In this document: positions 1 to 64,000 of the stretch, piece by piece
How positions within the stretch are numbered: position 1 is the stretch's first letter
Layout: the number at the start of each line of letters is the position of its first letter
From: Candidatus Nanoarchaeia archaeon
GTDB lineage: Archaea; Nanobdellota; Nanobdellia; Woesearchaeales; JANQNE01
Direction: 5' to 3'
NCBI GenBank assembly: GCA_028279725.1
Contig: JANQNE010000010.1
Span: forward strand, 124,001 to 188,000
DNA length: 64,000 bases
Made by a program: the position numbers and the translations under genes
Notes under the pieces: model-generated
What the model saw: only the letters and a program-made list of their open reading frames with translations
Database searches by the model: none
What the model was told of the DNA's origin: nothing

Positions 1-1254
1 TTAGTAGTAAGTTTGTCCAGCTTCCTCTGATTCGTCTTCAGCTCCTTTCAATCTGTTGAAGCCGATTATTAATCCTAGGATAACCAGTAAAACGACTAAA
101 ACAACCAAGCCAACTTCTAGTCCTTTCTTAACTTTTGACCATCCGCTTGCTCCTTCGTTTACGTCAACTTTCAAAGTTATGTCCTGTTTCTTATCTCCAG
201 CACTAACTTCTAGAGTTATTAACTGTTCTCCTGAAGCATCTTCTGAAGCAGTTGCATCAACTAGAACAACTTCCTCATCATCTCCATTCAAAACAATTAC
301 TGGTTCATCAACTGAAACTTCGACACCGCTTCCAGCCTGAGCCTTAACAGTTACCTGCTTAGCATCAGCTCCCAAATTCTTGATTGTGATTGGGAATGAT
401 GTCTGTCCTCCAGCATTAACAGATCTTGAACTTGCTGGAACAGTAACTCTTATACCACTAGCGATTGGTGTGCATGAATCTCCTTCTGTAACAGTCATCA
501 AATCTGATGTTGTTTCTGTCTCATAGCCTTCATCATATGATAGTTCAGTAACAACTTCATATGTTCCAACTGCGACACATTTAGGAACTCTCATGTACAG
601 CTCTTCTGTAGTTGTAGTCTCTTCGCTTTCTAGCTCATCGATATAATCAGTAGCTGCAATTCCTAGACTTGGAACGCTCATTCTAACCTTGATTCCTTGC
701 TCATCTTTTTCACCAGTGTTCTTTATTCTAACAACACCGATCAAAGCTCTTCCAGCCTGAACAGCACTTTCTGGGCTAAGAACAACATCTTTTATCTGCA
801 GTTCGTGTCTCTTAGTTCCAACTTTCAAAAAGTAGTCAGAAACTGTGATTGGATCGTCGTTATCTGCAAAGAATAGCCTTAGTCTGTAAAGCTCTCTGTC
901 TAGCCTGTCTGGCAAGTTTATCTTTAGTGTTTTAACGTATGTTATTCCTGCTTCTACATCGAAAACGTGTGAACTAGCTGCTAGCGGTTCTTTATCCTTA
1001 TATTCATAACCTGCTATAAATGCATTTAGCTCGACGTTTGTATCGTCAGCAGTTGCTTCGAATCTAACCTTGATCTCTACTTCTTCTCCTCTGTCTATAT
1101 CAAGGGTATCTCCTCCATTAGCGTCTACTTCTTCTCCATTTATCTTAACAGAGTCAACAGCAACGCTTACAGCGCTAACAGCACTTGAAATAGCCATAAT
1201 TCCGACTAGGAAAAGCGCTAAAACGCTCAATACTCTAAATTTGTTTGATTTCAT
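1..1254 (-). CDS. S-layer-like exported protein with C-terminal membrane anchor
   Basis: 417 residues. An N-terminal signal peptide (residues 1-28, basic start then a hydrophobic core ending AVSA) and one transmembrane helix near residues 382-402 followed by a short acidic tail show a cell-surface protein anchored at its C-terminus. The body holds repeated beta-sandwich modules of the COG1361 (S-layer-like) kind, visible as 'VRIKNTGEKD' and 'ITIKNLGADAK', typical of extracellular archaeal proteins. Its second module resembles the C-terminal module of the proteins at 1514-5269 and 11954-14104. The ATG has a GGAGGG ribosome site just upstream and a strong promoter. No enzyme motif is seen; a structural or envelope role is inferred. 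Confidence 0.75.
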   Translation of the reverse strand: MKSNKFRVLSVLALFLVGIMAISSAVSAVSVAVDSVKINGEEVDANGGDTLDIDRGEEVEIKVRFEATADDTNVELNAFIAGYEYKDKEPLAASSHVFDVEAGITYVKTLKINLPDRLDRELYRLRLFFADNDDPITVSDYFLKVGTKRHELQIKDVVLSPESAVQAGRALIGVVRIKNTGEKDEQGIKVRMSVPSLGIAATDYIDELESEETTTTEELYMRVPKCVAVGTYEVVTELSYDEGYETETTSDLMTVTEGDSCTPIASGIRVTVPASSRSVNAGGQTSFPITIKNLGADAKQVTVKAQAGSGVEVSVDEPVIVLNGDDEEVVLVDATASEDASGEQLITLEVSAGDKKQDITLKVDVNEGASGWSKVKKGLEVGLVVLVVLLVILGLIIGFNRLKGAEDESEEAGQTYY

Positions 1255-1259
1255 TTTAT

Positions 1260-1345
1260 TTTCCCTCCAAACAATCTATTTTAATCTTGATAGTAATTAT
1301 ACTATCTAATCTAAGCCACTATTTAAATCTTTCGATTTTTAACCA
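1260..1345 (-). promoter_or_regulatory. Promoter and short leader of the S-layer-like gene
   Basis: On the minus strand an archaeal BRE/TATA pair reads TCGAAAGATTTAAATAG (about 1319-1335). The inferred leader of about 50 nt contains a perfect 7-bp hairpin, GATAGTA/TACTATC (about 1289-1306), and a GGAGGG ribosome site next to the ATG at 1254. The CGAAAG box recurs in the promoters near 7750 and 55430. Confidence 0.6.
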
Positions 1346-1513
1346 TTGTCCAGTGATTACAAATGGTAACTATATTCAAATTAATGTAGTCTCTGCGCCA
1401 CTTCTCTCAAAAAACTTAATCGTGGATCACCACTCTTTTCCTACCAAATAATGTATTTTCATACACTATTTTTTGATCATGATTTGAAATTAAAAAAACA
1501 AATTAAAAAATGA

Positions 1514-4500
1514 TTATTCTATGATGATAGCTCTGTGAATCCTTCTGTTCTCAAAGTCATCTCCATGCACAGACAGCCTTATCCAGTATTCTCCTGCTTC
1601 TGTATCTTCAGGAATATCAAGCAGTAGTGTTACTGAATCTTTAGATCCGCCGTCTAATCCACGTACAACTTCACTGTCTCTTACATAAAGGCCATCTAGA
1701 CCCATTGCAGATACATGAACATCTTTGAAGTCCACTGTCTCTCCCATGTTCTGGATTCTTACAGGAACTCTCATGAAGTTTCCAGCAGATATAAATTCAT
1801 TTCCGCCGCTGAATCCACTTACGCTTGAGATCTTTAACCATGGATTTTCATCCTCATCAATCTCTTTGCATGATTCGTCATCTTCATCTTCAACTGTTAT
1901 CTCTTTTGAGATTGTATCTGTTCTTCCAGTACTGTCTTCTACAGTCAAAGTAACTGTGTAAGTTCCTTCATCATCATAGACAGTTGGTGGATTCTGTTGG
2001 TTTGAAGACTCTCCGTTTCCGAATGTCCAGCTCCATGATACTATATCATCATCTTCATCTGTTGACATATCAACAAAGTTTACTGGAGCTTCTTCACAAG
2101 GCCTTGCAGGTCCCCATGTAAACTCAGCAACAGGATCATGTTCTACAACAGTGATTGGACTCACTGTGATTTGCTTTGTTATTGAATCTTGGAACTCTCC
2201 ATCACTTACAGTTAGAGTAACATTATATGTTCCCTCAACACCATAAACAAATGTTACATTTTGATTTGCAGAGTTTGATCCTTCTCCAAAGTCCCATAGA
2301 TATACTAATGAATCTCCGTTTGGATCGCTTGAAGCATCTGTAAAGCTAACACTTTCATTAACTTCAGGACTTGCTGGACTGAATGTAAAGTCAGCAACTG
2401 GAGGATCATTTCCTGGTGCAACTGAAGTTACTTCAACAATCTGTGTCATTGAATCCTGCAGTTCACCATCACTTACAGTCAATACAACTGTGTAGTTTCC
2501 AGCAGTTGCATAAACATGTGTTGGATTCTGATCTGTTGATGTTGATCCTTCTCCAAAGTCCCAGTTATGTGATAATACATCACCAGCATCTTCATCAGTT
2601 GAAGCATCTGTAAAGCTTACAGTTTCATTCTCTTCAGGATTTGCTGGGCTGTATGTAAAGTTAGCAACTGGTGCATGGTTTATTGATGGTCCAGATATGA
2701 TTCTTACCAACACATTCTGTGTTGCATTATCATTATCCAGATCAGTTAGTGTCAATGTTATTGTATCACTTCCATTTGCAACTGGTATTATTGTTAATGT
2801 ATCATCAGCAGCAACATCAGCTGTGAAAACACTCTCATCAACACCACTCACACTCCATACTAGGTCTTCTCCAGAATCCTCTAGGTCAGATTCATATGGT
2901 GTTAAGCTCATTGTTAAAGTTGAGTTCAGACTAACATTTAGCTCTGCTGGCAGTCCAGTTATTACAGGAAGTACGTTTCTTATTGTAATGTCAACTTCTT
3001 CCTGTCCGCCTTCATTTGTTGCAAAGTTGAATACAAATGTGAAAACCTGGCTGTCTCCTTTGAAGTAATGTGTTGCTGGGATTGGTGTTAATTCATAATA
3101 ATACCATCCTGCACTCTGAGGCTGAGACTCGCTCAATCCTACATTTCCTCCTGCAGCACTTGTCAAGTTAAGTTCTTTAACAAGTGTAGGATCTGTTACA
3201 TAACTTCCAGGATTATTTATGTCAATTATTCTGAATTTGACATACATGTTTTCTCCTCTGAAAAAGTCATAATCTTCTGTTGTGAATGCAGCATCATTAT
3301 AGACAGCTAAGTCTGTAATGTTATACCTATGAGCCCATACCTCAAATGTGTATGTTGGATCTTGGTCATTATCAGGCTCATAGCCTGTCTTTTCTGCATT
3401 TGAATAAACAGTATATGTTCCAGGTGCTCCTACTGGTGCGATTACAGTTGCAACTCCAGTTATACTATCAGTCTTAGAACTTCCAAATTCAGTTCCATTC
3501 TGATAATAAACAGTTACATCAGCATCTCCTACTGGAGCTCCGTTTGACATAACTTCAACAGCACATCTCTGATCATTTCCTTCGATAACTCTTGGGAAAC
3601 ATGAAAGTGATGTAACGTTCAATAGACCTTCAACAGTTACTGTCTGTGTCATTGAATCTTGAAGTGATCCATCACTTACAGTAAGAGTAACTGTATAGTC
3701 TCCAGGTGTGTCATAAGCATGTGTTGGGTTCTGACTTGTTGATGTTGATTCATCTCCAAAATCCCAGCTAAAGCTTAGTGATACGCTGTCAATATCATAT
3801 GAAGCATCTGTAAAAGTTACAATTTCATTAACCATTACTGGACTATCTGGACTGTATGTAAAGTTAGCAACTGGTGCATCATTTACATTAGCAACATCCA
3901 TAACAACAGAATCTGATCCTGTTGCACTTTCAACATCTGTTGCTGTGAAAGTCAATGTTTCCTGTCCAAACCAGTCTGCGCTTGGTGTGATTGTTATTGT
4001 ATCTCCTGAGATTGAAACATTTAGTTGATTTTCTCCAGTTACGCTCCATGTCATTGCATCTCCATCAGGATCAGCTGCATATGAACTGAAATCAAATTCT
4101 GTAACATTGTCTTCATTCATATTTAATGTTGCAGGCAATGTAACTATTGGCGCACTGTTCTGTATTGTAGTTGAGATTGAATTCTGTGCAACACCATCAT
4201 CTATTCCATCATTAGGTGTTGTCTGACAGTACAGTTCATCTCCTTTTACAAAATTATCACTTGTTAATGTGCTTGAAGTTTCTCCGCTTAATTCAGCTCC
4301 ATTCTTGTACCATGAATAGCTTACAGTTACAGTGTCTGCATCAGCATCATCTGTAAGTCCTTTATTACATGTCAGATCTGTATTAGTATAAGCAGGTGTT
4401 GGACTTATTGTAGGAACTTCTATTGAAGGCTCAGCATTTCCTATGGTTACAGTATAATCTCCAAGGATAACTGATGACCAGATATCCTGTAATTCACAAG

Positions 4501-5269
4501 TCCATCTTTCTCCTCTTGTAGTAAGTGAACTGTCTACAGTAGCATCTATTAAGTCAACTTGCTCAACTCCATTCCTATACCAATAATAAAAGTAATCTCC
4601 AGATCCGCTTGATGCATCACAATGTAGGTCATCAGTTGTATCAGGATCTAAAGGTATGATTGTAGTATCTATCTGTACTCCTTCAGTTCCGACTGTTATT
4701 GAATCTCTTCCGATTTCAGCCGGCCCTCCAGGTGACCATGGGTTCTGTACAATACATTCCCATATCTCTCCTGAATTTGTTGCTGTTGAAGGAACAGTAT
4801 TTGAAGTAAAAGCACTTCTTTCTATTCCATCTCTCTTCCATATATAATATACTCCATCAGGATCATATCCACCACCAACTTCACAGACTAGATCATCTGA
4901 TTCATTAGCATCTTGTGGTGTTATTTCTACAGTTGCAGAATTTCCGCTGATTATTACAGTGTCTCTTCCTAATTCAACAGGTGCTCCAGGTGCCCATGGG
5001 TTCTGTACAATACATTCCCAGTGTTCTCCCGCATCTGTGTAAGAATCATCAACTGTACTTCCTGTGTGAGCTCCTTGCTCAATTCCGTTCTTTTTCCATA
5101 TGTAGTAAGGATCGCTTGATCCAGGACCTACAACATTACATTTTAGGTCATCATTAACTCCTGGTGCCTCTGGGTCTATCCATACATTAGAGCTAGCTGC
5201 TACAGAAGTCATAGTTATAATTAGTAGTGATAGGATGAGTGTGACATATTTCATTATTTTGTTTTTCAC
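1514..5269 (-). CDS. Large exported Ig-like/PKD-repeat surface protein
   Basis: 1251 residues with a signal peptide (1-25). Four N-terminal Ig-like repeats each carry two Cys and the pattern 'Y.W.+NG.E' (about 28-380). A cadherin-like module follows ('MNEDNVTEFDFSSYAADPDGD'-type), then PKD domains recognisable by 'SWDFGD', 'NWDFGEG', 'LWDFGEG' and 'SWTFGNG' followed by 'PGDYTVTLTVSDG'-type strands. The last ~95 residues form a COG1361-like module ending in 'HRAIIIE', without a transmembrane anchor. PKD and Ig repeats are adhesion/scaffold domains, so a cell-surface or secreted adhesin is inferred. NxS/T sequons are frequent. It lies between two other exported proteins on the same strand but with its own upstream region. 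Confidence 0.8.
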   Translation of the reverse strand: MKNKIMKYVTLILSLLIITMTSVAASSNVWIDPEAPGVNDDLKCNVVGPGSSDPYYIWKKNGIEQGAHTGSTVDDSYTDAGEHWECIVQNPWAPGAPVELGRDTVIISGNSATVEITPQDANESDDLVCEVGGGYDPDGVYYIWKRDGIERSAFTSNTVPSTATNSGEIWECIVQNPWSPGGPAEIGRDSITVGTEGVQIDTTIIPLDPDTTDDLHCDASSGSGDYFYYWYRNGVEQVDLIDATVDSSLTTRGERWTCELQDIWSSVILGDYTVTIGNAEPSIEVPTISPTPAYTNTDLTCNKGLTDDADADTVTVSYSWYKNGAELSGETSSTLTSDNFVKGDELYCQTTPNDGIDDGVAQNSISTTIQNSAPIVTLPATLNMNEDNVTEFDFSSYAADPDGDAMTWSVTGENQLNVSISGDTITITPSADWFGQETLTFTATDVESATGSDSVVMDVANVNDAPVANFTYSPDSPVMVNEIVTFTDASYDIDSVSLSFSWDFGDESTSTSQNPTHAYDTPGDYTVTLTVSDGSLQDSMTQTVTVEGLLNVTSLSCFPRVIEGNDQRCAVEVMSNGAPVGDADVTVYYQNGTEFGSSKTDSITGVATVIAPVGAPGTYTVYSNAEKTGYEPDNDQDPTYTFEVWAHRYNITDLAVYNDAAFTTEDYDFFRGENMYVKFRIIDINNPGSYVTDPTLVKELNLTSAAGGNVGLSESQPQSAGWYYYELTPIPATHYFKGDSQVFTFVFNFATNEGGQEEVDITIRNVLPVITGLPAELNVSLNSTLTMSLTPYESDLEDSGEDLVWSVSGVDESVFTADVAADDTLTIIPVANGSDTITLTLTDLDNDNATQNVLVRIISGPSINHAPVANFTYSPANPEENETVSFTDASTDEDAGDVLSHNWDFGEGSTSTDQNPTHVYATAGNYTVVLTVSDGELQDSMTQIVEVTSVAPGNDPPVADFTFSPASPEVNESVSFTDASSDPNGDSLVYLWDFGEGSNSANQNVTFVYGVEGTYNVTLTVSDGEFQDSITKQITVSPITVVEHDPVAEFTWGPARPCEEAPVNFVDMSTDEDDDIVSWSWTFGNGESSNQQNPPTVYDDEGTYTVTLTVEDSTGRTDTISKEITVEDEDDESCKEIDEDENPWLKISSVSGFSGGNEFISAGNFMRVPVRIQNMGETVDFKDVHVSAMGLDGLYVRDSEVVRGLDGGSKDSVTLLLDIPEDTEAGEYWIRLSVHGDDFENRRIHRAIIIE

Positions 5270-5351
5270 TTTCAGTCCCCTCCGGTTATTTTTTATTTGA
5301 ATCCTCTTTTAATTAATTATAAAAAATAAAAAAGTGAGGTATTAACCTCAT

Positions 5352-7529
5352 TTATTTCGGTTGAGCTGGTTTAGCAGCATCAACTGGCTTAACAGCTTCA
5401 GGTTTTCCGCCAAACATGTAATCAATTCCTACACCGAATGTCCTGGAATCAGTTGTTCTAGCGTCCCTTTTGCCGTCATTTAGTGCAGTTCCGTAACCAT
5501 TCATATACAGTCCAACAGCTATGTTGTCTGCAACCTTCTTCATCAAGTGTGCAGTATATGCATAGTTATCAGTTTTTCCTGTTGTAATTGCGTCTCCACT
5601 AACTCCAGCTACTCCTTCTAATCCAAATTCTAATCCTTTCAAAAGACCTTTGAAAGCATCGCTCTGGATTACATGTTGGAATCCGCCGCCTACTAGGAAT
5701 CTGTCATATTTCTGGTTCCATTTATCGCTGTTATCAACAGTCTGGTTCCCGATCTTTAGCTTCAATCTTGTATTTTTGAATCTCAACTCTGGTTCAGCCA
5801 TCTTTGTATCGATGTAATCATCGCTTGCAAAGTCATCTTTCCTGTCCCATTCTAACTGTAGTTTGAATGGTCCGTAGTTGAATTCTGCTTCAGCATTGAA
5901 GACTGTCTCGTTGTAGCTGTCATCAAGCTTAACATTTTCATTGCTCATTTCTTCGATTTCTCTGTCGTGAAGTCCAACTCCACCTGAAACCTTAGCATGA
6001 AGATCAGCTTCTCCTAGCTTTCCTCCAAACTGTCCACCAACTGACATTTCCAGGCTTTCTTCTCCTGTTTCATTGATCTTTTTTCCATTAACATCAAATC
6101 CACCATTTACTGTTGTGTAGTTGATCTTTCCTGAAATAGCTCCTTTCTGAACTTCAGCCCAGAATTCGTTTATGCTATAATCAGCGTTTCCAGTCTTAGG
6201 CATTGTCAAAGGAGTAACATGTTCCCCTCTTCCTCCTCTGTTATATCCAGCACTGGCATGGTCGATTGGATTTCTTAGATCTGCACCAACTCTGAAGTCA
6301 GATACAGCTTCTCCGTCACCAAGTCCTGGCACACTGAATCCGCCGCCAACACCGATTGGTTTAACCTTTCCTTCTTCAACAGCTTTCTTGAATGTTTCAA
6401 TGTTATTCATGTATCCTTTTAGAGATTCTCTGAATCCGACGTACTTTTCGTTCTTTCCATCATGGTTTAGAACATCTCCCATAACATTATCATGTGCTTC
6501 CTGAAGCAGTCTCTTTGCTACATCTGCATGTCCAGCTTTTATCTCTGTTGCAGCAAATCCCTGCAGTAATTCAGCTCTTCCTACTTCTTTTGCAGCATAA
6601 GCAGTGTTATACTCTCCGGATTTCTTTTCATCAGCTTGTTTTCTGAATTTAGCTGACTCTTCTTTAACTAGTTCTCCAAGATTGTTTCTTGACTGTGTTC
6701 CGTAAACAGTTTGATTTCCTCTAGGCTTTTTCTTAAGCTTATCATTAACCTTTATGTTTACATCTCTTACAGCAGCTCTTGTCTTTTGATCTTTGACATC
6801 TCCAGTTGTATCAACATCATATCCAAGTGCTTTGTAAACTTCCTGAACAACCTTTGCTCCTTCTTTATCTTCTCTTATTGCTTTCCAATAAGATTTAGGG
6901 TATGATTGTTTATTTACAACTCCCATCAATGAGTCTAGCTCACCAGCCCTTGCATTTAGGCTATCGATTGCACCAAGAACTTCTTTGTAATCTTTAGCAA
7001 AACTTTTGTCTGCTTTTTCCATCTTTTTGTCAGCAGCACCTTTGTACATTTTAAATAAAGAATCAACATTAACTGGTTCTCCTTCAGTTCCCTGTGCTTT
7101 GTGCATTGTAACAACATATTTCTTCACACCATCATCAAAGTCAAATACACCACCAAGCTTTCCATCTTCTCCGATAGCTTTGTAGTTTCCATCTTTGCCT
7201 TTGACTAGGGTCATCTTCTCTGGCTGAACAACATCCAATGTATCTATGCCAACTTGTTTTCTTCCTTTAATAGATCTAGACAAGATCTTAGGATTTACTC
7301 TAAACCCAGGTATTCTCCCTTGTGTTATTGTAAAAGTATCTCCTTCAATGTTTATCTCTTTCTTTGTTTCGTTGTTCAGTCTATTGAAGTATTTCTTACC
7401 TTCTTCTGTTTGAACAGTTTTTGGTTTCTGTGCTTCAACATTCGCATCTTTTACAGCTTCTGCAGCTTCACCGATTCCAAAAGCAGATCCGATTGCAAGC
7501 AAAGTTTTTCCTAAAGTTCCAAATTTCAT
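5352..7529 (-). CDS. Exported protein of unknown function; beta-rich C-terminal half
   Basis: 725 residues; not recognised as a known family. The N-terminus (1-23) is a weak signal-like segment. Residues ~225-290 ('VYKALGYDVDTTGDV', 'DQKTRAAV', 'YGTQSRNNLGEL') resemble the PG_binding_1 repeat in spacing and key residues. From about residue 400 the chain becomes rich in amphipathic, alternating strands separated by charged turns ('FNYGPFKLQLEWDRKDDF', 'RTFGVGIDYMF'), a pattern normally seen in bacterial outer-membrane barrels. It ends in an Ala/Pro/Lys tail. The ATG follows a GGAGGG ribosome site and a long leader. Function and location are unknown; the barrel resemblance is visual only. Confidence 0.6.
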   Translation of the reverse strand: MKFGTLGKTLLAIGSAFGIGEAAEAVKDANVEAQKPKTVQTEEGKKYFNRLNNETKKEINIEGDTFTITQGRIPGFRVNPKILSRSIKGRKQVGIDTLDVVQPEKMTLVKGKDGNYKAIGEDGKLGGVFDFDDGVKKYVVTMHKAQGTEGEPVNVDSLFKMYKGAADKKMEKADKSFAKDYKEVLGAIDSLNARAGELDSLMGVVNKQSYPKSYWKAIREDKEGAKVVQEVYKALGYDVDTTGDVKDQKTRAAVRDVNIKVNDKLKKKPRGNQTVYGTQSRNNLGELVKEESAKFRKQADEKKSGEYNTAYAAKEVGRAELLQGFAATEIKAGHADVAKRLLQEAHDNVMGDVLNHDGKNEKYVGFRESLKGYMNNIETFKKAVEEGKVKPIGVGGGFSVPGLGDGEAVSDFRVGADLRNPIDHASAGYNRGGRGEHVTPLTMPKTGNADYSINEFWAEVQKGAISGKINYTTVNGGFDVNGKKINETGEESLEMSVGGQFGGKLGEADLHAKVSGGVGLHDREIEEMSNENVKLDDSYNETVFNAEAEFNYGPFKLQLEWDRKDDFASDDYIDTKMAEPELRFKNTRLKLKIGNQTVDNSDKWNQKYDRFLVGGGFQHVIQSDAFKGLLKGLEFGLEGVAGVSGDAITTGKTDNYAYTAHLMKKVADNIAVGLYMNGYGTALNDGKRDARTTDSRTFGVGIDYMFGGKPEAVKPVDAAKPAQPK

Positions 7530-7760
7530 TTTTAATACCCTCCGATCGTAGGTTTTTAATCATAAAACCTTTTATTTAATTCTTCTATTAGCTAATAGTT
7601 ACCTATTACACCCCCTAACACGGAATAAAAGCTTTTTAGAGCTTTTTTTGACTATAAAGCCATAATTTACTCTTATCTGTGCATTTAGACACTGATTACA
7701 CATCAGTGTATGTTTACTCTTTAGTAGTAATAGTGATATATAAACCTTTCGATTGTGTTG
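7530..7760 (-). promoter_or_regulatory. Strong promoter and ~200-nt structured 5' leader
   Basis: A BRE/TATA element CGAAAGGTTTATATATC on the minus strand (about 7743-7759) predicts a start near 7727, about 200 nt before the ATG at 7529. The leader can form several hairpins: ACACTGAT/ATCAGTGT with a 5-nt loop, AAAGCT/AGCTTT, the palindrome CTATTAGCTAATAG, and AGGTTTT/AAAACCT immediately before the GGAGGG ribosome site. Most genes here look leaderless or short-leadered, so this leader stands out. Between 7761 and 7860 nothing further is recognised. Confidence 0.5.
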
Positions 7761-7860
7761 TAATCATACAATAGTAAAAACCTGTTCCTAGTGAATAGTA
7801 TGGATAGAAATATGCCTCCATATATATAGTTTGCGCTTTTAAAGCACTAAAATACAGACG

Positions 7861-8991
7861 TCAGACAACACCAAGAAGATTCAGGATAACATGTGTTATC
7901 CCTAGTGCAAATATTACAATTATCATACTTCCGATAAGATAAACTCCCTTCAGGCTAAACTCAGGATCTCTATTTCCATGCTTTTTAGCCTTCCACAACA
8001 TAAAAACTATGATAAATCCTTCTATCGCTCCTGCAAACGCACCAGCAATTCCTATTGTTCCTATGAAACTCTTAACACCTAATAAGAAAGCAACCAACGG
8101 CAATAACAAAGTCAAAATCAGACTTTTGTTTCTGCTAAATCCATAATCATAATCCCATACTTCAACCAAAGCCAAAGCCAAAGCGATAAAAGAAGTTGCC
8201 ATCGCGAATATGGCAAATATATTTCCAAATATCACCATACTTTGCCCTAGTCTTTCCCCCAGACCAATTGTTGCAACTTCACTAGTCTCAATACCAGTAA
8301 CACCCACAACAGCAGTTGCAAATAATATATACACAATCAACGGAATCAAACTTCCCACAATAACTGCTTTCTTCATCTCACTCCTGTTTTTGATCAGCTC
8401 TTCTCTCATCTCAGGTATCGCAGCGCTTCCTAAAAAAGCAAACAGCACAACACCAAATGGAAGAAATATATTTTTCATATCAAACTCAGCAAGATTAGAA
8501 ACATCAACACTGGAGATCGCAAGACCACAGATAAAAAATATAACAACTAAAAATATTCCCACCATCCAGAACTCAGCTTTTTCGACAGCTTTCAATCCCT
8601 TATAGACAATCAAAGAAACAACAACAAAAAATCCCAGGCTATAAAGCAGCTCATTTCCGCCAAATATCGCTGACAAAGCAGCACCTTCTCCGATAAGATA
8701 AGCGATCAACGCCCCATAAGTAGCGATAAACATAGCAGCAGTCATGAAGAACTTTCCTTTCTTTCCAAGGTATATTTCAGCATACCCTGTAAGCTGATGA
8801 TCTCCTTTTGTCCTTAACACAATCTCTCCCATAAACAGATTCATGAACATAACAGAAATTCCAATAACCAATATAACAATCAACCCAACTAAGAATCCAG
8901 CTTTTGCAACAACATAAGGTATTCCAAGAACTCCAGCTCCTATTACAACTCCAACTAAAGTAGCAATAGCACTATACACCTCTTTTTTCAT
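7861..8991 (-). CDS. Amino-acid permease (AAAP / aromatic amino acid transporter type)
   Basis: 376 residues with about eleven hydrophobic membrane segments. The first helix carries the family hallmark 'GVVIGAGVLGIPYVVAKAG' (residues ~14-32), typical of the APC-superfamily AAAP/HAAAP transporters such as TyrP/Mtr. 'PFGVVLFAFLGSAAIPEM' (~178-195) matches the conserved sixth-helix region of that group. It probably imports an amino acid by cation symport; the substrate cannot be told from sequence. The length is normal for the family. It stands alone, with a TATA-like 'GTTTAAATACAG' upstream on the minus strand, and its 3' side faces the leader of the neighbouring exported protein. Confidence 0.82.
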   Translation of the reverse strand: MKKEVYSAIATLVGVVIGAGVLGIPYVVAKAGFLVGLIVILVIGISVMFMNLFMGEIVLRTKGDHQLTGYAEIYLGKKGKFFMTAAMFIATYGALIAYLIGEGAALSAIFGGNELLYSLGFFVVVSLIVYKGLKAVEKAEFWMVGIFLVVIFFICGLAISSVDVSNLAEFDMKNIFLPFGVVLFAFLGSAAIPEMREELIKNRSEMKKAVIVGSLIPLIVYILFATAVVGVTGIETSEVATIGLGERLGQSMVIFGNIFAIFAMATSFIALALALVEVWDYDYGFSRNKSLILTLLLPLVAFLLGVKSFIGTIGIAGAFAGAIEGFIIVFMLWKAKKHGNRDPEFSLKGVYLIGSMIIVIFALGITHVILNLLGVV

Positions 8992-9033
8992 AAACTAGAA
9001 TTATTTTCACTCTGTATTTAAACTTTTTGAAAA

Positions 9034-9122
9034 ATATCACCAAGCGTAGCGATTGGTGAGCATTACCAGTAAAAATAAATCTGACGAAAGAAAAAATATA
9101 AGAAGCAAGCAGAGCGTGATAT
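9034..9122. repeat. Dispersed intergenic element, copy A
   Basis: An 89-nt element with terminal complementary arms ATATCAC (9034-9040) and GTGATAT (9116-9122). Just inside the left arm is CAAGCGTAG; about 37 nt later comes AAATCTGAC; near the right arm is GCAGAGC. Copies at 22266-22363 and 51661-51755 share the inner motifs at nearly the same spacing, while their arm sequences differ but remain complementary. A second hairpin, TCACCAA/TTGGTGA, is specific to this copy. Orientation and function are unknown. Confidence 0.55.
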
Positions 9123-9128
9123 AAAATA

Positions 9129-9253
9129 TGGGGACACTGGGATTCGAACCCAGATCCGCTGGTTTAGCCTGTTGTAAGTCATCGCTCAATTTCTCAAGCT
9201 CTTCGCTCCAACATCTGGAGCCAGCTATTCTAGCCAGGTTATACTATGTCCCC
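9129..9253 (-). tRNA. tRNA-Trp (CCA) with a 51-nt intron
   Basis: The acceptor stem GGGGACA/TGTCCCC, T arm CTGGG-TTCGAAT-CCCAG and anticodon stem GCTGG/CCAGC all pair; the anticodon loop reads CTCCAGA, giving CCA (Trp). The loop is interrupted after position 37 by an intron (about 9164-9214), the canonical archaeal site. Intron ends pair as TGTTG/CAACA, leaving 7-nt segments on both sides as in a bulge-helix-bulge, although the central helix is weak. Exons are 39 and 35 nt. The 3' CCA is not encoded; the discriminator is A. Confidence 0.92.
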
Positions 9254-9315
9254 ATAGTTGCGTTCCCGCTATTTTCAGATAAGTTATTATATTATTTATA
9301 AATATTGTTATTAAT

Positions 9316-10410
9316 ATGCTATCCATAGATGGCTCTTATGGCGAGGCTGGCGGCCAGATTGTAAGGACTTCGCTAGCTTTCTCAACTCTTACAAAAAAAC
9401 CTTTCTGGATTAAAGATATAAGAAAAAACAGGCCAAACCCAGGACTAAAACATCAGCACCTCAATTGTGTCAAAGCTTTAGAAAAATTATGCAACGCAAA
9501 ACCAAAGATGAACTTACTAGGTTCAACAGAATTGTTCTATACACCAAACAAGATAGAGGGAAAAACAATTAACATAGATATAGGAACAGCAGGGTCAATA
9601 ACTCTCTTGTTGCAATCCATCTTACTCCCTTCTTTATTTGCAGACAAAAAAACAATAATAAAAATGACAGGAGGAACCGATGTCCCATGGAGCCCTTCTT
9701 TTGATTATTTCAACAGCGTACTCATTCCGCAGCTAAGAAGATTCGCAAACATTGAATTAACTTTAGAAAAAAGAGGATACTATCCGAAAGGTAACGGAAC
9801 TATAACAATAAAAGTCAATCCAAAATATAATACGTACACTTATGATAATTTCGGTCAGTTCAAAGATATACTAAAAGAAGAAATAACACCAATCAACATG
9901 ACAGACCAAGGCCAGCTTATCCAGATCAAAGGAGTTTCTCATGCTTCAAAAGATCTCCAGGAAGCTGAAGTTGCAGAAAGACAGGCAGAATCAGCGAGAC
10001 TCCAGCTTTCAAAACTAAGCTGTCCTATCCAGATAAGAACAGAATACCAAAACACATTATCCACAGGCTCAGGAATTACACTTTGGGCGCAATTCCTGAA
10101 AGATGATTCAGAAGAACCAATCATTCTGGGATCAGACAAATTAGGAGAAAGAAGAGTAAGATCAGAAATAGTAGGATCAACAGCAGCAGACCAATTAATC
10201 AAAGAAATAAGATCAGGAGCACCTGTGGACAAACATCTTGCAGACCAGCTTCTCCCGTTTTTCTCTTTGATCAGTTCAGAGATACACACATCAGAACTAA
10301 CCCCTCACACTCTCACAAACATAAACACAATATCTTATTTCTTAGGGGATATCTTCAAGATAGACAAGATAAACAGCATTATAACTACAAATAAACAACA
10401 AGATTTATAA
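9316..10410 (+). CDS. rtcA: RNA 3'-terminal phosphate cyclase
   Basis: 364 residues, close to the usual 340. RtcA converts an RNA 3'-phosphate to a 2',3'-cyclic phosphate with ATP, through an enzyme-AMP intermediate. Visible signatures are '[15 protein letters not shown]' (5-19), '[14 protein letters not shown]' (36-49), '[13 protein letters not shown]' and the C-terminal active-site segment '[12 protein letters not shown]' (~300), whose His is the expected nucleophile. It lies downstream of tRNA-Trp on the opposite strand; a TATA-like 'ATTTATAAATA' about 25 nt before the ATG suggests leaderless transcription. It may act with tRNA intron processing, but that link is only contextual. Confidence 0.95.
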
Positions 10411-10433
10411 ACTCCCTCAATTCTCTCCAGAAC

Positions 10434-10610
10434 ATGACAGAAAAAAGAATTGCATGCTCTTCATGCAAAAAGGATGTAGCTAACGATGCTGGAACAGCTA
10501 AGTTCATGTGTCCAAGCTGCGGAAAATCCGAGATAATCAGATGTAAGCATTGCAGGGAGATAGCAGCAAAATACACTTGTCCTGAATGTGGTTTTACAGG
10601 ACCTAACTAA
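10434..10610 (+). CDS. Small Zn-ribbon RNA-binding protein (COG2888 type)
   Basis: 58 residues with four CxxC knuckles: CSSC (8-11), CPSC, CKHC and CPEC, the pattern of two zinc ribbons. This is the archaeal 'predicted Zn-ribbon RNA-binding protein with a function in translation', commonly found just before aEF1-beta, as here. The start ATG is supported by the first knuckle lying eight residues in and by a TATA-like AGATTTATAAAC overlapping the rtcA stop, which makes the message nearly leaderless. It is followed after 10 nt by the elongation factor gene, so the two are probably one operon. Confidence 0.88.
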   Translation: MTEKRIACSSCKKDVANDAGTAKFMCPSCGKSEIIRCKHCREIAAKYTCPECGFTGPN

Positions 10611-10620
10611 GGTGATAATA

Positions 10621-10899
10621 ATGGCTAACGCTATAGTAACACTAAAAATAATGCCAGACTCTCCTGAAGTTAATTTGGAAGAGTTAGAAGGCAAGATAAA
10701 AGAAAAGATAACTGCTTTTGCAGGAGAAGGAGATACAAAATCAAGTGTTGAACCAGTTGCTTTCGGACTTAAGGCATTAAGTATAATCTTTGTCATGGAT
10801 GAAGCAAAAGGATCAACTGATCCGTTAGAGACAGAGATAAGCTCAATCGAAGGTGTCAATTCTGTAGAATGCACTGATGTTAGAAGAGCTATAGGATAA
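10621..10899 (+). CDS. ef1b: Translation elongation factor 1-beta (aEF1B)
   Basis: 92 residues from the ATG at 10621. An upstream in-frame ATG (10588) would overlap the Zn-ribbon gene; the chosen start has AAGGTGAT about 6 nt ahead. aEF1B is the guanine nucleotide exchange factor for aEF1A. The alpha/beta domain is visible as 'ANAIVTLKIMPDSPEVNLEELEGKI', 'EPVAFGLKALSIIFVMDE' and the C-terminal 'IEGVNSVECTDVRRAIG', all typical of the archaeal family, which is usually ~90 residues. It is co-directional with and adjacent to the Zn-ribbon gene and converges with Trm1, with only a 2-nt gap between the stops. Confidence 0.95.
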   Translation: MANAIVTLKIMPDSPEVNLEELEGKIKEKITAFAGEGDTKSSVEPVAFGLKALSIIFVMDEAKGSTDPLETEISSIEGVNSVECTDVRRAIG

Positions 10900-10901
10900 G
10901 C

Positions 10902-11921
10902 TCAGATTTCTTTTATTATTTTGACTAATTCTTCACTTTTAATATTGCTTCTAAGTCCAACTTTAGAGAAATGTGTCGCAGAAACTTTATACCTCTTCTT
11001 CCTTATCTTATCAAAAAGTTCATCTTTTTTAGGGATTCTTAACTTATATTTTTTACAGAATTCATGCATATCATAAAAACCTATAACATCAATCTTACTT
11101 TCTTCATTAATAATCTTCAACAAAACATTATCACTTTTCTTAGCCATCTTTCCAGCCAGCTTACTATCCCACAAATTTCCAAGCCACATAGGCCCTGCTT
11201 CCATAAACATACCATGCTTCTTCAAAAGATCATCAACTCTCTTCTTTCCTTTCTCACATCCGAAATATATTCTCATATAATGATCAGAACTGTGCGAAAA
11301 TATAGGAACTAATGCCTTATCAAACTGAGCCCCCATCAGCTGAACCTTCCTTATCAATATCCTGATCCCTATCTCATGCATCAGATAATTTCTCAAAGGC
11401 TTAGCCCAATACTTCCTAACACAGGCATCCTTATACGTCCCGCATAATGCGCTTGTATCCGTTGCTGTAACAGCAAGCACACCACCTCTGGCAATCCGAA
11501 GCATTGCATTATTCAATAAAAAATTAGGGCTTCCAAAGGGATCTATATCGATATAATCAAAACCCACAGAATCTAAAAGAAACTTATTCCCATCTTCATT
11601 AAACACTTTAACTTTCCCTTTGATCTTATTCAAATCTAAGTTCTCCTTAATACTTTTAACAGCATTTTCAGAAAGATCATTAAACCAAATTTCTTTTACC
11701 TTCCCAGCACCCAGCTCCTTAAGAAATCTTATTCCTCTAATACCACTTCCTGCAAGAGGCAGACCTATCTGCATATTCTTATTGCTCAAACAGCTCAACA
11801 AAACCACACTTATACTTCTATTAAGCTCCATAATAGGATTATAAAATACAGGCAGCTTCTTAGTTATCTTTCCGATAGGAACTTTAACTACAGCTTTTCC
11901 TTCTGTTATTCTCTCAAACAT
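10902..11921 (-). CDS. trm1: tRNA (guanine26-N2)-dimethyltransferase
   Basis: 339 residues, a little shorter than the usual ~375. Trm1 dimethylates G26 of tRNA with SAM. The N-terminal 'FERITEGKAVVKVP' and 'VFYNPIMELNRSISV' are family signatures; 'PLAGSGIRGIRFLKELGA' (~55-72) is the SAM-binding loop and 'FDYIDIDPFGSPNFLLNNA' (~120) contains the DPFG catalytic motif. The C-terminal winged region ('RKKRYKVSATHFSKVGLRS') is present. The start ATG lies near a TATA-like element TTTAAATATCTG. It is transcribed toward aEF1B. Confidence 0.95.
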   Translation of the reverse strand: MFERITEGKAVVKVPIGKITKKLPVFYNPIMELNRSISVVLLSCLSNKNMQIGLPLAGSGIRGIRFLKELGAGKVKEIWFNDLSENAVKSIKENLDLNKIKGKVKVFNEDGNKFLLDSVGFDYIDIDPFGSPNFLLNNAMLRIARGGVLAVTATDTSALCGTYKDACVRKYWAKPLRNYLMHEIGIRILIRKVQLMGAQFDKALVPIFSHSSDHYMRIYFGCEKGKKRVDDLLKKHGMFMEAGPMWLGNLWDSKLAGKMAKKSDNVLLKIINEESKIDVIGFYDMHEFCKKYKLRIPKKDELFDKIRKKRYKVSATHFSKVGLRSNIKSEELVKIIKEI

Positions 11922-11953
11922 AAAAAGCTAGAAATCTAATCAGATATTTAAAC

Positions 11954-14104
11954 TTACTCCACAGTTATTACCCTGTGCTTAACTCTTTTAATATGATCAT
12001 TGCTAATAACAATCCTAACATCATAATCTCCAGGCATTACATCTTCAGGAATCTCAGCAAGTATCCACTCTGTAACTTCGTCTTCCATATCAACATCAAT
12101 ATGTCCTGACTGTCTTCTAACACCTAGCTCAGGTATAAATATTGTAGCCTTTAGCTGTTCAATATCAAAATCACCGATATTCTTTACATTAACACCAGTC
12201 ATAAGGTCTTCTCCACCTTTAACATACTCTTCTGGTATATTTATTCTGTCTACTTTAGCCTCACTTCTTGGCTTATTTGTCCTTTCATAAGGTCTCATGT
12301 AAGACTCAGGCAGATTTGGAGCAGCTTCAAATGTTGTAAAATGTTCAACTTCAAACTGTAGAGTTCCTGTTGCAGGCTCATACATGATAACTCCACATAC
12401 ATCCCCACACTCTTCACCATTCATCAAGACCTTTGGCATCATAGCAAAGCTCAGTCCTTCCATTGTGATCCTTGCTCTTTGGTTTGAAAGCTGCGGTAAT
12501 ATTTCAGTATCTATAGTTATCTTTCCTTTTTCTATCTTGATATAATCTTCATAATTCTCAGGCAGATCTCTTAGATCAACTAGTTCTTCAAACTCAACAC
12601 TTCCAACTCCTTCTTTGCTCAATATCTCTTGATATTCTTCTTGTATCCTTTCTTTTACATACTCAATCTCTTCCTCAAGCTCTTCGATCTCTTCAGGATC
12701 TGTCTCTTCTTTGATCTCTTCCTCAAGCCATTCTATATCATCAAACCTATCTTCAATAGTTTCCATAACTTTTTCTTTTGCATAATCTCCGCAGTCACTT
12801 AAACCCATCAATAATCTCTGCATAATATTTGTATTAGCATGGATTATTCCGCAATAATCTTCTTTGAACTCCTCTGTAAAGTGCATTCCATCACTGTCAA
12901 CATATCTTGATATTCCAAAGTTAAATATTCCAAGTTCTTCTCCATTTACAAAGTTGTAATAAGTAGGTTCATCTATAAATTCAATAAACTTCTCAAAGCT
13001 CTCAAACTGAATAATAAAGTCTTCATAAAGATGACCGTCACAATAAGGAGTCAATGCATCATCGGTCCAAACATAACCATTCCAAACACCAACATCATAG
13101 TATAATGTTAGATCATCCTCATATGGAACAACCAAACACATATCAGCATCTTTTAGTCTGTCTATATTCTCCATCTCTTCAATAGCATTTTCAAGCATCT
13201 GTCCAAGTTCTCTTGCTTCTTCCCTACTATTTATACCAAACTCAACAGCCCTTATTTCTTCATCATACAATATATCCTCTACACAAAGCACAACACCATA
13301 ATATTTTACACAAACACCATCTTCAACAAATGTACCTTCCCCATTGATGATTATTTCAGCTTCATCATCATCAATATCATAAACACTGATCTCATATTCA
13401 AATGAATTTATTGTATAAGTTCTTGTCTCTCCTTCTTCCATAATACCCATAATATCATACTCTTCTTCAACAACCTCCACCACTTCTTCACATATCTTAG
13501 GCTTATCTGTAAACCTTCCACATATCTCTTCTTTAAGATCTTCATAATCTCTGCTTTCAGCATAGAGATTATCATTGATATACATAGTAGGGGTCCCAGA
13601 AACACCATACTCATTAACTGTTTCAAAATTATCTTCTAAAAAATCTTCTCCGAAATCATCTATAGCATCTTCAATATCATCTATATCTATAGGGCCATCT
13701 TCAAGACACTCCACTAGATCATCTTCAGTCACAACATTCCAACATTCTTCATTGATATAATCAACAAGATCAAAATAAACCTCCTGCCCAAAAGCTTCAT
13801 ATACGCTGCCTTCAACAATATTTAGCATTATTTCAGTCTCTCCATGCAGAGAACAGAACCCCTCAAAACAGTTAGCACCTTCTCCTTCATACATAACAAA
13901 ATAAGGTTTAACTACAAACCTTCCATCGAAATCATATACTAATTCTTCAAGTGTTTCTTCTAAGTCAGCACAAAAAGGACACTTGCTCATCTTAAATAGC
14001 TCCATAACTACTATCTCTTCAGCAACAACAGAACCATCAGCTAGAGCGATATTACTAATAAGAACCATAAACAGAATTGTTAATAGTATTTTTCCTATTT
14101 TCAT
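11954..14104 (-). CDS. Exported thioredoxin-fold protein with long acidic extension
   Basis: 716 residues with a signal peptide (1-22). Residues ~28-200 form a DsbA/glutaredoxin-like thioredoxin fold: the active site is CPFC (42-45) and the cis-Pro segment is 'VSGTPTMYIND' (~171-181). This suggests extracytoplasmic thiol-disulfide exchange. The next ~400 residues are very acidic, with a Glu-rich helix around 465-520, and match no family I recognise. The last ~95 residues are a COG1361-like module ending 'HRVITVE', similar to the end of the protein at 1514-5269. No transmembrane anchor is seen. A TATA-like element GAAAGATTTATATATG lies about 65 nt upstream (near 14163-14178). Confidence 0.72.
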   Translation of the reverse strand: MKIGKILLTILFMVLISNIALADGSVVAEEIVVMELFKMSKCPFCADLEETLEELVYDFDGRFVVKPYFVMYEGEGANCFEGFCSLHGETEIMLNIVEGSVYEAFGQEVYFDLVDYINEECWNVVTEDDLVECLEDGPIDIDDIEDAIDDFGEDFLEDNFETVNEYGVSGTPTMYINDNLYAESRDYEDLKEEICGRFTDKPKICEEVVEVVEEEYDIMGIMEEGETRTYTINSFEYEISVYDIDDDEAEIIINGEGTFVEDGVCVKYYGVVLCVEDILYDEEIRAVEFGINSREEARELGQMLENAIEEMENIDRLKDADMCLVVPYEDDLTLYYDVGVWNGYVWTDDALTPYCDGHLYEDFIIQFESFEKFIEFIDEPTYYNFVNGEELGIFNFGISRYVDSDGMHFTEEFKEDYCGIIHANTNIMQRLLMGLSDCGDYAKEKVMETIEDRFDDIEWLEEEIKEETDPEEIEELEEEIEYVKERIQEEYQEILSKEGVGSVEFEELVDLRDLPENYEDYIKIEKGKITIDTEILPQLSNQRARITMEGLSFAMMPKVLMNGEECGDVCGVIMYEPATGTLQFEVEHFTTFEAAPNLPESYMRPYERTNKPRSEAKVDRINIPEEYVKGGEDLMTGVNVKNIGDFDIEQLKATIFIPELGVRRQSGHIDVDMEDEVTEWILAEIPEDVMPGDYDVRIVISNDHIKRVKHRVITVE

Positions 14105-14268
14105 AAAAGCATCGCCTTAGTCTCATCCAGAAAACCCCTTAATTTCCTCTTACACACCAATCATATATAAATCTTTCCATATGTAACTATTAATAAGTAC
14201 TAACAACTATATTATATTTAGGGCAATCTTTAAAAAACCCACTCATCTTCTAATGACAAGTGATTAGA

Positions 14269-16038
14269 ATGGCAAAGATACGTTCACCAATATGCTCATG
14301 CTTAGGTCATGTAGATCATGGAAAATCATCTATATTAGATAAGATTAGAAACACAGCTATTGTCCAGACAGAAGCAGGAAAGATTACACAGGCAATCGGA
14401 GCTTCGATAATACCTCTTTCTACAATAGAAAAGATCTGCGGACCATTACTCAAATCACTTAAGATGGATTTCACGATTCCAGGCCTTCTTATGATAGACA
14501 CACCAGGCCACGCTGCATTTACATCATTAAGAAAAAGAGGAGGAAACTTAGCAGACATCGCAATCTTAGTTGTAGACATAAACGAAGGATTCAAGCCACA
14601 GACAATAGAAGCTATTGAGATCCTTAAATCATTCAAGACTCCTTTCATAATTGCAGCAAATAAGATAGACCTAATCCATGGATGGCAGAAAAAAGATGAA
14701 TCGATCCTAAAAAACATCTCATCACAAGGTCCAGAAACCCAAAAGAGCTTTGAGAAAAAGATGTATGAATTGGTCGGCCAGTTATATGAACAATTCCAGC
14801 TAAATGCAGAACGCTTTGACAGGGTTGAGGACTACACAAACCAGGTCGCAATAATACCAACTTCCGCAGAGACAGGAGAAGGGATCCCAGAACTTCTGAT
14901 GGTATTGACAGGACTTGCGCAAAAGTTCCTTGAGCAGTGCTTAGAATGTACAATAGAAGGTCCTGCAAAAGGAACTATATTAGAAGTAAAGGAAGAAAAA
15001 GGCCTAGGAGCAACCATGGATGTTATATTATATGATGGAACTCTAAAAGTGAATGATCAGATTGTCATAGGGTCTATAGAAGGACCAATAACAACAAAGA
15101 TCAGAGCTTTATTCGAACCTTCTCCATTAGCGGAGATGAGAGACAAAAAATCCAAGTTCAAATCAGTTAAAGAAGTTTCTGCTGCTATTGGAGTAAAGAT
15201 ATCAGCTCCAAACACAGAAGGAGTTATAGCAGGCATGCCAATAAGATCAACAACACAGGACAATTTAGAGACTGTAAAACAGGAGATTGCCTCAGAAGTT
15301 GAAGAATCTTTGATAGAGACAGACAAAGAAGGGATAATAATAAAAGCAGATACACTAGGGTCATTAGAAGCACTCACAAAACTTCTGAAAGAAAAAGGAA
15401 TTGCAGTATCCAAAGCATCAATAGGAGATGTTTCTAAAAAAGACATAGCAGAAGCAGAATCAAACTACAATAAAGATCCATTACTTTCAGCAATCCTTGG
15501 CTTCAATATATCAACTCAGCCAGACATAACAATTCCAGACACAGTAAAGGTAATAACAGAGAAAGTTATCTACACTTTGATAGAAAACTTTGAGAGATGG
15601 CAGGAAGAAAAACAAAAAGAGATAGAGCTTGGCGGCTTAGATCAGGTCACAAGACCATGTAAGATTGAATTTCTTAGGGGTTATGTTTTTAGGCAAAATA
15701 ACCCTGCAGTTGTAGGTGTAGAAGTTCTGGCAGGCCAGCTAAACTCAGGCATAGATCTTATGAAACGTGATGGCATCCCAATCACTACAGTAAAATCAAT
15801 CCAACAGGAAAAAGAATCTGTAACTAAAGTGGAGAAAGGAAAACAAGTTGCAGCTTCTTTAGATAGAGTGACTGTCGGAAGACAGATCAACGAAGGAGAT
15901 ATTCTCCTATCAGTGATCTCAGAGGATGATTTCAGAAAACTGAAGGAATTCAAGACATCATTATCAAAAGAAGAGATAGAATTGCTTAAAGAGATAGCAG
16001 AGATCATGAGAAAAGACAACCCAGTTTGGGGAGTATAA
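14269..16038 (+). CDS. infB: Translation initiation factor IF-2 / aIF5B
   Basis: About 589 residues. aIF5B is the GTPase that promotes subunit joining and initiator tRNA placement. G1 'GHVDHGKSS' (~12-20), G3 'DTPGHAAF', G4 'NKID' and the IF2-specific C-terminal domains ('CKIEFLRGYVFRQNNPAVVGVEVLAG') are clear. I chose the ATG that gives MAKIRSPIC; a GTG nine bases upstream (14260) is also possible. A TATA-like CTTTAAAAAACC at about 14229-14240 fits a leaderless message. Length matches archaeal aIF5B (~595), and no intein is present. Confidence 0.96.
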   Translation: MAKIRSPICSCLGHVDHGKSSILDKIRNTAIVQTEAGKITQAIGASIIPLSTIEKICGPLLKSLKMDFTIPGLLMIDTPGHAAFTSLRKRGGNLADIAILVVDINEGFKPQTIEAIEILKSFKTPFIIAANKIDLIHGWQKKDESILKNISSQGPETQKSFEKKMYELVGQLYEQFQLNAERFDRVEDYTNQVAIIPTSAETGEGIPELLMVLTGLAQKFLEQCLECTIEGPAKGTILEVKEEKGLGATMDVILYDGTLKVNDQIVIGSIEGPITTKIRALFEPSPLAEMRDKKSKFKSVKEVSAAIGVKISAPNTEGVIAGMPIRSTTQDNLETVKQEIASEVEESLIETDKEGIIIKADTLGSLEALTKLLKEKGIAVSKASIGDVSKKDIAEAESNYNKDPLLSAILGFNISTQPDITIPDTVKVITEKVIYTLIENFERWQEEKQKEIELGGLDQVTRPCKIEFLRGYVFRQNNPAVVGVEVLAGQLNSGIDLMKRDGIPITTVKSIQQEKESVTKVEKGKQVAASLDRVTVGRQINEGDILLSVISEDDFRKLKEFKTSLSKEEIELLKEIAEIMRKDNPVWGV

Positions 16039-16079
16039 TACATCAGATTTTTATATTTCAACTTCTTTCCTTATTCTTG

Positions 16080-16292
16080 ATGTACAAATCCATCATAAAA
16101 GGATTGCTGTACCCTTTGATCTTCTATACTATTATGTCTTGTTCCCCTCAAGAAGAAAAACCAAAGACAGAAGAATACAAAGATCCTACATATCTGAAAC
16201 TAAAAGAAACACTTATGAAAAAAGACACAGGAGAAAAGAGAAATTTCTTTGACACGTCATCTATAGAAGATACATTAATAAATAAGAAATAA
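16080..16292 (+). CDS. Small putative lipoprotein
   Basis: 70 residues. The ATG at 16080 gives a basic start, a hydrophobic core and a lipobox-like 'YTIMSC' (about residues 16-21), followed by a charged, Lys/Glu-rich mature part with no recognised domain. This layout predicts a lipid-anchored surface peptide. An upstream in-frame ATG at 16026 would overlap the aIF5B stop region; the TATA-like TTTTTATATTTC at 16048-16059 favours the later start. Function unknown. Confidence 0.5.
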   Translation: MYKSIIKGLLYPLIFYTIMSCSPQEEKPKTEEYKDPTYLKLKETLMKKDTGEKRNFFDTSSIEDTLINKK

Positions 16293-16304
16293 TTACCATC
16301 GAAT

Positions 16305-16757
16305 ATGCAAAAACTAAAGATTTTGAGCAAAAGAGAGACAAAAGAGATCCTGAAGATGATAGAATCTCAGTGGGATGCAAAACTCAAATTAGATTATGTT
16401 TTCCTAAAAAACGATGAAGGAAAGATATTCATAATAAACAAAGAGTTCTCAGACATAGATGAAAAAAAACTAAGGATCAATTCGATGGGCCTTTACTTCG
16501 GAGAGCTTAGGAACAACGAATTAAGATTGACTATAGAAGCATCTCAGATAATAGGAAAACAGGCGAAAAAATCAATCATAGATCTTGATGATCAGCAGAT
16601 CAAGGATTACATAAAAGGAAAAGATATTGAATACAGATCAGAAGAAAAAGGGTTTTTCCTGATAAAACACAAAGATGATTTCTATGGGTCCGCAAAACTA
16701 AAAAACAACACCATCTTAAACTTTTTTCCAAAATCAAGAAGGATCAGTGCAGATTAA
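16305..16757 (+). CDS. PUA-domain ribosome-biogenesis protein (COG3270-like)
   Basis: 150 residues. The N-terminal half 'LSKRETKEILKMIESQWDA' and the stretch 'GKIFIINKEFSDIDEKKLRINSMGLYFGE' followed by 'LRLTIEASQIIGKQA' match the archaeal family related to the C-terminal part of NOL1/NOP2/Fmu RNA methyltransferases, with a PUA-like C-terminus ('EEKGFFLIKHKDDFYGSAKLKNN'). No SAM domain is present, so it is an RNA-binding accessory rather than a methyltransferase. It follows the lipoprotein gene by 12 nt and overlaps the tail of the convergent gene at 16754 by 4 nt. Confidence 0.75.
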   Translation: MQKLKILSKRETKEILKMIESQWDAKLKLDYVFLKNDEGKIFIINKEFSDIDEKKLRINSMGLYFGELRNNELRLTIEASQIIGKQAKKSIIDLDDQQIKDYIKGKDIEYRSEEKGFFLIKHKDDFYGSAKLKNNTILNFFPKSRRISAD

Positions 16758-18646
16758 TACCTGCTGTATTCTGAAGTTATTGTTTTTACTTCAGCTCTCT
16801 GTCTGCTACTCAACTTTTCCTCATTATCTTTTAAGAAAGAGTTAAACTCCCCTATATATCTGATAAGATTGCTGAAGTGAGGAACATCTCCTCCAACATG
16901 TTCTGTCGTATTGTTCAACAGCAGCTTGTGGCTGTTTATCAGGCATTTGTATATATTGAACATAGTCTGCGCTTTGACTCTGCCTTCGACCTTAAATCTG
17001 TCGGGGAAATCATCCAGTTTAGCCTTATAGTGGTCTATCATCCTTATGACATCATGGTCTTTGTACTCTTTTTCAGAATCCCTCTTTAATTTTTTGTATC
17101 TCTCATTCATATCTCCGTTAAGCCAGCACACATATACAGAAAGACAGTGGACATCACTCAATGCATCAAGATCTTTTGTCTTATACTTTTTCCTAAAACC
17201 ACCTTTAGAAGTGATCTCTTCAAATAGCTTTACAAGGCCCATTGCAGTATCTTTTACCTTCATAGCAATTCCAGAATCACAAAGGTCTCCAACATCATGA
17301 TCAAATCTTTTCAGTATCTCATCAGTATAGCATTTCAGAAGATTGGTCAGCTTTGACTGCAGTGTAGGTATCCCAACACCCACTCTTTTGCTTCCCTTAC
17401 TATCATACTGGAATGATCTAAGTTCTTTGATAAATTTTTTTCTTTGCCTGCTCAGATAATCTTTTCTTCCCCCTAGGCTAAGCCTGCTGTATGTTTCATA
17501 TATTGTTTCAGTTATTGGCTTTGTATAACACCCATCAAATATTGCACTAGCCCTCATCTTTATCTCTTCATAGATTTTCTCATATAGGGGATCCTTATCT
17601 AGTATCTCTCTCAACTGTTCCTGCATATAATCTTCATGAGGTATTACTTCCTTCTTCCTATCAACCTTCTTTCTACGTTTTGGATCTCTTGCAAACTCAT
17701 TATCCATAAGATCGTTTAGTGTTCTGAACATATGGTAATCAAACAAAACACCATTATCCATATCGATAAATTTTACTTGTCTCTGTCCTTTATTCTTGTG
17801 GTCTGGTTTATTATCACTATCCTCTATCACATTCAGTCCAGAAAATAATGATCTTTGTCCAAAATCCCTTCTTCTGTTCTTCAATATAAGAAACCCGAAG
17901 ATATCCGGTATCAATATATCTCCATATGTTATCTCAGGATAATATCCATTATTTTCCATCTTGTAGGATTCTATCTTATCTATAAGTTTGATCCACTTTC
18001 TGCCCACCTTCTCTACAATTCTCTGTATACTTTTTATCCTCCTTCCGAATACGTCTATCTGGCATGCACGGCTGCTCTGAGGAATCCTATAGAACAGGCT
18101 CATGTTCATAAGCATGCCTTCTAGGTTCTTTTTCTTAGACGCATTCTGGTTAAATCTTTCAAACCTTTCATTGAAATCCTCCATATGTTCTGGATAAAAT
18201 TCAGAAAGCTGTTCTGTTGTAATCTCTTCTATATTTCTTTTATATTCTAATCTATTATGTATATGTTCTTCTTCAAATACAGAACCTCTTTTTAAGGAAT
18301 CAAACATCTCATCAGTAAGATCTTTATATTGCTTGAAACACTTCTTATAAGCAGATTCCCATCTTGAATAAAAGTCAGGCTTTCCGTCTGTTATATGGTC
18401 CAGAACTGAAGATAAGAAAGAATAATCCCTCTTCTTGGGTTTTAACATACCACCTATAGCTTTCTTTATTGCAGTCTGATATTCTTTTGGAAGTGGTGTT
18501 TTTAGGAAACTTATATACTCCTTTTTCTTATCATCTCTTCTTCTGTTTTGCTGGAATTTTGAGAAAGCTTTAACCAAATCAATTCCAAATTCAGGACCCA
18601 TCCCGCTGAACATGACTTCAAAAACTTCTTTCTCACTTATTGCCAT
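16754..18646 (-). CDS. Large protein paired with the HD gene; possible RelA/SpoT synthetase relative
   Basis: 630 residues, charged and mostly helical, without signal or membrane segments; not confidently recognised. The middle contains 'FGRRIKSIQRIVEKVGRK' (~200) followed by 'DILIPDIFGFLIL' (~243) and 'VKFIDMDNGVLFDYHMFRTL' (~290). This order of a basic 'RxKSxxxIxxK' helix, a 'DIxGxxIL' strand and a later strand-helix resembles the RelA/SpoT nucleotidyltransferase core, but the similarity is weak and key catalytic residues are not certain. It overlaps the upstream HD-domain gene by 14 nt, so the two are translationally coupled and probably work together. Confidence 0.55.
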   Translation of the reverse strand: MAISEKEVFEVMFSGMGPEFGIDLVKAFSKFQQNRRRDDKKKEYISFLKTPLPKEYQTAIKKAIGGMLKPKKRDYSFLSSVLDHITDGKPDFYSRWESAYKKCFKQYKDLTDEMFDSLKRGSVFEEEHIHNRLEYKRNIEEITTEQLSEFYPEHMEDFNERFERFNQNASKKKNLEGMLMNMSLFYRIPQSSRACQIDVFGRRIKSIQRIVEKVGRKWIKLIDKIESYKMENNGYYPEITYGDILIPDIFGFLILKNRRRDFGQRSLFSGLNVIEDSDNKPDHKNKGQRQVKFIDMDNGVLFDYHMFRTLNDLMDNEFARDPKRRKKVDRKKEVIPHEDYMQEQLREILDKDPLYEKIYEEIKMRASAIFDGCYTKPITETIYETYSRLSLGGRKDYLSRQRKKFIKELRSFQYDSKGSKRVGVGIPTLQSKLTNLLKCYTDEILKRFDHDVGDLCDSGIAMKVKDTAMGLVKLFEEITSKGGFRKKYKTKDLDALSDVHCLSVYVCWLNGDMNERYKKLKRDSEKEYKDHDVIRMIDHYKAKLDDFPDRFKVEGRVKAQTMFNIYKCLINSHKLLLNNTTEHVGGDVPHFSNLIRYIGEFNSFLKDNEEKLSSRQRAEVKTITSEYSRY

Positions 18647-20024
18647 TCTCGTACTTGTCTTTCATCCCTTTATAGACATTATTTAGGTTATAGTTTCTCT
18701 TTTTGAATCTATCAAGTATTTTTTCAAACGCCAGACAATCCCTGTATAATCCTTCAACATCTTTTTTACTTACTTTCTTCTTGCTCTTTTTTACCTTATC
18801 ATAATGCAGCTTTAGATCATACTTTTCTATCACTTCTTTTATGATCGGGTTCCAGTCTTCGATCTGCTCATATTTTTCTATAACCTTTTCATCCAAGAAT
18901 CCTCTTAAATATTCTATCTCCCCTATTATTTTTTTTCTTTTATTTCCTGCCAGCTGTTCCTTTGTCTTTTCTCGCAGATTGCCAAACACATCATAAACTC
19001 TTTGGTGATATTTATGGAGCTTTTCTGTAAGCATTGTATGATGATCGTCTAAGAAGTTCCGCATCCTGTTTATTGTAGTTATGTTCTTATTTATTGCAGA
19101 CAACCTATCATATGTTGAAAAGCTGTAAGAGTTTCCATCTTCTAGCCTGCCCATGGTTTCAGTATTATCTTCCCTATCACACCCTTTCGCAATTATGATT
19201 CCGGTAGCCCTTGTAAGCTCCTTCTTGCTTATCCTTTTATCACCATAATATCCAGAAGCAAATATCTCTTTTTGGTATTTGTAATAATATTGATGAATGT
19301 CTTTTGTCAGCTTATCGACTATATCCACTACACTTCCAACATCAAATTTCAGACCAAGATCTCCTTTTATTTCAGAAAACTTCTCCCTTATATTCTTTAG
19401 GTATCTTTCTTTGAATCTCTTATATCCACCAACTATCCATCTTCTTTCTTCTCTTAATCTGGATAGCTTTCTGCGCTTAAGTACACACCATTTTTTTTCT
19501 TTTTCAAGATTTCTAACCTCTTCTTCGAGATTAGAGATATCACTTTCTTTTTTCCTAAGCTCTTTCTTTAATCTTCTATAGGTATTATCTTCTTCTATAA
19601 CATCATGCAATATTCCGCCGACTATTGTTTCTATATTGCCTCCAACATTACTGATCTTGTTTGCAACTCTAAGAGAATGCTGGAAGAACAGCTCTCCTCT
19701 TTTTCTTCTTCTTAAGCTATATTTCTCTATAGCATAATGTATTGCATACTTTATCAGTTCTCTTTCGTTCTCTTCTTTCTTCTTAGCTCCATATACTACT
19801 TTAGCCAATTCCTCTAATCTTTCATCATAATCTTCTTTCTTAAACTGATCTACAAACTCCTTTCTAATATCCGTATGTCTGCCTTTCTTGATCATAGAAT
19901 TAAGTCCAAAAGTCTCCTCTATCAGGTTATCTATATGTATGGTTTTAAGGTCTAGATGTCTCATCTCATCAGAGATCTCAATATCCTCCAGAATCGCATT
20001 TTGCTCTAAAATATCGTCTTCCAT
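18633..20024 (-). CDS. SpoT-like HD-domain phosphohydrolase with coiled-coil insertion
   Basis: 463 residues from the ATG at 20024, which has a GAGG ribosome site; a TTG at 20045 is an alternative. The HD fold of RelA/SpoT hydrolases is visible: 'RKRGELFFQHSLRVA' (107-121), 'GGILHDVIEED' (136-146), 'VVDIVDKLTK' (232-241) and 'IIIAKGCDREDNTETM' (276-291), so the metal ligands H116, H140-D141 and D283 are in place. A basic coiled coil (~150-220) is inserted between the HD pair and the next helix, which standard SpoT proteins lack. It is the first gene of a two-gene operon. The substrate is unknown; (p)ppGpp-like hydrolysis is inference. Confidence 0.72.
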   Translation of the reverse strand: MEDDILEQNAILEDIEISDEMRHLDLKTIHIDNLIEETFGLNSMIKKGRHTDIRKEFVDQFKKEDYDERLEELAKVVYGAKKKEENERELIKYAIHYAIEKYSLRRRKRGELFFQHSLRVANKISNVGGNIETIVGGILHDVIEEDNTYRRLKKELRKKESDISNLEEEVRNLEKEKKWCVLKRRKLSRLREERRWIVGGYKRFKERYLKNIREKFSEIKGDLGLKFDVGSVVDIVDKLTKDIHQYYYKYQKEIFASGYYGDKRISKKELTRATGIIIAKGCDREDNTETMGRLEDGNSYSFSTYDRLSAINKNITTINRMRNFLDDHHTMLTEKLHKYHQRVYDVFGNLREKTKEQLAGNKRKKIIGEIEYLRGFLDEKVIEKYEQIEDWNPIIKEVIEKYDLKLHYDKVKKSKKKVSKKDVEGLYRDCLAFEKILDRFKKRNYNLNNVYKGMKDKYENGNK

Positions 20025-20096
20025 CCTACCCTCAAAACTGCTCAATCAACGACCATTTATAAAGCTTTCGTAGAATAACTACTTCAAAGTAGAAAA

Positions 20097-20492
20097 TCAA
20101 TCAACTCCTTTAATCACAACTTCCATCTCTTTTCCAGAGGTCTTCATCTTCTCAACAATCTCTCTATCAATATCAGAACAAGCCTTATCACATCTAACCC
20201 CTAAAGTTCTGTCAGAGACAAACTCTCCGATCCTTAAAACAATCTCTTCTTCATCACAGAAGTCCTTATTCACAATACATTCCATCTCTTCAGATAACCC
20301 ATCAACCATCATCACTATCTTCAACTTATCAAACTTCAATAACTTCTTTATCTCCTCAGAAGAAAAATCAGAATTAACACCGACTATGCAATCTCCTTTC
20401 ACACTAAGCTCTTTATGTTTCGTAAACTCAATAGTTCTATTATGGGTTGCTCTGATATTCTCATGGCCATAAGCCTTGAACCTAACAGACAT
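20097..20492 (-). CDS. DUF371 family protein
   Basis: 131 residues, matching archaeal DUF371: 'VRFKAYGHENIRATHNRTIEFTKH' at the N-terminus, then 'LSVKGDCIVGVNSDFS' and the end 'GREMEVVIKG'-like 'GKEMEVVIKGVD'. The family is small, archaeal and of unknown biochemical role. The gene follows the 76-residue gene upstream by a single base (20494), so they are likely co-transcribed. Confidence 0.88.
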   Translation of the reverse strand: MSVRFKAYGHENIRATHNRTIEFTKHKELSVKGDCIVGVNSDFSSEEIKKLLKFDKLKIVMMVDGLSEEMECIVNKDFCDEEEIVLRIGEFVSDRTLGVRCDKACSDIDREIVEKMKTSGKEMEVVIKGVD

Positions 20493-20493
20493 C

Positions 20494-20724
20494 TTAGATC
20501 AGTTCATCTATCTTCTTTCCTTTACCTTTACTTTCCTTTTTAGTAGCTTCTTTTGCCTGAGCAGCCAGATCAACACCTAAACCCTTCAATTCTTTGATAT
20601 GCATTTGCATCAGTTGTTCAACAATAACCAGTATCTTCTGCATCTCTTCTCTTTCTTTTGCAAGTGTTGCTAATGCCCCTTTATGGAATCCGATTTGCTC
20701 ATCTTTACTTCCTTCTTTTGCCAT
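20494..20724 (-). CDS. Small helical protein of unknown function
   Basis: 76 residues, almost entirely helical ('GALATLAKEREEMQKILVIVEQLMQMHIKELKGLGVDL') with a Lys-rich C-terminus. I do not recognise the family. The start ATG is preceded by AGGTGAT, a good ribosome site. It precedes DUF371 by one base and lies downstream of the DRG GTPase on the same strand. Confidence 0.65.
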   Translation of the reverse strand: MAKEGSKDEQIGFHKGALATLAKEREEMQKILVIVEQLMQMHIKELKGLGVDLAAQAKEATKKESKGKGKKIDELI

Positions 20725-20778
20725 AATATCACCTATATCACAAATAATCTAATTCACTATTTAACTCTTTCCCTAACA

Positions 20779-22230
20779 TCAACTCATGTGCAGCTCAATC
20801 ACATCTCTGTCTTTAAGCTCATGATCCAGCTTCAGCACTTTCTGCCCATCAAACTTTACACTCTTGCCCCATATACGTGCAAACTTAAACTTCTCAACAA
20901 AATCTTTATGTAATTTAAGGCAAAGATCCTTAAGTGTATTTCCTTCTTTCATTATCAAAGGCTCTTCCATATCAGCCTTTTTATCGATTTCTTTTAGATA
21001 CAATCTGATAAAACTCAGCTTCTTAAATATAAGCTCCTTCAGCTTATCTATCCCTTCTTCTTTATCAGCAGAGATGCAAAGATCAGGCTTAAGATAATCT
21101 TTAAGCTTCTTCCTTTGTTCATCATTAAGAAGATCTATCTTGTTGACTATTGTCAACGCAGGAATATACACCTTATTCCCTTCAACAACATCTATAAATT
21201 CATCAGCATTCACAACATCCCTGACAAGTACATTAGCATTTATTATTCTAAATTGATTTAATATCCCTTTGATAGTCTCATCATCAAGCTCAGGAGTCTT
21301 TACAGTCCTTCCTACTCTAACCCCATCTTTGGATGTTTTGGTTATCTTAACATCAGGCTTTTTCCTGTTAAGTCTTATATTCGTCTCATATACTTCTTTC
21401 TCAAGCAGTTTCTTCTGCAGAGGCTTAAAAGCATCAACTAACATCACAATAAGATCAGCAGTTCTGATAACCTGCAAAACTTCTTTTCCTCTTCCTGTTC
21501 CTCTGGCAGCTCCTTCAACAATACCAGGAACATCTAAGATTTGTATCTTTGCCTGCTTATACTCCAATACACCAGGGATTACAGTCAATGTTGTAAAAGC
21601 ATAACCTCCAATCCTGGAGTTAGCATTTGTCATATTATTCAATAATGTAGATTTCCCTGTAGAAGGAAACCCCAATAAAACAACAGTAGCATCACCGCTT
21701 TTCTTGACAGCATAGCCTTCATCAACACCTCCTTTCTTACTTCCACCACTTGCCAACTTTTCTTTTAAGCTTGCAAGCTGAGCTTTCATCAGGCCTATAG
21801 CATGCTGTGTTTTCTTGTTATATTTGGTATTAGATATCTGTTCCTCAAGATCCCTTATCTTTTGCTTAAGAAGATCTCTGCTTGAAAGCTTTTCCTTATT
21901 TTCCTTAGCCTTCTTTTTCTTCGCTTCAATCTCTTCTTTAGAAAGAGCCCTCTTCCCTACACCAGCTTCCCTATCAACAGTGCTTACATCCTCTAAGACA
22001 TCATAGCCAAGCTTTTTGCTAAGTGCTTCAGCAGACTCATCCTCTCCTTCACCCTTAACCTCTTTGACTACTTTAGCCTCTTTCTCCTTCTTCTTCCTCG
22101 TCTTAGCCCTTATCCTTTCAAGACGCTCCTGTCTTTCTTTAGCAGCCTTCTCCTTATCATATTCTGTCTTAGTCTTGTCACTATTCCAGTAAGAGCTCAT
22201 AAATCCCTTCTTTTTCTTCTTCATAACCAT
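20779..22230 (-). CDS. DRG/OBG-family GTPase with TGS domain
   Basis: 483 residues against the usual ~365 for archaeal DRG; the excess is a ~100-residue basic/acidic helical N-terminal extension ('MKKKKKGFMSSYW', 'KEKEAKVVKEVKGEGED'). The GTPase core has Walker A 'GFPSTGKSTLLN', a DRG-type switch 'FTTLTVIPGVLEY', G3 'DVPGIVEGAARGTGRG' and 'IVNKIDLL' for G4. The C-terminus ('LCLKLHKDFVEKFKFARIWGKSVKFDGQKV') is a TGS domain. DRG GTPases associate with ribosomes; a translation-linked role is expected from the family. The odd N-terminus may be lineage-specific. Confidence 0.9.
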   Translation of the reverse strand: MVMKKKKKGFMSSYWNSDKTKTEYDKEKAAKERQERLERIRAKTRKKKEKEAKVVKEVKGEGEDESAEALSKKLGYDVLEDVSTVDREAGVGKRALSKEEIEAKKKKAKENKEKLSSRDLLKQKIRDLEEQISNTKYNKKTQHAIGLMKAQLASLKEKLASGGSKKGGVDEGYAVKKSGDATVVLLGFPSTGKSTLLNNMTNANSRIGGYAFTTLTVIPGVLEYKQAKIQILDVPGIVEGAARGTGRGKEVLQVIRTADLIVMLVDAFKPLQKKLLEKEVYETNIRLNRKKPDVKITKTSKDGVRVGRTVKTPELDDETIKGILNQFRIINANVLVRDVVNADEFIDVVEGNKVYIPALTIVNKIDLLNDEQRKKLKDYLKPDLCISADKEEGIDKLKELIFKKLSFIRLYLKEIDKKADMEEPLIMKEGNTLKDLCLKLHKDFVEKFKFARIWGKSVKFDGQKVLKLDHELKDRDVIELHMS

Positions 22231-22265
22231 TAGTCTGTCAAACTCATATTTAAATCATTTTGTTC

Positions 22266-22363
22266 ATGTGTACGGTGCCAAGCGTAGTCTTCAATGAAAC
22301 ATTTTGATCAAATAAATCTGACTCACTTTCATGAAAGAAGCAGACGAAGCACACCATACACAT
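22266..22363. repeat. Dispersed intergenic element, copy B
   Basis: 98 nt with terminal arms ATGTGTACGGTG (22266-22277) and CACCATACACAT (22352-22363), complementary except for one G-T pair. Inner motifs CCAAGCGTAG, AATAAATCTGAC and GACGAAGC match copies A and C in order and spacing. It lies in the divergent gap between the DRG GTPase and the MscS-like channel, upstream of both. Confidence 0.6.
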
Positions 22364-22409
22364 CATTTAGTTAGAAAGCTTTATAAACACAAAACCACTA
22401 ATTCTTTTT

Positions 22410-22973
22410 ATGCCAGAATGGGTAACTAATCTGATAAACTACACAAACGACATCTTCTCAAAGATGTTCATACAGCTAGTTGTAGCAGCACTCATACTTC
22501 TTGTAGGCTTCATAATAGGAAAACTCCTGGGAAAATTAGTCCATAGATTGCTCCACGAGGCCGAAGTAGACAATATCCTAAAAAAAGCAGGAGTTAAGGT
22601 TTCATTAGAAGTAGTGCTTGGAACTTTCACATCTTATTTCATATATTTTGTAACTATCATCATGGCTCTGAACCAGATCGGTCTCACAACTTCTATTCTG
22701 CAGATAATATCAGCAGGAGTTATAATCCTCTTAATTTTATTCACAATCTTGGCATTAAAAGATTTCATCCCGAATATGATAGCTGGCTTGGTCATATATC
22801 AAAAAGAGACTGTAAAAGTAGGAGACAAGATAAAAGTAAACAATCTGGAAGGGACAGTAAAAAAGATCAGCCTTATAGAGACTGACATAATAACTACAAA
22901 GAAAGATATCATCCACATCCCTAACTCAAATCTTATAAAATCAGAACTAATCATAAAAAATAGAAAGAAATAA
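22410..22973 (+). CDS. Small MscS-family mechanosensitive channel
   Basis: 187 residues, shorter than E. coli MscS (286). Three hydrophobic helices (~18-42, ~67-90, ~93-115) precede 'LALKDFIPNMIAGLVIYQKETVKVGDKIKVNNLEGTV'-type sequence, the TM3b/beta-domain signature of MscS. The beta domain is complete ('VKKISLIETDIITT', 'IHIPNSNLIKSELI') but the large alpha/beta C-terminal vestibule is missing. It would act as a pressure-relief channel. A TATA-like GCTTTATAAACAC at about 22377-22389 fits leaderless transcription. It converges with UPF0147. Confidence 0.9.
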   Translation: MPEWVTNLINYTNDIFSKMFIQLVVAALILLVGFIIGKLLGKLVHRLLHEAEVDNILKKAGVKVSLEVVLGTFTSYFIYFVTIIMALNQIGLTTSILQIISAGVIILLILFTILALKDFIPNMIAGLVIYQKETVKVGDKIKVNNLEGTVKKISLIETDIITTKKDIIHIPNSNLIKSELIIKNRKK

Positions 22974-23228
22974 TCACACATTCATCTTTTCTAACATGCT
23001 GACTATATTCCATATCTGTGTTCTTGTATACGGCTGCATATTGGTATCATCAGCAACTTCATCAAGTTCATTTAATGCTTTATTGATCTTTATAGAAAGC
23101 TCCCCTTCCTCGCTTAATGCCTTGATTGTATTCTGGATATTTGTCTTGACATTCCTTGGGACTGTAACATCCTCTTCAAGCTCTTTCAGAGCTTCGACAA
23201 CATCCTTGATACTTTCTTCACCTGACAT
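22974..23228 (-). CDS. UPF0147 family protein
   Basis: 84 residues. 'VEALKELEEDVTVPRNVKTNIQNTIKAL' and 'INKALNELDEVADDTNMQPYTRTQIWNIVSMLE' are the hallmark helices of UPF0147, a small archaeal helical protein of unknown function, often beside prefoldin beta as here. It follows the prefoldin gene by one base, at the end of the tRNA-Pro/eL43/RpoP/Pcc1/prefoldin cluster. Confidence 0.93.
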   Translation of the reverse strand: MSGEESIKDVVEALKELEEDVTVPRNVKTNIQNTIKALSEEGELSIKINKALNELDEVADDTNMQPYTRTQIWNIVSMLEKMNV

Positions 23229-23229
23229 C

Positions 23230-23562
23230 TTACTTCTTCTTTTCCTCTAGCTCTTTCATCACTTCTGACTGTATGCCAGTTGCCTTATCTTTTGTATCTT
23301 TCTCTTGCTTTTCTAATGTCTTGATTCTAAGTTCGACAAGCTCTTTTTTCTGCTTAAGATCTTTATTAAGATCTTCTTTACTCGCCTTCACCATTATATT
23401 TCCGACGATCTTATAGCTTTCATCACTTCCTTCAAGCTCGCTTATCGCAGAATCGATCTCCATAAGCTGTGCCTGGAACTGCTGTTTCTGCATCATTATA
23501 CTTTGCATGCTCTGTTCAATCCTCTGCAGCTGTCCTATCTTTTCTTGAGTATCTTTGTTCAT
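23230..23562 (-). CDS. pfdB: Prefoldin beta subunit
   Basis: 110 residues: two long coiled-coil helices around a beta-hairpin region ('SYKIVGNIMVKASKEDLNKDLKQK'), the prefoldin-beta pattern. Prefoldin is a hexameric chaperone (two alpha, four beta) that hands unfolded protein to the thermosome. Start 'MNKDTQEKIGQLQRIEQSMQ' is typical. The gene overlaps pcc1 by 4 nt (23559-23562), so translation is coupled. The alpha subunit is not in this window. Confidence 0.93.
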   Translation of the reverse strand: MNKDTQEKIGQLQRIEQSMQSIMMQKQQFQAQLMEIDSAISELEGSDESYKIVGNIMVKASKEDLNKDLKQKKELVELRIKTLEKQEKDTKDKATGIQSEVMKELEEKKK

Positions 23563-23792
23563 TTTCCACCTTTTATGTTTTCCATCTTTTCATATACAGT
23601 CAATAATTTTGTTATCGAATTTAAAGTTGCTCTAAGCGCAACAGAATCATCAGCTTCAACCAGAAACTTGACACCCCTAGCACTCTCTTCGATTTTAAAG
23701 CCTGACCTGTCCCCCTCACTTTGCTCACTTTCAAAACATTTTTTTATGAGCTTATCATCACAATCAAAAGTTATCTCTGCTTTATATCTCAT
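23559..23792 (-). CDS. pcc1: KEOPS complex subunit Pcc1
   Basis: 77 residues, the normal size for archaeal Pcc1, the dimerising subunit of the KEOPS complex that makes t6A37 in tRNA. 'YKAEITFDCDDKLIKKCFESE' and 'FLVEADDSVALRATLNSITKLLTVYEKM' match the family's strand-helix layout. Start and stop overlap its neighbours by 4 nt each (rpoP upstream, pfdB downstream), a tightly coupled operon common in archaea. Confidence 0.9.
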   Translation of the reverse strand: MRYKAEITFDCDDKLIKKCFESEQSEGDRSGFKIEESARGVKFLVEADDSVALRATLNSITKLLTVYEKMENIKGGK

Positions 23793-23926
23793 CTTGCTTT
23801 TACTGTTGTGGTAGCAGTTCTAGGTTTGAACAGCATCTTGCTTCCGCAGTAAGGACATCTCACACTCTTCCTTATATAATCTACACTTACTTTTTTATTG
23901 CATGTAAAGCACTTATAAGTTACCAT
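23789..23926 (-). CDS. rpoP: DNA-directed RNA polymerase subunit P (Rpo12)
   Basis: 45 residues: MVTYKCFTCNKKV, then 'VRCPYCGSKMLFKPRT'. The two CxxC pairs form the zinc ribbon of Rpo12/RpoP, and 'RCPYCGSK-L-K-R' is its diagnostic end. The start codon lies 1 nt after the eL43 stop and its TGA overlaps the pcc1 ATG (ATGA). The gene order eL43-rpoP-pcc1-prefoldin beta is a conserved archaeal cluster. Confidence 0.95.
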   Translation of the reverse strand: MVTYKCFTCNKKVSVDYIRKSVRCPYCGSKMLFKPRTATTTVKAR

Positions 23927-23927
23927 T

Positions 23928-24263
23928 TTATTTTTTCTCAGAATATTTAACTCCTTTTTCTTCTTTCTCTTCCTTCTTGTCCTTTTCCTTTACTTCTACT
24001 ATCTCTTCTTCAATATTTTCTTCTTTTATAACAGTCTTCTTAGGGACAGAATACGCTTTTCCAGTAAACTTAGCACCGCATTTCTTACATGACCATATGC
24101 CTAAGCTCTGCTTTCTAACTTTCTCTTTATGGCAGTATGGGCATTTGTATGTAGCTCTTGATTGTTTTTCTACCTTGTATAGTTTCTCTTTTACAGTTCC
24201 ACCATACCTTGGTCCAAACCGTTTTACACTTCCTAATGTTTTCTTTTCTGCGATTTTCAACAC
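23928..24263 (-). CDS. rpl37ae: Ribosomal protein eL43 (L37Ae) with acidic/basic C-terminal tail
   Basis: 111 residues from a GTG at 24263 (a TTG at 24260 is also possible). Reading upstream to an ATG at 24350 would run through tRNA-Pro, so that start is rejected. Signatures: 'GSVKRFGPRYGGTVKEKLYKVE' and two CxxC knuckles 'YKCPYCHKEKV' and 'WSCKKCGAKFTGKAY' forming the zinc ribbon. The usual protein is ~90 residues; the extra ~37 here are a Glu/Lys-rich tail. The start is only about nine bases from the tRNA 3' end, so the message probably begins at the tRNA processing site. Confidence 0.9.
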   Translation of the reverse strand: MLKIAEKKTLGSVKRFGPRYGGTVKEKLYKVEKQSRATYKCPYCHKEKVRKQSLGIWSCKKCGAKFTGKAYSVPKKTVIKEENIEEEIVEVKEKDKKEEKEEKGVKYSEKK

Positions 24264-24271
24264 CTTTAAAA

Positions 24272-24377
24272 TGGGGCTACCCGGACTTTCGGTACAGAGA
24301 TTCAATGTCCCTGTCTTTCGAACCGGGATCAATCGGTCCCAAACCGACAAGGATAAGCCAAGTTACCCCATAGCCCC
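24272..24377 (-). tRNA. tRNA-Pro (TGG) with a 31-nt intron in the T loop
   Basis: Acceptor GGGGCTA/TAGCCCC, anticodon stem GTCGG/CCGAT with loop TTTGGGA (anticodon TGG), and T stem CCCGG/CCGGG. The T loop is split: exon 1 ends TTCGAA (24317) and exon 2 starts TCCGGG (24285); joined they restore TTCGAAT. The intron (24286-24316) folds into a 7-bp hairpin and pairs CGAA with the exon's TTCG, leaving 3-nt bulges, a bulge-helix-bulge at noncanonical position 59/60. Promoter: TTTATAAAT near 24415-24425 on the minus strand. Confidence 0.92.
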
Positions 24378-24417
24378 TTTATGATTATTACGACTCTAGT
24401 AGGGGTTTGAGTTTTAT

Positions 24418-24927
24418 TTATAAATGTTTTGATGAAATCTCCTTCTTTCTTACTCTATTAATAACAGTCCACACAGTCCTGTCATTTCTCCCTATAGCTG
24501 CAGCGATATCATGATTTTTCATGCTAAAATTATTCTTTAGATAGACGACAACATTCTCCAAAACACTCAAACTTCTATTCCTGAATACTTCAGTAGGGAT
24601 TGTCAGCTCACACTCTAGATTTCCAAATTTCCCAGGGTTCTTCCCATTCCCTCTTCTATAACTCATAACAATTGTACTCAGCTTCCTATTCAGCAACTCG
24701 CTAATTTCTTTAAATCTAAGCTTACATTCTTCTCTTAAGTACTTAACAACACCCTCTAGAACACCATGATTTCTGTTCTTCAAAACACCAATAGGGATAA
24801 ACTTTGAAGACTTTACTTTTCCTTCAAGTACAAGATCCACTATATCATAAGAGCTCAGTTTATACCTATATTTATACTCTTTAATCAAGTTATTCAATTC
24901 TCCAAAAATCTCACTTTTATCTTCCAT
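24418..24927 (-). CDS. Double-HTH regulator (paralogue of 63216-63734)
   Basis: 169 residues with two similar units, each reading 'IP..V..+R...VLE..V.YL+......+..I...+.R...T+....RR', about residues 45-95 and 108-160. The second unit contains 'NHDIAAAIGRNDRTVWTVINRVRKK', a sigma-like or resolvase-like helix-turn-helix. The protein at 63216-63734 has the same two-unit layout and the same 'DRTVWT/DKTVWT' recognition helix. Both genes are preceded by copies of a TACTATTATGTAAG-like motif, so autoregulation is likely. No named family is recognised. It ends inside the tRNA-Pro promoter. Confidence 0.72.
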   Translation of the reverse strand: MEDKSEIFGELNNLIKEYKYRYKLSSYDIVDLVLEGKVKSSKFIPIGVLKNRNHGVLEGVVKYLREECKLRFKEISELLNRKLSTIVMSYRRGNGKNPGKFGNLECELTIPTEVFRNRSLSVLENVVVYLKNNFSMKNHDIAAAIGRNDRTVWTVINRVRKKEISSKHL

Positions 24928-24933
24928 TTTATC

Positions 24934-24976
24934 TACTATGTAAGTAAATAAATAATATTAAAACTATTATGTAAGT
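24934..24976. promoter_or_regulatory. Two copies of the TACTATTATGTAAG-type operator
   Basis: On the plus strand TACTATGTAAG (24934-24944) and ACTATTATGTAAG (24963-24975) lie 31 bp apart, on either side of the AT-rich TATA region of the HTH gene. Near-identical copies lie upstream of the paralogous HTH gene (63917-63931). Confidence 0.55.
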
Positions 24977-25051
24977 AATAATATATAAGACTTACCTATA
25001 ATAACCACCCATACCAAAATTTTATAAACCACCCTCTTTTAGTCAGATTCT

Positions 25052-26149
25052 ATGAGCTTATCAGAAAAACAAAGGTTCGAACTCAAGAAGTTCATCAAGG
25101 AATTAGGAAAACATAGAGGAAGACACACAGAATTAGTTAGTGTATACGTTCCTGAAGGTTATGATATGAACAAAGTCATAAATCATCTTTCCCAGGAGCA
25201 GGGAACTGCTGTTAATATCAAATCAGCTTCTACAAGAAAGAATGTTATTGATGCATTAGAGCGTATGATTCAGCACTTAAGACTCTTCAAAAAGACACCA
25301 GACCATGGATTAGCTGCTTTTGCAGGCAATGTTGCAGAACGTGAAGGTCAGTCTGATGTACAGGTATGGAGCATAGAGCCTCCAACTCCATTAAAGACAA
25401 GGATATACAGATGTGATAAGCAATTTGTAATCGACCTATTAGAAGATATGCTTGATGTAAAAGAAGTATTTGGTCTTGTGGTCATGGACAGAAGGGATGC
25501 AACTATCGCATATCTCAAAGGAAAGACAATAATCCCTTTAGTAAAAACCCATTCAGAAGTTCCTGGAAAATTTAAGGCAGGTGGTCAGTCAGCTCCAAGG
25601 TTTGCAAGAATCAGAGAAGGTGCTGCAAAAGATCATTACAAAAAAGTTGCAGACTATATGAAAGAGCAGTTCTTAGGAAACAAAGACCTTAAAGGAATAA
25701 TTGTCGGAGGTCCAGGTCCCACAAAATATGATTTTGTCGAGGGAAATTATATAACAACTGAATTAAAAAATAAGGTTATCGCGATAAAAGATCTAAGCTA
25801 TACAGGAGATTTTGGATTACAAGAGTTATTAGACAAAAGCCAGGATGTTCTAGCAAGCGAAGAAGTTGCTGCAGAAAAAGCGCAGATGCAGAAATTCTTT
25901 GATTTATTATCAAAAAAACCAGGCATGGTAACATATGGAGAAGCAGAATGCTTAGACAAGCTTCAGTCAGGAGTTGTAAACATATTGCTCCTCTCGGAAG
26001 AATTAGACGATGAAAAGATAGAGATGTTTGAGAAAGAAGCTCAAAAACTAGGCTCTGAAGTAAAGATCATCTCCACAGAAACAAGAGAAGGAGTTCAATT
26101 AAAAGACTTAGGGAAAGTCGCAGCAATTCTTAGATATGAGGTGCAGTAA
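25052..26149 (+). CDS. prf1: Peptide chain release factor aRF1
   Basis: 365 residues, versus ~410 in most archaea. aRF1 reads all three stop codons and triggers peptide release. NIKS (55-58) and YRCDKQF (119-125; the YxCxxxF motif) form the stop-codon site, and GGQ (177-179) is the catalytic loop. The C-terminal domain is short and lacks the Cys-containing minidomain found in many archaeal homologues. A TATA-like TTTTATAAACC near 25020-25030 suggests a leaderless message. The following metallopeptidase gene starts 2 nt after the stop. Confidence 0.95.
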   Translation: MSLSEKQRFELKKFIKELGKHRGRHTELVSVYVPEGYDMNKVINHLSQEQGTAVNIKSASTRKNVIDALERMIQHLRLFKKTPDHGLAAFAGNVAEREGQSDVQVWSIEPPTPLKTRIYRCDKQFVIDLLEDMLDVKEVFGLVVMDRRDATIAYLKGKTIIPLVKTHSEVPGKFKAGGQSAPRFARIREGAAKDHYKKVADYMKEQFLGNKDLKGIIVGGPGPTKYDFVEGNYITTELKNKVIAIKDLSYTGDFGLQELLDKSQDVLASEEVAAEKAQMQKFFDLLSKKPGMVTYGEAECLDKLQSGVVNILLLSEELDDEKIEMFEKEAQKLGSEVKIISTETREGVQLKDLGKVAAILRYEVQ

Positions 26150-26150
26150 A

Positions 26151-26852
26151 ATGGATCTCATAGAAGAGTCTTTTACAAGACTTTTTCCAGAAAGATTATT
26201 CAATTATTCTACAGATATAAAATATTCAGGAAAATTCAAAGATTATAACGCAAATATAAGAAGAAACTCTTACAAGATTCAACTAAGCCTAAGCAAAAGC
26301 TGGAGACACATAAATAAAGAGATCAAAATCGGACTAATACAGTCGCTCCTTCTCAAGATATTCAAAGAAAAAAAGAACACCACAAACATCGACATATACA
26401 ATTACTTCATAAAAAAACTACATATATCAGCTCCAAAAACAGAATCACACCCTATTCTTGAAGATTCTTTCAACAGGGTAAATGAAAAGTACTTCTATAA
26501 TATAATAGAGCAGCCAAATCTCTGCTGGGGAACAGACTCTATAAGAAAACTTGGTTCATACGAGTATCAGACAGATACCATAACTATAAGCAGGATCTTT
26601 GAGTCAGAACCAGAATTGCTTGACTATGTAATGTATCATGAATTACTGCACAAAAAGCACAAATTCTATCATAAAAATGGCAGAAACTATCACCACACAA
26701 AAACATTCAAAACAGCAGAGAAACAATTCGAGAATTCAGCGAGAATAGAGTCAAAAATAAGAGTATTGACCTCTAAACACCAGAAAAGTACTCATTCACC
26801 ATTTTTTAACCTGATAAAGCGCAATTTCTCCCTTTTTAATAGAAAGCTTTAA
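26151..26852 (+). CDS. SprT/YgjP-like zinc metallopeptidase
   Basis: 233 residues from the ATG at 26151, just after the aRF1 stop; an ATG at 26136 overlaps aRF1. 'YHELLHKKH' (162-170) is an HExxH zinc-binding helix, followed by 'HKNGRNYHHTKTF', where a further His can be the third ligand, as in the SprT/YgjP-like families. The N-terminal half is basic and helical. SprT-like proteases cleave DNA-protein crosslinks, but the substrate here is not shown. Likely co-transcribed with aRF1. Confidence 0.72.
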   Translation: MDLIEESFTRLFPERLFNYSTDIKYSGKFKDYNANIRRNSYKIQLSLSKSWRHINKEIKIGLIQSLLLKIFKEKKNTTNIDIYNYFIKKLHISAPKTESHPILEDSFNRVNEKYFYNIIEQPNLCWGTDSIRKLGSYEYQTDTITISRIFESEPELLDYVMYHELLHKKHKFYHKNGRNYHHTKTFKTAEKQFENSARIESKIRVLTSKHQKSTHSPFFNLIKRNFSLFNRKL

Positions 26853-26917
26853 ATAAAACCCCACTTCTCTAAAAAGTAACTTTTTACAAGTCTAAAACAA
26901 AAAACGGAGGCGGTATT

Positions 26918-27127
26918 ATGGCTTCACAAAGACTATTACCACTGGCTGCTATGGAGAAAATCCTAAAACTAGCAGGCGCAGAGAGAGTCTCAGACAGGGC
27001 AAAAGTAGCTCTAAAGAACGTTATTGAAGACTCAGCAGAAGGTATTGCATCTCAGGCAGTCAAGCTTGCACTGCACGCAGGCAGGAAGACAGTAAAGGCT
27101 GGAGATATCAAACTTGCTGCAAAATAA
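26918..27127 (+). CDS. Archaeal histone
   Basis: 69 residues with the histone fold: 'LPLAAMEKILKLAGAERVSDRAKVALKNVIEDSAEGIASQAVKLALHAGRKTVKAGDIKLA' layout of three helices, with the conserved 'RKTVKAGDIKLA' end. Dimers wrap DNA as in HMf. There are no tails. A TATA-like GCTTTAAATAAAA at 26846-26858 and a strong GGAGGCGG ribosome site 8 nt before the ATG suggest high expression. T-runs follow the stop (about 27145-27160). Confidence 0.96.
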   Translation: MASQRLLPLAAMEKILKLAGAERVSDRAKVALKNVIEDSAEGIASQAVKLALHAGRKTVKAGDIKLAAK

Positions 27128-27186
27128 AAAGATATATTAACAACTGTTTTTTCCTTTTTTGAAAATTCGAGGGAAGGTGATGTTTT

Positions 27187-27585
27187 ATGGCAGGAACTAA
27201 GATGGAGAGTATTGGGCATTTGCAGAAAGGCAGTTATATTGTTATTGATGGTGTCGCTTGCAAGACTGTAGACACACAGACTTCAAGACCAGGAAAACAT
27301 GGTCACGCTAAGGTAAGGCTTACAGCAGTAGGTTTGATAGATGACAAGAAAAGAGTTATCGTACTGCCAGGACATGATAATGTTGAAGTTCCTATAATAG
27401 AAAAAAAGAGTGCTCAGGTTTTATCCATTCAGGGAAACATGGCAAATGTTATGGATGCTGAAACTTATGAGACTTTCGACTTAAAGATTCCGGAAGAACT
27501 TAAAGCAGAAGTTGTTGAAGGAGTTAACGTCCTTTATTGGGAGATCTTGAGCGATAAGGTGATGAAGCAGGTAAAGACAGAATAG
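27187..27585 (+). CDS. eif5a: Translation factor aIF5A
   Basis: 132 residues. The hypusine loop 'SRPGKHGHAKVR' with Lys37 and the C-terminal OB-fold ('VLSIQGNMANVMDAETYETFDLKIPE') are clear. aIF5A relieves ribosome stalling once Lys37 is modified to (deoxy)hypusine; no deoxyhypusine synthase is in this window. A GAGGGAAGGTGAT ribosome site precedes the ATG. The 3' end is unusual: the last codons and stop are partly repeated 79 bp downstream. Confidence 0.95.
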   Translation: MAGTKMESIGHLQKGSYIVIDGVACKTVDTQTSRPGKHGHAKVRLTAVGLIDDKKRVIVLPGHDNVEVPIIEKKSAQVLSIQGNMANVMDAETYETFDLKIPEELKAEVVEGVNVLYWEILSDKVMKQVKTE

Positions 27586-27663
27586 TGGGATTTTTGCCGA
27601 AGGCAAAATGTCGCACACTTTTTACCAGATTTTTGAGAAAAATCTGCAAGTAAAGACAGAATA
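27567..27663 (+). repeat. 18-bp direct repeat enclosing two hairpins at the aIF5A 3' end
   Basis: GCAGGTAAAGACAGAATA (27567-27584, end of the gene) recurs as GCAAGTAAAGACAGAATA (27646-27663). Between them are two hairpins: ATTTTTGCC/GGCAAAAT and CAGATTTTT/AAAAATCTG. The arrangement looks like a small insertion or local duplication with terminator-like stems between aIF5A and eL40. Confidence 0.6.
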
Positions 27664-27679
27664 AGGATGGACTGATAAA

Positions 27680-27841
27680 ATGGTTAAATTTCCAGAAGCA
27701 CAGACAAGATTGTACAAGAATATCTTTGTTTGCAAGGTCTGCAAAGCAAAGATAAGAGCTCCTAATATGAAAGTTATCCAGGGCAAGATCTTGTGCAGGA
27801 ACTGCAAATCAAAAGCACTTAGGACTGTTAGAAAGAAATAA
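27680..27841 (+). CDS. rpl40e: Ribosomal protein eL40
   Basis: 53 residues: 'MVKFPEAQTRLYKNIFVCKVCKAKIRA' then 'ILCRNCKSKALRTVRKK'. The 'FPEAQTRLY' start followed by two CxxC knuckles and a basic tail is the archaeal eL40 zinc ribbon, without the ubiquitin fusion seen in eukaryotes. It lies downstream of aIF5A, an arrangement found in related archaea. Followed by a T-rich stretch that may end the transcript. Confidence 0.88.
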   Translation: MVKFPEAQTRLYKNIFVCKVCKAKIRAPNMKVIQGKILCRNCKSKALRTVRKK

Positions 27842-27880
27842 TTTTATTTTTTTCTTTAAATCTTAAAAGAGAGGTTTATC

Positions 27881-29059
27881 ATGGCTTTAACTTCATTTTT
27901 GATTGAATACAAATGGGTTCTTTTGTTCTATATCATAATCTTTTCATTGATCTACATAAACAGGAAAAAATTTGACATAAAAGGTATTGTTGCCTTATAC
28001 CGGACAAAATTCGGATTAAAGTTCATAGATAAGATAACAGCCAGATACAAAGAACTCATCAAGCTAATCGGCTACATAGGAATAGGTGCTGGTTATGTGG
28101 GCCTTATAACTATATCAGTCATTCTAGTAAAAAACCTTTTCTCATTATTGACAAAACCAGAAGCAGAAGCAGCTGTCGGGTTGATAATTCCAGGAGTACA
28201 CATACCTGGTTCCCCGATCTTCTTGCCTTTCTGGTTTGGAATCATAGCTTTATTCACAGTTGTTCTCATACATGAGTTCGGCCATGGCATCGTAGCAAAG
28301 GCTCACGGACTTAAGATAAAATCATCAGGTTTTGGTATGTTTGCAATATTTCCGATAGCTTTTGTAGAGCCAGAAGAAAAACATCTTAGAAAACAGAAAG
28401 ACACTGTTCAATATTCTGTATTTGCAGCAGGCCCTTTCTTCAACATACTTACAGCATTCTTAGTCATCTTAATTCTCTCATTTATATTCATCCCTGTGCA
28501 AGGAGCGATAACAAACCCGGTTGGTTTCTCAATATCTGGAGTGCAGGAAGGATTTCCAGCTGAAGCAGCAGGACTAAAAGGGGGGATGATAATAACTGAA
28601 ATTAACAACATTCCAACTAAAGATTATAATGCTTTTAGTGAAGCTATGAAATATGTAAAACCAGGAGAAAAGATAACTGTAAAAGCAGACAACTCTTTGT
28701 TCGAAATAACCACAACAAACAGTCCGGATGACAACACCAAACCTTATCTTGGGATAACTGGATTAGACAATGAAGTAAGGCTAAAGAATGATTCACCTCT
28801 TTCAAGATTCCTATTCTCAATATTCACTTGGTTTAAGACACTTTTCGGATGGATAGGTGTATTAAGCCTTGGAATCGGATTAGCAAACCTCCTTCCACTG
28901 GGTCCTGTCGATGGAGGAAGGATGCTTCAAGTATCCTTACTAAAACTTACAAAAGATAAAGAAAAAGGAAATAAGATATGGATCAACATAACTATCATCT
29001 GCTTATTTATACTTATCATAAACATATTCTTGCCTTTACTAAGGTCAATATTCTCTTAA
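27881..29059 (+). CDS. Site-2-protease-like M50 membrane metalloprotease with PDZ domain
   Basis: 392 residues. 'LIHEFGHGIVAKAHGLKIKSSGFG' (HEFGH at 131-135) is the zinc motif in a membrane helix, and 'NLLPLGPVDGGRM' near residue 345 supplies the third ligand (Asp), as in S2P. Between them lies a PDZ domain ('ISGVQEGFPAEAAGLKGGMIITEINNIPT'). S2P enzymes cut membrane-embedded substrates, usually in signalling. An AGAGAGG-type site precedes the ATG. The next gene starts 1 nt after the stop. Confidence 0.93.
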   Translation: MALTSFLIEYKWVLLFYIIIFSLIYINRKKFDIKGIVALYRTKFGLKFIDKITARYKELIKLIGYIGIGAGYVGLITISVILVKNLFSLLTKPEAEAAVGLIIPGVHIPGSPIFLPFWFGIIALFTVVLIHEFGHGIVAKAHGLKIKSSGFGMFAIFPIAFVEPEEKHLRKQKDTVQYSVFAAGPFFNILTAFLVILILSFIFIPVQGAITNPVGFSISGVQEGFPAEAAGLKGGMIITEINNIPTKDYNAFSEAMKYVKPGEKITVKADNSLFEITTTNSPDDNTKPYLGITGLDNEVRLKNDSPLSRFLFSIFTWFKTLFGWIGVLSLGIGLANLLPLGPVDGGRMLQVSLLKLTKDKEKGNKIWINITIICLFILIINIFLPLLRSIFS

Positions 29060-29060
29060 A

Positions 29061-29750
29061 ATGATATCAATAATTTTGGTTGAGCCAGAAAACTCTGGAA
29101 ATGTTGGAGCGATTGCAAGATCTATGGCCAATTTCGACTTCAAAAACCTTATCTTAGTCAATCCAAAATGCAATCATCTTTCTTCAGAAGCTATTGCACG
29201 TTCAAAACACGCAAAAAACATCCTAAAAAAAGCAAAAGTAAGAAAATCAATTCCAAAATCATTAGACTATCTTGTTGCAACAACATCACAGGTCGGCTCT
29301 GATTATAACATACCAAGATCACCCATAACTCCAGAACAGCTTGCAGAAACAATCAGAGGAAAAAAAGCAAAGATAGGCATCCTCATGGGAAGAGAAGGAA
29401 CAGGTCTGCTAAATAAAGAGATACAGCAGTGTGATTTCATCGTAACTATAGAAACTTCAGATAAATATCCTGTTATGAACGTCAGCCACGCAACGTCATT
29501 GATCATGTATGAACTTCATAAAAAACTGGGAAAAAACAAGATTGCACAACACTTCAACCCAGCAACAAAAGTTGAAAAAGACCAGATATTAAAGATGCTC
29601 AGACAGTCTATGAAAAAACTTCCATTCAAAACAAAAGAAAAACAACAAACTCAGGTAAAGGTCTGGAAAAGGCTCATAGGAAAATCATTTCTCACAAAAA
29701 GAGAAGCTTTCGCACTCATGGGTTTCCTAAAAAAGATAATTAAGAAATAA
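29061..29750 (+). CDS. trmJ: TrmJ/SpoU-family RNA 2'-O-methyltransferase
   Basis: 229 residues. 'IILVEPENSGNVGAIARSMANFDFKNLILVNP' is the SPOUT N-terminus; 'ILMGREGTGLLNKEIQQCDFIVTIET' and 'YPVMNVSHATSLIMYEL' form the trefoil-knot SAM site. These match TrmJ, which methylates the ribose at tRNA position 32. The C-terminal extension (~165-229) is helical and basic. It is coupled to the M50 protease gene and converges with the HTH gene, with no gap between stops. Confidence 0.9.
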   Translation: MISIILVEPENSGNVGAIARSMANFDFKNLILVNPKCNHLSSEAIARSKHAKNILKKAKVRKSIPKSLDYLVATTSQVGSDYNIPRSPITPEQLAETIRGKKAKIGILMGREGTGLLNKEIQQCDFIVTIETSDKYPVMNVSHATSLIMYELHKKLGKNKIAQHFNPATKVEKDQILKMLRQSMKKLPFKTKEKQQTQVKVWKRLIGKSFLTKREAFALMGFLKKIIKK

Positions 29751-30074
29751 TCATTGTCCTTCTTTTCTCTTATCAAAGAATTCCTTCACTCTTGGATCCA
29801 TCCTTGGTTTAGCAGCTCCGCCTAATTTGTAGTACTTCTTCTCAACTTCACTTCCCCAGGAATATTCTCCTTTCTCTTTCTTGACTTCACCAAGTTCAAA
29901 CTCTCCAAGATCAACACCTTTAGCCAGATGATAATATATTGATTTCATTGTACAGCTAGGAAATATAGATCTATAGACTTTGTAGATCTCATAACCATAA
30001 CCCTTACCCATAAAATAGAGAATCTCGACTATATTCTGCCTTATATCACTTGCAACTGGTCTACCCCTTTTCAT
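29751..30074 (-). CDS. PadR-like winged-helix regulator
   Basis: 107 residues from the ATG at 30074 (MKRGRPVASD); an ATG at 30143 lies in the promoter region and is rejected. 'IRQNIVEILYFMGKGYGYEIYKVYRSIFPSCTMKSIYYHL' fits a winged helix with PadR-like 'GYEIY' and 'SIYYHL' segments. The C-terminal half 'KEKGEYSWGSEVEKKYYKLG' looks like the wing. A TATA-like TTTTTAAATAAT lies near 30095-30106, with the palindrome CTATATCTAATATAG between it and the start codon. Target unknown. Confidence 0.75.
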   Translation of the reverse strand: MKRGRPVASDIRQNIVEILYFMGKGYGYEIYKVYRSIFPSCTMKSIYYHLAKGVDLGEFELGEVKKEKGEYSWGSEVEKKYYKLGGAAKPRMDPRVKEFFDKRKEGQ

Positions 30075-30075
30075 C

Positions 30076-30118
30076 CTATATCTAATATAGACTTTATTAT
30101 TTAAAAACCTTTCTATAT
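30076..30118. promoter_or_regulatory. Palindromic operator at the PadR-like gene
   Basis: CTATATCTAATATAG (30076-30090) has 6-bp inverted arms and lies directly between TATA box and start codon; a half copy CTATAT occurs at 30113-30118 upstream of the TATA box. This layout fits repression of the gene by its own product. Confidence 0.5.
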
Positions 30119-30180
30119 TGTAAATAATTAATCCAAAATTCACAGAAAAGCTTTAATATTCCGACGATAAAACACCACTT

Positions 30181-31140
30181 ATGCCAAACTTATTATTTCA
30201 TCTGTCTGGAGAAAATATAGACATTGCTTTATCAGAAGTAATTACACTAACAGAACAGGAGAATTTCATGCTGATAGATAACTACTTAGTCCTTAACACA
30301 GACAAAAAGGATCTAGAGAAAAGATTGGCTTTCACACATACGATCTACAACCTTCTCTTTATCTCAACAAGAAGCAACATACATAAAGACATAGAATCAT
30401 ATGACTGGAGCAGCATATACAAAAAAGACTTCTCAGTAAGAGCTATAGATTCAGACACAATAAAAGAAAAACAGCTTGCAGAATTAGTCCACAAAAAGAT
30501 AAAAAACCCAAAAGTCAATCTAAAAAATCCAACTACAGAAATAATTTTCCTATTCACAAAAACAAAGATAATAGCAGCAACAAAGAACAAAGATATAGAA
30601 AAATCATTCAAAGAAAGAAGATCTCACCTAAGACCAGCTCCACATCCTACTTCATTACATCCAAGGCTTGCAAGAGCACTTATTAATATCACAGGTATAA
30701 AAAAAGGACAATTACTAGATCCTTTCTGCGGAGCAGGAGGGATTCTTATAGAAGCAGGACTAATGGGACTAAAACCGGTTGGATATGACTTAGACAAGAT
30801 AATGCTAAAACGTGCTAAGATAAACTTAGATCATTACAAGATAAAAGATTATGAACTTTTTCAAGAAGATTCTACAAATATAAAAAAGAGGTCCAATTAC
30901 ATCATGACTGACCTACCCTATGGAAAAAACTCAAAATTATCTACGAAAGACCTAGAAAAATTATACCTCGGTTTCCTAAAAACAGTCAAAAAGATACTAA
31001 AAGATAAAGCAATAATCATATTCCCTAATTTCATAAATTACAAAAAACTAATAGAAAAATCAGAACTTAACACAATAAAAGAATTTGACCATTTCTTGCA
31101 TAGATCATTATCAAAGAAGATAGTTCTGCTCAAAAGCTGA
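30181..31140 (+). CDS. tRNA (guanine10-N2)-methyltransferase (THUMP/Trm11 type)
   Basis: 319 residues. The N-terminal ~150 residues form a ferredoxin-like/THUMP tRNA-binding region; the C-terminal Rossmann domain has 'LLDPFCGAGGILIEAGLMG' (SAM loop, ~178-196), 'PVGYDLDKIMLKRAKINL' and the catalytic 'MTDLPYGKNS' (~240). Archaeal Trm-G10 enzymes usually have DPPYG; here it is DLPYG, as in eukaryotic Trm11 variants. The enzyme makes m2G/m22G at tRNA position 10. It overlaps the convergent DUF192 gene by 11 nt. Confidence 0.9.
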   Translation: MPNLLFHLSGENIDIALSEVITLTEQENFMLIDNYLVLNTDKKDLEKRLAFTHTIYNLLFISTRSNIHKDIESYDWSSIYKKDFSVRAIDSDTIKEKQLAELVHKKIKNPKVNLKNPTTEIIFLFTKTKIIAATKNKDIEKSFKERRSHLRPAPHPTSLHPRLARALINITGIKKGQLLDPFCGAGGILIEAGLMGLKPVGYDLDKIMLKRAKINLDHYKIKDYELFQEDSTNIKKRSNYIMTDLPYGKNSKLSTKDLEKLYLGFLKTVKKILKDKAIIIFPNFINYKKLIEKSELNTIKEFDHFLHRSLSKKIVLLKS

Positions 31141-31477
31141 TCTCATCTCCCACTTCAACACCACCTTTCTTCACACTTCCAACAGGCAGCTCAATAATAT
31201 AACTTGCTTTTTCCTTAGGTTTTGCAGAAATAACAAAAGGCCTTACACCTTCCCTGAAATCAACTACTTTCCTATCTTTATCCAGCCACAAGACATCGAT
31301 CAGAAAAAACACAAATAGCATATGTATCCCCCATCTTCTTTCCTTGTCAAATACAAATACCAATCCTTTATCAACAATCTTCTTAGAGAACATCAGTCCT
31401 TTAGCTCTAGACCAGACACTTTTACATAACTTAACTCCACCCACAATTTCCTTATTTTTGCTCTTATTTCTGATCAT
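31130..31477 (-). CDS. DUF192 family protein
   Basis: 115 residues. 'VCKSVWSRAKGLMFSKKI'-type start, 'RWGIHMLFVFFLIDVLWLDKDRKVVDFREGVRPF' and 'YIIELPVGSVKKGGVEVGDEISF' are all diagnostic of DUF192, a small beta-barrel-like family of unknown function, often secreted in other lineages. Here no signal peptide is seen, so it is probably cytoplasmic. Confidence 0.92.
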   Translation of the reverse strand: MIRNKSKNKEIVGGVKLCKSVWSRAKGLMFSKKIVDKGLVFVFDKERRWGIHMLFVFFLIDVLWLDKDRKVVDFREGVRPFVISAKPKEKASYIIELPVGSVKKGGVEVGDEISF

Positions 31478-31632
31478 TTCCCTACAGAAATCACCTCTTA
31501 TTTATTTAATTTAGTTTACCATTCTATGATGGTATTTTATAGTGCGTTGATAATCAAAACATTTAAAAACTAATTAATGATTTATCTCCTATAGGGGGAA
31601 ATTAATCTTATAAAATAAAAGGTGGTGTTTAG

Positions 31633-34600
31633 ATGAAAAAATCAATACTAATAAGTTTATTTCTGGTCCTGTTTGCAACAGCAGTTTCAGGACTAACACT
31701 GGAGGAGTTTATAGACGATGAAGATAGCGATGGCACTTATATCAATATAGAAAAACAACAGGCAGTAAACACAATAACCTTCTTGGTAAACATAACAAAC
31801 TCATCAACTGCATTAGTTAACCTCACCCATGGCGGAGTCTGTATAGGTTTGCCTGACCCATATACGATGACTTATACTGGAGTTGAGTTTGAAGATAATT
31901 GTACAGTAAACACCACACTCTTAACTGAAGGAAATAACACTATAACAGCTCTTGCATACAACTTTACTGGAGGAACCGACCAGGCTAACTACACTATAAT
32001 TGCAGATTACACAAGACCGATAATAAGATTTGGAGAGTGGTGGAATACACAAGATGCAGACGGAGATCCTGTGTCTTTCACACATTATTACAATCTCCTG
32101 GATGACGCAGATATATTCTATTCACCAAATGAGACAACATTGTCCATAAAACTTAACGCAACAGACAATGATGGTATCAGTGCTGTCTTCGCTAATTTCA
32201 GTTCAGCATTTAACACTTTCATGGGTATTACTGGGGGAAACTGCAGTGATGAAGAAAATTTAACTCTATCAGGAAATTATTGGGTATTGGATTGTGATCT
32301 TGGATCTTTTAACAAATCACTTATAGAAAACAGCTCACAATCTGGAGAAGACCCTGTCCTTGGATTTGACATAACCTTCAGCGCAGAAGATATTGCAGGA
32401 AATCCATCTTCATATCTTTTCAACTCCTCAGCAGCAGGAGAAACAGCTTGTGATGTTCAGGGAGTCCCCCCAAGTGAATGTCTTCCAGTCCTAACTCCTA
32501 TATTGATCCACTCAATTGGTGTTATGGGTCCAGAAGTATCAGAATATGAGGAAGATGATGCTTGTTTCAATTTTGGTTCAGGAACAACCGACTTCGACTT
32601 AGAAACAAACTTCTCAGCTGTTGACTTTACGATAGATATGGAAGTTAACTTGACTTGCATATACGATTATTGGAATCATACAGGAGACCTGCCTGCAGAA
32701 ACAGGATTCAAAAGGATGATGATAATAAACTTCTCTAATCTTGATTTCAACAACCAGGAAACAGCTATGAAACTATCTATGCTTGCTGACAACATTGATG
32801 TGGAGTTTAAGTTCCCGGGAGAATTCGGAGAATCTTATATCTATATCAATTCATCCTATTTCGCAGAATTAAACGAAAGTGCAACAATAAGATTCTTCCA
32901 CTTACCATTTAAAGGAGAGCCAGCAATTATGGGTGCACCGGGTGCAGCAGGTGTTACAGGAGCATCAGTCTGGGAAGAGTTCACAGATCCTTTCTGGAGC
33001 AATCTGACAGCAGGAAATCTTACTTTTAATGTTTTAGGTTTCTCACAGTATAACATAACAGATAATGCAACACCTGTTATTCAGATAGTATATCCTACAA
33101 ATGGAACAGGATACACGACAGCTGTAACTTTGTTGAATTTCACAGTAAATGGAACTGGGACTGATATAAGTTCAGTTACAGCTACTGTAAATGGGGCAAG
33201 CTACCTCTATAATAGCACTATAAATACTTCAAACTGTACAGACCTGGACGGAGAGACTAGCATATGTGAAATAATCTTAAACTTAACAGACGGAAGCCAT
33301 AATGTAACGATAGTTGCTTATGATTATGGAGGAACTTCTGGAAACAGCAGAACAAAGACAATTTCATTTACACAAGACTCAACTTCTCCTTATTTTACAC
33401 AAACAACTCCCATAAATACAACTAAAGAGTATCATTCAGCATTCACCTATGATGTCAATGCAACAGATGCAATAGCCTTTGATTCCTTTTCGATAAATGA
33501 CACAACAGACTTTGCAATAGAAGCAGCTACAGGAGTTATAACTAATAACACACCTTTAACTATTGGAGTATATTCTGTCAACATAACTATTAACGATACA
33601 GCAGGAAATGAGAATTCAACAATTATCAGCCTTGCTGTCTCAGACACAACAGCTCCGACATGGTCACAGACACCTTCCTCACAAACAAATGAATATGGCA
33701 CATCGTTCACCTATGATGTCAATGCAACAGATGCACAGGCGATAACTTATTCGATAAATGACACAAATAACTTTAGTGTTGTTGGAGGGACAGGAGTGAT
33801 AACGAATAACACAGTTCTTTCTTTAGGAGCATATTCTCTTCAGATAAATGCAACAGATGCGAGCAGCAATACCATTACAACAACAACAGTGATAACTGTT
33901 TCAGATACAACAGCCCCTTATTTTAGTCCATTGCCAACAACACAAGAGATTAATTACACACAGGCTTTTGGATATCAGATAAATGGAGCAGACAATCATG
34001 CTGTCGATGGATATAGTGTAAGTGATTCTACAAACTTCGTAATCAATTCAACAGGATATCTTTTAAACAATACACTATTGGCTGTTGGAATATATAATCT
34101 GACAATAACCGCAAATGATTCAAGTGGGAATGAGAATACGACAAATCTGATAGTAAAAGTCAGCTTGGCTGAAACCTCTAATGTAACAGCTAACGCATCT
34201 ACAGAAATTGATTTGTCTAATGCAGATTCAAACATCACATTGTTCGTAGGATCAAATGTCACAACAGTGATATTAGCGACAAAACAGACACCGACAGCTT
34301 CAGGAACAACCTCAAGTTTAACTGCATTAAAAGGGCTCAATATTACTGTAGATAACAGCACAAGCGGAAACCTAACATGGGCTTTAATCAAGATATATTA
34401 TCTTCAGTCAGAACTTACATCAGCGAACATAAATGAATCATCACTGAAGATTTACTATTACAACGAGACTGCAGGAGATTGGCAGCTAGAACCAAACCAG
34501 GGTGTAGACACATCCAATAACTATGTTTGGGCAAACGTAACTCACTTTAGCCTATTCGGAACATTTGGAACTGCACCTCAGGAAGCAGAAGAGGAAGAAG

Positions 34601-35340
34601 AGGAAACACCTAGAAGATCAAGTGGAGGAGGATCTTCATCATCAAGAACAACATCAATAGTAGGAACCAAGGCATCTCATGGATGGGGTGAAGTAACTTC
34701 CGGAGCAACCGCAACTATGTCAGTTAACAAAGAACAGATACCTATAACAGAACTTTCATTCACTACAAAGAATAGGGTAACAAGTGTTTCAGTAACTGTA
34801 TCAGAGCTTACAAAAGCTCCTGACACTTCAAAAGTCTTGACTTCAAAAGTCTACAAATATATGCAGATTGACAAGTCAGGGATGGACAACGATGACTTAG
34901 AAAGTGTAGAGTTCGACTTCAAGGTAGAAAAATCATGGCTGACCGAGAACTCAATAGCAGAAAATGAAGTTGTATTGGCAAGGCTTAATGGGGAATGGAA
35001 TGAGCTAGTAACGACAAAGACGGATGATGATGAAACTTATGTCTACTACACATCAATAGCTCCTGGGTTAAGTTATTTTGCAATAACTACTGGAACAGTG
35101 ATAGAAACTCAGGCATCTTCAGAAGATGCAGAGGCAGCTGAAGCTGGAGTTGTTGAAGAAGTCATGACAGAAGAAACAGACCCTGAAGTATCTATCGAAG
35201 AAGAACCAGTCCAGACTCCAGAAGAACCAACACTGGAGATTCCACCAGAACCTAAGAAGGCTTATGGCTGGTTGATAGTTATCGGAATTATAGTAATTGG
35301 AGTCTTGATTTACATCTTCGTAAGATCTAAGAAAGAATAA
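31633..35340 (+). CDS. Large surface protein with cadherin-like repeats and PGF-pre-PGF-type end
   Basis: 1235 residues. Signal peptide (1-20), long stretch rich in NxS/T sequons, then three cadherin-like repeats ('TYDVNATDA...YSINDT', about 600-840). A Glu-rich and Ser/Gly linker precedes a PGF-pre-PGF-like domain ('WGEVTSGATATMSVNKEQIPITELSFTTK', 'YMQIDKSGMDNDDLESVEFDFKV', 'YFAITTG', about 1010-1155). A Pro/Glu linker leads to a C-terminal membrane helix ('GWLIVIGIIVIGVLIYIFV') and a short basic tail. It is an anchored surface protein, probably glycosylated. GGTGGT precedes the ATG, and a TATA-like CATTTAAAAAC lies near 31560. Confidence 0.82.
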   Translation: MKKSILISLFLVLFATAVSGLTLEEFIDDEDSDGTYINIEKQQAVNTITFLVNITNSSTALVNLTHGGVCIGLPDPYTMTYTGVEFEDNCTVNTTLLTEGNNTITALAYNFTGGTDQANYTIIADYTRPIIRFGEWWNTQDADGDPVSFTHYYNLLDDADIFYSPNETTLSIKLNATDNDGISAVFANFSSAFNTFMGITGGNCSDEENLTLSGNYWVLDCDLGSFNKSLIENSSQSGEDPVLGFDITFSAEDIAGNPSSYLFNSSAAGETACDVQGVPPSECLPVLTPILIHSIGVMGPEVSEYEEDDACFNFGSGTTDFDLETNFSAVDFTIDMEVNLTCIYDYWNHTGDLPAETGFKRMMIINFSNLDFNNQETAMKLSMLADNIDVEFKFPGEFGESYIYINSSYFAELNESATIRFFHLPFKGEPAIMGAPGAAGVTGASVWEEFTDPFWSNLTAGNLTFNVLGFSQYNITDNATPVIQIVYPTNGTGYTTAVTLLNFTVNGTGTDISSVTATVNGASYLYNSTINTSNCTDLDGETSICEIILNLTDGSHNVTIVAYDYGGTSGNSRTKTISFTQDSTSPYFTQTTPINTTKEYHSAFTYDVNATDAIAFDSFSINDTTDFAIEAATGVITNNTPLTIGVYSVNITINDTAGNENSTIISLAVSDTTAPTWSQTPSSQTNEYGTSFTYDVNATDAQAITYSINDTNNFSVVGGTGVITNNTVLSLGAYSLQINATDASSNTITTTTVITVSDTTAPYFSPLPTTQEINYTQAFGYQINGADNHAVDGYSVSDSTNFVINSTGYLLNNTLLAVGIYNLTITANDSSGNENTTNLIVKVSLAETSNVTANASTEIDLSNADSNITLFVGSNVTTVILATKQTPTASGTTSSLTALKGLNITVDNSTSGNLTWALIKIYYLQSELTSANINESSLKIYYYNETAGDWQLEPNQGVDTSNNYVWANVTHFSLFGTFGTAPQEAEEEEEETPRRSSGGGSSSSRTTSIVGTKASHGWGEVTSGATATMSVNKEQIPITELSFTTKNRVTSVSVTVSELTKAPDTSKVLTSKVYKYMQIDKSGMDNDDLESVEFDFKVEKSWLTENSIAENEVVLARLNGEWNELVTTKTDDDETYVYYTSIAPGLSYFAITTGTVIETQASSEDAEAAEAGVVEEVMTEETDPEVSIEEEPVQTPEEPTLEIPPEPKKAYGWLIVIGIIVIGVLIYIFVRSKKE

Positions 35341-35344
35341 TTTT

Positions 35345-36205
35345 TTATTTTTTCTCTATTATTATACTTGCATATCCTACTGCATTAGAATAATCTCCCA
35401 TCATATCTGCAGAAGTATAATATTTCAATAACTTTCCCTTCTTACACCCTATCAGCTTACAGGCCTCAACCATGACTGCTATCGCATAAGTTCCGCAGAC
35501 TGTAGCTCCTTTAATATCTACATATTCAAGAAATGTCTCAACATCCAGATGAGTTATATGCTTTATCGCAATCTCATCTTGCTTATACATATTATCCTTT
35601 ACTCTTTCAGTAAAAGGAACATACCCATAATTCAGACCATAATGTGTAAAATCACTAGAAGCGATAATACAAACTTCCTTCCCTTCTTCCTCGACAGTCT
35701 TTTTTATACCTTTCGCCATCTTCTTATAATTACTTCCATGTGTAACAACAATAGGAACGATTCTGAGCTTATCTTTTACAATATTCTGCAAAAAAGGAAG
35801 CTGCACCTCGATTGAATGTTCCTCTGCCTGCAGCTCTTCATTCTCTTCCAAACCGCAGTTCTCCTTCAGCTTTTGCCCAAATTCCTTATCAACTTTAACA
35901 ACCCCTAATGGAGTCTCAAAATCATCCAAAAGCACAGAACTTTCTCCCTGCCCAGTATGGTTTGTCCCCAATATGATAAAAACATCAGGGATCTTGCTCT
36001 CACCTATCTCTTTATACACATAAGCAGCACAAGGCCCAGAATAAACATATCCTGCATGAGGAACAACTGCTCCTAATATCTTATTATCCTTCTTCTCTCC
36101 TATATCTCCAGGACCAAACTCAGAACTAAAGCTTTTCTCTATCTGTTCTTTAAGCTTTTCCTTATCTTCTTCATAGAACATTCCAGAGACTGCAGCTTTT
36201 CTCAT
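35345..36205 (-). CDS. MEMO1 / AmmeMemoRadiSam system protein B
   Basis: 286 residues. 'RKAAVSGMFYEEDKEKL', 'AVVPHAGYVYSGPCAAYVY', 'EHSIEVQLPFLQ', 'SSDFTHYG' and 'VCGTYAIAVM' are the signatures of the MEMO family, related to LigB dioxygenases; the His of PHAGY and others form a metal site. In many prokaryotes it occurs with an AMMECR1 protein and a radical-SAM enzyme, neither of which is in this window. Exact reaction unsettled. It follows the surface-protein gene upstream by 1 nt. Confidence 0.93.
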   Translation of the reverse strand: MRKAAVSGMFYEEDKEKLKEQIEKSFSSEFGPGDIGEKKDNKILGAVVPHAGYVYSGPCAAYVYKEIGESKIPDVFIILGTNHTGQGESSVLLDDFETPLGVVKVDKEFGQKLKENCGLEENEELQAEEHSIEVQLPFLQNIVKDKLRIVPIVVTHGSNYKKMAKGIKKTVEEEGKEVCIIASSDFTHYGLNYGYVPFTERVKDNMYKQDEIAIKHITHLDVETFLEYVDIKGATVCGTYAIAVMVEACKLIGCKKGKLLKYYTSADMMGDYSNAVGYASIIIEKK

Positions 36206-36206
36206 A

Positions 36207-37757
36207 TTATACCTCTAGTTGATACTTTTTCTCCTTCCTCTTTTTGATTATATGCCTTATCGCCATTATTATAACAAATATAAGTGGCACTCCAAATATC
36301 AACGATTCTTTAGTCATAGCCACTTTATAGGTATTCCCTCCAAGATTAACATTTCTCTCAATGATGCCTTCTTCTGCTTTCTCTTCAACCTTGCTTTTTT
36401 CTTCAGCTCCAACTTCAGTCTTTTCGACCAATTCGATAACTTTGGTGAATTCTTTCTCAAACATCTCCCCATATTCTGTTTCAGCCCTTACAACACCTTT
36501 AATCGTATAATTTCCTAATTCTTTGCCAATAACTTCAAGATCTCCTACTTTTACATGCCTTTTAGCTGCCAGCTCCTCAACAATCTCCTTCAAACCAAGA
36601 GGAAGATCAATTTGCTTGATAGTTGTCTTCACATTATAAAAAGACACTTTTTCATCTAGATTCTCAACATAGACCTCAATATTCTTCTTGCCGTCAGTTT
36701 TGCTTCCATCTTCCAATCCAATAAACAATATAGAAGGACTGACAACATCATTTGTGATAACTTCAACCTCTCTTTTATCCTCTCCTCTTATGCTGTCAAC
36801 AGTATAGTCAGTATTAAGCCAGATGCTTCTGTTTCCTGTCTTTTTTATTTTTATCTTAAGCCGCATCTCTTTATCTTCACCACCTTTTAAGGTCCCTTTC
36901 CAGTATAGCTTATCGCTGTCTATCCATCTTTTTTCAGTAACTTCTGCATCATCAGGAATATCGATCACAAAATCATCTATCCTTATATCATCACTGCCTG
37001 TATTCTTGAGAGTTATGTTAAGCCAGAACTCTCCCCCTAGATCTAAAACAGTCTTGTTTATGCTCGTATTGATGTCTAAAGATGGTTTTTTTGCTGTCAT
37101 CTTTGTTGTTGAACTACTCTCTGTAACTTCTTTTTCTCCATTATTGTAGCTTACTGTGCTTTTTGAATCATATGTCACTTCTTTCAAGGGCTTTATCCTG
37201 TATTGACATTCCTTTTCTTCACTTCTCTTAAGATCTCCTTTCCACTCAATCTTATTCCCATATATAACACATCCTTCAACATAGGTTATATCAAAATCTT
37301 CTGAGAATTCATCATTAAAGACAACATTTGTAGCGTCCCTCTCTCCATCATTCATGATCTTGGTTATTATCCTTGCTTCTTCCCCAATAAGAAGATCAGT
37401 CTTCTGCACATTCCTGCTTATATTCACCTTTGCTGTTGTTTGCTCTATCATTATATGTGCTTCCATGACAATAACATCTCTGAAATAATCATGATAGCCT
37501 TCTCTAGTCCCATTATAACATACAGTGTAATAGTCTTTAGTATCGCAGCTTTCATTTTTCACTATAACACTGTTGCCAGTAGGCAGCTTAAGATACATCT
37601 TATCAAACCTACTTCCAAGATCCATGGTGAAATTTTCCCCATCAATTGTGGTAGTATTGCCAGAATAGAGCCAACCATCAAATATTTCTTTTGTCTCTCC
37701 TAACACAGAGCATGACAACAGGCTCAAAACAACCAATAAAATAGATATTTTCTTCAT
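36207..37757 (-). CDS. COG1361-type membrane-anchored surface protein
   Basis: 516 residues: signal peptide (1-20), three or more beta-sandwich modules of the 'conserved repeat/COG1361' kind ('EARIITKIMNDGERDATNVVFNDEFS', 'NITLKNTGSDDIRIDDFVIDIPDD'), a linker rich in Glu, and a C-terminal helix 'LIFGVPLIFVIIMAI' (~485-500) with a basic tail. The topology matches an anchored outer-face protein. It is downstream of the pilin genes on the same strand and may belong to the same surface locus, but no specific function is shown. Confidence 0.75.
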   Translation of the reverse strand: MKKISILLVVLSLLSCSVLGETKEIFDGWLYSGNTTTIDGENFTMDLGSRFDKMYLKLPTGNSVIVKNESCDTKDYYTVCYNGTREGYHDYFRDVIVMEAHIMIEQTTAKVNISRNVQKTDLLIGEEARIITKIMNDGERDATNVVFNDEFSEDFDITYVEGCVIYGNKIEWKGDLKRSEEKECQYRIKPLKEVTYDSKSTVSYNNGEKEVTESSSTTKMTAKKPSLDINTSINKTVLDLGGEFWLNITLKNTGSDDIRIDDFVIDIPDDAEVTEKRWIDSDKLYWKGTLKGGEDKEMRLKIKIKKTGNRSIWLNTDYTVDSIRGEDKREVEVITNDVVSPSILFIGLEDGSKTDGKKNIEVYVENLDEKVSFYNVKTTIKQIDLPLGLKEIVEELAAKRHVKVGDLEVIGKELGNYTIKGVVRAETEYGEMFEKEFTKVIELVEKTEVGAEEKSKVEEKAEEGIIERNVNLGGNTYKVAMTKESLIFGVPLIFVIIMAIRHIIKKRKEKKYQLEV

Positions 37758-37826
37758 ATTATTTCAACTCTACCGACTGTGATAAATCATTAAAAAGAAA
37801 TAGAAAAGAAAAAAATAAAAACTTAC

Positions 37827-38297
37827 TTATGGCCTCTTAGCAATCAATTCTCCTGTTTTAGTATGTGCTAATCCTGTTTCAGAGTTAACATATTCCATAA
37901 CAAGTGATCCTTTGATCTTTGTATTACTGCTAAGTGCACTAATTCCAGAACAGCTGATAACTGGTGTTGCTTTTTCTCCATTAGCAAGAGTTGCTCCGAT
38001 ACTTGTAACGTTACAGCTTACAGTTGCTGGTGTTACACTTGTCAATGTTATATTTGGAGTTGACATGTCAAATCCACCTGCGTTCTGTACACTAAGTGTT
38101 ACTTCACTATTAGTTCCATCTACTGTAAAATCTAAGCATGCAATTCCTGATGGCATTGTACATTTTTCAGGCAAGAATCTATCAGGTGATAGAACTCCGA
38201 AATATGCTAATGCTCCTATAGCTGCCAATACAACTAATATAGCCCAACCATAGGTCATTAAGAATTCCATTGCTGCTTGTGCTTTCTTAAACATCAT
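37827..38297 (-). CDS. Type IV pilin-like protein (class III signal), pilin 1
   Basis: 156 residues. The N-terminus 'FKKAQAAMEFLMTYGWAILVVLAAIGALAYFG' has the archaeal pilin signal: basic residues, cleavage expected before Gln, then QxxxEF and a hydrophobic assembly helix. The mature domain (about 120 residues) holds Cys pairs and beta-rich sequence. The first ~45 residues are nearly identical to the next pilin at 38431. It has its own promoter (ATTTATATACTAG near 38366-38378 on the minus strand) and an AGAGGTGA ribosome site. Confidence 0.88.
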   Translation of the reverse strand: MMFKKAQAAMEFLMTYGWAILVVLAAIGALAYFGVLSPDRFLPEKCTMPSGIACLDFTVDGTNSEVTLSVQNAGGFDMSTPNITLTSVTPATVSCNVTSIGATLANGEKATPVISCSGISALSSNTKIKGSLVMEYVNSETGLAHTKTGELIAKRP

Positions 38298-38430
38298 ATT
38301 TCACCTCTTATTTTATCTATTAAGCATCATAAATATGCCTTACTCCAGAATTAGAATAACTAGTATATAAATGTTACTATTTAGTATACTGGCTTTCAGA
38401 CTACTATAAAATAGTAAAAAACATCTAGAA

Positions 38431-38895
38431 TTATTCTTTTATCCTTCCTACAACTCCACCATCAGTCAATTTTGTTATTCCTGTAATCTCTTCTGTATAT
38501 CTAATAACAACATCCCCTCTAAATCTATCTCCAATATCTCCATTTGTACATCCTGTTATTGTAAATGTAACAAGGTCTGCATTTGGAAACTCAGCAGGCA
38601 GTGGTGGATCAATATTTGAAGTGTTTGCTGATGCTGTGCAGTTCTCTCCTACCTTAAGCATAGTGATATCAAGGTCTTTTCCCATACCATTTCTTAAAGA
38701 GAATATTGCGCTTGTTGATCTTACGTCAAATCCTGCACAGTCTATTCCTGGGGCGATAGTGCATTTCTCAGGCAAGAATTTCTCCGGACTCAATACACCG
38801 AAATAAGCAAGTGCTCCAATTGCAGCTAGAACAACTAATATAGCCCAACCATAGGTCATTAAGAATTCCATTGCAGCTTGTGCTTTTCTACTCAC
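38431..38895 (-). CDS. Type IV pilin-like protein, pilin 2
   Basis: 154 residues from a GTG start preceded by AGAGGTGAT. 'SRKAQAAMEFLMTYGWAILVVLAAIGALAYFGVLSPEKFLPEKC' is shared almost exactly with pilin 1, while the remaining domain has diverged ('VGENCTASANTSNI', 'FTITGCTNGDIGDRF'). Four Cys may form two disulfides. A TATA-like ATTTATATATAAG at 38930-38942 lies in the short gap after the TadC-type gene, so this pilin can be expressed separately from the machinery. Confidence 0.88.
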   Translation of the reverse strand: MSRKAQAAMEFLMTYGWAILVVLAAIGALAYFGVLSPEKFLPEKCTIAPGIDCAGFDVRSTSAIFSLRNGMGKDLDITMLKVGENCTASANTSNIDPPLPAEFPNADLVTFTITGCTNGDIGDRFRGDVVIRYTEEITGITKLTDGGVVGRIKE

Positions 38896-38945
38896 TTATC
38901 ATCACCTCTGGATTAAAAATAAGAAGAACTTATATATAAATATTA

Positions 38946-40187
38946 CTATATCAACGTCGCAAACAGCTTCTCTAATGCCCAGGCAGCAAGTAGATATATA
39001 GCAACAACAACCATCATAAACCTAGGTATATACTTGATCCCTCCTTTGATAGATCCCTTTCTTATTATTGCAATTATCATAGCAGAAAACATAGATGTCA
39101 ATAACAGTGACACTATTGAATATATCATAAAATCACTTCTCTCTATAGCAGTCTTTGAAAAGCTTACGGCCATCCCGATGCCGCTTGGAACTTCAACAGT
39201 AGAAGTTAAGCTTGTCATTATTATCAATAGCTGAGAAGAAAGCGCAAACAGGAAAGGAGCAGCAACTAGTGTAGCAAACCCTATAAATATCACATATGTT
39301 GTTACATTCGCTGCCATCTCTTTCTTCATTATCTGAGAATCATGGATATTCAGTGCAATCCTGTTAAGCAGCTCTCCAACCTCTCCGCCAGCATTCATGC
39401 CTTCTATCAGCATGCTCACAGACCTTCTCAATATCTCTGAATTATACTTGTTGCTGAATGATATCAAAGCATCCTTCAGATCAACACCACCCATAGTCTC
39501 TTTCGCAACAAGTTCAATCTCTTTTGCCAGTATCCCAAACCTAGGCCTCACAGCATACCACAATGACTGATCTATCGGCATACCTGCTCTTATATTTGCA
39601 GAAGTAAGCTGTAAAAAGTCTGGCAATACTGCCTCAATCGTAACCTTCCTATGAAATATCCTAAGGTCTATCATCACATGGAACGCAAGCCAGACGATTA
39701 GTAATATAACAAGAAATACTATGGTCCATATGACAAGCATATTCACAACAGCATAATACAACGTATAGTTGAAATTCACAGAAAAGAAATATATGACATA
39801 AGCAGAAACTAACAGGTTGATGAAAATACAGATATTGAACAATTTCTTAGACAATGCAGTAGGATCTACAGTCAAGCCAGCTTTCTGCAGATAGTTTCTC
39901 AGCTTATACTTCTCTCTCTTTACTTTCTTTTTCTTAACTCTCAGTTTCCTAAGATCCTTAAGCTCGATACTTCTTCTTATCTCTTCCTTCCTTCTTTTTT
40001 TCTCTTCAAGCTCCTTCTCTATCCCTGTGATTATATCCTTCTCTTCCTTCTTGCTTTTTATCTTATCAAATGCCCCCTTAAATTTAGAAGAAAATTTACT
40101 CATACCGACCCCTAGCTTAAAGTTAACACTCTTGATTCTCTCTTTTGCCTTATCCTTTATTTCCTTAATCTTTTCTTTAAATCCCAT
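38946..40187 (-). CDS. TadC/ArlJ-type pilus assembly membrane protein, second subunit
   Basis: 413 residues. A basic, helical N-terminal region (~1-110) precedes membrane helices and a T2SF/GspF domain: 'VLPDFLQLTSANIRAGMPIDQSLWYAVRPRFGILAKEIELVAKETMGGVDLKDALISFSNKY' with further helices at the C-terminus. It is the inner-membrane platform that the ATPase acts on. The gene follows the first TadC-type gene by 2 nt and is longer by the basic N-terminal region. Confidence 0.88.
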   Translation of the reverse strand: MGFKEKIKEIKDKAKERIKSVNFKLGVGMSKFSSKFKGAFDKIKSKKEEKDIITGIEKELEEKKRRKEEIRRSIELKDLRKLRVKKKKVKREKYKLRNYLQKAGLTVDPTALSKKLFNICIFINLLVSAYVIYFFSVNFNYTLYYAVVNMLVIWTIVFLVILLIVWLAFHVMIDLRIFHRKVTIEAVLPDFLQLTSANIRAGMPIDQSLWYAVRPRFGILAKEIELVAKETMGGVDLKDALISFSNKYNSEILRRSVSMLIEGMNAGGEVGELLNRIALNIHDSQIMKKEMAANVTTYVIFIGFATLVAAPFLFALSSQLLIIMTSLTSTVEVPSGIGMAVSFSKTAIERSDFMIYSIVSLLLTSMFSAMIIAIIRKGSIKGGIKYIPRFMMVVVAIYLLAAWALEKLFATLI

Positions 40188-40189
40188 TC

Positions 40190-40933
40190 TTACATCTCAT
40201 ATGAAGGCCTCTGGCTTTTTATAACAGCCAAAAACATCAGTTGTATAAAAGCGAAAAATCCTGCTAGAGACAGCAGAGCGACCAACCCTATGGTCACAGA
40301 CACGAAAGTAGAGAAGACTATAAGCATCGTTGTTCCCAAGGTAGGCATTATTACTGCCAATATCATGTAAAACATAGCAAAAGGGTTCAGTTTTCTTCCA
40401 TAGTTCTTGCTTTCGATGCTCTGCTCTCTGACAATCTGTTCAACTACTGCATTTAATGATGAAGATATATCAGCTCCAGTCTTCAATGAGTTTAATATCT
40501 GCCAAAGCAGCTTTCTGAAATTATTTGATGGAGTAAGCTCAATTTCTCTGTTCAACGCCTCTTCCAATGTAGTCCCCATATCTACCTGCCCTATAATCTC
40601 ATCAAAATATTTCCCAATATCCTTAAAATTCCTGGATACGTTAGTAAGAGCATCATATATAGGAACTCCTGATTCCAGCTCAATTATCAGGAATCTTCCC
40701 GCAAACACGATACTCTTGCTGATCTCTCTCTGCCTTTTCAATATCCTCACATCAGGAAGCTTAAGGAAATAGAAGAACATCAGCACAAATATTATCGGAA
40801 ATGATATTATCATTATCTCTTTAAATCTCTGGGATTTTGAAAGCACAGCTGCCAAAAACATGACAAACCCAGTGGTCATATAGAATGCAGACAGCATAGT
40901 CTTCTTGATAAACTCTTCAGGCTCCTCATACAT
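40190..40933 (-). CDS. TadC/ArlJ-type pilus assembly membrane protein, first subunit
   Basis: At least 247 residues from the first ATG. It has a T2SF domain ('RFLIIELESGVPIYDALTNVSRNF', 'VDMGTTLEEALNREIELTPSNNFRKLLWQILNSLKTGADISSSL') with flanking membrane helices. The reading frame continues upstream of the ATG without a stop for 26 more codons, including 'HRIASLYPGLNLKLLQAG', which looks like the usual TadC N-terminal helix, but there is no ATG/GTG/TTG there; the codon ATA at 41003-41005 overlaps the ATPase stop as ATAG. Two consecutive TadC genes replace the single longer ArlJ of archaella. Confidence 0.82.
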   Translation of the reverse strand: MYEEPEEFIKKTMLSAFYMTTGFVMFLAAVLSKSQRFKEIMIISFPIIFVLMFFYFLKLPDVRILKRQREISKSIVFAGRFLIIELESGVPIYDALTNVSRNFKDIGKYFDEIIGQVDMGTTLEEALNREIELTPSNNFRKLLWQILNSLKTGADISSSLNAVVEQIVREQSIESKNYGRKLNPFAMFYMILAVIMPTLGTTMLIVFSTFVSVTIGLVALLSLAGFFAFIQLMFLAVIKSQRPSYEM

Positions 40934-41001
40934 TCCTGCCTGTAATAATTTCAGGTTTAGGCCAGGATAAAGGCTCGCTATCCTATGCAGTATTATGTTG
41001 G

Positions 41002-42627
41002 CTATTTCAGATCACCTAGTTTTTTATTTGCATTCACTGTCTTCATAAGATCATCTTTGTTTGTATAATATTGTGCCATGGCAGTTCCCACTTCATTCAC
41101 TGTATTTATGTTGTTCTTGATCAGCCACTTCAATACTTTTTCTTTCTCCACAAGATGCCTTTTCAGCTCATTTTTTGTTATTCCTGTGAAAAGCTCCAGT
41201 GTCCTCATCAGTGATTTTGATTTTGCTGTAGTCTTCATCTTATCTCTCTGAAGATCCATCTGCATCAGTACATTCGGATTACCATCATCCATTATTTCTG
41301 ATATCTGGAACGTTCTCCTTACTCCTGTCCTTCTGTTTCTGTGCTGGACTATAAGCATTGATATCGCCGGCAACATGTTCTGAGGGATTTCGATAGGCGG
41401 ACCAGTAAGTCTTGTGATAGTCTCTTCAGTATCATTAGCGTGTACAGTAGCATATACGCTGTGCCCAGTATGTATAGCTTCAAATAATACCTCTGCTTCT
41501 CTCTTTCTTCTTATCTCTCCCACTATTATCCTGTCAGGCCTCATTCTTAATGAGTTCACAAGCAAGTCCAACATTGATACCTCTCCCTTTCCTTCTGGAT
41601 TTGGCTGTCTTGTAAGCATCGGAACCCAGTGCAAAAATGTAGGAAGCCTGATTTCTCTTGTATCTTCGATAGAAAGTATCCTCTGGTTTGGTGGAAAGAA
41701 ATTAGCCAGCACATTCAGCATAGACGTCTTTCCTGTTGCAGTTCCCCCTGCAACCAGTGCAGACAGCTCAAACTGTATAGCTTCCCATATCAATGTAGCT
41801 GCTCCGATATCTATTGTCCCCAATCTTACAAAATCAGTTATAGTCCATGCTTTAGAAGCGAATTTCCTTAACGTGATAGTATTTCCTCTGTTAGATATAG
41901 GCATCAGTGTCGCATTTACCCTGTCCCCACTTGTAAGGTTCGCATCCATCAATGGCTCAAGCATAGTGATCTGTCTTCCTACTTTCCTTCCGATCATTGT
42001 AGAATAATGCTTTGTCTGCTCTTCATCAGAAACTATTATATTTGTCTTAAGCCAGCCATGTTTTCTATGATACACCCACACAGGCTCATCAGAAGAGTTG
42101 ATTGCTATCTCCTCTAGCTGTCCGTCATTATTGAGGATCTCAACATTACCCATACCTAAACTTTTCTGTATAAGATAAGTTACCAAAAATCCAGTTGTCT
42201 TTTTGTCAGCATCTGGAAAATACTTTTCTATAAGAACTTCTATCGTTTCCCTAAACTTTTCCTCGACCTTTCCGCTTCTCTTGGGATCTATTATATCTAC
42301 CATTCCAAGATTAACTTCCCTGATAAGCTCCTGCCTGATCTTTTCAAGAATAAACTCAGTGTTCTTTGTTATGCTTGAAATAGAAACTTCATATAAAGGT
42401 ACAAACTCTCCTTTTTTCTTGAAGATCTTGATTGAGATTGGCATCTCGTTTGATAGATATTCATAAGTGTCGATTATCTTCTCATCTTTATTTGCCTGAG
42501 CAGCAACAGCTGGCTTCTTCTGTACTTTACTGCTTCCTTTATTATCTTTGCTGACCCTCTTCTTCAATCTTTTGATCTTATCTTTGATTGATTCTAGATT
42601 CTTATTTTTCTCAGCGATTTCTCCCAC
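41002..42627 (-). CDS. Type II/IV secretion-system ATPase (TadA/ArlI family)
   Basis: 541 residues. N-terminal ~70 residues are basic and linker-like; then the N-terminal domain, then the ATPase: Walker A 'GGTATGKTSMLNVLANF' (~290-306), Asp box 'ILSIEDTREIRLP', Walker B region 'RPDRIIVGEIRRKREAEVLFEAIHTGHSVYATVHAND'. This hexameric enzyme powers pilus assembly. It sits between the coiled-coil gene and the two TadC genes, as expected for an archaeal pilus locus. Confidence 0.95.
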   Translation of the reverse strand: MGEIAEKNKNLESIKDKIKRLKKRVSKDNKGSSKVQKKPAVAAQANKDEKIIDTYEYLSNEMPISIKIFKKKGEFVPLYEVSISSITKNTEFILEKIRQELIREVNLGMVDIIDPKRSGKVEEKFRETIEVLIEKYFPDADKKTTGFLVTYLIQKSLGMGNVEILNNDGQLEEIAINSSDEPVWVYHRKHGWLKTNIIVSDEEQTKHYSTMIGRKVGRQITMLEPLMDANLTSGDRVNATLMPISNRGNTITLRKFASKAWTITDFVRLGTIDIGAATLIWEAIQFELSALVAGGTATGKTSMLNVLANFFPPNQRILSIEDTREIRLPTFLHWVPMLTRQPNPEGKGEVSMLDLLVNSLRMRPDRIIVGEIRRKREAEVLFEAIHTGHSVYATVHANDTEETITRLTGPPIEIPQNMLPAISMLIVQHRNRRTGVRRTFQISEIMDDGNPNVLMQMDLQRDKMKTTAKSKSLMRTLELFTGITKNELKRHLVEKEKVLKWLIKNNINTVNEVGTAMAQYYTNKDDLMKTVNANKKLGDLK

Positions 42628-42648
42628 CCCTTTTTTATGAAAATTAAA

Positions 42649-43803
42649 TTAATTTTTTATGAAACTGCCCAATTTTCTCAAAGCAATCTCAAAAACACCT
42701 TTTTTCTTCTCTATCTCTTTCAGCTTCTTCTCAAGATCGACTGAATGCCCCTTATATGCTCCTGTTTTAAGTCCAAGCTCAAACGCTTTTGCTTTCTTGA
42801 TCAGTTCCGCAATCTCCTTCTGAAGATCATTCTTTTCTTTCTCAACATCTGTGATTAGTTTCTCTACCTTCATCCTCTTATCAAAAAACTCTTTAAAGTG
42901 CTCAGTCGCCACTTTTGATTTCTTAATATTCTCATCAACTTCCTTCCTTCCAAGAAGAACCTTATCCAAAACTTTCTTTTGGATATCTGCTATCTTCTTC
43001 TCATAGTTCTGGCTTTGGTCTATCAATGGCTGCATTATCTTTTCTTTGCTTGCCTCAACATCCTTCTTTATCTTATTGACATAATCCAGCATGTCTTTTA
43101 TATGCGCATCCATCTCCTTTGCTTTCTTGTTCTTCTCGTCGATCCCTCTCTCGATCTTCTTTCCATAATCTATTATCTTCTGCAGCTTTTCTCTTAGTAT
43201 ATTCTCACTCTCTTCAACATCCTTGGTCTTCAATGCCTCTTTCTCAAGCTCTTCCTTCTTCTTGTCTATCGTCAGTATTATCTTGTTATATTCAGCTTTC
43301 TTATTCTCAACTTCCTTATGGATCTGATTTAGCTTCTCCTTGAAAGAGTTCTGGTCCTTAAGCATCTGCTTGTCTATATCTTTCTTGAAATTACTGTATC
43401 TTTCAAATTCTTCAAGTTCTGACTTGACGCTCACAAGATCAGCTTCCATCTCTTTCTTTAGTTTATCAAACTCTTCTCTTATTTTCTTAAAGCCCATACT
43501 TTCAGTATCGATTGACAATAATATGCTCTCTGCCTTTCTGATTATGCTGTCTTTCTTTATCCTGAAATCCTTAGCCTTCTCTTCAATCTCTTTCTTTGTC
43601 AGCTCTCTCTTGACCATATAGGGTGTTGCAAACTTATACTCAATCGTAATGATGCCTTCTTCTTCTAGAAACTCAGCCCACTCCTGTATAACTTGAAGTC
43701 CGACACCCAATCCCTTAGCTGCCTCTTTAAATGAAAGCTTCTTCTTTTCATTGATGATCAGCACCAATTTGTCTGCTCCTGTGGTAATAATTGATTCTGG
43801 CAT
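42649..43803 (-). CDS. Winged-helix plus long coiled-coil protein of the pilus locus
   Basis: 384 residues. The N-terminal ~65 residues look like a winged helix ('LSFKEAAKGLGVGLQVIQEWAEFLEEEGIITIEY'); the remainder (~75-360) is a nearly continuous Lys/Glu-rich coiled coil. No membrane segment. I do not know a named family, but its place between the pilin-like genes and the ATPase suggests a cytoplasmic scaffold for the pilus machine. A DNA-binding role for the winged helix is possible. Confidence 0.7.
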   Translation of the reverse strand: MPESIITTGADKLVLIINEKKKLSFKEAAKGLGVGLQVIQEWAEFLEEEGIITIEYKFATPYMVKRELTKKEIEEKAKDFRIKKDSIIRKAESILLSIDTESMGFKKIREEFDKLKKEMEADLVSVKSELEEFERYSNFKKDIDKQMLKDQNSFKEKLNQIHKEVENKKAEYNKIILTIDKKKEELEKEALKTKDVEESENILREKLQKIIDYGKKIERGIDEKNKKAKEMDAHIKDMLDYVNKIKKDVEASKEKIMQPLIDQSQNYEKKIADIQKKVLDKVLLGRKEVDENIKKSKVATEHFKEFFDKRMKVEKLITDVEKEKNDLQKEIAELIKKAKAFELGLKTGAYKGHSVDLEKKLKEIEKKKGVFEIALRKLGSFIKN

Positions 43804-43842
43804 TTTATATTTTTAAACCTCCTTCATTTAAAAAGTTTATCC

Positions 43843-44802
43843 TCAAGTAGTGATGTTCTCTACTTCATAAACCTCCAGATGGGTCATGCTCCCGTTGCTT
43901 AAGTTATCCAACCCAAACCAGCTCTGCATCCCCTGAATTTTATAATGAATTGGATCACTGCTATTATCAAAATAAGTATAGTCAACTACACTTTTATTCT
44001 TGGCTGAAAATCCTTGGTCGACCAGTTTTTGCACATCTACAAGGCTTTCAATCCCGTTTTCATCACTTTCATCCATTCTTCCTTCCATCCTTTTCAAAAA
44101 GCTAGGTGCATCTGACCAGGCGATATAATATGATCCGTTATTATGCGTCTTTAGCTTATCAACATTATTATTGCTCTGATTTACAAAAAAGCTGACATTC
44201 TTCTTTCTTATAGCATTCAATACCAGCCCATTAGTTTCGATCCTATATATCGGATCTTCAAAGTTCAATATACTCACCTTAGTTTCTATCTCCATGTCTT
44301 TTGTCCAAAAAGCAGTGCTCTTTAGATCTCCGATACCAAGTGTAAAACTTAACTTCACTCCAAGATTCCATGGATCATCCTGCCATATCTCAACACTCTT
44401 GTTGTTGAAATAAAGTTCAATATCTACCTTAGCAGCTTCATCTTTAACTTTACTCTCCCAGTCAAGGAATGTATTGTTCCTTATCAGGGCAAGCTCATCT
44501 CCATCGACAGTTCCGTTAAAAAACACCTCATTAAATTTCTGACTTACATTATCTATGTAACTCTGGTTGATTGTTATAGACTCGATCAAAGCAAGTACAG
44601 ACCTGAAACTTGAGATGTACACACCTCTCTCAATATCCACTTTTATATCATCGATAAAATTATCTATGCTGCTAACCCTCGTCTCTATCACCAATGCTCT
44701 GTTTCTCATCCTATATTCATGATAGACAAAAAATGAAAAAAGGAAGACTGCCATCATCATAAGTGCAGTTACAGTGAAAAATACTGCTTTCTTCTTCACC
44801 AT
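43843..44802 (-). CDS. Pilin-like membrane protein of the pilus locus
   Basis: 319 residues from the ATG at 44802 (MVKKKAVFFTV), which overlaps the upstream stop in ATGGTGA; a more upstream ATG at 44832 would overlap the vWA gene further. A basic start and a single N-terminal hydrophobic helix (~6-28) are followed by an extracellular domain with many NxS/T sites. The same 'MV+KK..FFT' N-terminus occurs in the vWA protein, suggesting a shared minor-pilin-like topology. The domain itself is unrecognised. Confidence 0.7.
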   Translation of the reverse strand: MVKKKAVFFTVTALMMMAVFLFSFFVYHEYRMRNRALVIETRVSSIDNFIDDIKVDIERGVYISSFRSVLALIESITINQSYIDNVSQKFNEVFFNGTVDGDELALIRNNTFLDWESKVKDEAAKVDIELYFNNKSVEIWQDDPWNLGVKLSFTLGIGDLKSTAFWTKDMEIETKVSILNFEDPIYRIETNGLVLNAIRKKNVSFFVNQSNNNVDKLKTHNNGSYYIAWSDAPSFLKRMEGRMDESDENGIESLVDVQKLVDQGFSAKNKSVVDYTYFDNSSDPIHYKIQGMQSWFGLDNLSNGSMTHLEVYEVENITT

Positions 44803-47426
44803 ACCCTCACCTCTGCGACTGAAGGCCCCCACATTGAAGGCACCTCTGGAACTAAAAAACTCCCTATATACATGTCAAGCTCATTAACATTAACATCACT
44901 CATATTATCATTATCAAAATCAAGATGATTGAAAAGCTGAAGAGCAGCTGTATCGATAGTATCGTTAACATCATAATATATGCTGGTATTTGTAAAATTA
45001 CAGTTTTTGCTTCCACTGTAATCAGAAGGAACAGCAATATTCTCATAACTGCCGTCATCAAAACCAACATACCAGTCACAGCCATCAGCATTTGCAAGCA
45101 CACTAGTATATGCAACATTCGCCTTTATCGTGCCCCTATATACCAGCAAGCTGTTATTTTCAGAGCATCCTGTATTGTTATGTGGGTTATCCCCTGTTTT
45201 TATAGTAAAATTGTTCATAGCTCCAGACACCATAAGGTTAGGAGGTATCTGCACGATAAAAGGATCCCCTAATTGACTATAGTCAGAACCATACTTGCTC
45301 AGGTTCCAAACTACATTTCCGTTTGCTGTAACAACATCAGTCCAGTATTGTGATGAATAAGATGTTAATTTCACATCTGTGGCAGTTATATCCTCATAAA
45401 GATATACTTGAGGGCTACAGTTCTTAAATACATCGCTCGCTATATTGATTGATATCTCTCCAAATTTAGGAGGATCCACTAAAGGTATAAAATCAAACTC
45501 AATACTTGAATTTGGAAATAATCGGGTATAATCCAAAGAGCCGCTTAAGTTTACCATTTGAGCTGAATAATTTGCCTTTAGCCCTATCTGGCCCCCTATG
45601 TATTCATATATATCTGCCAATTGGCTGACATTTGTTGCATTATAATACATTGAATCATTGCATGCGATCAATTTCATAGCATCATGATTTACATTCATCC
45701 CAAATCCTACTGAATATACATCTATTCCCAGGCCGCATGCATTCTGTCCTGCTTCTGATGAATTGACACTTCCAGATCCTGATCCAGTATAATCATTATA
45801 ATTATCGCAGTAATAGTTCTCTTCTCCATCACTCATCACAACAATAGATCTGAGATTTGAGCTAGAAGCAAGCTGATCTTTAGCTCTATTCACACCGCAG
45901 CATATGCATGTTCCACCGCCAGCAGAATAACTGTCTATCCTGTTGTCTAATGTAGGTTCATCAGTAGTCAGGTCTAAGAAACTCTGAACATCATCTGAAT
46001 AACTATTTAACCCGATCTGGTGTCCTGTATTATTCAGGACAATATTCACAAAAGTCTTACTGGCATTTTTTGCAATATCCATCTTGGTCTGGCAGTCTAG
46101 TTCATGTCCGAACGGAAACCAGCAGAATCCACCGCAAGCATTTCCGCTGCAGTCTCCTGGATCAGCAACAGTACAGCTCTTGCTTCCTCCGATAAAACAC
46201 CAGTAATTACACTGATAAGGTATATCATATACTGCACACTCATCCATACTTCCAGAAACATCAGTCGATAATATAACATCAGCAGGCATTCCAGTTGCAT
46301 TAGTTGCCATCTGCGTTACATTCACTATTCCCATCCTTATCGGAATAGTTCCAGAAGGTATAGATAGGTTTGTCCTCTCTCTATATACATACTGAGTTCC
46401 ATTACTTCCGCTTACATTCACAACAGTTTCGTTTCCGATAACTAAAAAAGTTGTATAATTATTATAGATGGTCATATTCAATCTCCATGCAGTAAGATTT
46501 CCAGGTATATCTATCGAAGAATAAAGATTGATCAATCCTTCAATTCCAGGGAACCAGTATTTTTCTGTTCCAGTTATCTCGCTGCTGCTTGTCATCTCTC
46601 CTGTAGTATACTTAACCTTTACATATCCTCCACCTACAAAATCATCGCTTATATCCCCATCTGTAAATCTTATATCAAATTCATTTATCGTTCCATTAAG
46701 AATAGAGCTATTGCATGAAGTTACATCCCATTTGTCTGCACTAAGATTTCCTCCATTAGGGTTGAATGTTCCTAAACACTGGTTACCATTGATATAAAAC
46801 TCAAAATCATCTCCTGCATCCAGCTCCAATATGATCTCTGTAACATTAGCATCTCCAGGAATATCGCTGATAAACTTGCTCAAATTTCCCTGGCCGACAA
46901 AGCCGCCAAAATAAGCATAGCTTTCTGTTTTCTTCTTCTGTATGCTCAATAAGTATGTTTGTGCAACTGTTCCCTCAATAGGCTTGCTTTTCTCAACACC
47001 AGATATTATCTTAGATGATTTAGCCAGAATGTCTTTTTTAGTAACATTCCTCTCATATATTGAATCTCCGCTTACAACTACCTCATAACCATAGTTTAAT
47101 GGTATTATCCCTTCTGTCAGATTTCTAGTAAAGTTAAGCGCAAGATCTGTATTTCCTTCAGCCCAGAACTCTCCGATCTGATCCAGGACAGAATAGTTCA
47201 TATGTGTTATGTTGCTGTTATTTATCAGCTCTTGAACATAGCTATTGTTCACCTCTCCAATCTTCAATTCAGCTAATACATTTATCATATCTGTTGCTAT
47301 ATAATCAAGATTTACTCTTGGCTGAACATTGACATAAAAGGTTGTTATCACTATCAAAGTCCCGAGTAATATTGCAACAGCAAGCATTGCATCAATCGTA
47401 AAAAACAGGCCTTTTTTCCTCACCAT
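44796..47426 (-). CDS. Pilin-like von Willebrand A-domain adhesin
   Basis: 876 residues. 'RKKGLFFTIDAMLAVAILLGTLIVITTFY' is an N-terminal pilin-like helix. A beta-rich region follows, then a vWA domain starting 'PADVILSTDVSGSMDEC' (about 380), with a DxSGS MIDAS metal site and 'SIVVMSDGEENYYC' further on. Between the MIDAS strand and its helix lies an insertion with eight Cys in about 55 residues, and the sequence 'GGGTCICCGVNRAK' adds three more. The C-terminal ~250 residues are beta-rich. It could form the tip adhesin of the pilus. Start overlaps the preceding stop (ATGGTGA). Confidence 0.85.
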   Translation of the reverse strand: MVRKKGLFFTIDAMLAVAILLGTLIVITTFYVNVQPRVNLDYIATDMINVLAELKIGEVNNSYVQELINNSNITHMNYSVLDQIGEFWAEGNTDLALNFTRNLTEGIIPLNYGYEVVVSGDSIYERNVTKKDILAKSSKIISGVEKSKPIEGTVAQTYLLSIQKKKTESYAYFGGFVGQGNLSKFISDIPGDANVTEIILELDAGDDFEFYINGNQCLGTFNPNGGNLSADKWDVTSCNSSILNGTINEFDIRFTDGDISDDFVGGGYVKVKYTTGEMTSSSEITGTEKYWFPGIEGLINLYSSIDIPGNLTAWRLNMTIYNNYTTFLVIGNETVVNVSGSNGTQYVYRERTNLSIPSGTIPIRMGIVNVTQMATNATGMPADVILSTDVSGSMDECAVYDIPYQCNYWCFIGGSKSCTVADPGDCSGNACGGFCWFPFGHELDCQTKMDIAKNASKTFVNIVLNNTGHQIGLNSYSDDVQSFLDLTTDEPTLDNRIDSYSAGGGTCICCGVNRAKDQLASSSNLRSIVVMSDGEENYYCDNYNDYTGSGSGSVNSSEAGQNACGLGIDVYSVGFGMNVNHDAMKLIACNDSMYYNATNVSQLADIYEYIGGQIGLKANYSAQMVNLSGSLDYTRLFPNSSIEFDFIPLVDPPKFGEISINIASDVFKNCSPQVYLYEDITATDVKLTSYSSQYWTDVVTANGNVVWNLSKYGSDYSQLGDPFIVQIPPNLMVSGAMNNFTIKTGDNPHNNTGCSENNSLLVYRGTIKANVAYTSVLANADGCDWYVGFDDGSYENIAVPSDYSGSKNCNFTNTSIYYDVNDTIDTAALQLFNHLDFDNDNMSDVNVNELDMYIGSFLVPEVPSMWGPSVAEVRVW

Positions 47427-47770
47427 AGTTTTAACACCATCCTGGTTATGCTTGAATTGTAGATAGCAACTCTGCTTATCTGGACTACTCTAATTGAGCT
47501 ATTCACTTCTGCACCTATACCATCACTTCCATTTATCGGGATCACATTGCCTTCTTTATCTTTAAGCTGAAAATAATAGTTAAATCTACTGTCAAAGATG
47601 CTGCTCCTGACATTTGGGTAATTCATATTTGCAAATCTGTTCAGTTTAGTCTGATTAAGCCTGTAATTTCCATCAGTTAGTCCTATTTTCTTAACATCAG
47701 TTTCATTCCAGTCGATAGGGTATCCTTCAGATATCAGGGAATTACTTATGGTCTTTGAATCCAATACCAT
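47420..47770 (-). CDS. Pilin-like protein; true N-terminus probably upstream of first ATG
   Basis: 116 residues from the first ATG, but the same frame stays open to about 47925 and encodes 'AKEKRGQIWYADFTVAILL' and more hydrophobic residues, a convincing pilin signal (KRG|QxxxxDF plus helix). No ATG, GTG or TTG exists in that extension; the codon before 'AKEKRGQ' is TTA at 47903-47905. The globular part is beta-rich with NxS/T sites. A protein of about 161 residues using a nonstandard start is my reading. Confidence 0.72.
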   Translation of the reverse strand: MVLDSKTISNSLISEGYPIDWNETDVKKIGLTDGNYRLNQTKLNRFANMNYPNVRSSIFDSRFNYYFQLKDKEGNVIPINGSDGIGAEVNSSIRVVQISRVAIYNSSITRMVLKLW

Positions 47771-47897
47771 TTCATTTATCTCATTTTCACTTTCACTAGA
47801 TAGGTTGTTTACAAATTCAAAATAGATTGTGATTGCTATCAGGAAGAGAAGTATAGCTACCGTAAAGTCTGCATACCATATCTGTCCTCTTTTTTCT

Positions 47898-48290
47898 TTA
47901 GCTAAGATATATGACTCCTCCTGTCTTATTCACTATATTCAATCCTTTTTTCAGAGTTCCATTTACTGTAGGAATACTGACCATCTGCTGATGATTTTCA
48001 GAAGTTGCAAGTATATGTTCTCCTGTGATGTTTATTGAGTAATTATATTTTAGATCAAGCTCATCAGGCATCACAAACTCCCTGTAGTACCCGTCTTCAA
48101 CTTTAGATGCTATCAATATCTCGTTCCTTGCCATATAGACAACATCTTTCAGTAATACATGTTCTTCTTCACTCCTCAGCTCATCCATCTTATCCCTTGT
48201 TACTGCAGCATACATGATAAACACAGTAAACGCTATCACTATCAGTATTAAGAACTCTACAGCAACTTGACCTCTTTTTCCCCAGTTCAT
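47898..48290 (-). CDS. Type IV pilin-like protein
   Basis: 130 residues. 'MNWGKRGQVAVEFLILIVIAFTVFIMYAAV' gives the class III signal KRG|QVAVEF followed by the assembly helix. The mature domain is small, with predicted strands and two NxT/S sites. Its stop overlaps the upstream-extended N-terminus of the next pilin-like gene. It follows the pilin at 48305 by 14 nt. Confidence 0.86.
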   Translation of the reverse strand: MNWGKRGQVAVEFLILIVIAFTVFIMYAAVTRDKMDELRSEEEHVLLKDVVYMARNEILIASKVEDGYYREFVMPDELDLKYNYSINITGEHILATSENHQQMVSIPTVNGTLKKGLNIVNKTGGVIYLS

Positions 48291-48304
48291 TTTAAATTAA
48301 TAAA

Positions 48305-48718
48305 TTAATTACTGTCTATCTGTATGTAACTTCCTTTTGATTCTACTACAATATATTTTATTCCTGAGCTTGAGCTTATACTCCCGTTGATCTGCACAGG
48401 AGACATCCTCACAACTTCATCAACTCCTTGTCTTGTCCTCATAAAAAAAACAAGCTCTCTGCCGCCCATGATTGATATGTTCTCTATCTGCTGCGGAACA
48501 TATACCTTTACTGTGGTCTTTGAAGACTCCCCTAGATAATACATAGACTCTGCAGCATCCAGCACTTTCCTGGCGATCTGATCTGCCTGATTTCCTCTTA
48601 TCTGTTCATTTGTCCCCTCATATTGCGAATGATAAAGCAGTATCAGCGGGATAATTATCGCAGTGATAAACACAACGATTGTGATGTACTCCATCCCTAC
48701 TTGCCCTTTGATATTCAT
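48305..48718 (-). CDS. Type IV pilin-like protein
   Basis: 137 residues from the ATG at 48718, whose ATGA overlaps the stop of the HTH gene; the in-frame ATG at 48733 would overlap further. 'NIKGQVGMEYITIVVFITAIIIPLILLY' is the signal (KG|QVGMEY) and assembly helix. The short mature domain includes 'TVKVYVPQQIENISIMGGRELVFFMRT'. Translational coupling to the HTH gene indicates one operon. Confidence 0.85.
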   Translation of the reverse strand: MNIKGQVGMEYITIVVFITAIIIPLILLYHSQYEGTNEQIRGNQADQIARKVLDAAESMYYLGESSKTTVKVYVPQQIENISIMGGRELVFFMRTRQGVDEVVRMSPVQINGSISSSSGIKYIVVESKGSYIQIDSN

Positions 48719-48915
48719 CTCTTTATCACCCAAAGATTCATATTCCCTACCCTAAAACCATGAACTTTGCCTTTTATCTGCAGCCTTAAGCAATGGTTCT
48801 GGATGCTATGCCATGCTCTGCCTATTTTCAGTCCGATCTCTCTTGTAGACATAGGATTCTCAGCTTTCTTTAAAACCTCAAGAATTCTCTTTTCAATAGC
48901 CTCTCCTCTACCCAT
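48715..48915 (-). CDS. Small winged-helix regulator heading the pilus operon
   Basis: 66 residues from the ATG at 48915 (MGRGEAIEKRIL). 'IEKRILEVLKKAENPMSTREIGLKIGRAWHSIQNHCLRLQIKGKVHGFRVGNMNLWVIKR' layout is a winged helix: three helices and a C-terminal hairpin. The start is preferred over an ATG at 48975 because a TATA-like TTTAAATAAA lies about 26 bp upstream (48937-48946). It is the first gene of the type IV pilus operon and a candidate for its local control. Family unnamed. Confidence 0.75.
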   Translation of the reverse strand: MGRGEAIEKRILEVLKKAENPMSTREIGLKIGRAWHSIQNHCLRLQIKGKVHGFRVGNMNLWVIKR

Positions 48916-48963
48916 TATACCCACTGATCTTTTGTTTTTATTTAAACATTTATAACCACCCCT

Positions 48964-49031
48964 AAGTGCGAACATTCATACCAACATAAGTATCAATAAA
49001 AGTACCATAATTAGTACCAACATTCGCACTT
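48964..49031. promoter_or_regulatory. Upstream inverted repeat and GTACCA repeats of the pilus operon
   Basis: AAGTGCGAA (48964-48972) and TTCGCACTT (49023-49031) are perfect 9-bp inverted arms 50 bp apart. Between them ATACCAACAT, GTACCATAAT and GTACCAACAT repeat. The block lies just upstream of the TATA box of the HTH/pilus operon and is a candidate operator region. Confidence 0.5.
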
Positions 49032-49073
49032 TTAGAACAACCCATAAAAAATCCATAAAAATCAAGAATTAGC

Positions 49074-49511
49074 TTACTCTTCAACAATCTTCAACAAAAC
49101 ATTCCCTTTCTTATTATGCTCTAACCCACTGTCCCTATTCACATAATTGATAAAAACATCCCTTTCAACCCTTTCTTCATCACTAAGATCGCAAGGGATC
49201 TTATACAGTCCATCTTGATTGTTCTTCAGCACAGTTGGTCCGATAGAACTCTCTTCACATCCTTCAACAGTTATATTGATATCAGACATCCTGTAGCCCA
49301 TGCTGTTTATTATCGCTATCTCAATATTTCCTTCTAGATAAGAAAATCCTACACACCCTATCCCTGAAGGAAAAGTGCATTTCTCAGGCAGATTCTCCTC
49401 TGGACTCAGCACTCCAAAATAAGCTACAGCTGTTATTGCACCAAGAACAACCAATATAGCCCATCCATAAGTCATCAAGAATTCCATTGCAGCCTGGCTC
49501 TTTTTGTACAT
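49074..49511 (-). CDS. Type IV pilin-like protein, pilin 3
   Basis: 145 residues. 'YKKSQAAMEFLMTYGWAILVVLGAITAVAYFGVLSPEENLPEKC' matches pilins 1 and 2 at 37827 and 38431 over the signal and helix, and the 'LPEKCTFPSGIGC' continuation is also shared with pilin 1. The globular part has diverged. It lies upstream of the pilus operon in its own unit. Confidence 0.87.
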   Translation of the reverse strand: MYKKSQAAMEFLMTYGWAILVVLGAITAVAYFGVLSPEENLPEKCTFPSGIGCVGFSYLEGNIEIAIINSMGYRMSDINITVEGCEESSIGPTVLKNNQDGLYKIPCDLSDEERVERDVFINYVNRDSGLEHNKKGNVLLKIVEE

Positions 49512-49560
49512 AAAAGAAGAAAAATAAAAAACTAGTATAAAAACTTACCTACTAGTACTT

Positions 49561-49604
49561 TAGAAATCTCTGATTTCTAATGCCTAAAAATCTCTGATTT
49601 TTAG
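49561..49604 (-). terminator. Two tandem hairpins at the 3' end of ahcY
   Basis: TAGAAATC-TCT-GATTTCTA (49561-49579) and CTAAAAATC-TCT-GATTTTTAG (49584-49604) are adjacent perfect hairpins with the same loop and similar stems. The second includes the ahcY stop codon. They look like a duplicated 3'-end structure. Confidence 0.5.
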
Positions 49605-51019
49605 TATCTGTAATGCTCAGCCTTATACGGACCTTCTACCTTAACACCTATATAATCTGCCTGCTCAGGAGATAATTTAGTAAGCTTTGCCCCCAATTGA
49701 TCAAGATGCAGCCTTGCAACCTCCTCATCCAGTTCCTTAGAAAGCATATACACTCCAACTTTCCTGTCAGGATTCTTAGCGATATCTATCTGAGCTATAG
49801 TCTGGTTTGTAAAAGAGTTGCTCATTACAAAGCTTGGATGACCCGTAGCACACCCAAGATTGATTAGCCTTCCTTCAGCAAGAACATAGATACTATGTCC
49901 ATCTTCAAAAGTATATCTGTGCACAGGACACTCAGATCCTTTTATCTCTTCCTTAACAATTCCAGGCCAGCTCTCAAGTGCTGCCATCTGTATCTCATTG
50001 TCAAAATGCCCTATATTACACACGATAGCCTGATCCTTCATCTTGCTCATGTGCTCAGCTGTTATTATATCCTTATTCCCTGTTGTCGTAACAAATATGT
50101 CTGCAACAGGCAGAGCATCTTCGACAGTTGTAACTTTCAGCCCAGCCATACACGCCTGCAAAGCACATATCGGATCTATCTCTGACACCATAACTTGCGC
50201 TTTTTCATTAGCCATTGCTTCAGCACTTCCTTTGCCAACATCACCATATCCACAGATCATCACAGTCTTTCCCGATATCAGGACATCCATTGCTCTCTTT
50301 ATTCCATCAGGTAGAGAATGCCTGCATCCATATATATTATCAAACTTAGATTTAGTAACTGAATCATTAACATTTATTGCAGGAAACAAAAGCTCTCCTT
50401 TTTCTTCCATCTGTATCAATCTATGAACACCAGTTGTTGTCTCCTCACTGACACCCTTAACCTTTTCAGCAACATTATGCCAATGTTTAGAGTCCTCAGC
50501 CAACACTTTCTTCAAAACATCATTAATAACCTTAAGTTCAGCATTATCTGTAGGCTCATCAAGTATGCTTGCATCATCTTCAGCTACATACCCCCTATGT
50601 ATCAGCAAAGTTGCATCTCCACCATCATCAACTATCTGATCAGGACCACTTCCATCAGGCCATGTCAACGCTTTCAGAGTACAGTCCCAATAATCCTCTA
50701 AACTTTCTCCTTTCCATGCAAATACAGGCACTCCTGCTTTAGCGATAGCAGCTGCAGCATGATCTTGTGTTGAAAATATATTGCATGAACACCATCTGAC
50801 ATCTGCACCCAGCTCAACCAAAGTCTCGATAAGTACAGCAGTCTGTATTGTCATATGCAGCGAACCCATAACTTTGATCCCTTTAAGAGGTTTTTCTGGA
50901 CCATACTTTTTCCTTGTAGCCATCAGTCCAGGCATCTCTTTTTCAGCAATCTCTATCTCTTTTCTTCCAAATTCAGCTAATTCAATGTCTTTTATCTTAT
51001 AATCTTGATTTTCACTCAT
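49601..51019 (-). CDS. ahcY: S-adenosylhomocysteine hydrolase, long bacterial/eukaryotic type
   Basis: 472 residues from the ATG at 51019, preceded by AGGTGG; a GTG at 51028 is less likely. SahH splits S-adenosylhomocysteine to adenosine and homocysteine using bound NAD. '[16 protein letters not shown]', '[15 protein letters not shown]', '[13 protein letters not shown]' (NAD loop) and '[10 protein letters not shown]' are clear. It contains the ~40-residue insertion ('[20 protein letters not shown]') and the C-terminal '[10 protein letters not shown]' of bacterial and eukaryotic enzymes; typical archaeal SahH (~420 residues) lack both. This suggests acquisition from bacteria. It is divergent from the Lrp gene and near an adenosine-kinase-like gene. 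Confidence 0.96.
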
Positions 51020-51049
51020 AAATACCACCTGATTCTACTAACTTGATCA

Positions 51050-51143
51050 TTTTTATATATTTTTCCCAATAAAAACATAATTTTGTCCAATAAAATATTA
51101 AAAAATTGGACAAAATACGATATATTTATATATTAGTTGGACA
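51050..51143. promoter_or_regulatory. Divergent ahcY/lrp promoter region with TTGGACA operators
   Basis: ATTTTGTCCAAT (51080-51091) and ATTGGACAAAAT (51105-51116) form a perfect 12-bp inverted repeat with a 13-bp spacer. A further TTGGACA (51137-51143) sits between the lrp TATA (ATATATTTATATATTA, 51119-51134) and its ATG. The ahcY TATA lies at about 51050-51062 on the other strand. The sites are placed to let the Lrp protein control both genes. Confidence 0.65.
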
Positions 51144-51153
51144 TTACATTTTT

Positions 51154-51576
51154 ATGGTTTTGGATAGGAAAGATTCATCAATTATAAGCCAATTGAAACA
51201 AAATTCAAGGATGCCAATAAGGGACATAGCAAAGAAGACTAACCTGCGTCCTTCAACTGTTCACAAAAGGATCCAGGATCTCATAAAAAACAACACCATA
51301 GAAAAGTTCACAGTAAAGCTTGACAACAAAGCGATCGATGAAAATTTCATAGTTTTCATGCAGATAAAGTCAAACAAAGAGATACCAAACACAATCTTCA
51401 GCAACAAACATGTAAAAGAAGTGTTTGGAATAACCGGAGACTATGATCTTATACTAAAACTAAAGTTCAGCAGTATTGAAGAGTTCAACAACTACATAAT
51501 AAAGCTAAGAAAGCAGCAGAACATCACAACAACTCAGACAATGGTGGTTACAACTCAAATAAAAGAGGAAATATAG
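51154..51576 (+). CDS. Lrp/AsnC-family transcriptional regulator
   Basis: 140 residues from the ATG at 51154 (MVLDRKDSSII); an upstream ATG at 51106 lies inside the operator. N-terminal HTH 'DRKDSSIISQLKQNSRMPIRDIAKKTNLRPSTVHKRIQDLIKNNTIEKF', C-terminal RAM domain 'VFGITGDYDLILKLKFSSIEEFNNYIIKLRKQQNITTTQTMVV'. Lrp proteins sense amino acids. Divergent from ahcY with inverted TTGGACA sites between them, so control of the SAM cycle, possibly sensing methionine, is a reasonable inference. Confidence 0.9.
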   Translation: MVLDRKDSSIISQLKQNSRMPIRDIAKKTNLRPSTVHKRIQDLIKNNTIEKFTVKLDNKAIDENFIVFMQIKSNKEIPNTIFSNKHVKEVFGITGDYDLILKLKFSSIEEFNNYIIKLRKQQNITTTQTMVVTTQIKEEI

Positions 51577-51590
51577 GGGCCAGGGCACAA

Positions 51591-51620
51591 TAATCTAACA
51601 CCCCCCAACACGTTAGATTA
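51591..51620 (+). terminator. Hairpin after the Lrp gene
   Basis: TAATCTAAC (51591-51599) and GTTAGATTA (51612-51620) form a perfect 9-bp stem with a 12-nt C-rich loop, 15 nt after the Lrp stop and followed by A/T-rich sequence. A 3'-end structure is likely. Confidence 0.5.
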
Positions 51621-51660
51621 ATTCTAAAAAAAGCCTTGGTTTTTATTTTCCTTTTTGATA

Positions 51661-51755
51661 AAACATAACACCAGGCGAAGTTTTCTAAAGAACCACTTTA
51701 ATAAGATAAATCTGTTTCTCCAACAATAAAACATCTGACGAAGCGTGTTATGTTT
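51661..51755. repeat. Dispersed intergenic element, copy C
   Basis: 95 nt with perfect 11-bp terminal arms AAACATAACAC (51661-51671) and GTGTTATGTTT (51745-51755). Inner motifs CAGGCGAAG, GATAAATCTG and CTGACGAAGC match copies A and B with the same spacing. It lies between the convergent lrp and DUF523 genes. Confidence 0.6.
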
Positions 51756-51758
51756 ATT

Positions 51759-52204
51759 CTAGAAATCTTCTTCTGTCTTGACAATAATCCCGTTCTGCTT
51801 AAGTAATGCTGTAGTAACTCCATCCCCTTCTTTCAACTCTCCTTTAAAACTTCCATCATAGATCTTGCCGCAGCCGCATGAAGGACTCTTCTGTTTCAGT
51901 ATAGCTTCTTTAACATCATACAATTTAGCTATCTTCAATGTCTCTTCAGCCCCACGAACAAAATTCTCACTAACATCATTCCCAGACTTCTCTTCAACTT
52001 TAGAGATTCCATCCAATACATTCAGCCCATCTCCATTCTTGATCTCAGAATTAGGCCTGGGAGTGGGTTGTCCTCCTAATTGTTCAGGACATACAGGAAT
52101 CAGACTCTCTCTCTCTCAGCCAGCTCAATAATCTTTTCATTAGGTTTGCTCTTTCCGTCATATCTGCACTTAACTCCCAGCAAACATGCACTTACTAATT
52201 TCAT
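51759..52204 (-). pseudogene. DUF523 gene with a frameshift in a GA repeat
   Basis: The frame from 52204 reads 'MKLVSACLLGVKCRYDGKSK' then 'ELAERERV' and stops. One frame over, immediately after the break, the protein continues 'LIPVCPEQLGGQPTPRPNSE' and runs to 51759 with 'KQKSPSCGCGKIYDG'. Joined, this is a complete DUF523 protein (~147 residues). The break lies at a (GA)6-type tract (52105-52117 on the plus strand as CTCTCT...); removing one GA restores the frame. It may be a decayed gene, a phase-variable gene or a sequencing slip. Its ATG overlaps the PfkB stop (ATGA). Confidence 0.85.
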
Positions 52205-53184
52205 CCTTTAACTATCCTCTCAACTTCTTTATCATCTATACTATCAAGTCTTGCTCCGACCCTCTCAACAACTCTGGCTGCAAAATAGCTTCCAAGATCA
52301 CCACAAACTTTCATACCATAACCTTTACTCAATCCATAAAGAAATCCAGCTGCATACATATCTCCTGCTCCTGTTGTATCTACTGCCCTAGCCTTAACGC
52401 CTTCTATCTTATACACATCATCTCCTTTTTTCACTAATGATCCATCTTTCCCTATCTTGACTACAACGATATCAGCAGTCTTTCCGATCTCATTAAGAGC
52501 CTCAACACCTTCTTTCCCAGTAAAAGCTTTAGCTTCCTCTTCATTTGCAAAGACAATGTCTGCATATCTCCCTATTATTTCTTCAACATCTTTTTTATTC
52601 CTGGAAACAACACCAGGATCTCCAAGATCTATAGATATCTTAACTCCATTTTTCTTTGCAAACTCGATAGCATGCATAGAAACATCTCTTAAGTTCTTAT
52701 CTTCCAGCTGATATCCTTCAACATGTATTATCTTGCTGTCCTTTATATCATCAAAAAAAAGATCTTCTTTAGCTAAGTTGATAGAAGCACCAAGATGCAC
52801 AGCAAAAGTCCTCTCACTGTCAGGTGTTATGAAAGTGATAGCATGTCCAGTCATATCTTTATCACATCTTGCCAGATTGCTCTTTACCTTTCCCTTGACA
52901 ATCTTCTCTTCATATATATCTCCATGCTTGTCCTTTCCAACCTTGCCGCAGAATACAACACTCCCGCCAAGCAAAGAAACACCATACAATGTATTTGCAC
53001 TGCTTCCCCCTGGTGCAAGTTTGATCTTATGTTTCTCCAGTTTCTTGAGTAGCTCTTTAGACTCTTCCCCTTTTATCATATGGAACTGCCCTTTGTTGAG
53101 ATCAAGCTCTACAAATTCATCATCTCTTATCTCTATAAGAAAATCCATTAAAGCATTGCCGATCCCAAAAATATCATATTTCAT
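52201..53184 (-). CDS. PfkB-family kinase, adenosine-kinase-like
   Basis: 327 residues. 'DIFGIGNALMDFLIEI', 'APGGSSANTLYGVSLLGG' (substrate-binding Gly-Gly region) and 'AVDTTGAGDMYAAGFLYGL' with the catalytic Asp define a PfkB sugar/nucleoside kinase; the whole resembles bacterial-type adenosine kinases. Its position close to ahcY fits removal of the adenosine released by SahH, but the substrate is inferred. It overlaps the DUF523 gene by 3 nt. Confidence 0.88.
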   Translation of the reverse strand: MKYDIFGIGNALMDFLIEIRDDEFVELDLNKGQFHMIKGEESKELLKKLEKHKIKLAPGGSSANTLYGVSLLGGSVVFCGKVGKDKHGDIYEEKIVKGKVKSNLARCDKDMTGHAITFITPDSERTFAVHLGASINLAKEDLFFDDIKDSKIIHVEGYQLEDKNLRDVSMHAIEFAKKNGVKISIDLGDPGVVSRNKKDVEEIIGRYADIVFANEEEAKAFTGKEGVEALNEIGKTADIVVVKIGKDGSLVKKGDDVYKIEGVKARAVDTTGAGDMYAAGFLYGLSKGYGMKVCGDLGSYFAARVVERVGARLDSIDDKEVERIVKG

Positions 53185-53230
53185 TTTAATCAGCAGTTAA
53201 TTGCTTATTATTTAAAAAACTTTAGAAAAC

Positions 53231-53350
53231 TTATTCGTCTTCTTCCTCGTCGCCTGCTCTCATCTCTTCAGCATACAACTCTTCATCAGTCTTTTCTTCC
53301 TCTTCTAGAACTTCACCATACTCTTCATCATCACTAAATTCTTCATCCAT
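53231..53350 (-). CDS. 39-residue acidic protein
   Basis: MDEEFSDDEEYGEVLEEEEK and a further 19 residues of similar composition: about half of the chain is Asp or Glu. The ATG is preceded by GAGGTG at a good distance and by a TATA-like TTTTAAATCATT. No family is recognised. It may be a small regulatory or chaperone-like acidic peptide, but the evidence that it is expressed is only the ribosome site. Confidence 0.5.
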   Translation of the reverse strand: MDEEFSDDEEYGEVLEEEEKTDEELYAEEMRAGDEEEDE

Positions 53351-53396
53351 GCTATCACACCTCTATTAATGATTTAAAATAGAATTACCAGCTTAT

Positions 53397-54785
53397 TTAT
53401 ATAGCTTTCGTCACGATCCATCCATCTTCATCATTGACGTTATCAAAACTTTTTCTTTTTATCATCTCTCCAGCTTTTGCTTCAATTTCCCAAACACCTT
53501 CATAAGCCGCATAGTCTTTCTGCTCTAATCCCTTATCCTTTAATATTATGATTCCATCAGAATTTTTCAGACTAAACTTTGGATATACAACCAAACTTCC
53601 ATTAGCTTTAATCTCCCCATACAACACATCCATATTTTTTCCATCAGATATCCTCCAGTAATCAACATCAATACTCTCATTAGTCGGATTGAACAGCTTG
53701 ACATACTCAATCCCTTCATCCTTTCCAGGAGCATCATAATAAACTTCAGATATAACTATATCTTCAACTTCCAAAACTTCTTCAACCAATTCATCGCTGA
53801 AATTCCACACACTCCAAAACTCATCAACAAACTTCCCAGCTATCATCTCATCATAAACAATCAAAACATTTTCATCATTCCTCATATCTCCACTTTTTGT
53901 AGGATTAAAGCTTCCTGTAACTACAATTTTCTCATCGATAATAAACACCTTATGGTGAAGATTATATGGATTCTCATCAGTCTTAACATCAGCTCCCTGG
54001 TACTTAAGAAGACCATACATAGAGTCCTTTAGATTCCTCTTCTCAAATACACCTTTAACTTCTTTCCCTTCGTATTTTTTAAGAGCAACATACTTTCCTA
54101 TCCTTTCATTAGTAAAGCTAAATGTCATGAAATAAACGCTTTCTTCAGCATTATTTATCACATCACTGACCCTATCAGCGCAAAAATCCTCAGGACAGAA
54201 ATAATTTTCAATCTTTACTCCATTATAATACACTACAGGATATCTTACATTTCTTCCTTTCCCGAACTCCCCATTCCAGAGCTCACTAAACTCACTTTCA
54301 AAATTCTTAGCAAGATACTTAGAATATGCTATCACAAGATTATTATTGTTATAATAAGCTCCTCTTTCAGTTGGATTAAAACTTCCAGTACTTATTCCAA
54401 TCTTATCAACAACACAGAACTTATTATGGCTCAACTGGTTAGAGTTATCTTTTCTTACAAAACTATAGCTTTCAACATGTTCATAATTATGATCATCCAC
54501 AACAACCTTGACATCAATCTCTTTGCTTTTATTCTCCAATACAGAAATAACCCCCTCTAACCTAAGATCAAACAACCCACAATGAACACTTTTATTTGCA
54601 GAATTTATAAAATCAACAAGTTCTTTTTCACATTCATCTTTTGGACAGAAATAAACTTCAATCTCTCTGCTATTGCTTTCAACTATCTTCTTCTCACTTA
54701 TCTCTTCAACTTCTTTTATCAGGTTAGAAGTTATTTCACATCCAGAGATCAGAACTAAAATAAAAAGAAACAGAATCCGCTTCAC
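53397..54785 (-). CDS. Lipoprotein with two PLD domains and a lamin-tail domain
   Basis: 462 residues. Lipoprotein signal 'LFLFILVLISGCEIT' with Cys near residue 16. Two phospholipase-D-like units: 'LSHNKFCVVDKIGISTGSFNPTERG' layout (~125-150) and 'LHHKVFIIDEKIVVTGSFNPTKSG' layout (~275-300), each with HxK(x)nD and 'GSFNPT'. The last ~120 residues start 'DIVISEVYYDAPGKDEGIEYVKLFNPT', a lamin-tail domain. PLD proteins of this kind are nucleases or lipases; with a lamin-tail domain on the cell surface, an extracellular nuclease is plausible. Confidence 0.82.
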   Translation of the reverse strand: MKRILFLFILVLISGCEITSNLIKEVEEISEKKIVESNSREIEVYFCPKDECEKELVDFINSANKSVHCGLFDLRLEGVISVLENKSKEIDVKVVVDDHNYEHVESYSFVRKDNSNQLSHNKFCVVDKIGISTGSFNPTERGAYYNNNNLVIAYSKYLAKNFESEFSELWNGEFGKGRNVRYPVVYYNGVKIENYFCPEDFCADRVSDVINNAEESVYFMTFSFTNERIGKYVALKKYEGKEVKGVFEKRNLKDSMYGLLKYQGADVKTDENPYNLHHKVFIIDEKIVVTGSFNPTKSGDMRNDENVLIVYDEMIAGKFVDEFWSVWNFSDELVEEVLEVEDIVISEVYYDAPGKDEGIEYVKLFNPTNESIDVDYWRISDGKNMDVLYGEIKANGSLVVYPKFSLKNSDGIIILKDKGLEQKDYAAYEGVWEIEAKAGEMIKRKSFDNVNDEDGWIVTKAI

Positions 54786-55340
54786 TTAGATCCCCATCTT
54801 TCCCAAAGCAATAGCACTGTTCAGCAGCTTTTCCTTTGTATCAGGATATCTTTCAGCCATATACTCTACCATCTCAACAATATTCTTGTCTTTTTTGTTA
54901 GGAACAAACTTAATCTTCTTTATTTTTGAGAAATTCTTCAGATCTTCATCACTTACAACCTTCAGCAGCTTAACTACTTTCTTATCCTTCTTCTCTTTCT
55001 TTCCATCAAAGAAATTCTTAAGGAAATTTATGATCTCATCATCCATCGTCCAGTTAACAACGATCTTATCTATCTTGTTCTTCTTGATAAATTCCTTATT
55101 CACTGCCTTTCTCTTGAATATCTTCACAGGAAGACCTTTTATTATATCCTTCAGCACCAGTTCAGCCAGATCTCCTTGTACCAATATCTTATCTCCTTTG
55201 CTGAAAAGCTTATTTATCCTGGCATTCTTCCTTATTCTTTTCTCTATTATCCTGCAGAAGCACCCGTCACAGAGCTTTTCCTTCTTATACTCCAATTTTC
55301 CCTTCTTTCCACATATACTGCATGTCATGATTCCTTTCAC
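54786..55340 (-). CDS. Zn-ribbon protein resembling a degenerate Ncs6/TtcA
   Basis: 184 residues. N-terminal 'MTCSICGKKGKLEYKKEKLCDGCFCRIIEKRIRKNAR' followed by 'GDKILVQGDL' resembles the start of Ncs6/Ctu1 tRNA thiolases (CxxC ... LCxxCF ... GDKVLVxxSGGKDS), but the PP-loop SGGxDS motif is replaced by 'QGDLAELVL', so ATP-pyrophosphatase activity is not expected. The C-terminal 'AERYPDTKEKLLNSAIALGK' again resembles the end of the family. Possibly a partner subunit or a repurposed relative. The start may be Met5 (55328). Confidence 0.55.
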   Translation of the reverse strand: MKGIMTCSICGKKGKLEYKKEKLCDGCFCRIIEKRIRKNARINKLFSKGDKILVQGDLAELVLKDIIKGLPVKIFKRKAVNKEFIKKNKIDKIVVNWTMDDEIINFLKNFFDGKKEKKDKKVVKLLKVVSDEDLKNFSKIKKIKFVPNKKDKNIVEMVEYMAERYPDTKEKLLNSAIALGKMGI

Positions 55341-55423
55341 ACATACCTCTTATTTAAAGATTTGTAGCCAAAATCCTCAAATTTTGACACCACCTAGTTA
55401 CTACTCTAGAATACTCCTAAAAT

Positions 55424-55442
55424 CGAAAGGTTTATATATTTG
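55424..55442 (+). promoter_or_regulatory. Strong promoter for the plus-strand ncRNA
   Basis: CGAAAGGTTTATATATTTG is nearly the same BRE/TATA sequence as in the promoter at 7743-7759 (minus). It predicts a start near 55460; no plus-strand coding region follows. Confidence 0.65.
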
Positions 55443-55459
55443 TTATATCAATAATACTT

Positions 55460-55570
55460 GTGAATAGAATAGCTTCTGGGGAGTGCAAACTTTCTAGAGG
55501 TTAAATCTATCACCTCTTTTTCCCCAGGGAAGGTTTTCGGATCTTCCATGGGGTTTTATGATCATTTTTT
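55460..55570 (+). ncRNA. Probable structured non-coding RNA
   Basis: Downstream of the promoter the sequence folds into CTGGGGA/TCCCCAG (55476-55482 with 55521-55527) enclosing AGAGGT/ACCTCT (55496-55501 with 55512-55517), then a separate hairpin GGAAGGTT-TTCG-GATCTTCC (55528-55547) with a UUCG loop, and finally a T-run (55565-55570). No reading frame of note occurs. Its 3' end runs a few bases into the antisense of the Lon-like gene. Family unknown; it does not look like tRNA, SRP RNA or RNase P. Confidence 0.6.
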
Positions 55571-57310
55571 CTTTCGCTTCTTTTTTCTCTTTACTTTTCT
55601 GTCTCTCTTAATGATCAGAGTTGCAATAACTCCTACCCCTAACCCTATAAAGAACAAAGCAACTTTCTCAACATCAACATAATCCATAACATCAAATCTC
55701 TTTTCTTTAAAATATATATCAAGACTGCTCAGCTCCAGCGCATATTCCAGATAAAGCAGAGCAGAATACTTATCTTCATCCTTCAATGTCTTTGCATATT
55801 CAAAATAACTGTATCCCACTATTGGAAATACTCCTTTTTTGATCTCTTTTATGATATTCTTTTCAACAACTTTTATCTTATTCTCAATCAGCTCATCAAT
55901 CTTATCTTCTTCAACACCTATCACACTCAATACAAGATCAGCTTCAGCCTTCGCTTTGCTTGCCTTGAACAGACAAAGATCATACTCTTCATTCCTAAGG
56001 TCTTTATATGCATAATCAACCTCTTTTTTCATCTCTTCCAGTATATTCGGAAAGAATATCCTTGCATACTGGTATCTTTCTTCTGCTTCCCCAATCTTGT
56101 TCAAACATGAATCCTTCAGCTTCTCAACTCCAAGATCAAACTTTTTCCCTCCTTTCCCAAAAAACTCACTCCATGAACCAGCACTATAAAGTCTTTCAAT
56201 AGCATATCCTAAATCATATATATAACTCTCATTCTTTATGAACTTCTCTTGGCTTTTTGTCAGATATTCTTTAGTTTCCTTTATCCTCTCTTTTACTATC
56301 ATATAGGCTTCGAGATCAGTTATAGTCTCTTTGCTTTTCCCATCGACCATTTCATCAAATTCCTTGATTTCTTTCATCAGTTCTTCTATTTTCTCAAAAT
56401 AATCTTCCTCGGCCATATCCTCCAAAACCAAGATCAGATATCTAAACCTTACATTTGCTCCAAAACAATAGCTTGCCGAAGAATAATAAGTCCCATTCTC
56501 AAAAGCTTCCTCCCCTTTATTGCTAAGATTAATAGCGATCTTATTATCTTTTATAAAAGACTCATTGACAAGATCATTATCAACAATATCATACTTTGAC
56601 ATCTCTCTTTGAAGATCTTTGTTCTTATCACACAGCATCTCAGCCAGATACTTCATGGTATTCTTGTACTCATCACCTATAACAAGCTCTCCATCAGTTT
56701 CTTCCCACACTAATCCGCTGTATTCATACAACGCTTCTCCTAGATCATCAACTCTTGCAACACTTATGTTAAAATCATCTAGGCTTTCATTACTGTCATT
56801 TAATTTGATCTCCTGATTTGGTATGATTACTTTACTGATACCATTCTCAGATGCAGCATCTATCTTCTCCTTCAGCCCGGCTACAGATCCTATGATCCCT
56901 CCTGAATTTATAGTTCCAGTCATAGCTATACCTTCTTTTATCTCTTTTCCTTTCAGCATAGTTGCAGTAAGAACAGCTATCGCTCCCCCTGCACTTGGCC
57001 CCCCGATTATTCCGCTCTCACCTCTGATAGTATAGAAAAAATCATACTCACTGCAGTCCATATCCAAGAAATCACATGTTATCTCCTTCGCAAACCTTGT
57101 GCTTATCTGTGTATCAATCTTAGTTATTGGATATGTATCTATAAACACCCTTCCATTACCTTCTCTTATATCTAGATATAGGTCAGCCATACTGCCTGTT
57201 ATCTCTCCATCGCTTGTCTCAGAGACAGCCAGTAGCTTCATATGTCCTTCTTCTCCAAAAACTGCCGGAATTAACACCAGCATAGCCAAAAATAGAACTA
57301 TCTTTTTCAT
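55562..57310 (-). CDS. Exported, membrane-anchored Lon-like (S16) protease
   Basis: 582 residues. Signal peptide (1-19), then a Lon proteolytic domain with Ser106 in 'IIGGPSAGGAIAVLT' and Lys147 in 'GSVAGLKEKIDAA', the Ser-Lys dyad. No AAA+ domain is present. A helical region follows, and a C-terminal membrane helix 'VALFFIGLGVGVIATLII' with a very basic tail, so the protease faces outside. Related archaeal proteins (COG1750) exist, but substrate is unknown. The start overlaps the stop of the giant propeller protein by 4 nt, so the two are coupled; processing of that protein is a possible role. Confidence 0.85.
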   Translation of the reverse strand: MKKIVLFLAMLVLIPAVFGEEGHMKLLAVSETSDGEITGSMADLYLDIREGNGRVFIDTYPITKIDTQISTRFAKEITCDFLDMDCSEYDFFYTIRGESGIIGGPSAGGAIAVLTATMLKGKEIKEGIAMTGTINSGGIIGSVAGLKEKIDAASENGISKVIIPNQEIKLNDSNESLDDFNISVARVDDLGEALYEYSGLVWEETDGELVIGDEYKNTMKYLAEMLCDKNKDLQREMSKYDIVDNDLVNESFIKDNKIAINLSNKGEEAFENGTYYSSASYCFGANVRFRYLILVLEDMAEEDYFEKIEELMKEIKEFDEMVDGKSKETITDLEAYMIVKERIKETKEYLTKSQEKFIKNESYIYDLGYAIERLYSAGSWSEFFGKGGKKFDLGVEKLKDSCLNKIGEAEERYQYARIFFPNILEEMKKEVDYAYKDLRNEEYDLCLFKASKAKAEADLVLSVIGVEEDKIDELIENKIKVVEKNIIKEIKKGVFPIVGYSYFEYAKTLKDEDKYSALLYLEYALELSSLDIYFKEKRFDVMDYVDVEKVALFFIGLGVGVIATLIIKRDRKVKRKKKRKKK

Positions 57311-60300
57311 TTCTCTAATCTCTTCATACCTTCTCTTACTTTGTCAAAATGTATGACTGTTTTCTGTTTAGCCTTTTGTGCTTTATGGTAATATTTCATT
57401 GCTTTATCATAATACTTTCTTGCTTTCTTCTCATTTCCTTCTTTCAGCTCTTCATACATCTTTTTATGGTTCTTATTTACTTTCTCTCTGTACTTTATCA
57501 GCTTCTCTCTTTCTTTTATACCTTTCTTTCTACTGACCTTAATACTCTTCCTATGATCCTTCTCCTTCATCTCAGCAGGAGCTTTCTCCTCAACAATCTT
57601 TACTACTTTCTTCCTCTCTTTTGTTATTAGGATTACTAACAGCACAATAACCACACCCATCAGCACCATTGTCCCTATTATCTGAGCTTTATACGACTTC
57701 TTAGGTATCCTTATCTCTTCAACAATCTCCTTCTCCTCTTCATCCTCTTTCTCTTCCAATTCTTCCTTTTCAGCTTCCTCTTCTTCAACAACTTCTTCTA
57801 TCTTTTCATATCCTATAACTCCAAACACAGAGAACCCTTCCAGATAACCAACATAATAATCATACTTGCTGTCACTCCATGAATATTTCGTATCGATCTC
57901 TTTCCACTCACCATTATATTTCATCAGTATTATTCCGTCATAATCATTATCTTCAGCCCATCCTTTCTCCACTACAAATTCAATTCTCAAATACTCCAAG
58001 TCTTCATCACCAATATTCTCTTTAACGATCTCAAAATATCTATAGATATCATCCAGCCTAGGAACATCTATCTCATCAGGTATTATGACATTAAATGAAA
58101 CATCCTTTAGTTCATTATTTGCCATAAAGAATATCCTTGTAACTACTAATTCCCCACCATCAACTTCAATTATATATTCTTTGCCAGGAACTATGTTATA
58201 ATAAGATGTCAGCCTGTGCTCTTCATCTCTTCCCACACTGCTTCTTCCTCCACCTCCACCACTAGAACTAGGGCTTCCGCAGTCAGCAGGACAGCTGCTC
58301 TGGCTTTCTCCTGATTCACAGTCTCCATCACCACAGTCAGCTACATTATTTACAGTTAAAGTAACATTATTGCTGTCCACACTTGCTCCAAATCTGTCAT
58401 ATGCAGTAAACACAACATATCCAGTCCCATACCAGTCTTCTTCAGGAGTTAGATTAACTTCACCAGTATCATTATCAACACTCACACGGATCTTAGATGT
58501 ATTTGCAAATGTATAATTCAGATCATCCAGGTCAGGATCTGTCAGATAACTTGTAAGATTGAACTTATACATGGTATCTTCACTAAAGCTGATATTATCA
58601 ATACTCTGATTCAGAACAGGAGCCCTATTATTGACATTAAACGAGAAGACTATGCTTGTGTTCTCATTTCCTGCACTATCGTTTGCATAACCTCTAAATC
58701 CTACACTCTCTCCATTATCCAGCATACTGGAGCTGATATTTGCTCCGTAAACCCCACCACCATAATTGACTGTACTGTAATTTACCCAGCTTCCGCTCGC
58801 ATTATGGGCCAATAGCACAGTATCTATATTATCATCAGTCCATGTAACATTTAGATAAGTGTTATCATCATTATACACTACAACAGGGCTTGAAGATGGA
58901 GATGAGTATGTTGGGTTTGTATTATCAACAACAAACCAGTCCTGCACTGTTCTGTTATTTCCTACACTGTCTTCAGAATATGCTGTAAGTGTATAGTTTC
59001 CGTCTTCATAACCACTCACATTTACAGGATCAGTCCAGTTATAGCTTGACTTATTTATGGAACTATTGCTGTCGCTTTGTATCAAAGCACCGCTTGAATT
59101 AATTATACTATAATTAGACTTCATGATGATCAGATTTGAAGTCTGTATATTCAGGTTAAAGTTAGCATTATAATAATCCTTGCTTGGCTCTATTATCTGC
59201 AGTCCTGGAGCTGAATTGCTTAATGAGAAACTTACATTCAATACACTAAGATGTCCAACAGAATCATTAGCATATACTTTAAATGTATAATTTCCATCAG
59301 AAGGATTATTCAATGAAGTGCTCCATATAGCATCCCAGCTGTCTGTTGAATTCAGAGATCCTCCACCAACAACACTGCTGCTCTTATTTACAATCTCATA
59401 CCATGCATTAACTTCCAAAAGATCAGTTATATTTGTAGCTAACACAACATTCCATCCGACAATATCATCTTGCTGTGGACTCTGTATCGTAACAGCAGGA
59501 TCTGTTGTATCCACTTTAAATGTCCTATTTTCAGTAGAATAACTGCAGTTATCAGCAGCCATACTATCATCACATGCTTTAACTCTCCAATACCATACAC
59601 CATCAGAGAGATTCTGAGCAGTCAAAAGATCATATTCTGATACAGAAACATTCTGATTTATATAAAATGAACTAAAGTCATTATCATCATCTATCTCCAG
59701 ATAATAAGTCAATACATCAGCTACATCAACATCATATGAATCTCCCCAATCAAATCCAGGAGTTGTATTTGTTGTATTTGCTTCATCACTCAAGACATTC
59801 AACACAACCCTATGAGGCCTATCATTGACAGCAGTTATATTCAGTGTTATATTATTGCTCTCAATATAATCCCCTAAACCATCCCATGCTGTAAACACAA
59901 CATATCTTATCCCAGTAAAGTTTGATTCAGGTATCAAACTAACATCTCCTGTATTATTATCTATCTGCACACTAACATTCTCAACTGCAGAGCTCGTATA
60001 ATTAAGATCAATTCCTCCATTATAGAAGTAATCAGATAAGTTCACATTTACATTAGTCGTATCTTCAGCCCATGTCTGATTTGGAACTGAAATATTCAAT
60101 ATAGGCAGTGTCCAATACTCATCACTCCAATTGCTCTTCTCCATTGCACTGTCTACAGACTGCACTCTCCAATAAACTTTGGATGAAGCATCCAATAAGA
60201 AGCTTCTTGCACTCATCATATTGCCATAATAACCGTTTGTAGGCCTTGCACTTCCACCATATACTGCAGAAACTATATCACTTCCTCCTTTAGAGCTTCC

Positions 60301-63219
60301 AACAACTAGATTATAATAAAGTCCGTCTGCACTGGTCTCATTATCACTTCCTTTTCCCCAGCTGATATTATAGATTCCATTCTCATACTTTGTCTTTCCT
60401 TCTGTTGGAGCTGATGGCCTTTCATTCTGCTTAGAATCACTTACATCATTCAGATAGACTTTTGATATAAACTGAGAATTATTTCTCTTTCCTGTAATCA
60501 CAAGATCCAGATCCCCATCTTCATCAACATCTCCCCAGCTTATTGAACTATGAGTTACAGGCTCCATATACTGCTGAGCATCATGGAACTCGATAAATGT
60601 AGCCCCCATATTCCTGTAAACTTTTGATATATACACTCCAGATGAATTTTCTCCAGTTATTGCCAGATCCAGGTCTCCATCATTATCAAAATCACCGAAT
60701 GAAGAGCTGCCCATCTTGATTCCATGAAGATTAGCTGAGAACCCTCCGTCATAAACATAACCGCTTCCAGTATTCTCAAACACTTTGCTTATATAGCTCT
60801 CATTATCTCCAGCTATCACAAGATCCAGATCTTCATCATTATCATAATCTCCTAGATTTAAGCTTCCATAAGCTAGTCCATCAAGATTATCAGAATAACT
60901 GCTGTCTCTGTTCAAAGTACTTCCATTATTGAGATACACATCAGTGTTCTTTCCGCCGCTGCTATTTACACCAGCCAGCACAAGATCTATCCTTCCATCA
61001 TTGTCTATATCACCTAACACAAGACTGCTCTTATAAAGCTGCTTAAGGTTAGATGAGAACTCAGCATCTATCTCAAATCCAGTTCCATTATTCTCATAGA
61101 TCTTTGAATCATAGTTATTGCTGTTTGACCTTCCGCTGACAGCAAGATCCAGATCTCCATCATTATCAATATCTCCAAATGCAGCTGATCCTACAAAGAA
61201 TCCATCCATATCTCCAGTATAATTATAAGTGCTATTTAATGTAAGATTGCTGTTAACATTAGTATAAACTTCTCCAACATAAGGTCCTGGTTTATATCCC
61301 ATCAATACAAGATCCAAGTCTCCATCATTATCAATATCTCCCCAATGCGCTGAACTGTACTGAGCCCCAGTCAGACTCATACCACTCTCAGTAAATGTGC
61401 TTCCATTATTCTCATAAACTCTTGTCTTTTCTCCAGATCCATCATAACCGCTTAACAGCAGATCAACATCTCCATCATTATCATAATCTCCGAGTGCAGC
61501 TCCTCCGCTCCTTATTCCAATTAGCTCATTCTGCCATGTTGCATTCTCTCTGAAATAAGGCCCAAATTCATCCATATCATACAGGCTATAACATTCTAAG
61601 TCAGCAGGATAATCTGTCCTAGAATCATTATCATTATCAAAACCATCAGAACACATAGGCACAGTAAAGTTCTCTTCATTACTCCAGCTGCTTGCTCCCT
61701 GTGCTGTATCTATTGTCTGAACACTCCAATAATAAGTATCGTGAACAAGATCGCTTATCTTAACATTATTTACTTTCATCATATTTCCAAAATAACCAGA
61801 CTGCGGCTTTCCGCCTTTGCTGAAATTCCCACTCAACACTTCACTTCCACCAGAACTGTTTCCAATCCTCAAATTATAATATAATCCACTAACACTAGTT
61901 TCGCTATCACTTCCATCTCCCCAGCTTAGATTTATCTTACCTTCAGTTGCTATCCAATTGCTGTTCAAAACACTAGGGGCAGAAGGCAGAGTATTTGCTG
62001 TTGTAACATTATTCACATATACCTTAGCCACAAAGCTTCCATTATCCTGCCCAGTTACGATCAGATCAAGATCCATATCCTTATCGATATCAGCAAATGC
62101 CATAGAACTGCTCTGTACAGCTTCAATATTCTCAGCATATTCAACAAAACCACTTCCATTATTCTCATACATCTTTGTAGTGCTTTCAAAGCTTGTACTA
62201 TAACCACTTAGTCCAAGATCCAGATCCCCATCATTATCATAATCTCCCAATATCAAGCTTCCAGTTATAACTCCTACAAGATTATCAGAATAAGCAGCAT
62301 CTCTCACAAAACCACTGCCCGTATTCTCGTATACGTCTGTAGTATAGCTTCCACTCATCACAAGATCCAGATCCCCATCATTATCAATATCTCCAAATAT
62401 CACAGAACCGAACACAACTCCTGTAAGATTATCCCCATAACTACTCTCTACAAAGCTTGTTCCATTGTTCTCATACACTTTAGCAGTATCATTCAGCAGT
62501 TCCTGCTCTCCAACTACAACCAGATCCAGATCCCCATCATTATCATAATCTCCCAGAGCTATTGAACTCTCACTTAATCCAACTAGATTTACTCCATAAC
62601 TGTCTTCAACAAAACTGCTACCATTATTCTCATAAGTTTTTGTAATCTTGTGTGGAGAATCATCCCTATAACCACTGACTACAAGATCTAAATCACCATC
62701 ATTATCATAATCTCCCAAAGCGATACTTGCCTCTTCAACACCTTCAAGACCAGAAGAATAACTATTGTCTTCTTTCAGTGTTGTTCCATTATTCTCATAA
62801 ACTTTAGCTATCCTTCCACTTACACTGTCTCCAACTACAACCAGATCCAGATCCCCATCATTATCATAATCCCCCCAGCTCAAGCTTCCATCCTTTACTC
62901 CCATAAGATTAGCAGAATAACTGCTATTCTCTTCAAATCCAGTTCCATTATTATGATATATCTTTGCGACTCTATTTACTCCATCAAATCCGATCATTGC
63001 CATATCAAGATCTCCATCATTATCATAATCCCCTAAAGCAATACCGCTTGAACTTACATTAGTTAGATTATACTGCCAGCTAGGGCTTTCTTCATACACA
63101 CTCATTCCTGTCAGCACATCTTCTACATAGAACATAGCCATAAATCCAACAACAAACACAGCTAGCGCTGCTATCCTAAACACATTTTCCCTCTTCCGAC
63201 CATACTCAAACATCTTCAT
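57307..63219 (-). CDS. Giant FG-GAP double beta-propeller surface protein
   Basis: 1970 residues. An N-terminal hydrophobic segment (~12-35) is followed by seven FG-GAP/VCBS repeats ('LGDYDNDGDLDL' calcium loops, ~50-390), an Fn3-like module ('WGDGSDSETSVSGLYYNLRIG'), seven more repeats (~555-910), a second Fn3-like module, cadherin-like and Ig-like repeats (~1060-1630), a Cys-rich 'CGDGDCESGESQSSCPADCG' motif, a PGF-pre-PGF-like domain (~1680-1810), an acidic linker, a membrane helix (~1845-1868) and a Lys-rich ~100-residue tail inside the cell. It is probably a calcium-binding adhesin. It overlaps the HTH gene (ATGA) upstream and the Lon-like gene downstream. Confidence 0.85.
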   Translation of the reverse strand: MKMFEYGRKRENVFRIAALAVFVVGFMAMFYVEDVLTGMSVYEESPSWQYNLTNVSSSGIALGDYDNDGDLDMAMIGFDGVNRVAKIYHNNGTGFEENSSYSANLMGVKDGSLSWGDYDNDGDLDLVVVGDSVSGRIAKVYENNGTTLKEDNSYSSGLEGVEEASIALGDYDNDGDLDLVVSGYRDDSPHKITKTYENNGSSFVEDSYGVNLVGLSESSIALGDYDNDGDLDLVVVGEQELLNDTAKVYENNGTSFVESSYGDNLTGVVFGSVIFGDIDNDGDLDLVMSGSYTTDVYENTGSGFVRDAAYSDNLVGVITGSLILGDYDNDGDLDLGLSGYSTSFESTTKMYENNGSGFVEYAENIEAVQSSSMAFADIDKDMDLDLIVTGQDNGSFVAKVYVNNVTTANTLPSAPSVLNSNWIATEGKINLSWGDGSDSETSVSGLYYNLRIGNSSGGSEVLSGNFSKGGKPQSGYFGNMMKVNNVKISDLVHDTYYWSVQTIDTAQGASSWSNEENFTVPMCSDGFDNDNDSRTDYPADLECYSLYDMDEFGPYFRENATWQNELIGIRSGGAALGDYDNDGDVDLLLSGYDGSGEKTRVYENNGSTFTESGMSLTGAQYSSAHWGDIDNDGDLDLVLMGYKPGPYVGEVYTNVNSNLTLNSTYNYTGDMDGFFVGSAAFGDIDNDGDLDLAVSGRSNSNNYDSKIYENNGTGFEIDAEFSSNLKQLYKSSLVLGDIDNDGRIDLVLAGVNSSGGKNTDVYLNNGSTLNRDSSYSDNLDGLAYGSLNLGDYDNDEDLDLVIAGDNESYISKVFENTGSGYVYDGGFSANLHGIKMGSSSFGDFDNDGDLDLAITGENSSGVYISKVYRNMGATFIEFHDAQQYMEPVTHSSISWGDVDEDGDLDLVITGKRNNSQFISKVYLNDVSDSKQNERPSAPTEGKTKYENGIYNISWGKGSDNETSADGLYYNLVVGSSKGGSDIVSAVYGGSARPTNGYYGNMMSARSFLLDASSKVYWRVQSVDSAMEKSNWSDEYWTLPILNISVPNQTWAEDTTNVNVNLSDYFYNGGIDLNYTSSAVENVSVQIDNNTGDVSLIPESNFTGIRYVVFTAWDGLGDYIESNNITLNITAVNDRPHRVVLNVLSDEANTTNTTPGFDWGDSYDVDVADVLTYYLEIDDDNDFSSFYINQNVSVSEYDLLTAQNLSDGVWYWRVKACDDSMAADNCSYSTENRTFKVDTTDPAVTIQSPQQDDIVGWNVVLATNITDLLEVNAWYEIVNKSSSVVGGGSLNSTDSWDAIWSTSLNNPSDGNYTFKVYANDSVGHLSVLNVSFSLSNSAPGLQIIEPSKDYYNANFNLNIQTSNLIIMKSNYSIINSSGALIQSDSNSSINKSSYNWTDPVNVSGYEDGNYTLTAYSEDSVGNNRTVQDWFVVDNTNPTYSSPSSSPVVVYNDDNTYLNVTWTDDNIDTVLLAHNASGSWVNYSTVNYGGGVYGANISSSMLDNGESVGFRGYANDSAGNENTSIVFSFNVNNRAPVLNQSIDNISFSEDTMYKFNLTSYLTDPDLDDLNYTFANTSKIRVSVDNDTGEVNLTPEEDWYGTGYVVFTAYDRFGASVDSNNVTLTVNNVADCGDGDCESGESQSSCPADCGSPSSSGGGGGRSSVGRDEEHRLTSYYNIVPGKEYIIEVDGGELVVTRIFFMANNELKDVSFNVIIPDEIDVPRLDDIYRYFEIVKENIGDEDLEYLRIEFVVEKGWAEDNDYDGIILMKYNGEWKEIDTKYSWSDSKYDYYVGYLEGFSVFGVIGYEKIEEVVEEEEAEKEELEEKEDEEEKEIVEEIRIPKKSYKAQIIGTMVLMGVVIVLLVILITKERKKVVKIVEEKAPAEMKEKDHRKSIKVSRKKGIKEREKLIKYREKVNKNHKKMYEELKEGNEKKARKYYDKAMKYYHKAQKAKQKTVIHFDKVREGMKRLEK

Positions 63220-63734
63220 TTTTTCTTTGCTCTATTATAAACAGTCCAGACAGTCTTATCGCTTCTGTTCAAAAGCTCAGCTATCTTATGATTAGTCAGA
63301 TTGTAATTTTCTTTTAGATGTATAACTATAACTTCCAGTACACTCATCTTCCTGTCTTCAAACAAACTCACAGGAATAAAATATTTAGAATCTGTTTCAG
63401 TAAACAGCTCACTCATCTTTATACTGGATTTTTTATAAGTTGTCCATATTGTCTTATCGCTTCTGTTCAAAATCTCAGCTATCTTCTTGAAATTCATCTC
63501 TTTATTCTCTTTCAAAAACTTTACAATACCCTCCAAAGCACTTAATTTGTTATTATTGAATATTGCAGCAGGGATCTGCAGCTCTCCTTTCCTTTCCAAT
63601 AAGCTTACGATCTTATTTCCATCCAAAGAATACTTCTTCTGCAGCTCATCTTTTAGAACTCTGATTAACTCTATGATCTCTTCATAACTCAAAGAAGCTA
63701 TCATTTCCTTACTATATATACTACTATCCACCAT
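63216..63734 (-). CDS. Double-HTH regulator heading the propeller/protease operon
   Basis: 172 residues with two like units: 'LQIPAAIFNNNKLSALEGIVKFLKENKEMNFKKIAEILNRSDKTIWTTYKK' layout (~52-103) and 'FIPVSLFEDRKMSVLEVIVIHLKENYNLTNHKIAELLNRSDKTVWTVYNRAKKK' (~118-172). Each ends in the recognition helix 'NRSDKT(I/V)WT'. Paralogue of the protein at 24418-24927. TATA TTTATATATAAGG lies near 63752-63765 with leaderless spacing. Because its stop overlaps the giant protein's ATG, it is the first gene of that operon. Family unnamed. Confidence 0.78.
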   Translation of the reverse strand: MVDSSIYSKEMIASLSYEEIIELIRVLKDELQKKYSLDGNKIVSLLERKGELQIPAAIFNNNKLSALEGIVKFLKENKEMNFKKIAEILNRSDKTIWTTYKKSSIKMSELFTETDSKYFIPVSLFEDRKMSVLEVIVIHLKENYNLTNHKIAELLNRSDKTVWTVYNRAKKK

Positions 63735-63770
63735 CTGGCTAATATTCTGCTTACCTTATATATAAATATT

Positions 63771-63931
63771 TCGCATTATGTAGGACTATTAACTCAATAA
63801 TTAAGAAAAAAGTACTATATTGTAGGAAAAAGTATTACTATATGGGAAAAGTGTATTATTATTTAGGAAAAAAACCTTACTATATACTACATATATACTA
63901 TTAATTAAGAAACAAATACTATTATGTAAGA
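63771..63931. promoter_or_regulatory. Array of five TACTATTATGTAGGA-type operator repeats
   Basis: Copies on the plus strand: CGCATTATGTAGGA (ends 63785), TACTATATTGTAGGA (ends 63827), TTACTATATGGGA (ends 63846), TATTATTATTTAGGA (ends 63868) and TACTATTATGTAAGA (ends 63931). End-to-end distances are 42, 19, 22 and 63 bp, close to multiples of 21 bp (two helix turns). The first copy abuts the TATA box of the HTH gene. Two more copies lie upstream of the paralogous HTH gene at 24934-24976. Confidence 0.6.
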
Positions 63932-64000
63932 TTATATCTTTTCAAACTCTTTTCTGAGCTTTTCTATGTCTTTCTTGCCCTTTTTCTTCTTCATCTTACT
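63932..64000 (-). CDS. Partial gene, C-terminal end of a Lys-rich protein
   Basis: The minus strand reads ...SKMKKKKGKKDIEKLRKEFE and KI before a TAA at 63932-63934. The frame is open at the window edge, so only the last 22 residues are seen: basic and helical. It could be a small protein starting at the internal ATG or the end of a larger one. Its stop touches the last operator copy. No identification is possible. Confidence 0.4.
   Translation of the reverse strand, partial: SKMKKKKGKKDIEKLRKEFEKI

Follow-up and report, generated by a model that had tools for sequence, protein, structure and literature searches.

Bacterial RelA/SpoT enzymes make and destroy a starvation alarm molecule, and a pair of overlapping genes in a Candidatus Nanoarchaeia genome raises the question of whether an archaeon has entrusted the same two tasks to separate proteins. 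The window analysed here, a 64,000-nt stretch of a single contig, carries both genes on its minus strand: ORF1 (18633..20024) encodes a SpoT-like HD phosphohydrolase of 463 aa, and ORF2 (16754..18646) a diverged RelA/SpoT-type, pyrophosphotransferase-like nucleotidyltransferase (NTase) of 630 aa. The arrangement is operon-like, as an earlier, sequence-only reading had it; the ORF coordinates confirm that the end of ORF1 and the start of ORF2 share 14 nt (18633..18646), and the order, HD and then synthetase, is the domain order of Rel. The evidence supports a split RelA/SpoT-type pair, one half per gene, and the two genes are probably a co-transcribed eraser-writer pair. As the writer, ORF2 would use ATP as the donor of a pyrophosphate group and attach it to its acceptor, a nucleotide or an RNA, on the 3' side; ORF1, the eraser, whose HD metal-site residues are kept, would antagonize it by taking the pyrophosphate off again.

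Two conserved neighbours on the plus strand fix the position of the pair. One, recognized by reading the sequence, is an initiation factor gene that we take to be aIF5B (14260..16038), matched in 324 of the 352 genomes of the order; the other encodes a PUA-like protein of the RsmF type (16305..16757; Methyltranf_PUA, E 4.1e-10), converges with ORF2 so that their ends overlap by 4 nt, and occupies the same place in the loci surveyed below. The ORF1 frame is open over 18633-20045 (minus strand) when counted from a TTG, the ATG at 20024 being the likelier start, and a TATA-like TTTATAAAT was noticed by eye at 20063-20055, about 30 nt 5' of this ATG. A scan for sigma-70 promoters and terminators returned promoters without excess over shuffled sequences (10 found, 13.3 expected).

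The HD gene is readily placed. ORF1 matches HD_4 in Pfam (E 1.8e-6) and the N-terminal part of spoT_relA in NCBIfam (E 3.1e-9), and the profile of its family (A2, which includes ORF1) finds RelSeq (1vj7) in the PDB at E 3.9e-17, with all matches being RSH, MESH1 or SAH-type proteins; no other HD family lies nearer. Invariant A2 columns and the alignment with 1vj7 delimit an HD core at about aa 93-290 (19155..19748, minus strand). In ATG numbering it contains R107, H116, H140-D141, E144, E145, D283 and N287, the counterparts of RelSeq R44, H53, H77-D78, E81, D82, D144 and N148, so the SpoT-like set claimed from the sequence is present, with Asp82 -> Glu as its single substitution. Among the HD proteins of the survey, H53, H77 and D78 (RelSeq numbering) are kept in all 32, E81 in 30, D144 in 31 and N148 in 29. 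A dN/dS of 0.15 between two congeneric relatives indicates purifying selection on the HD gene, and hydrolysis of a 3'-pyrophosphorylated substrate is the activity predicted from these residues. Between the HD motif and the second Asp, ORF1 exceeds RelSeq by about 75 residues. The domain has an insertion here (about aa 148-215; 19380..19583, minus strand; boundaries by eye) that is present neither in RelSeq nor in the HD proteins of the two relatives L034 and L035. As in the earlier reading it looks coiled-coil-like, with Pfam coiled-coil families matching only weakly.

ORF2 taken alone looks like nothing familiar. It matches no Pfam or NCBIfam family (none for the RelA_SpoT family PF04607 up to E 10), its single-sequence hhalign score of 13.3 is at background, and a search of genome contigs with ORF2 alone returned no match. 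Its affinity emerges through relatives. Two genomes of the same order (G084 and G220) have an orthologue, which again adjoins the HD gene and has the same aIF5B and PUA genes as neighbours, and the window ORF2 forms a trio with L035:4317-6410 and L034:4275-5603. A profile of the L034/L035 pair ranks window ORF2 first after both themselves among 921 ORFs (E 4.1e-7). A profile of 34 NTases without the trio, which misses window ORF2 itself (E 920), reaches the L034 orthologue at E 3e-6 and the L035 orthologue at E 0.0058, and hhalign joins the trio to this profile over 150 columns with a probability of 82% and E 1e-5; an early hhalign comparison of the trio with a canonical-RSH profile was non-significant (E 0.33). 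The chain was controlled with shuffled, reversed and real-protein sequences: in an earlier version of the comparison the trio reached a score of 37.2, whereas 81 real-protein trios went no higher than 18.0 and 60 shuffles no higher than 13.8. ORF2 is thus tied to RelA/SpoT by way of intermediate profiles, and the NTase-like segment noted in the sequence-only reading, together with the profile-profile comparison it had called for, is borne out where Pfam and NCBIfam are silent. In genome contigs, the A1 profile found one contig, from a Candidatus Woesearchaeota MAG that is apparently that of G220; in the 352 genomes of the order it returned three ORF2 loci, and matches in G128 (E 2.8e-4) and G301 (E 0.087). 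The G128 match is a false positive, as it falls in what is presumably a YgiQ-like radical-SAM ORF.

The NTase core (about aa 195-345; 17612..18064, minus strand) is delimited by a model of the core and by A3, a 37-row alignment of NTase cores that includes the trio and leaves out L194, L184, L161, L163, L171, L115 and L132 (long or divergent) as well as cuts of more than 300 aa. PF04607 recognizes 17 of these rows and overlooks 20; ORF2 has changed so far that standard searches overlook it too. Against the PDB, the best 26 rows for A3 are all alarmone-synthetase or RelA/SpoT chains, and it lies nearer RelP/RelQ and Rel (7e-24, the top match, to 6fgk, and 5.8e-21) than FaRel2 or CapRel (2e-5 and 4.2e-6). 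Both halves are therefore of RelA/SpoT type, but the fission of one Rel that a split enzyme might imply is unsupported, since the NTase profile is nearest stand-alone synthetases and the HD profile nearest a long Rel. In the NTase tree, which is unrooted, as is the quick tree of the HD proteins, a single branch (support 91/90) separates the family rows from 16 canonical RSH, and family branches are much longer than those of the canonical enzymes.

Alignment with the family places the catalytic positions of ORF2, all on the minus strand. R203-I204-K205 (18032..18040) is the RxK motif of the ATP site, and the K205 column is close to invariant in A3. D248 (17903..17905), the predicted first metal-binding Asp, which we take to occupy the position of RelA D264, forms the sole invariant column. 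D303-Y304-H305 (17732..17740) falls, in A3, hmmalign and hhalign, at the ExQ position of EVQIRT, with Glu -> Asp, and not at the SLH motif; an Asp at this second acidic position also occurs in L144, L102 and L140. Thus RxK, first Asp and second acidic residue are all present. At the G-loop (GYxSLH) positions, Tyr is replaced by Gln and the next His by Lys, the L035/L034 orthologues having Phe/Tyr at the Tyr position. Among 40 family rows, the R of RxK is found in 30, the K in 33 and the first Asp in 36, counts that include L206|2123, an HD protein that entered the set because the profile's linker part matched it and that was removed before A3 and the real-protein-trio test. Several members lack further catalytic sites in this comparison, so some copies may be inactive. 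The ORF2 core has a dN/dS of 0.19 between two congeneric relatives, again purifying selection. On either side of it ORF2 has additional sequence, about 190 and 280 aa long; in the G220 copy the C-terminal part is deleted and frameshifted while the core is still open. Some family members carry a zinc-finger-like Cys motif N-terminal to the core.

The full-length AlphaFold model, from a three-row alignment, was unusable (pLDDT 38.9), and the model of aa 122-387 (pLDDT 71, pTM 0.67) is no independent evidence, because it was built on an alignment of the proposed relatives. In a VIA fold search the top 18 rows for this model were alarmone synthetases or Rel/SpoT, at modest scores (Z <=6.5); Foldseek gave no match at E <=0.001.

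How general is the arrangement? A further 120 aIF5B loci were fetched, chosen non-randomly from listed places, and 78 loci with the PUA gene and at least 3 kb beyond it were counted. An NTase was found in at least 40, an HD gene in at least 27 and both in at least 21; these are lower bounds because L118 and L152, with an NTase beside the PUA gene, are absent from the table. ORFs of L135, L129 and L106 are further NTase candidates outside the counts (Pfam gave no match on L135 or L109), and L122, a duplicate of L037 with identical lengths and E-values, stands outside the 78. Without the five loci chosen for their content (the window, L034, L035, L037 and L089), the figures are 36, 22 and 17 of 73, one of which, L157, was fetched after its PF04607 match had been noticed. 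The loci are not independent, since several share their genus and the choice was non-random. The HD gene lies upstream of the NTase on one strand in 24 of the 25 locus pairs compared. All told, the aIF5B-PUA place often holds an NTase gene that evolves fast and has an HD gene ahead of it, and ORF2 shares this place and partner with clear PF04607 proteins. The iterated NTase set also includes a separate, metF-linked pair, L137.

Within the same phylum RelA/SpoT genes are no rarity. PF04607 was matched in 149 of 371 sampled genomes (145 above the cut-off), and RelA/SpoT is reported from 41.7% of Woesearchaeota (PMC8407392), so the earlier statement that such homologues are rare in archaea fails for this phylum. 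The single-chain RSH of this phylum (~640 aa) also unite both domains, but they are well conserved (PF04607 E ~1e-40) where ORF2 is diverged, and they lie elsewhere in the genome. In the window's genome PF04607 has 0 matches and A3 finds ORF2 only.

This absence invites the view that the pair runs a (p)ppGpp stringent response, doing Rel's job in an organism without a single-chain Rel, and the Rel-like gene order and the largely kept catalytic sites agree with it. However, pairs and canonical-size RSH occur together in seven genomes (G084, G220, G078, G081, G135, G151 and G068), so the pair is no simple replacement of Rel; it has diverged far faster than canonical RSH, Pfam recognizes no TGS part, and the ORF2 G-loop lacks its Tyr. 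We consider this account quite improbable. A growth-arrest module, toxin-antitoxin-like and possibly antiviral, fits the pair better than a housekeeping stringent response, given its fast divergence and fixed paired order and given that single-chain Rel can serve the housekeeping role in several relatives that have both.

It is also conceivable, if unlikely, that ORF2 is a dead or weakened NTase serving as regulatory subunit or sensor, with the ORF1 hydrolase as the sole working enzyme. The HD metal residues are indeed nearly invariant while the NTase sites vary more, the G-loop Tyr and the Glu are altered in ORF2, and the G220 copy is truncated. Yet the invariant Asp and the RxK motif are retained, Asp is able to substitute for Glu as a metal ligand, and the core is under purifying selection. 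Were ORF2 no relative of RelA/SpoT, and its motifs a coincidence beside an RSH-like HD gene, the lack of any direct library match and the poor unaided model would be accounted for; the controlled two-step profile chain, the locus and partner shared with clear PF04607 proteins and the fold matches of the core make this very unlikely. An eraser-writer pair thus remains our preferred reading, perhaps a toxin-antitoxin or defence-like one at a fixed, hypervariable archaeal locus. More tentatively, the aIF5B-PUA locus may be a fixed island in which a RelA/SpoT-type transferase pyrophosphorylates a translation component, such as the 3' end of tRNA, and the HD protein reverses this. It would then be an archaeal module for growth arrest or against viruses, and would differ from the toxSAS of bacteria in its size, its locus and its partner.

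Comparison with known systems sharpens these differences. With long RSH (Rel, SpoT; RelSeq 1vj7) the pair shares the HD residues, the HD-then-synthetase order and the NTase core family, but long RSH are one chain, ORF1 and ORF2 two; neither of the latter matches TGS or ACT in Pfam, PF04607 misses ORF2, the HD domain has its long insertion, and the parts flanking the NTase core are extra. The small alarmone synthetases RelP/RelQ (YjbM, YwaC) are what the core matches best, by profile as well as by fold; they are single domains of about 210 aa with a G-loop tyrosine, and to our knowledge are not paired with an HD gene. Similar in layout are toxSAS operons whose antitoxin is a small alarmone hydrolase, where synthetase-type and hydrolase-type genes are likewise neighbours: bacterial faRel adjoins aTfaRel (PMC11782079), so the two-gene arrangement as such is not new. 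Compared with FaRel/ATfaRel, the ORF1 and ORF2 proteins are two to three times larger and are encoded at a fixed chromosomal place beside aIF5B. A literature search, judged from its results rather than full texts, found no paper on such a pair.

What emerges is an archaeal lineage with single-chain Rel genes and, common at one locus, a second, strongly diverged two-gene version. It points to an RSH branch that evolves fast and may be part of conflict systems. PADLOC gave no match for the proteins of the window; of six other family proteins, four gave a hit to its candidate class PDC-S33, in the NTase part. (p)ppGpp was looked for without being detected in Haloferax volcanii and Sulfolobus acidocaldarius (PMC8646023), and the pair offers testable enzymes for asking whether archaea signal with 3'-pyrophosphates or pyrophosphorylate their tRNA.

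The HD gene (ORF1; 18633-20024, minus strand, ATG start) and the nucleotidyltransferase (NTase) gene (ORF2; 16754-18646, minus strand) overlap by 14 nt, just as the sequence-only reading had them. ORF2 and a convergent PUA-domain gene overlap by 4 nt at their ends; the order in the window is an aIF5B-type gene and then the PUA-domain gene, and ORF1 is preceded on its upstream side by a DUF371 gene and a GTPase gene that we take to be DRG-like.

ORF1 is readily placed by its matches to HD_4 in Pfam (E 1.8e-6) and to the N-terminal part of a RelA/SpoT model in NCBIfam (E 3.1e-9), and a PDB search with a profile built from five HD relatives returned RelSeq (1vj7) first (E 3.9e-17), followed by other Rel/SpoT proteins and MESH1. 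The SpoT-like HD motif set, earlier called complete, stands but for one position: with residue numbers counted from an alignment of the HD profile with RelSeq, ORF1 keeps the equivalents of H53, H77, D78, E81, D144 and N148, but has Glu in place of D82. The roles of these hydrolase residues are presumed. The HD motif is separated from the second Asp by an inserted stretch of about 75 amino acids, many of them charged. Across the survey described below, three positions of the HD metal site are kept in 32 of 32 sequences and the others in 29 to 31 of 32.

In genome G330, the PUA gene of the same aIF5B-PUA site is flanked by an HD gene on one side and by a 415-aa NTase-like gene on the other, and this layout led us to survey aIF5B places. 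We examined 120 aIF5B loci, and searched 921 ORFs from 125 loci with a profile of 46 single-chain RelA/SpoT homologue (RSH) synthetase domains of the phylum, which matched ORFs convergent with the PUA gene (E 3.2e-16 at L185, 1.4e-13 at L168, 5.3e-13 at L166, and 3.8e-12 at L157). Of the 78 loci that have the PUA gene and extend 3 kb or more past it, the NTase gene is present at 40, an HD gene at 27, and the two together at 21, the 21 pairs spanning 12 family labels by our own tally. In 24 of 25 compared pairs (which take in L137, a separate metF-linked pair) the two genes share a strand with HD upstream of NTase, with gaps of -50 to 608 nt between stop-to-stop frames.

An iterated NTase search run without ORF2 and its two direct relatives (together, the trio) gave 40 rows, one of them later seen to be an HD protein and still included in the site counts: R is kept in 30 rows, K in 33 and Asp in 36, the second acidic site is Glu in 35 and Asp in 3, and the G-loop position is Tyr in 24 and Phe in 7. 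The RelA_SpoT synthetase family PF04607 matches 17 of 37 aligned NTase cores (best E 2.2e-18), and any other Pfam family matches at most one of the 37. Two C-x(2-4)-[CH] pairs, zinc-finger-like by a regular-expression scan alone, occur in 13 of 45 NTase ORFs; the same expression does not find this doublet in ORF2 of the window.

ORF2 by itself has no match in Pfam or NCBIfam, and a 34-row NTase profile built without the trio misses it (E 920) while finding its relatives at L034 (E 3e-6) and L035 (E 0.0058). Profile against profile, hhalign joins the trio to these 34 rows at 82% (E 1e-5, 150 columns), bearing out the segment reminiscent of an NTase core that had been noticed in ORF2. In an earlier version of the comparison the trio scored 37.2, against at most 18.0 (mean 13.5) for 81 control trios drawn from other proteins encoded at the same loci; hhalign controls gave at most 13.8 for 60 column shuffles and 12.8 for the reversed trio. 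Searched against the PDB, the 37-row MAFFT alignment of NTase cores (A3) returned RelA/SpoT-type synthetases in all of its first 26 rows (best E 7e-24), and it recovered canonical-size RSH from genomes of the class at about 1e-25. D248 of ORF2 is the sole invariant column of A3, and K205 and K213 are nearly invariant. ORF2 D303-Y-H305 aligns at the ExQ of the EVQIRT motif, where Asp also replaces Glu in L144, L102 and L140. At the G-loop Tyr position ORF2 has Gln, and therefore acceptor or rate may differ. The synthetase residue numbers are taken to be D264, E323, Y308 and H312.

Unaided by A3, AlphaFold gave no usable model of ORF2 (pLDDT 38.9); with A3, it modeled residues 122-387 at pLDDT 71 and pTM 0.67. 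The best Foldseek match of this core model in the PDB was B. subtilis SAS1 (E 4e-3), none reaching 0.001, and the first 18 entries from VIA-align 2 were alarmone synthetases or Rel/SpoT proteins (Z 6.5 to 5.0). The predicted core thus supports a RelA/SpoT-type assignment, though not independently of it, because A3 includes the proposed relatives.

Direct relatives of ORF2 occur in only two others among 371 phylum genomes, G220 and G084 (E 4.6e-5 and 7e-4), which belong to one genus. They are about 25% identical to ORF2, and when 921 ORFs are searched with a profile of the two, ORF2 ranks directly behind them (E 4.1e-7). Both share the window layout: past aIF5B and PUA come ORF2 and its HD partner, encoded on the opposite strand. 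Between PUA and ORF2, G220 has two extra ORFs (L034:2249-3956), which match a DNA methylase (E 3.3e-63) and a DpnI-type nuclease (E 2.5e-65), so that the aIF5B-PUA locus there contains a restriction-modification-like insertion. At L034:4045-5603, G220 ORF2 has its C-terminal part deleted, with a remnant in another frame past the stop; its NTase core is still open. Between G084 and G220, dN/dS is 0.15 for the HD gene and 0.19 for the ORF2 core, showing that both genes are maintained.

We read the HD/NTase pair as a rapidly changing writer-eraser module. The branches of the pair genes are much longer than those of canonical RSH of the same phylum. Pairs occur alongside a single-chain RSH in G084, G220, G078, G081, G135, G151 and G068, and without one in the window genome and G330. 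The synthetase-hydrolase arrangement of toxSAS operons (faRel with aTfaRel), as PMC11782079 describes it, may be the nearest working analogue. In two other sources, SAS or SAH genes of archaea are reported singly (PMC3153485), and RelA/SpoT is put at 41.7% of Woesearchaeota (PMC8407392).

Other HD and NTase genes are found among the surveyed genomes. G066 and G278 carry a second type of split pair (L083:1348-2978, L082:55-1618), in which an HD-like gene (272-288 aa) overlaps a RelA_SpoT-domain gene of 258-260 aa, followed by what is presumably a metF-like gene; Pfam finds no HD domain in the L082 HD-like protein. HD genes of the same look without an adjoining NTase gene lie at L040:6494-7777, L041:4954-6273 and L038:2999-4174, two of them beside a gene that we take to be methionine-aminopeptidase-like. 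Besides the pair and the single-chain RSH, G084 and G220 also have stand-alone PF04607 NTases of about 300 aa (L085:925-1836, L084:1471-2364). G155 has a 604-aa HD gene at its aIF5B locus (L089:9816-11630) and, on a different contig, a weak NTase-like ORF (L087:1135-2268; PF04607 E 0.011). Finally, the locus looks the same in L122, from a genome with another family label (G382), and in L037, from G330; lengths and scores agree exactly, as would be expected of a single contig assigned to two bins.

Follow-up and report, generated by a model that had tools for sequence, protein, structure and literature searches.

Palindromic repeats with a conserved folded core, probably MITE-like mobile DNA, in Nanobdellota

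The window analysed here, a stretch of 64,000 nucleotides from a Candidatus Nanoarchaeia archaeon, contains three intergenic elements of about 95 nt whose outer arms differ completely in sequence. An original prediction, made from the letters alone, took them for copies of a dispersed family in which each arm pairs with its own partner, and offered either a structured RNA or a small mobile or regulatory DNA element as their identity. Which of these are they, and what keeps their arms paired? A direct reading of the sequence and the matches of a covariance model (R1) place all three copies where the prediction had put them, on the + strand:

51661..51755, + strand: copy 1, outer arms AAACATAACAC / GTGTTATGTTT, pairing perfect; core CAG-GC-GAA-GT ... 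AC-GAA-GC, loop with AAATCTG; 96.7 bits with R1, 81.3 bits with R2
22266..22363, + strand: copy 2, outer arms ATGTGTACGGTG / CACCATACACAT, one C·A mismatch; core CAA-GC-GTA-GT ... AC-GAA-GC, loop with AAATCTG; 85.1 bits with R1, 74.8 bits with R2
9034..9122, + strand: copy 3, outer arms ATATCAC / GTGATAT, pairing perfect; core CAA-GC-GTA-GC ... GC-AGA-GC, loop with AAATCTG; 61.1 bits with R1, 50.9 bits with R2

The predicted pairing of each arm with its own partner was thus exact for copies 1 and 3, but not for copy 2, with its single mismatch. The core of copy 3 shows an inner compensatory change, from T-A to C-G. A gap of 6 nt separates this copy from the 3′ end of a - strand tRNA gene (window 9129-9253; Rfam, 43.2 bits), which was missed by ARAGORN. 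The anticodon region of this tRNA is CCA, tRNA-Trp-like, and since it spans 125 nt it probably contains an intron.

Model R1 was built from nine copies, the three in the window and six from elsewhere in the host genome that were found by DNA similarity. With filters off, it recovered exactly the three copies from the whole window (61-97 bits), the next match having E=1.5. In the host genome (G000, a DPANN archaeon, 1.42 Mb) it matched 40 copies, all at E<=5e-6, an earlier R1 search of the genome having given 39 at E<=5.1e-5. As nine of the 40 were used in building the model, 31 were new to it, and the dispersed family that had been proposed is confirmed. The copies are spaced irregularly, about 2 to 100 kb apart; they are intergenic, many directly abutting a stop codon, and have no ORF within their ~95 nt. 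Two host copies are ~150 nt long (L062:1501-1648 and L063:1496-1650, on contigs C8 and C1 respectively), with outer stem and core intact and ~50 nt extra within the loop. The outer arms of most host copies are CATARCAC/GTGYTATG; those in the window seem unrelated because these copies are divergent.

Each copy is a long imperfect palindrome with a conserved structure. From the outside inward, this consists of a variable outer stem, a 3-nt 5′ bulge (CNA), GC/GC, a symmetric GNA/GNA internal loop, a GTY/RAC helix of two to four pairs and a terminal loop of ~55 nt. The loop contains AAATCTG or GAATCTG in 35 of the 40 host copies, and AACTCGG or AAATCGG in other genomes. GNA is found on both sides in 108 of 134 distinct copies, and a GA/GA form in 11 more. 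One T-A pair in the aligned arms is nearly constant (94%). Covariation in the outer stem is overwhelming. Among the 40 host copies, 110 cells had changed on both sides with pairing kept (vs. 35.6 in shuffled alignments), a count equalled by none of 500 shuffles. In 67 diverse copies from many genomes, there were 296 such cells (vs. 94.5 shuffled), 91.2% of cells were paired (96.5% in the outer helix) and the covariation score was 0.664 (vs. 0.201 shuffled), collapsing to 0.03-0.08 when partners were slid out of register. The selected terminal stem of the original prediction is therefore strongly supported by both-sides-changed pairs far above shuffles, and the outcome it had named against itself, no further copies and no covariation, is contradicted on both counts. 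Interpreting the core as a kink-turn, box C/D or bulge-helix-bulge motif was rejected on inspection, as the geometry and box motifs do not fit. A GCGNAGC mini-hairpin on each side, instead of a cross-strand GNA/GNA loop, was also rejected, since T-A/C-G and C-G/T-A changes are coordinated between the two strands.

The family is strictly polar in the host. Orientation was uniform within each of the nine contigs that carry copies (- on C1, C4, C7, C9 and C11; + on C2, C3, C6 and C8), an arrangement expected by chance about once in 2^31. When copy flanks were pooled by contig, GC skew was negative on the element strand in nine of nine contigs. Skew was uniformly negative across the window and negative overall in 14 of 17 independent 20-kb stretches; in the three non-negative stretches, >90% of the coding lies on a single strand. 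When third codon positions were measured separately for each gene strand, the element strand was C-rich at these positions in nearly every case. The skew thus reflects replication asymmetry and not gene direction. The element strand is always the C-rich replication strand in the host, with 40/40 copies concordant. The leading strand is usually G-rich and, if this rule applies here, the GNA strand would be the leading-strand template. Flanking genes, scored in element orientation, gave a mixed tally in the host (++ 16, -- 11, -+ 8, +- 5), and the orientation of the element is therefore independent of transcription. No such polarity was seen among the copies of a related genome, G007, and orientations were mixed on single contigs in other carriers. 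The predicted energies of the two strands as folded DNA did not differ significantly. This strict replication polarity in the host is the most unusual feature of the family.

The family is mobile in relatives. In G007, perfect 8-bp duplications were found at 11 of 29 copies (vs. a shuffled mean of 0.54 and maximum of 3), in most cases a constant 4 nt away from the stem, with the outer stem serving as a 15-bp terminal inverted repeat (GTAYGTGCATAGCAC). GGAGCGAT likewise borders a compound copy in L051. Copies of a second subfamily (GCCATTGCTGC...) sit within those of the first or within their terminal repeat, and this combination of the two recurs at several sites. At two loci in G007 (L066:18841-18938 and L072:1527-1623), second-subfamily hairpins lie within first-subfamily copies, just past the 5′ core GNA triplet, and look as if they grow by stem addition at one point. 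In G307, the core lies inside a ~262-bp MITE with GGCTCTGTCCYRAA ends and 9-bp duplications. Within this element lies a pair of inverted core modules; the broader model R2 also matches the second. Elements of G307 and G304 with GGCTCTGTCC-type ends have perfect 9-bp duplications in 12 of 18 cases. In G304, G332 and G334, one or two modules lie within another terminal repeat (CAGTCAAGTTAAG-like). One core is therefore found within unrelated transposon ends.

Two further arrangements were observed in relatives. G304 has a separate MITE of 163-165 bp with GGCTCTGTCCTAAAT ends (L277, L280 and L281), flanked by 9-bp duplications in L280 and L281, whose inner hairpin is not matched by the core model; these ends may carry a structured module of another kind. 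At L208 and L218 of G262, another CCCAGCGCAGT / CCTAGCGCAGT motif comes after the core module, suggesting that modules are chained in tandem.

In the host itself, 7-bp matches flank 7 of 40 copies (vs. 1.25 shuffled), a weak signal but above chance, as would be expected for old copies. The copies in the window are old insertions whose target duplications have mostly decayed.

With R2, at least 29 of 353 genomes of the order proved to carry the family, a lower bound because no more than 11 candidates were scored per genome. Carriers are spread over many families, interspersed with non-carriers. Pattern matches in bacteria seem to be due to chance, scoring 21 bits or less on the model vs. up to 79 bits for Nanoarchaeota loci, and viral contigs gave no match to the strict pattern. 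Literature searches for such repeats in DPANN archaea gave nothing on this hairpin family.

What moves these elements? Solo ends were examined for an autonomous element and no transposase lay between them. Y1_Tnp (PF01797) was absent from G000, G007, G262, G307 and other carriers, and DDE_Tnp_1, DDE_Tnp_IS240 and DDE_Tnp_IS1595 from G000, G007 and G307; the carrier assemblies are fragmented, and a transposase gene may be missing from them. Because neither the four transposase families nor the solo ends revealed one, we infer a mover from the duplications only.

Strong covariation, together with internal-loop and loop nucleotides conserved across many genomes, is the usual signature of a structured RNA, and would fit a non-coding family of paralogous small RNAs or UTR elements with a folded core bound by protein or ligand. 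RNA helices usually accept G·U much more readily than A·C, however, and the one-sided mismatches of the outer stem, in the 103 copies amenable to automatic parsing, were 14 G·T and 13 A·C. With these two classes about equal, the outer stem is without an RNA signature. The orientation of the element also tracks the replication strand rather than gene direction, Rfam matched nothing in the whole window except a tRNA, copy number jumps among genomes and copies bear target duplications. The family behaves as DNA, not RNA, and we consider an RNA family improbable; of the identities first offered, the small mobile DNA element is supported and the structured RNA is not. Mutation alone might also produce paired arms, if template switching (quasi-palindrome correction) copied one arm onto the other with no structural selection. 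Two-sided changes do greatly outnumber one-sided intermediates, and the equal G·T and A·C counts betray no thermodynamic filter, both as this mechanism would have it. Correction would nevertheless remove both the 3-nt bulge and the GNA/GNA loop; the large majority of distinct copies counted above retain them, and template switching cannot account for this conservation. As a full explanation it has little to recommend it, but it may act on top of mobility and add to the covariation of the outer stem.

The polarity invites two other readings. Polar hairpins could have been domesticated as a chromosomal signal for replication, recombination or segregation, with a layout like that of KOPS or Chi. 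The complete concordance with the replication strand over nine contigs and the structure retained in old copies are in favour of this. Known polar motifs, however, are short sequences and not covarying hairpins, the polarity is confined to G000, with G007 non-polar and other carriers mixed on single contigs, no copy was detected in the majority of the order's genomes and the spacing is irregular; we regard a selected signal as unlikely. Alternatively, the copies could be REP/BIME-type repeats moved by a single-strand Y1 (RAYT-like) transposase. Target duplications of 8 and 9 bp, such as those present here, are unexpected from Y1 transposition, the IS200/IS605 family is not known to make target duplications, and the main carriers lack Y1_Tnp. 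Hairpins and inverted pairs are present, on the other hand, and the strand polarity is of the sort known for IS200/IS605 single-strand transposition (PMC5371812), with which the family also shares hairpin-forming ends; replication-linked orientation bias is likewise known for Tn7 and other insertion sequences (PMC5371812). REP/BIME sequences (PMC3733652, PMC12306157) resemble our family in being dispersed intergenic hairpins, sometimes in inverted pairs, but the present elements are longer and have no GTAG/CGTC tag at the hairpin foot. On balance, a Y1-type origin is very unlikely.

Integron attC sites provide a further comparison. They are recognised as folded single-stranded DNA (PMC2727003; archaeal integrons, PMC9668308) and, like the present elements, keep structure more than sequence and have bulges and unpaired spacers. 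However, our family is scattered over the chromosome and not in cassette arrays, and has target duplications. Its aligned arms have no constant AAC/GTT triplet corresponding to the attC boxes RYYYAAC / GTTRRRY, and the outer stem thus lacks constant R-box triplets; an attC identity was rejected for want of constant boxes.

The closest likeness is to MITEs (reviewed in PMC10969869), which are short, gene-less, multi-copy, hairpin-forming elements with terminal inverted repeats in AT-rich intergenic sites, and with direct repeats of 7-10 bp, found here in relatives. The hairpin family satisfies this description except for a known parent. It differs from MITEs in having a covarying folded core common to elements with unrelated ends, in that no parent insertion sequence was found, and in its strict polarity in the host. 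Our preferred explanation, which we consider probable, is that the copies belong to a high-copy, non-autonomous mobile DNA family of MITE-like palindromic repeats in Nanobdellota, moved in trans and with its core under selection. This is supported by the 8-bp (G007) and 9-bp (G307) duplications, terminal inverted repeats, nested and compound copies, the patchy distribution and the lack of any gene. The putative transposase acting in trans would make a staggered target cut. Selection would act on the folded core, presented either as a cruciform or as single-stranded DNA during replication, when folding is likely to occur, and this core might help to join the two ends or provide a recognition site for a protein. 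In the host, insertion or retention would depend on replication-strand orientation, and the one-way polarity could then come from an insertion bias or from loss of the opposite orientation. Several observations count against the MITE-like reading: a plain MITE has no obvious need to conserve a folded core beneath several ends that are unrelated, no autonomous parent was found, duplications in the host are weak, the polarity is seen in G000 only and not in G007, and the folded strands are equal in predicted DNA stability.

The original prediction had overlooked the conserved bulge, the GNA/GNA core, the replication polarity and the MITE context, and the novelty of the family lies in the recurrent structured core and the polarity. 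We tentatively propose, as a possibility short of an even chance, that the core is a self-folding DNA module common to, or hitch-hiking in, unrelated small DPANN transposons, and that a factor reading folded DNA at the replication fork would lead to strictly strand-polar insertion or retention in some hosts.

Covariation is usually read as a mark of structured RNA; in this family it belongs to a DNA element, and wobble statistics, target duplications and replication polarity are the tests that separate the two. The 40/40 polarity can be used to mark the direction of replication in an uncultured genome, and allows replication-coupled insertion in archaea to be tested directly. Should several unrelated transposon ends be served by a single folded core, a structure-reading DNA factor would be implied in DPANN archaea.
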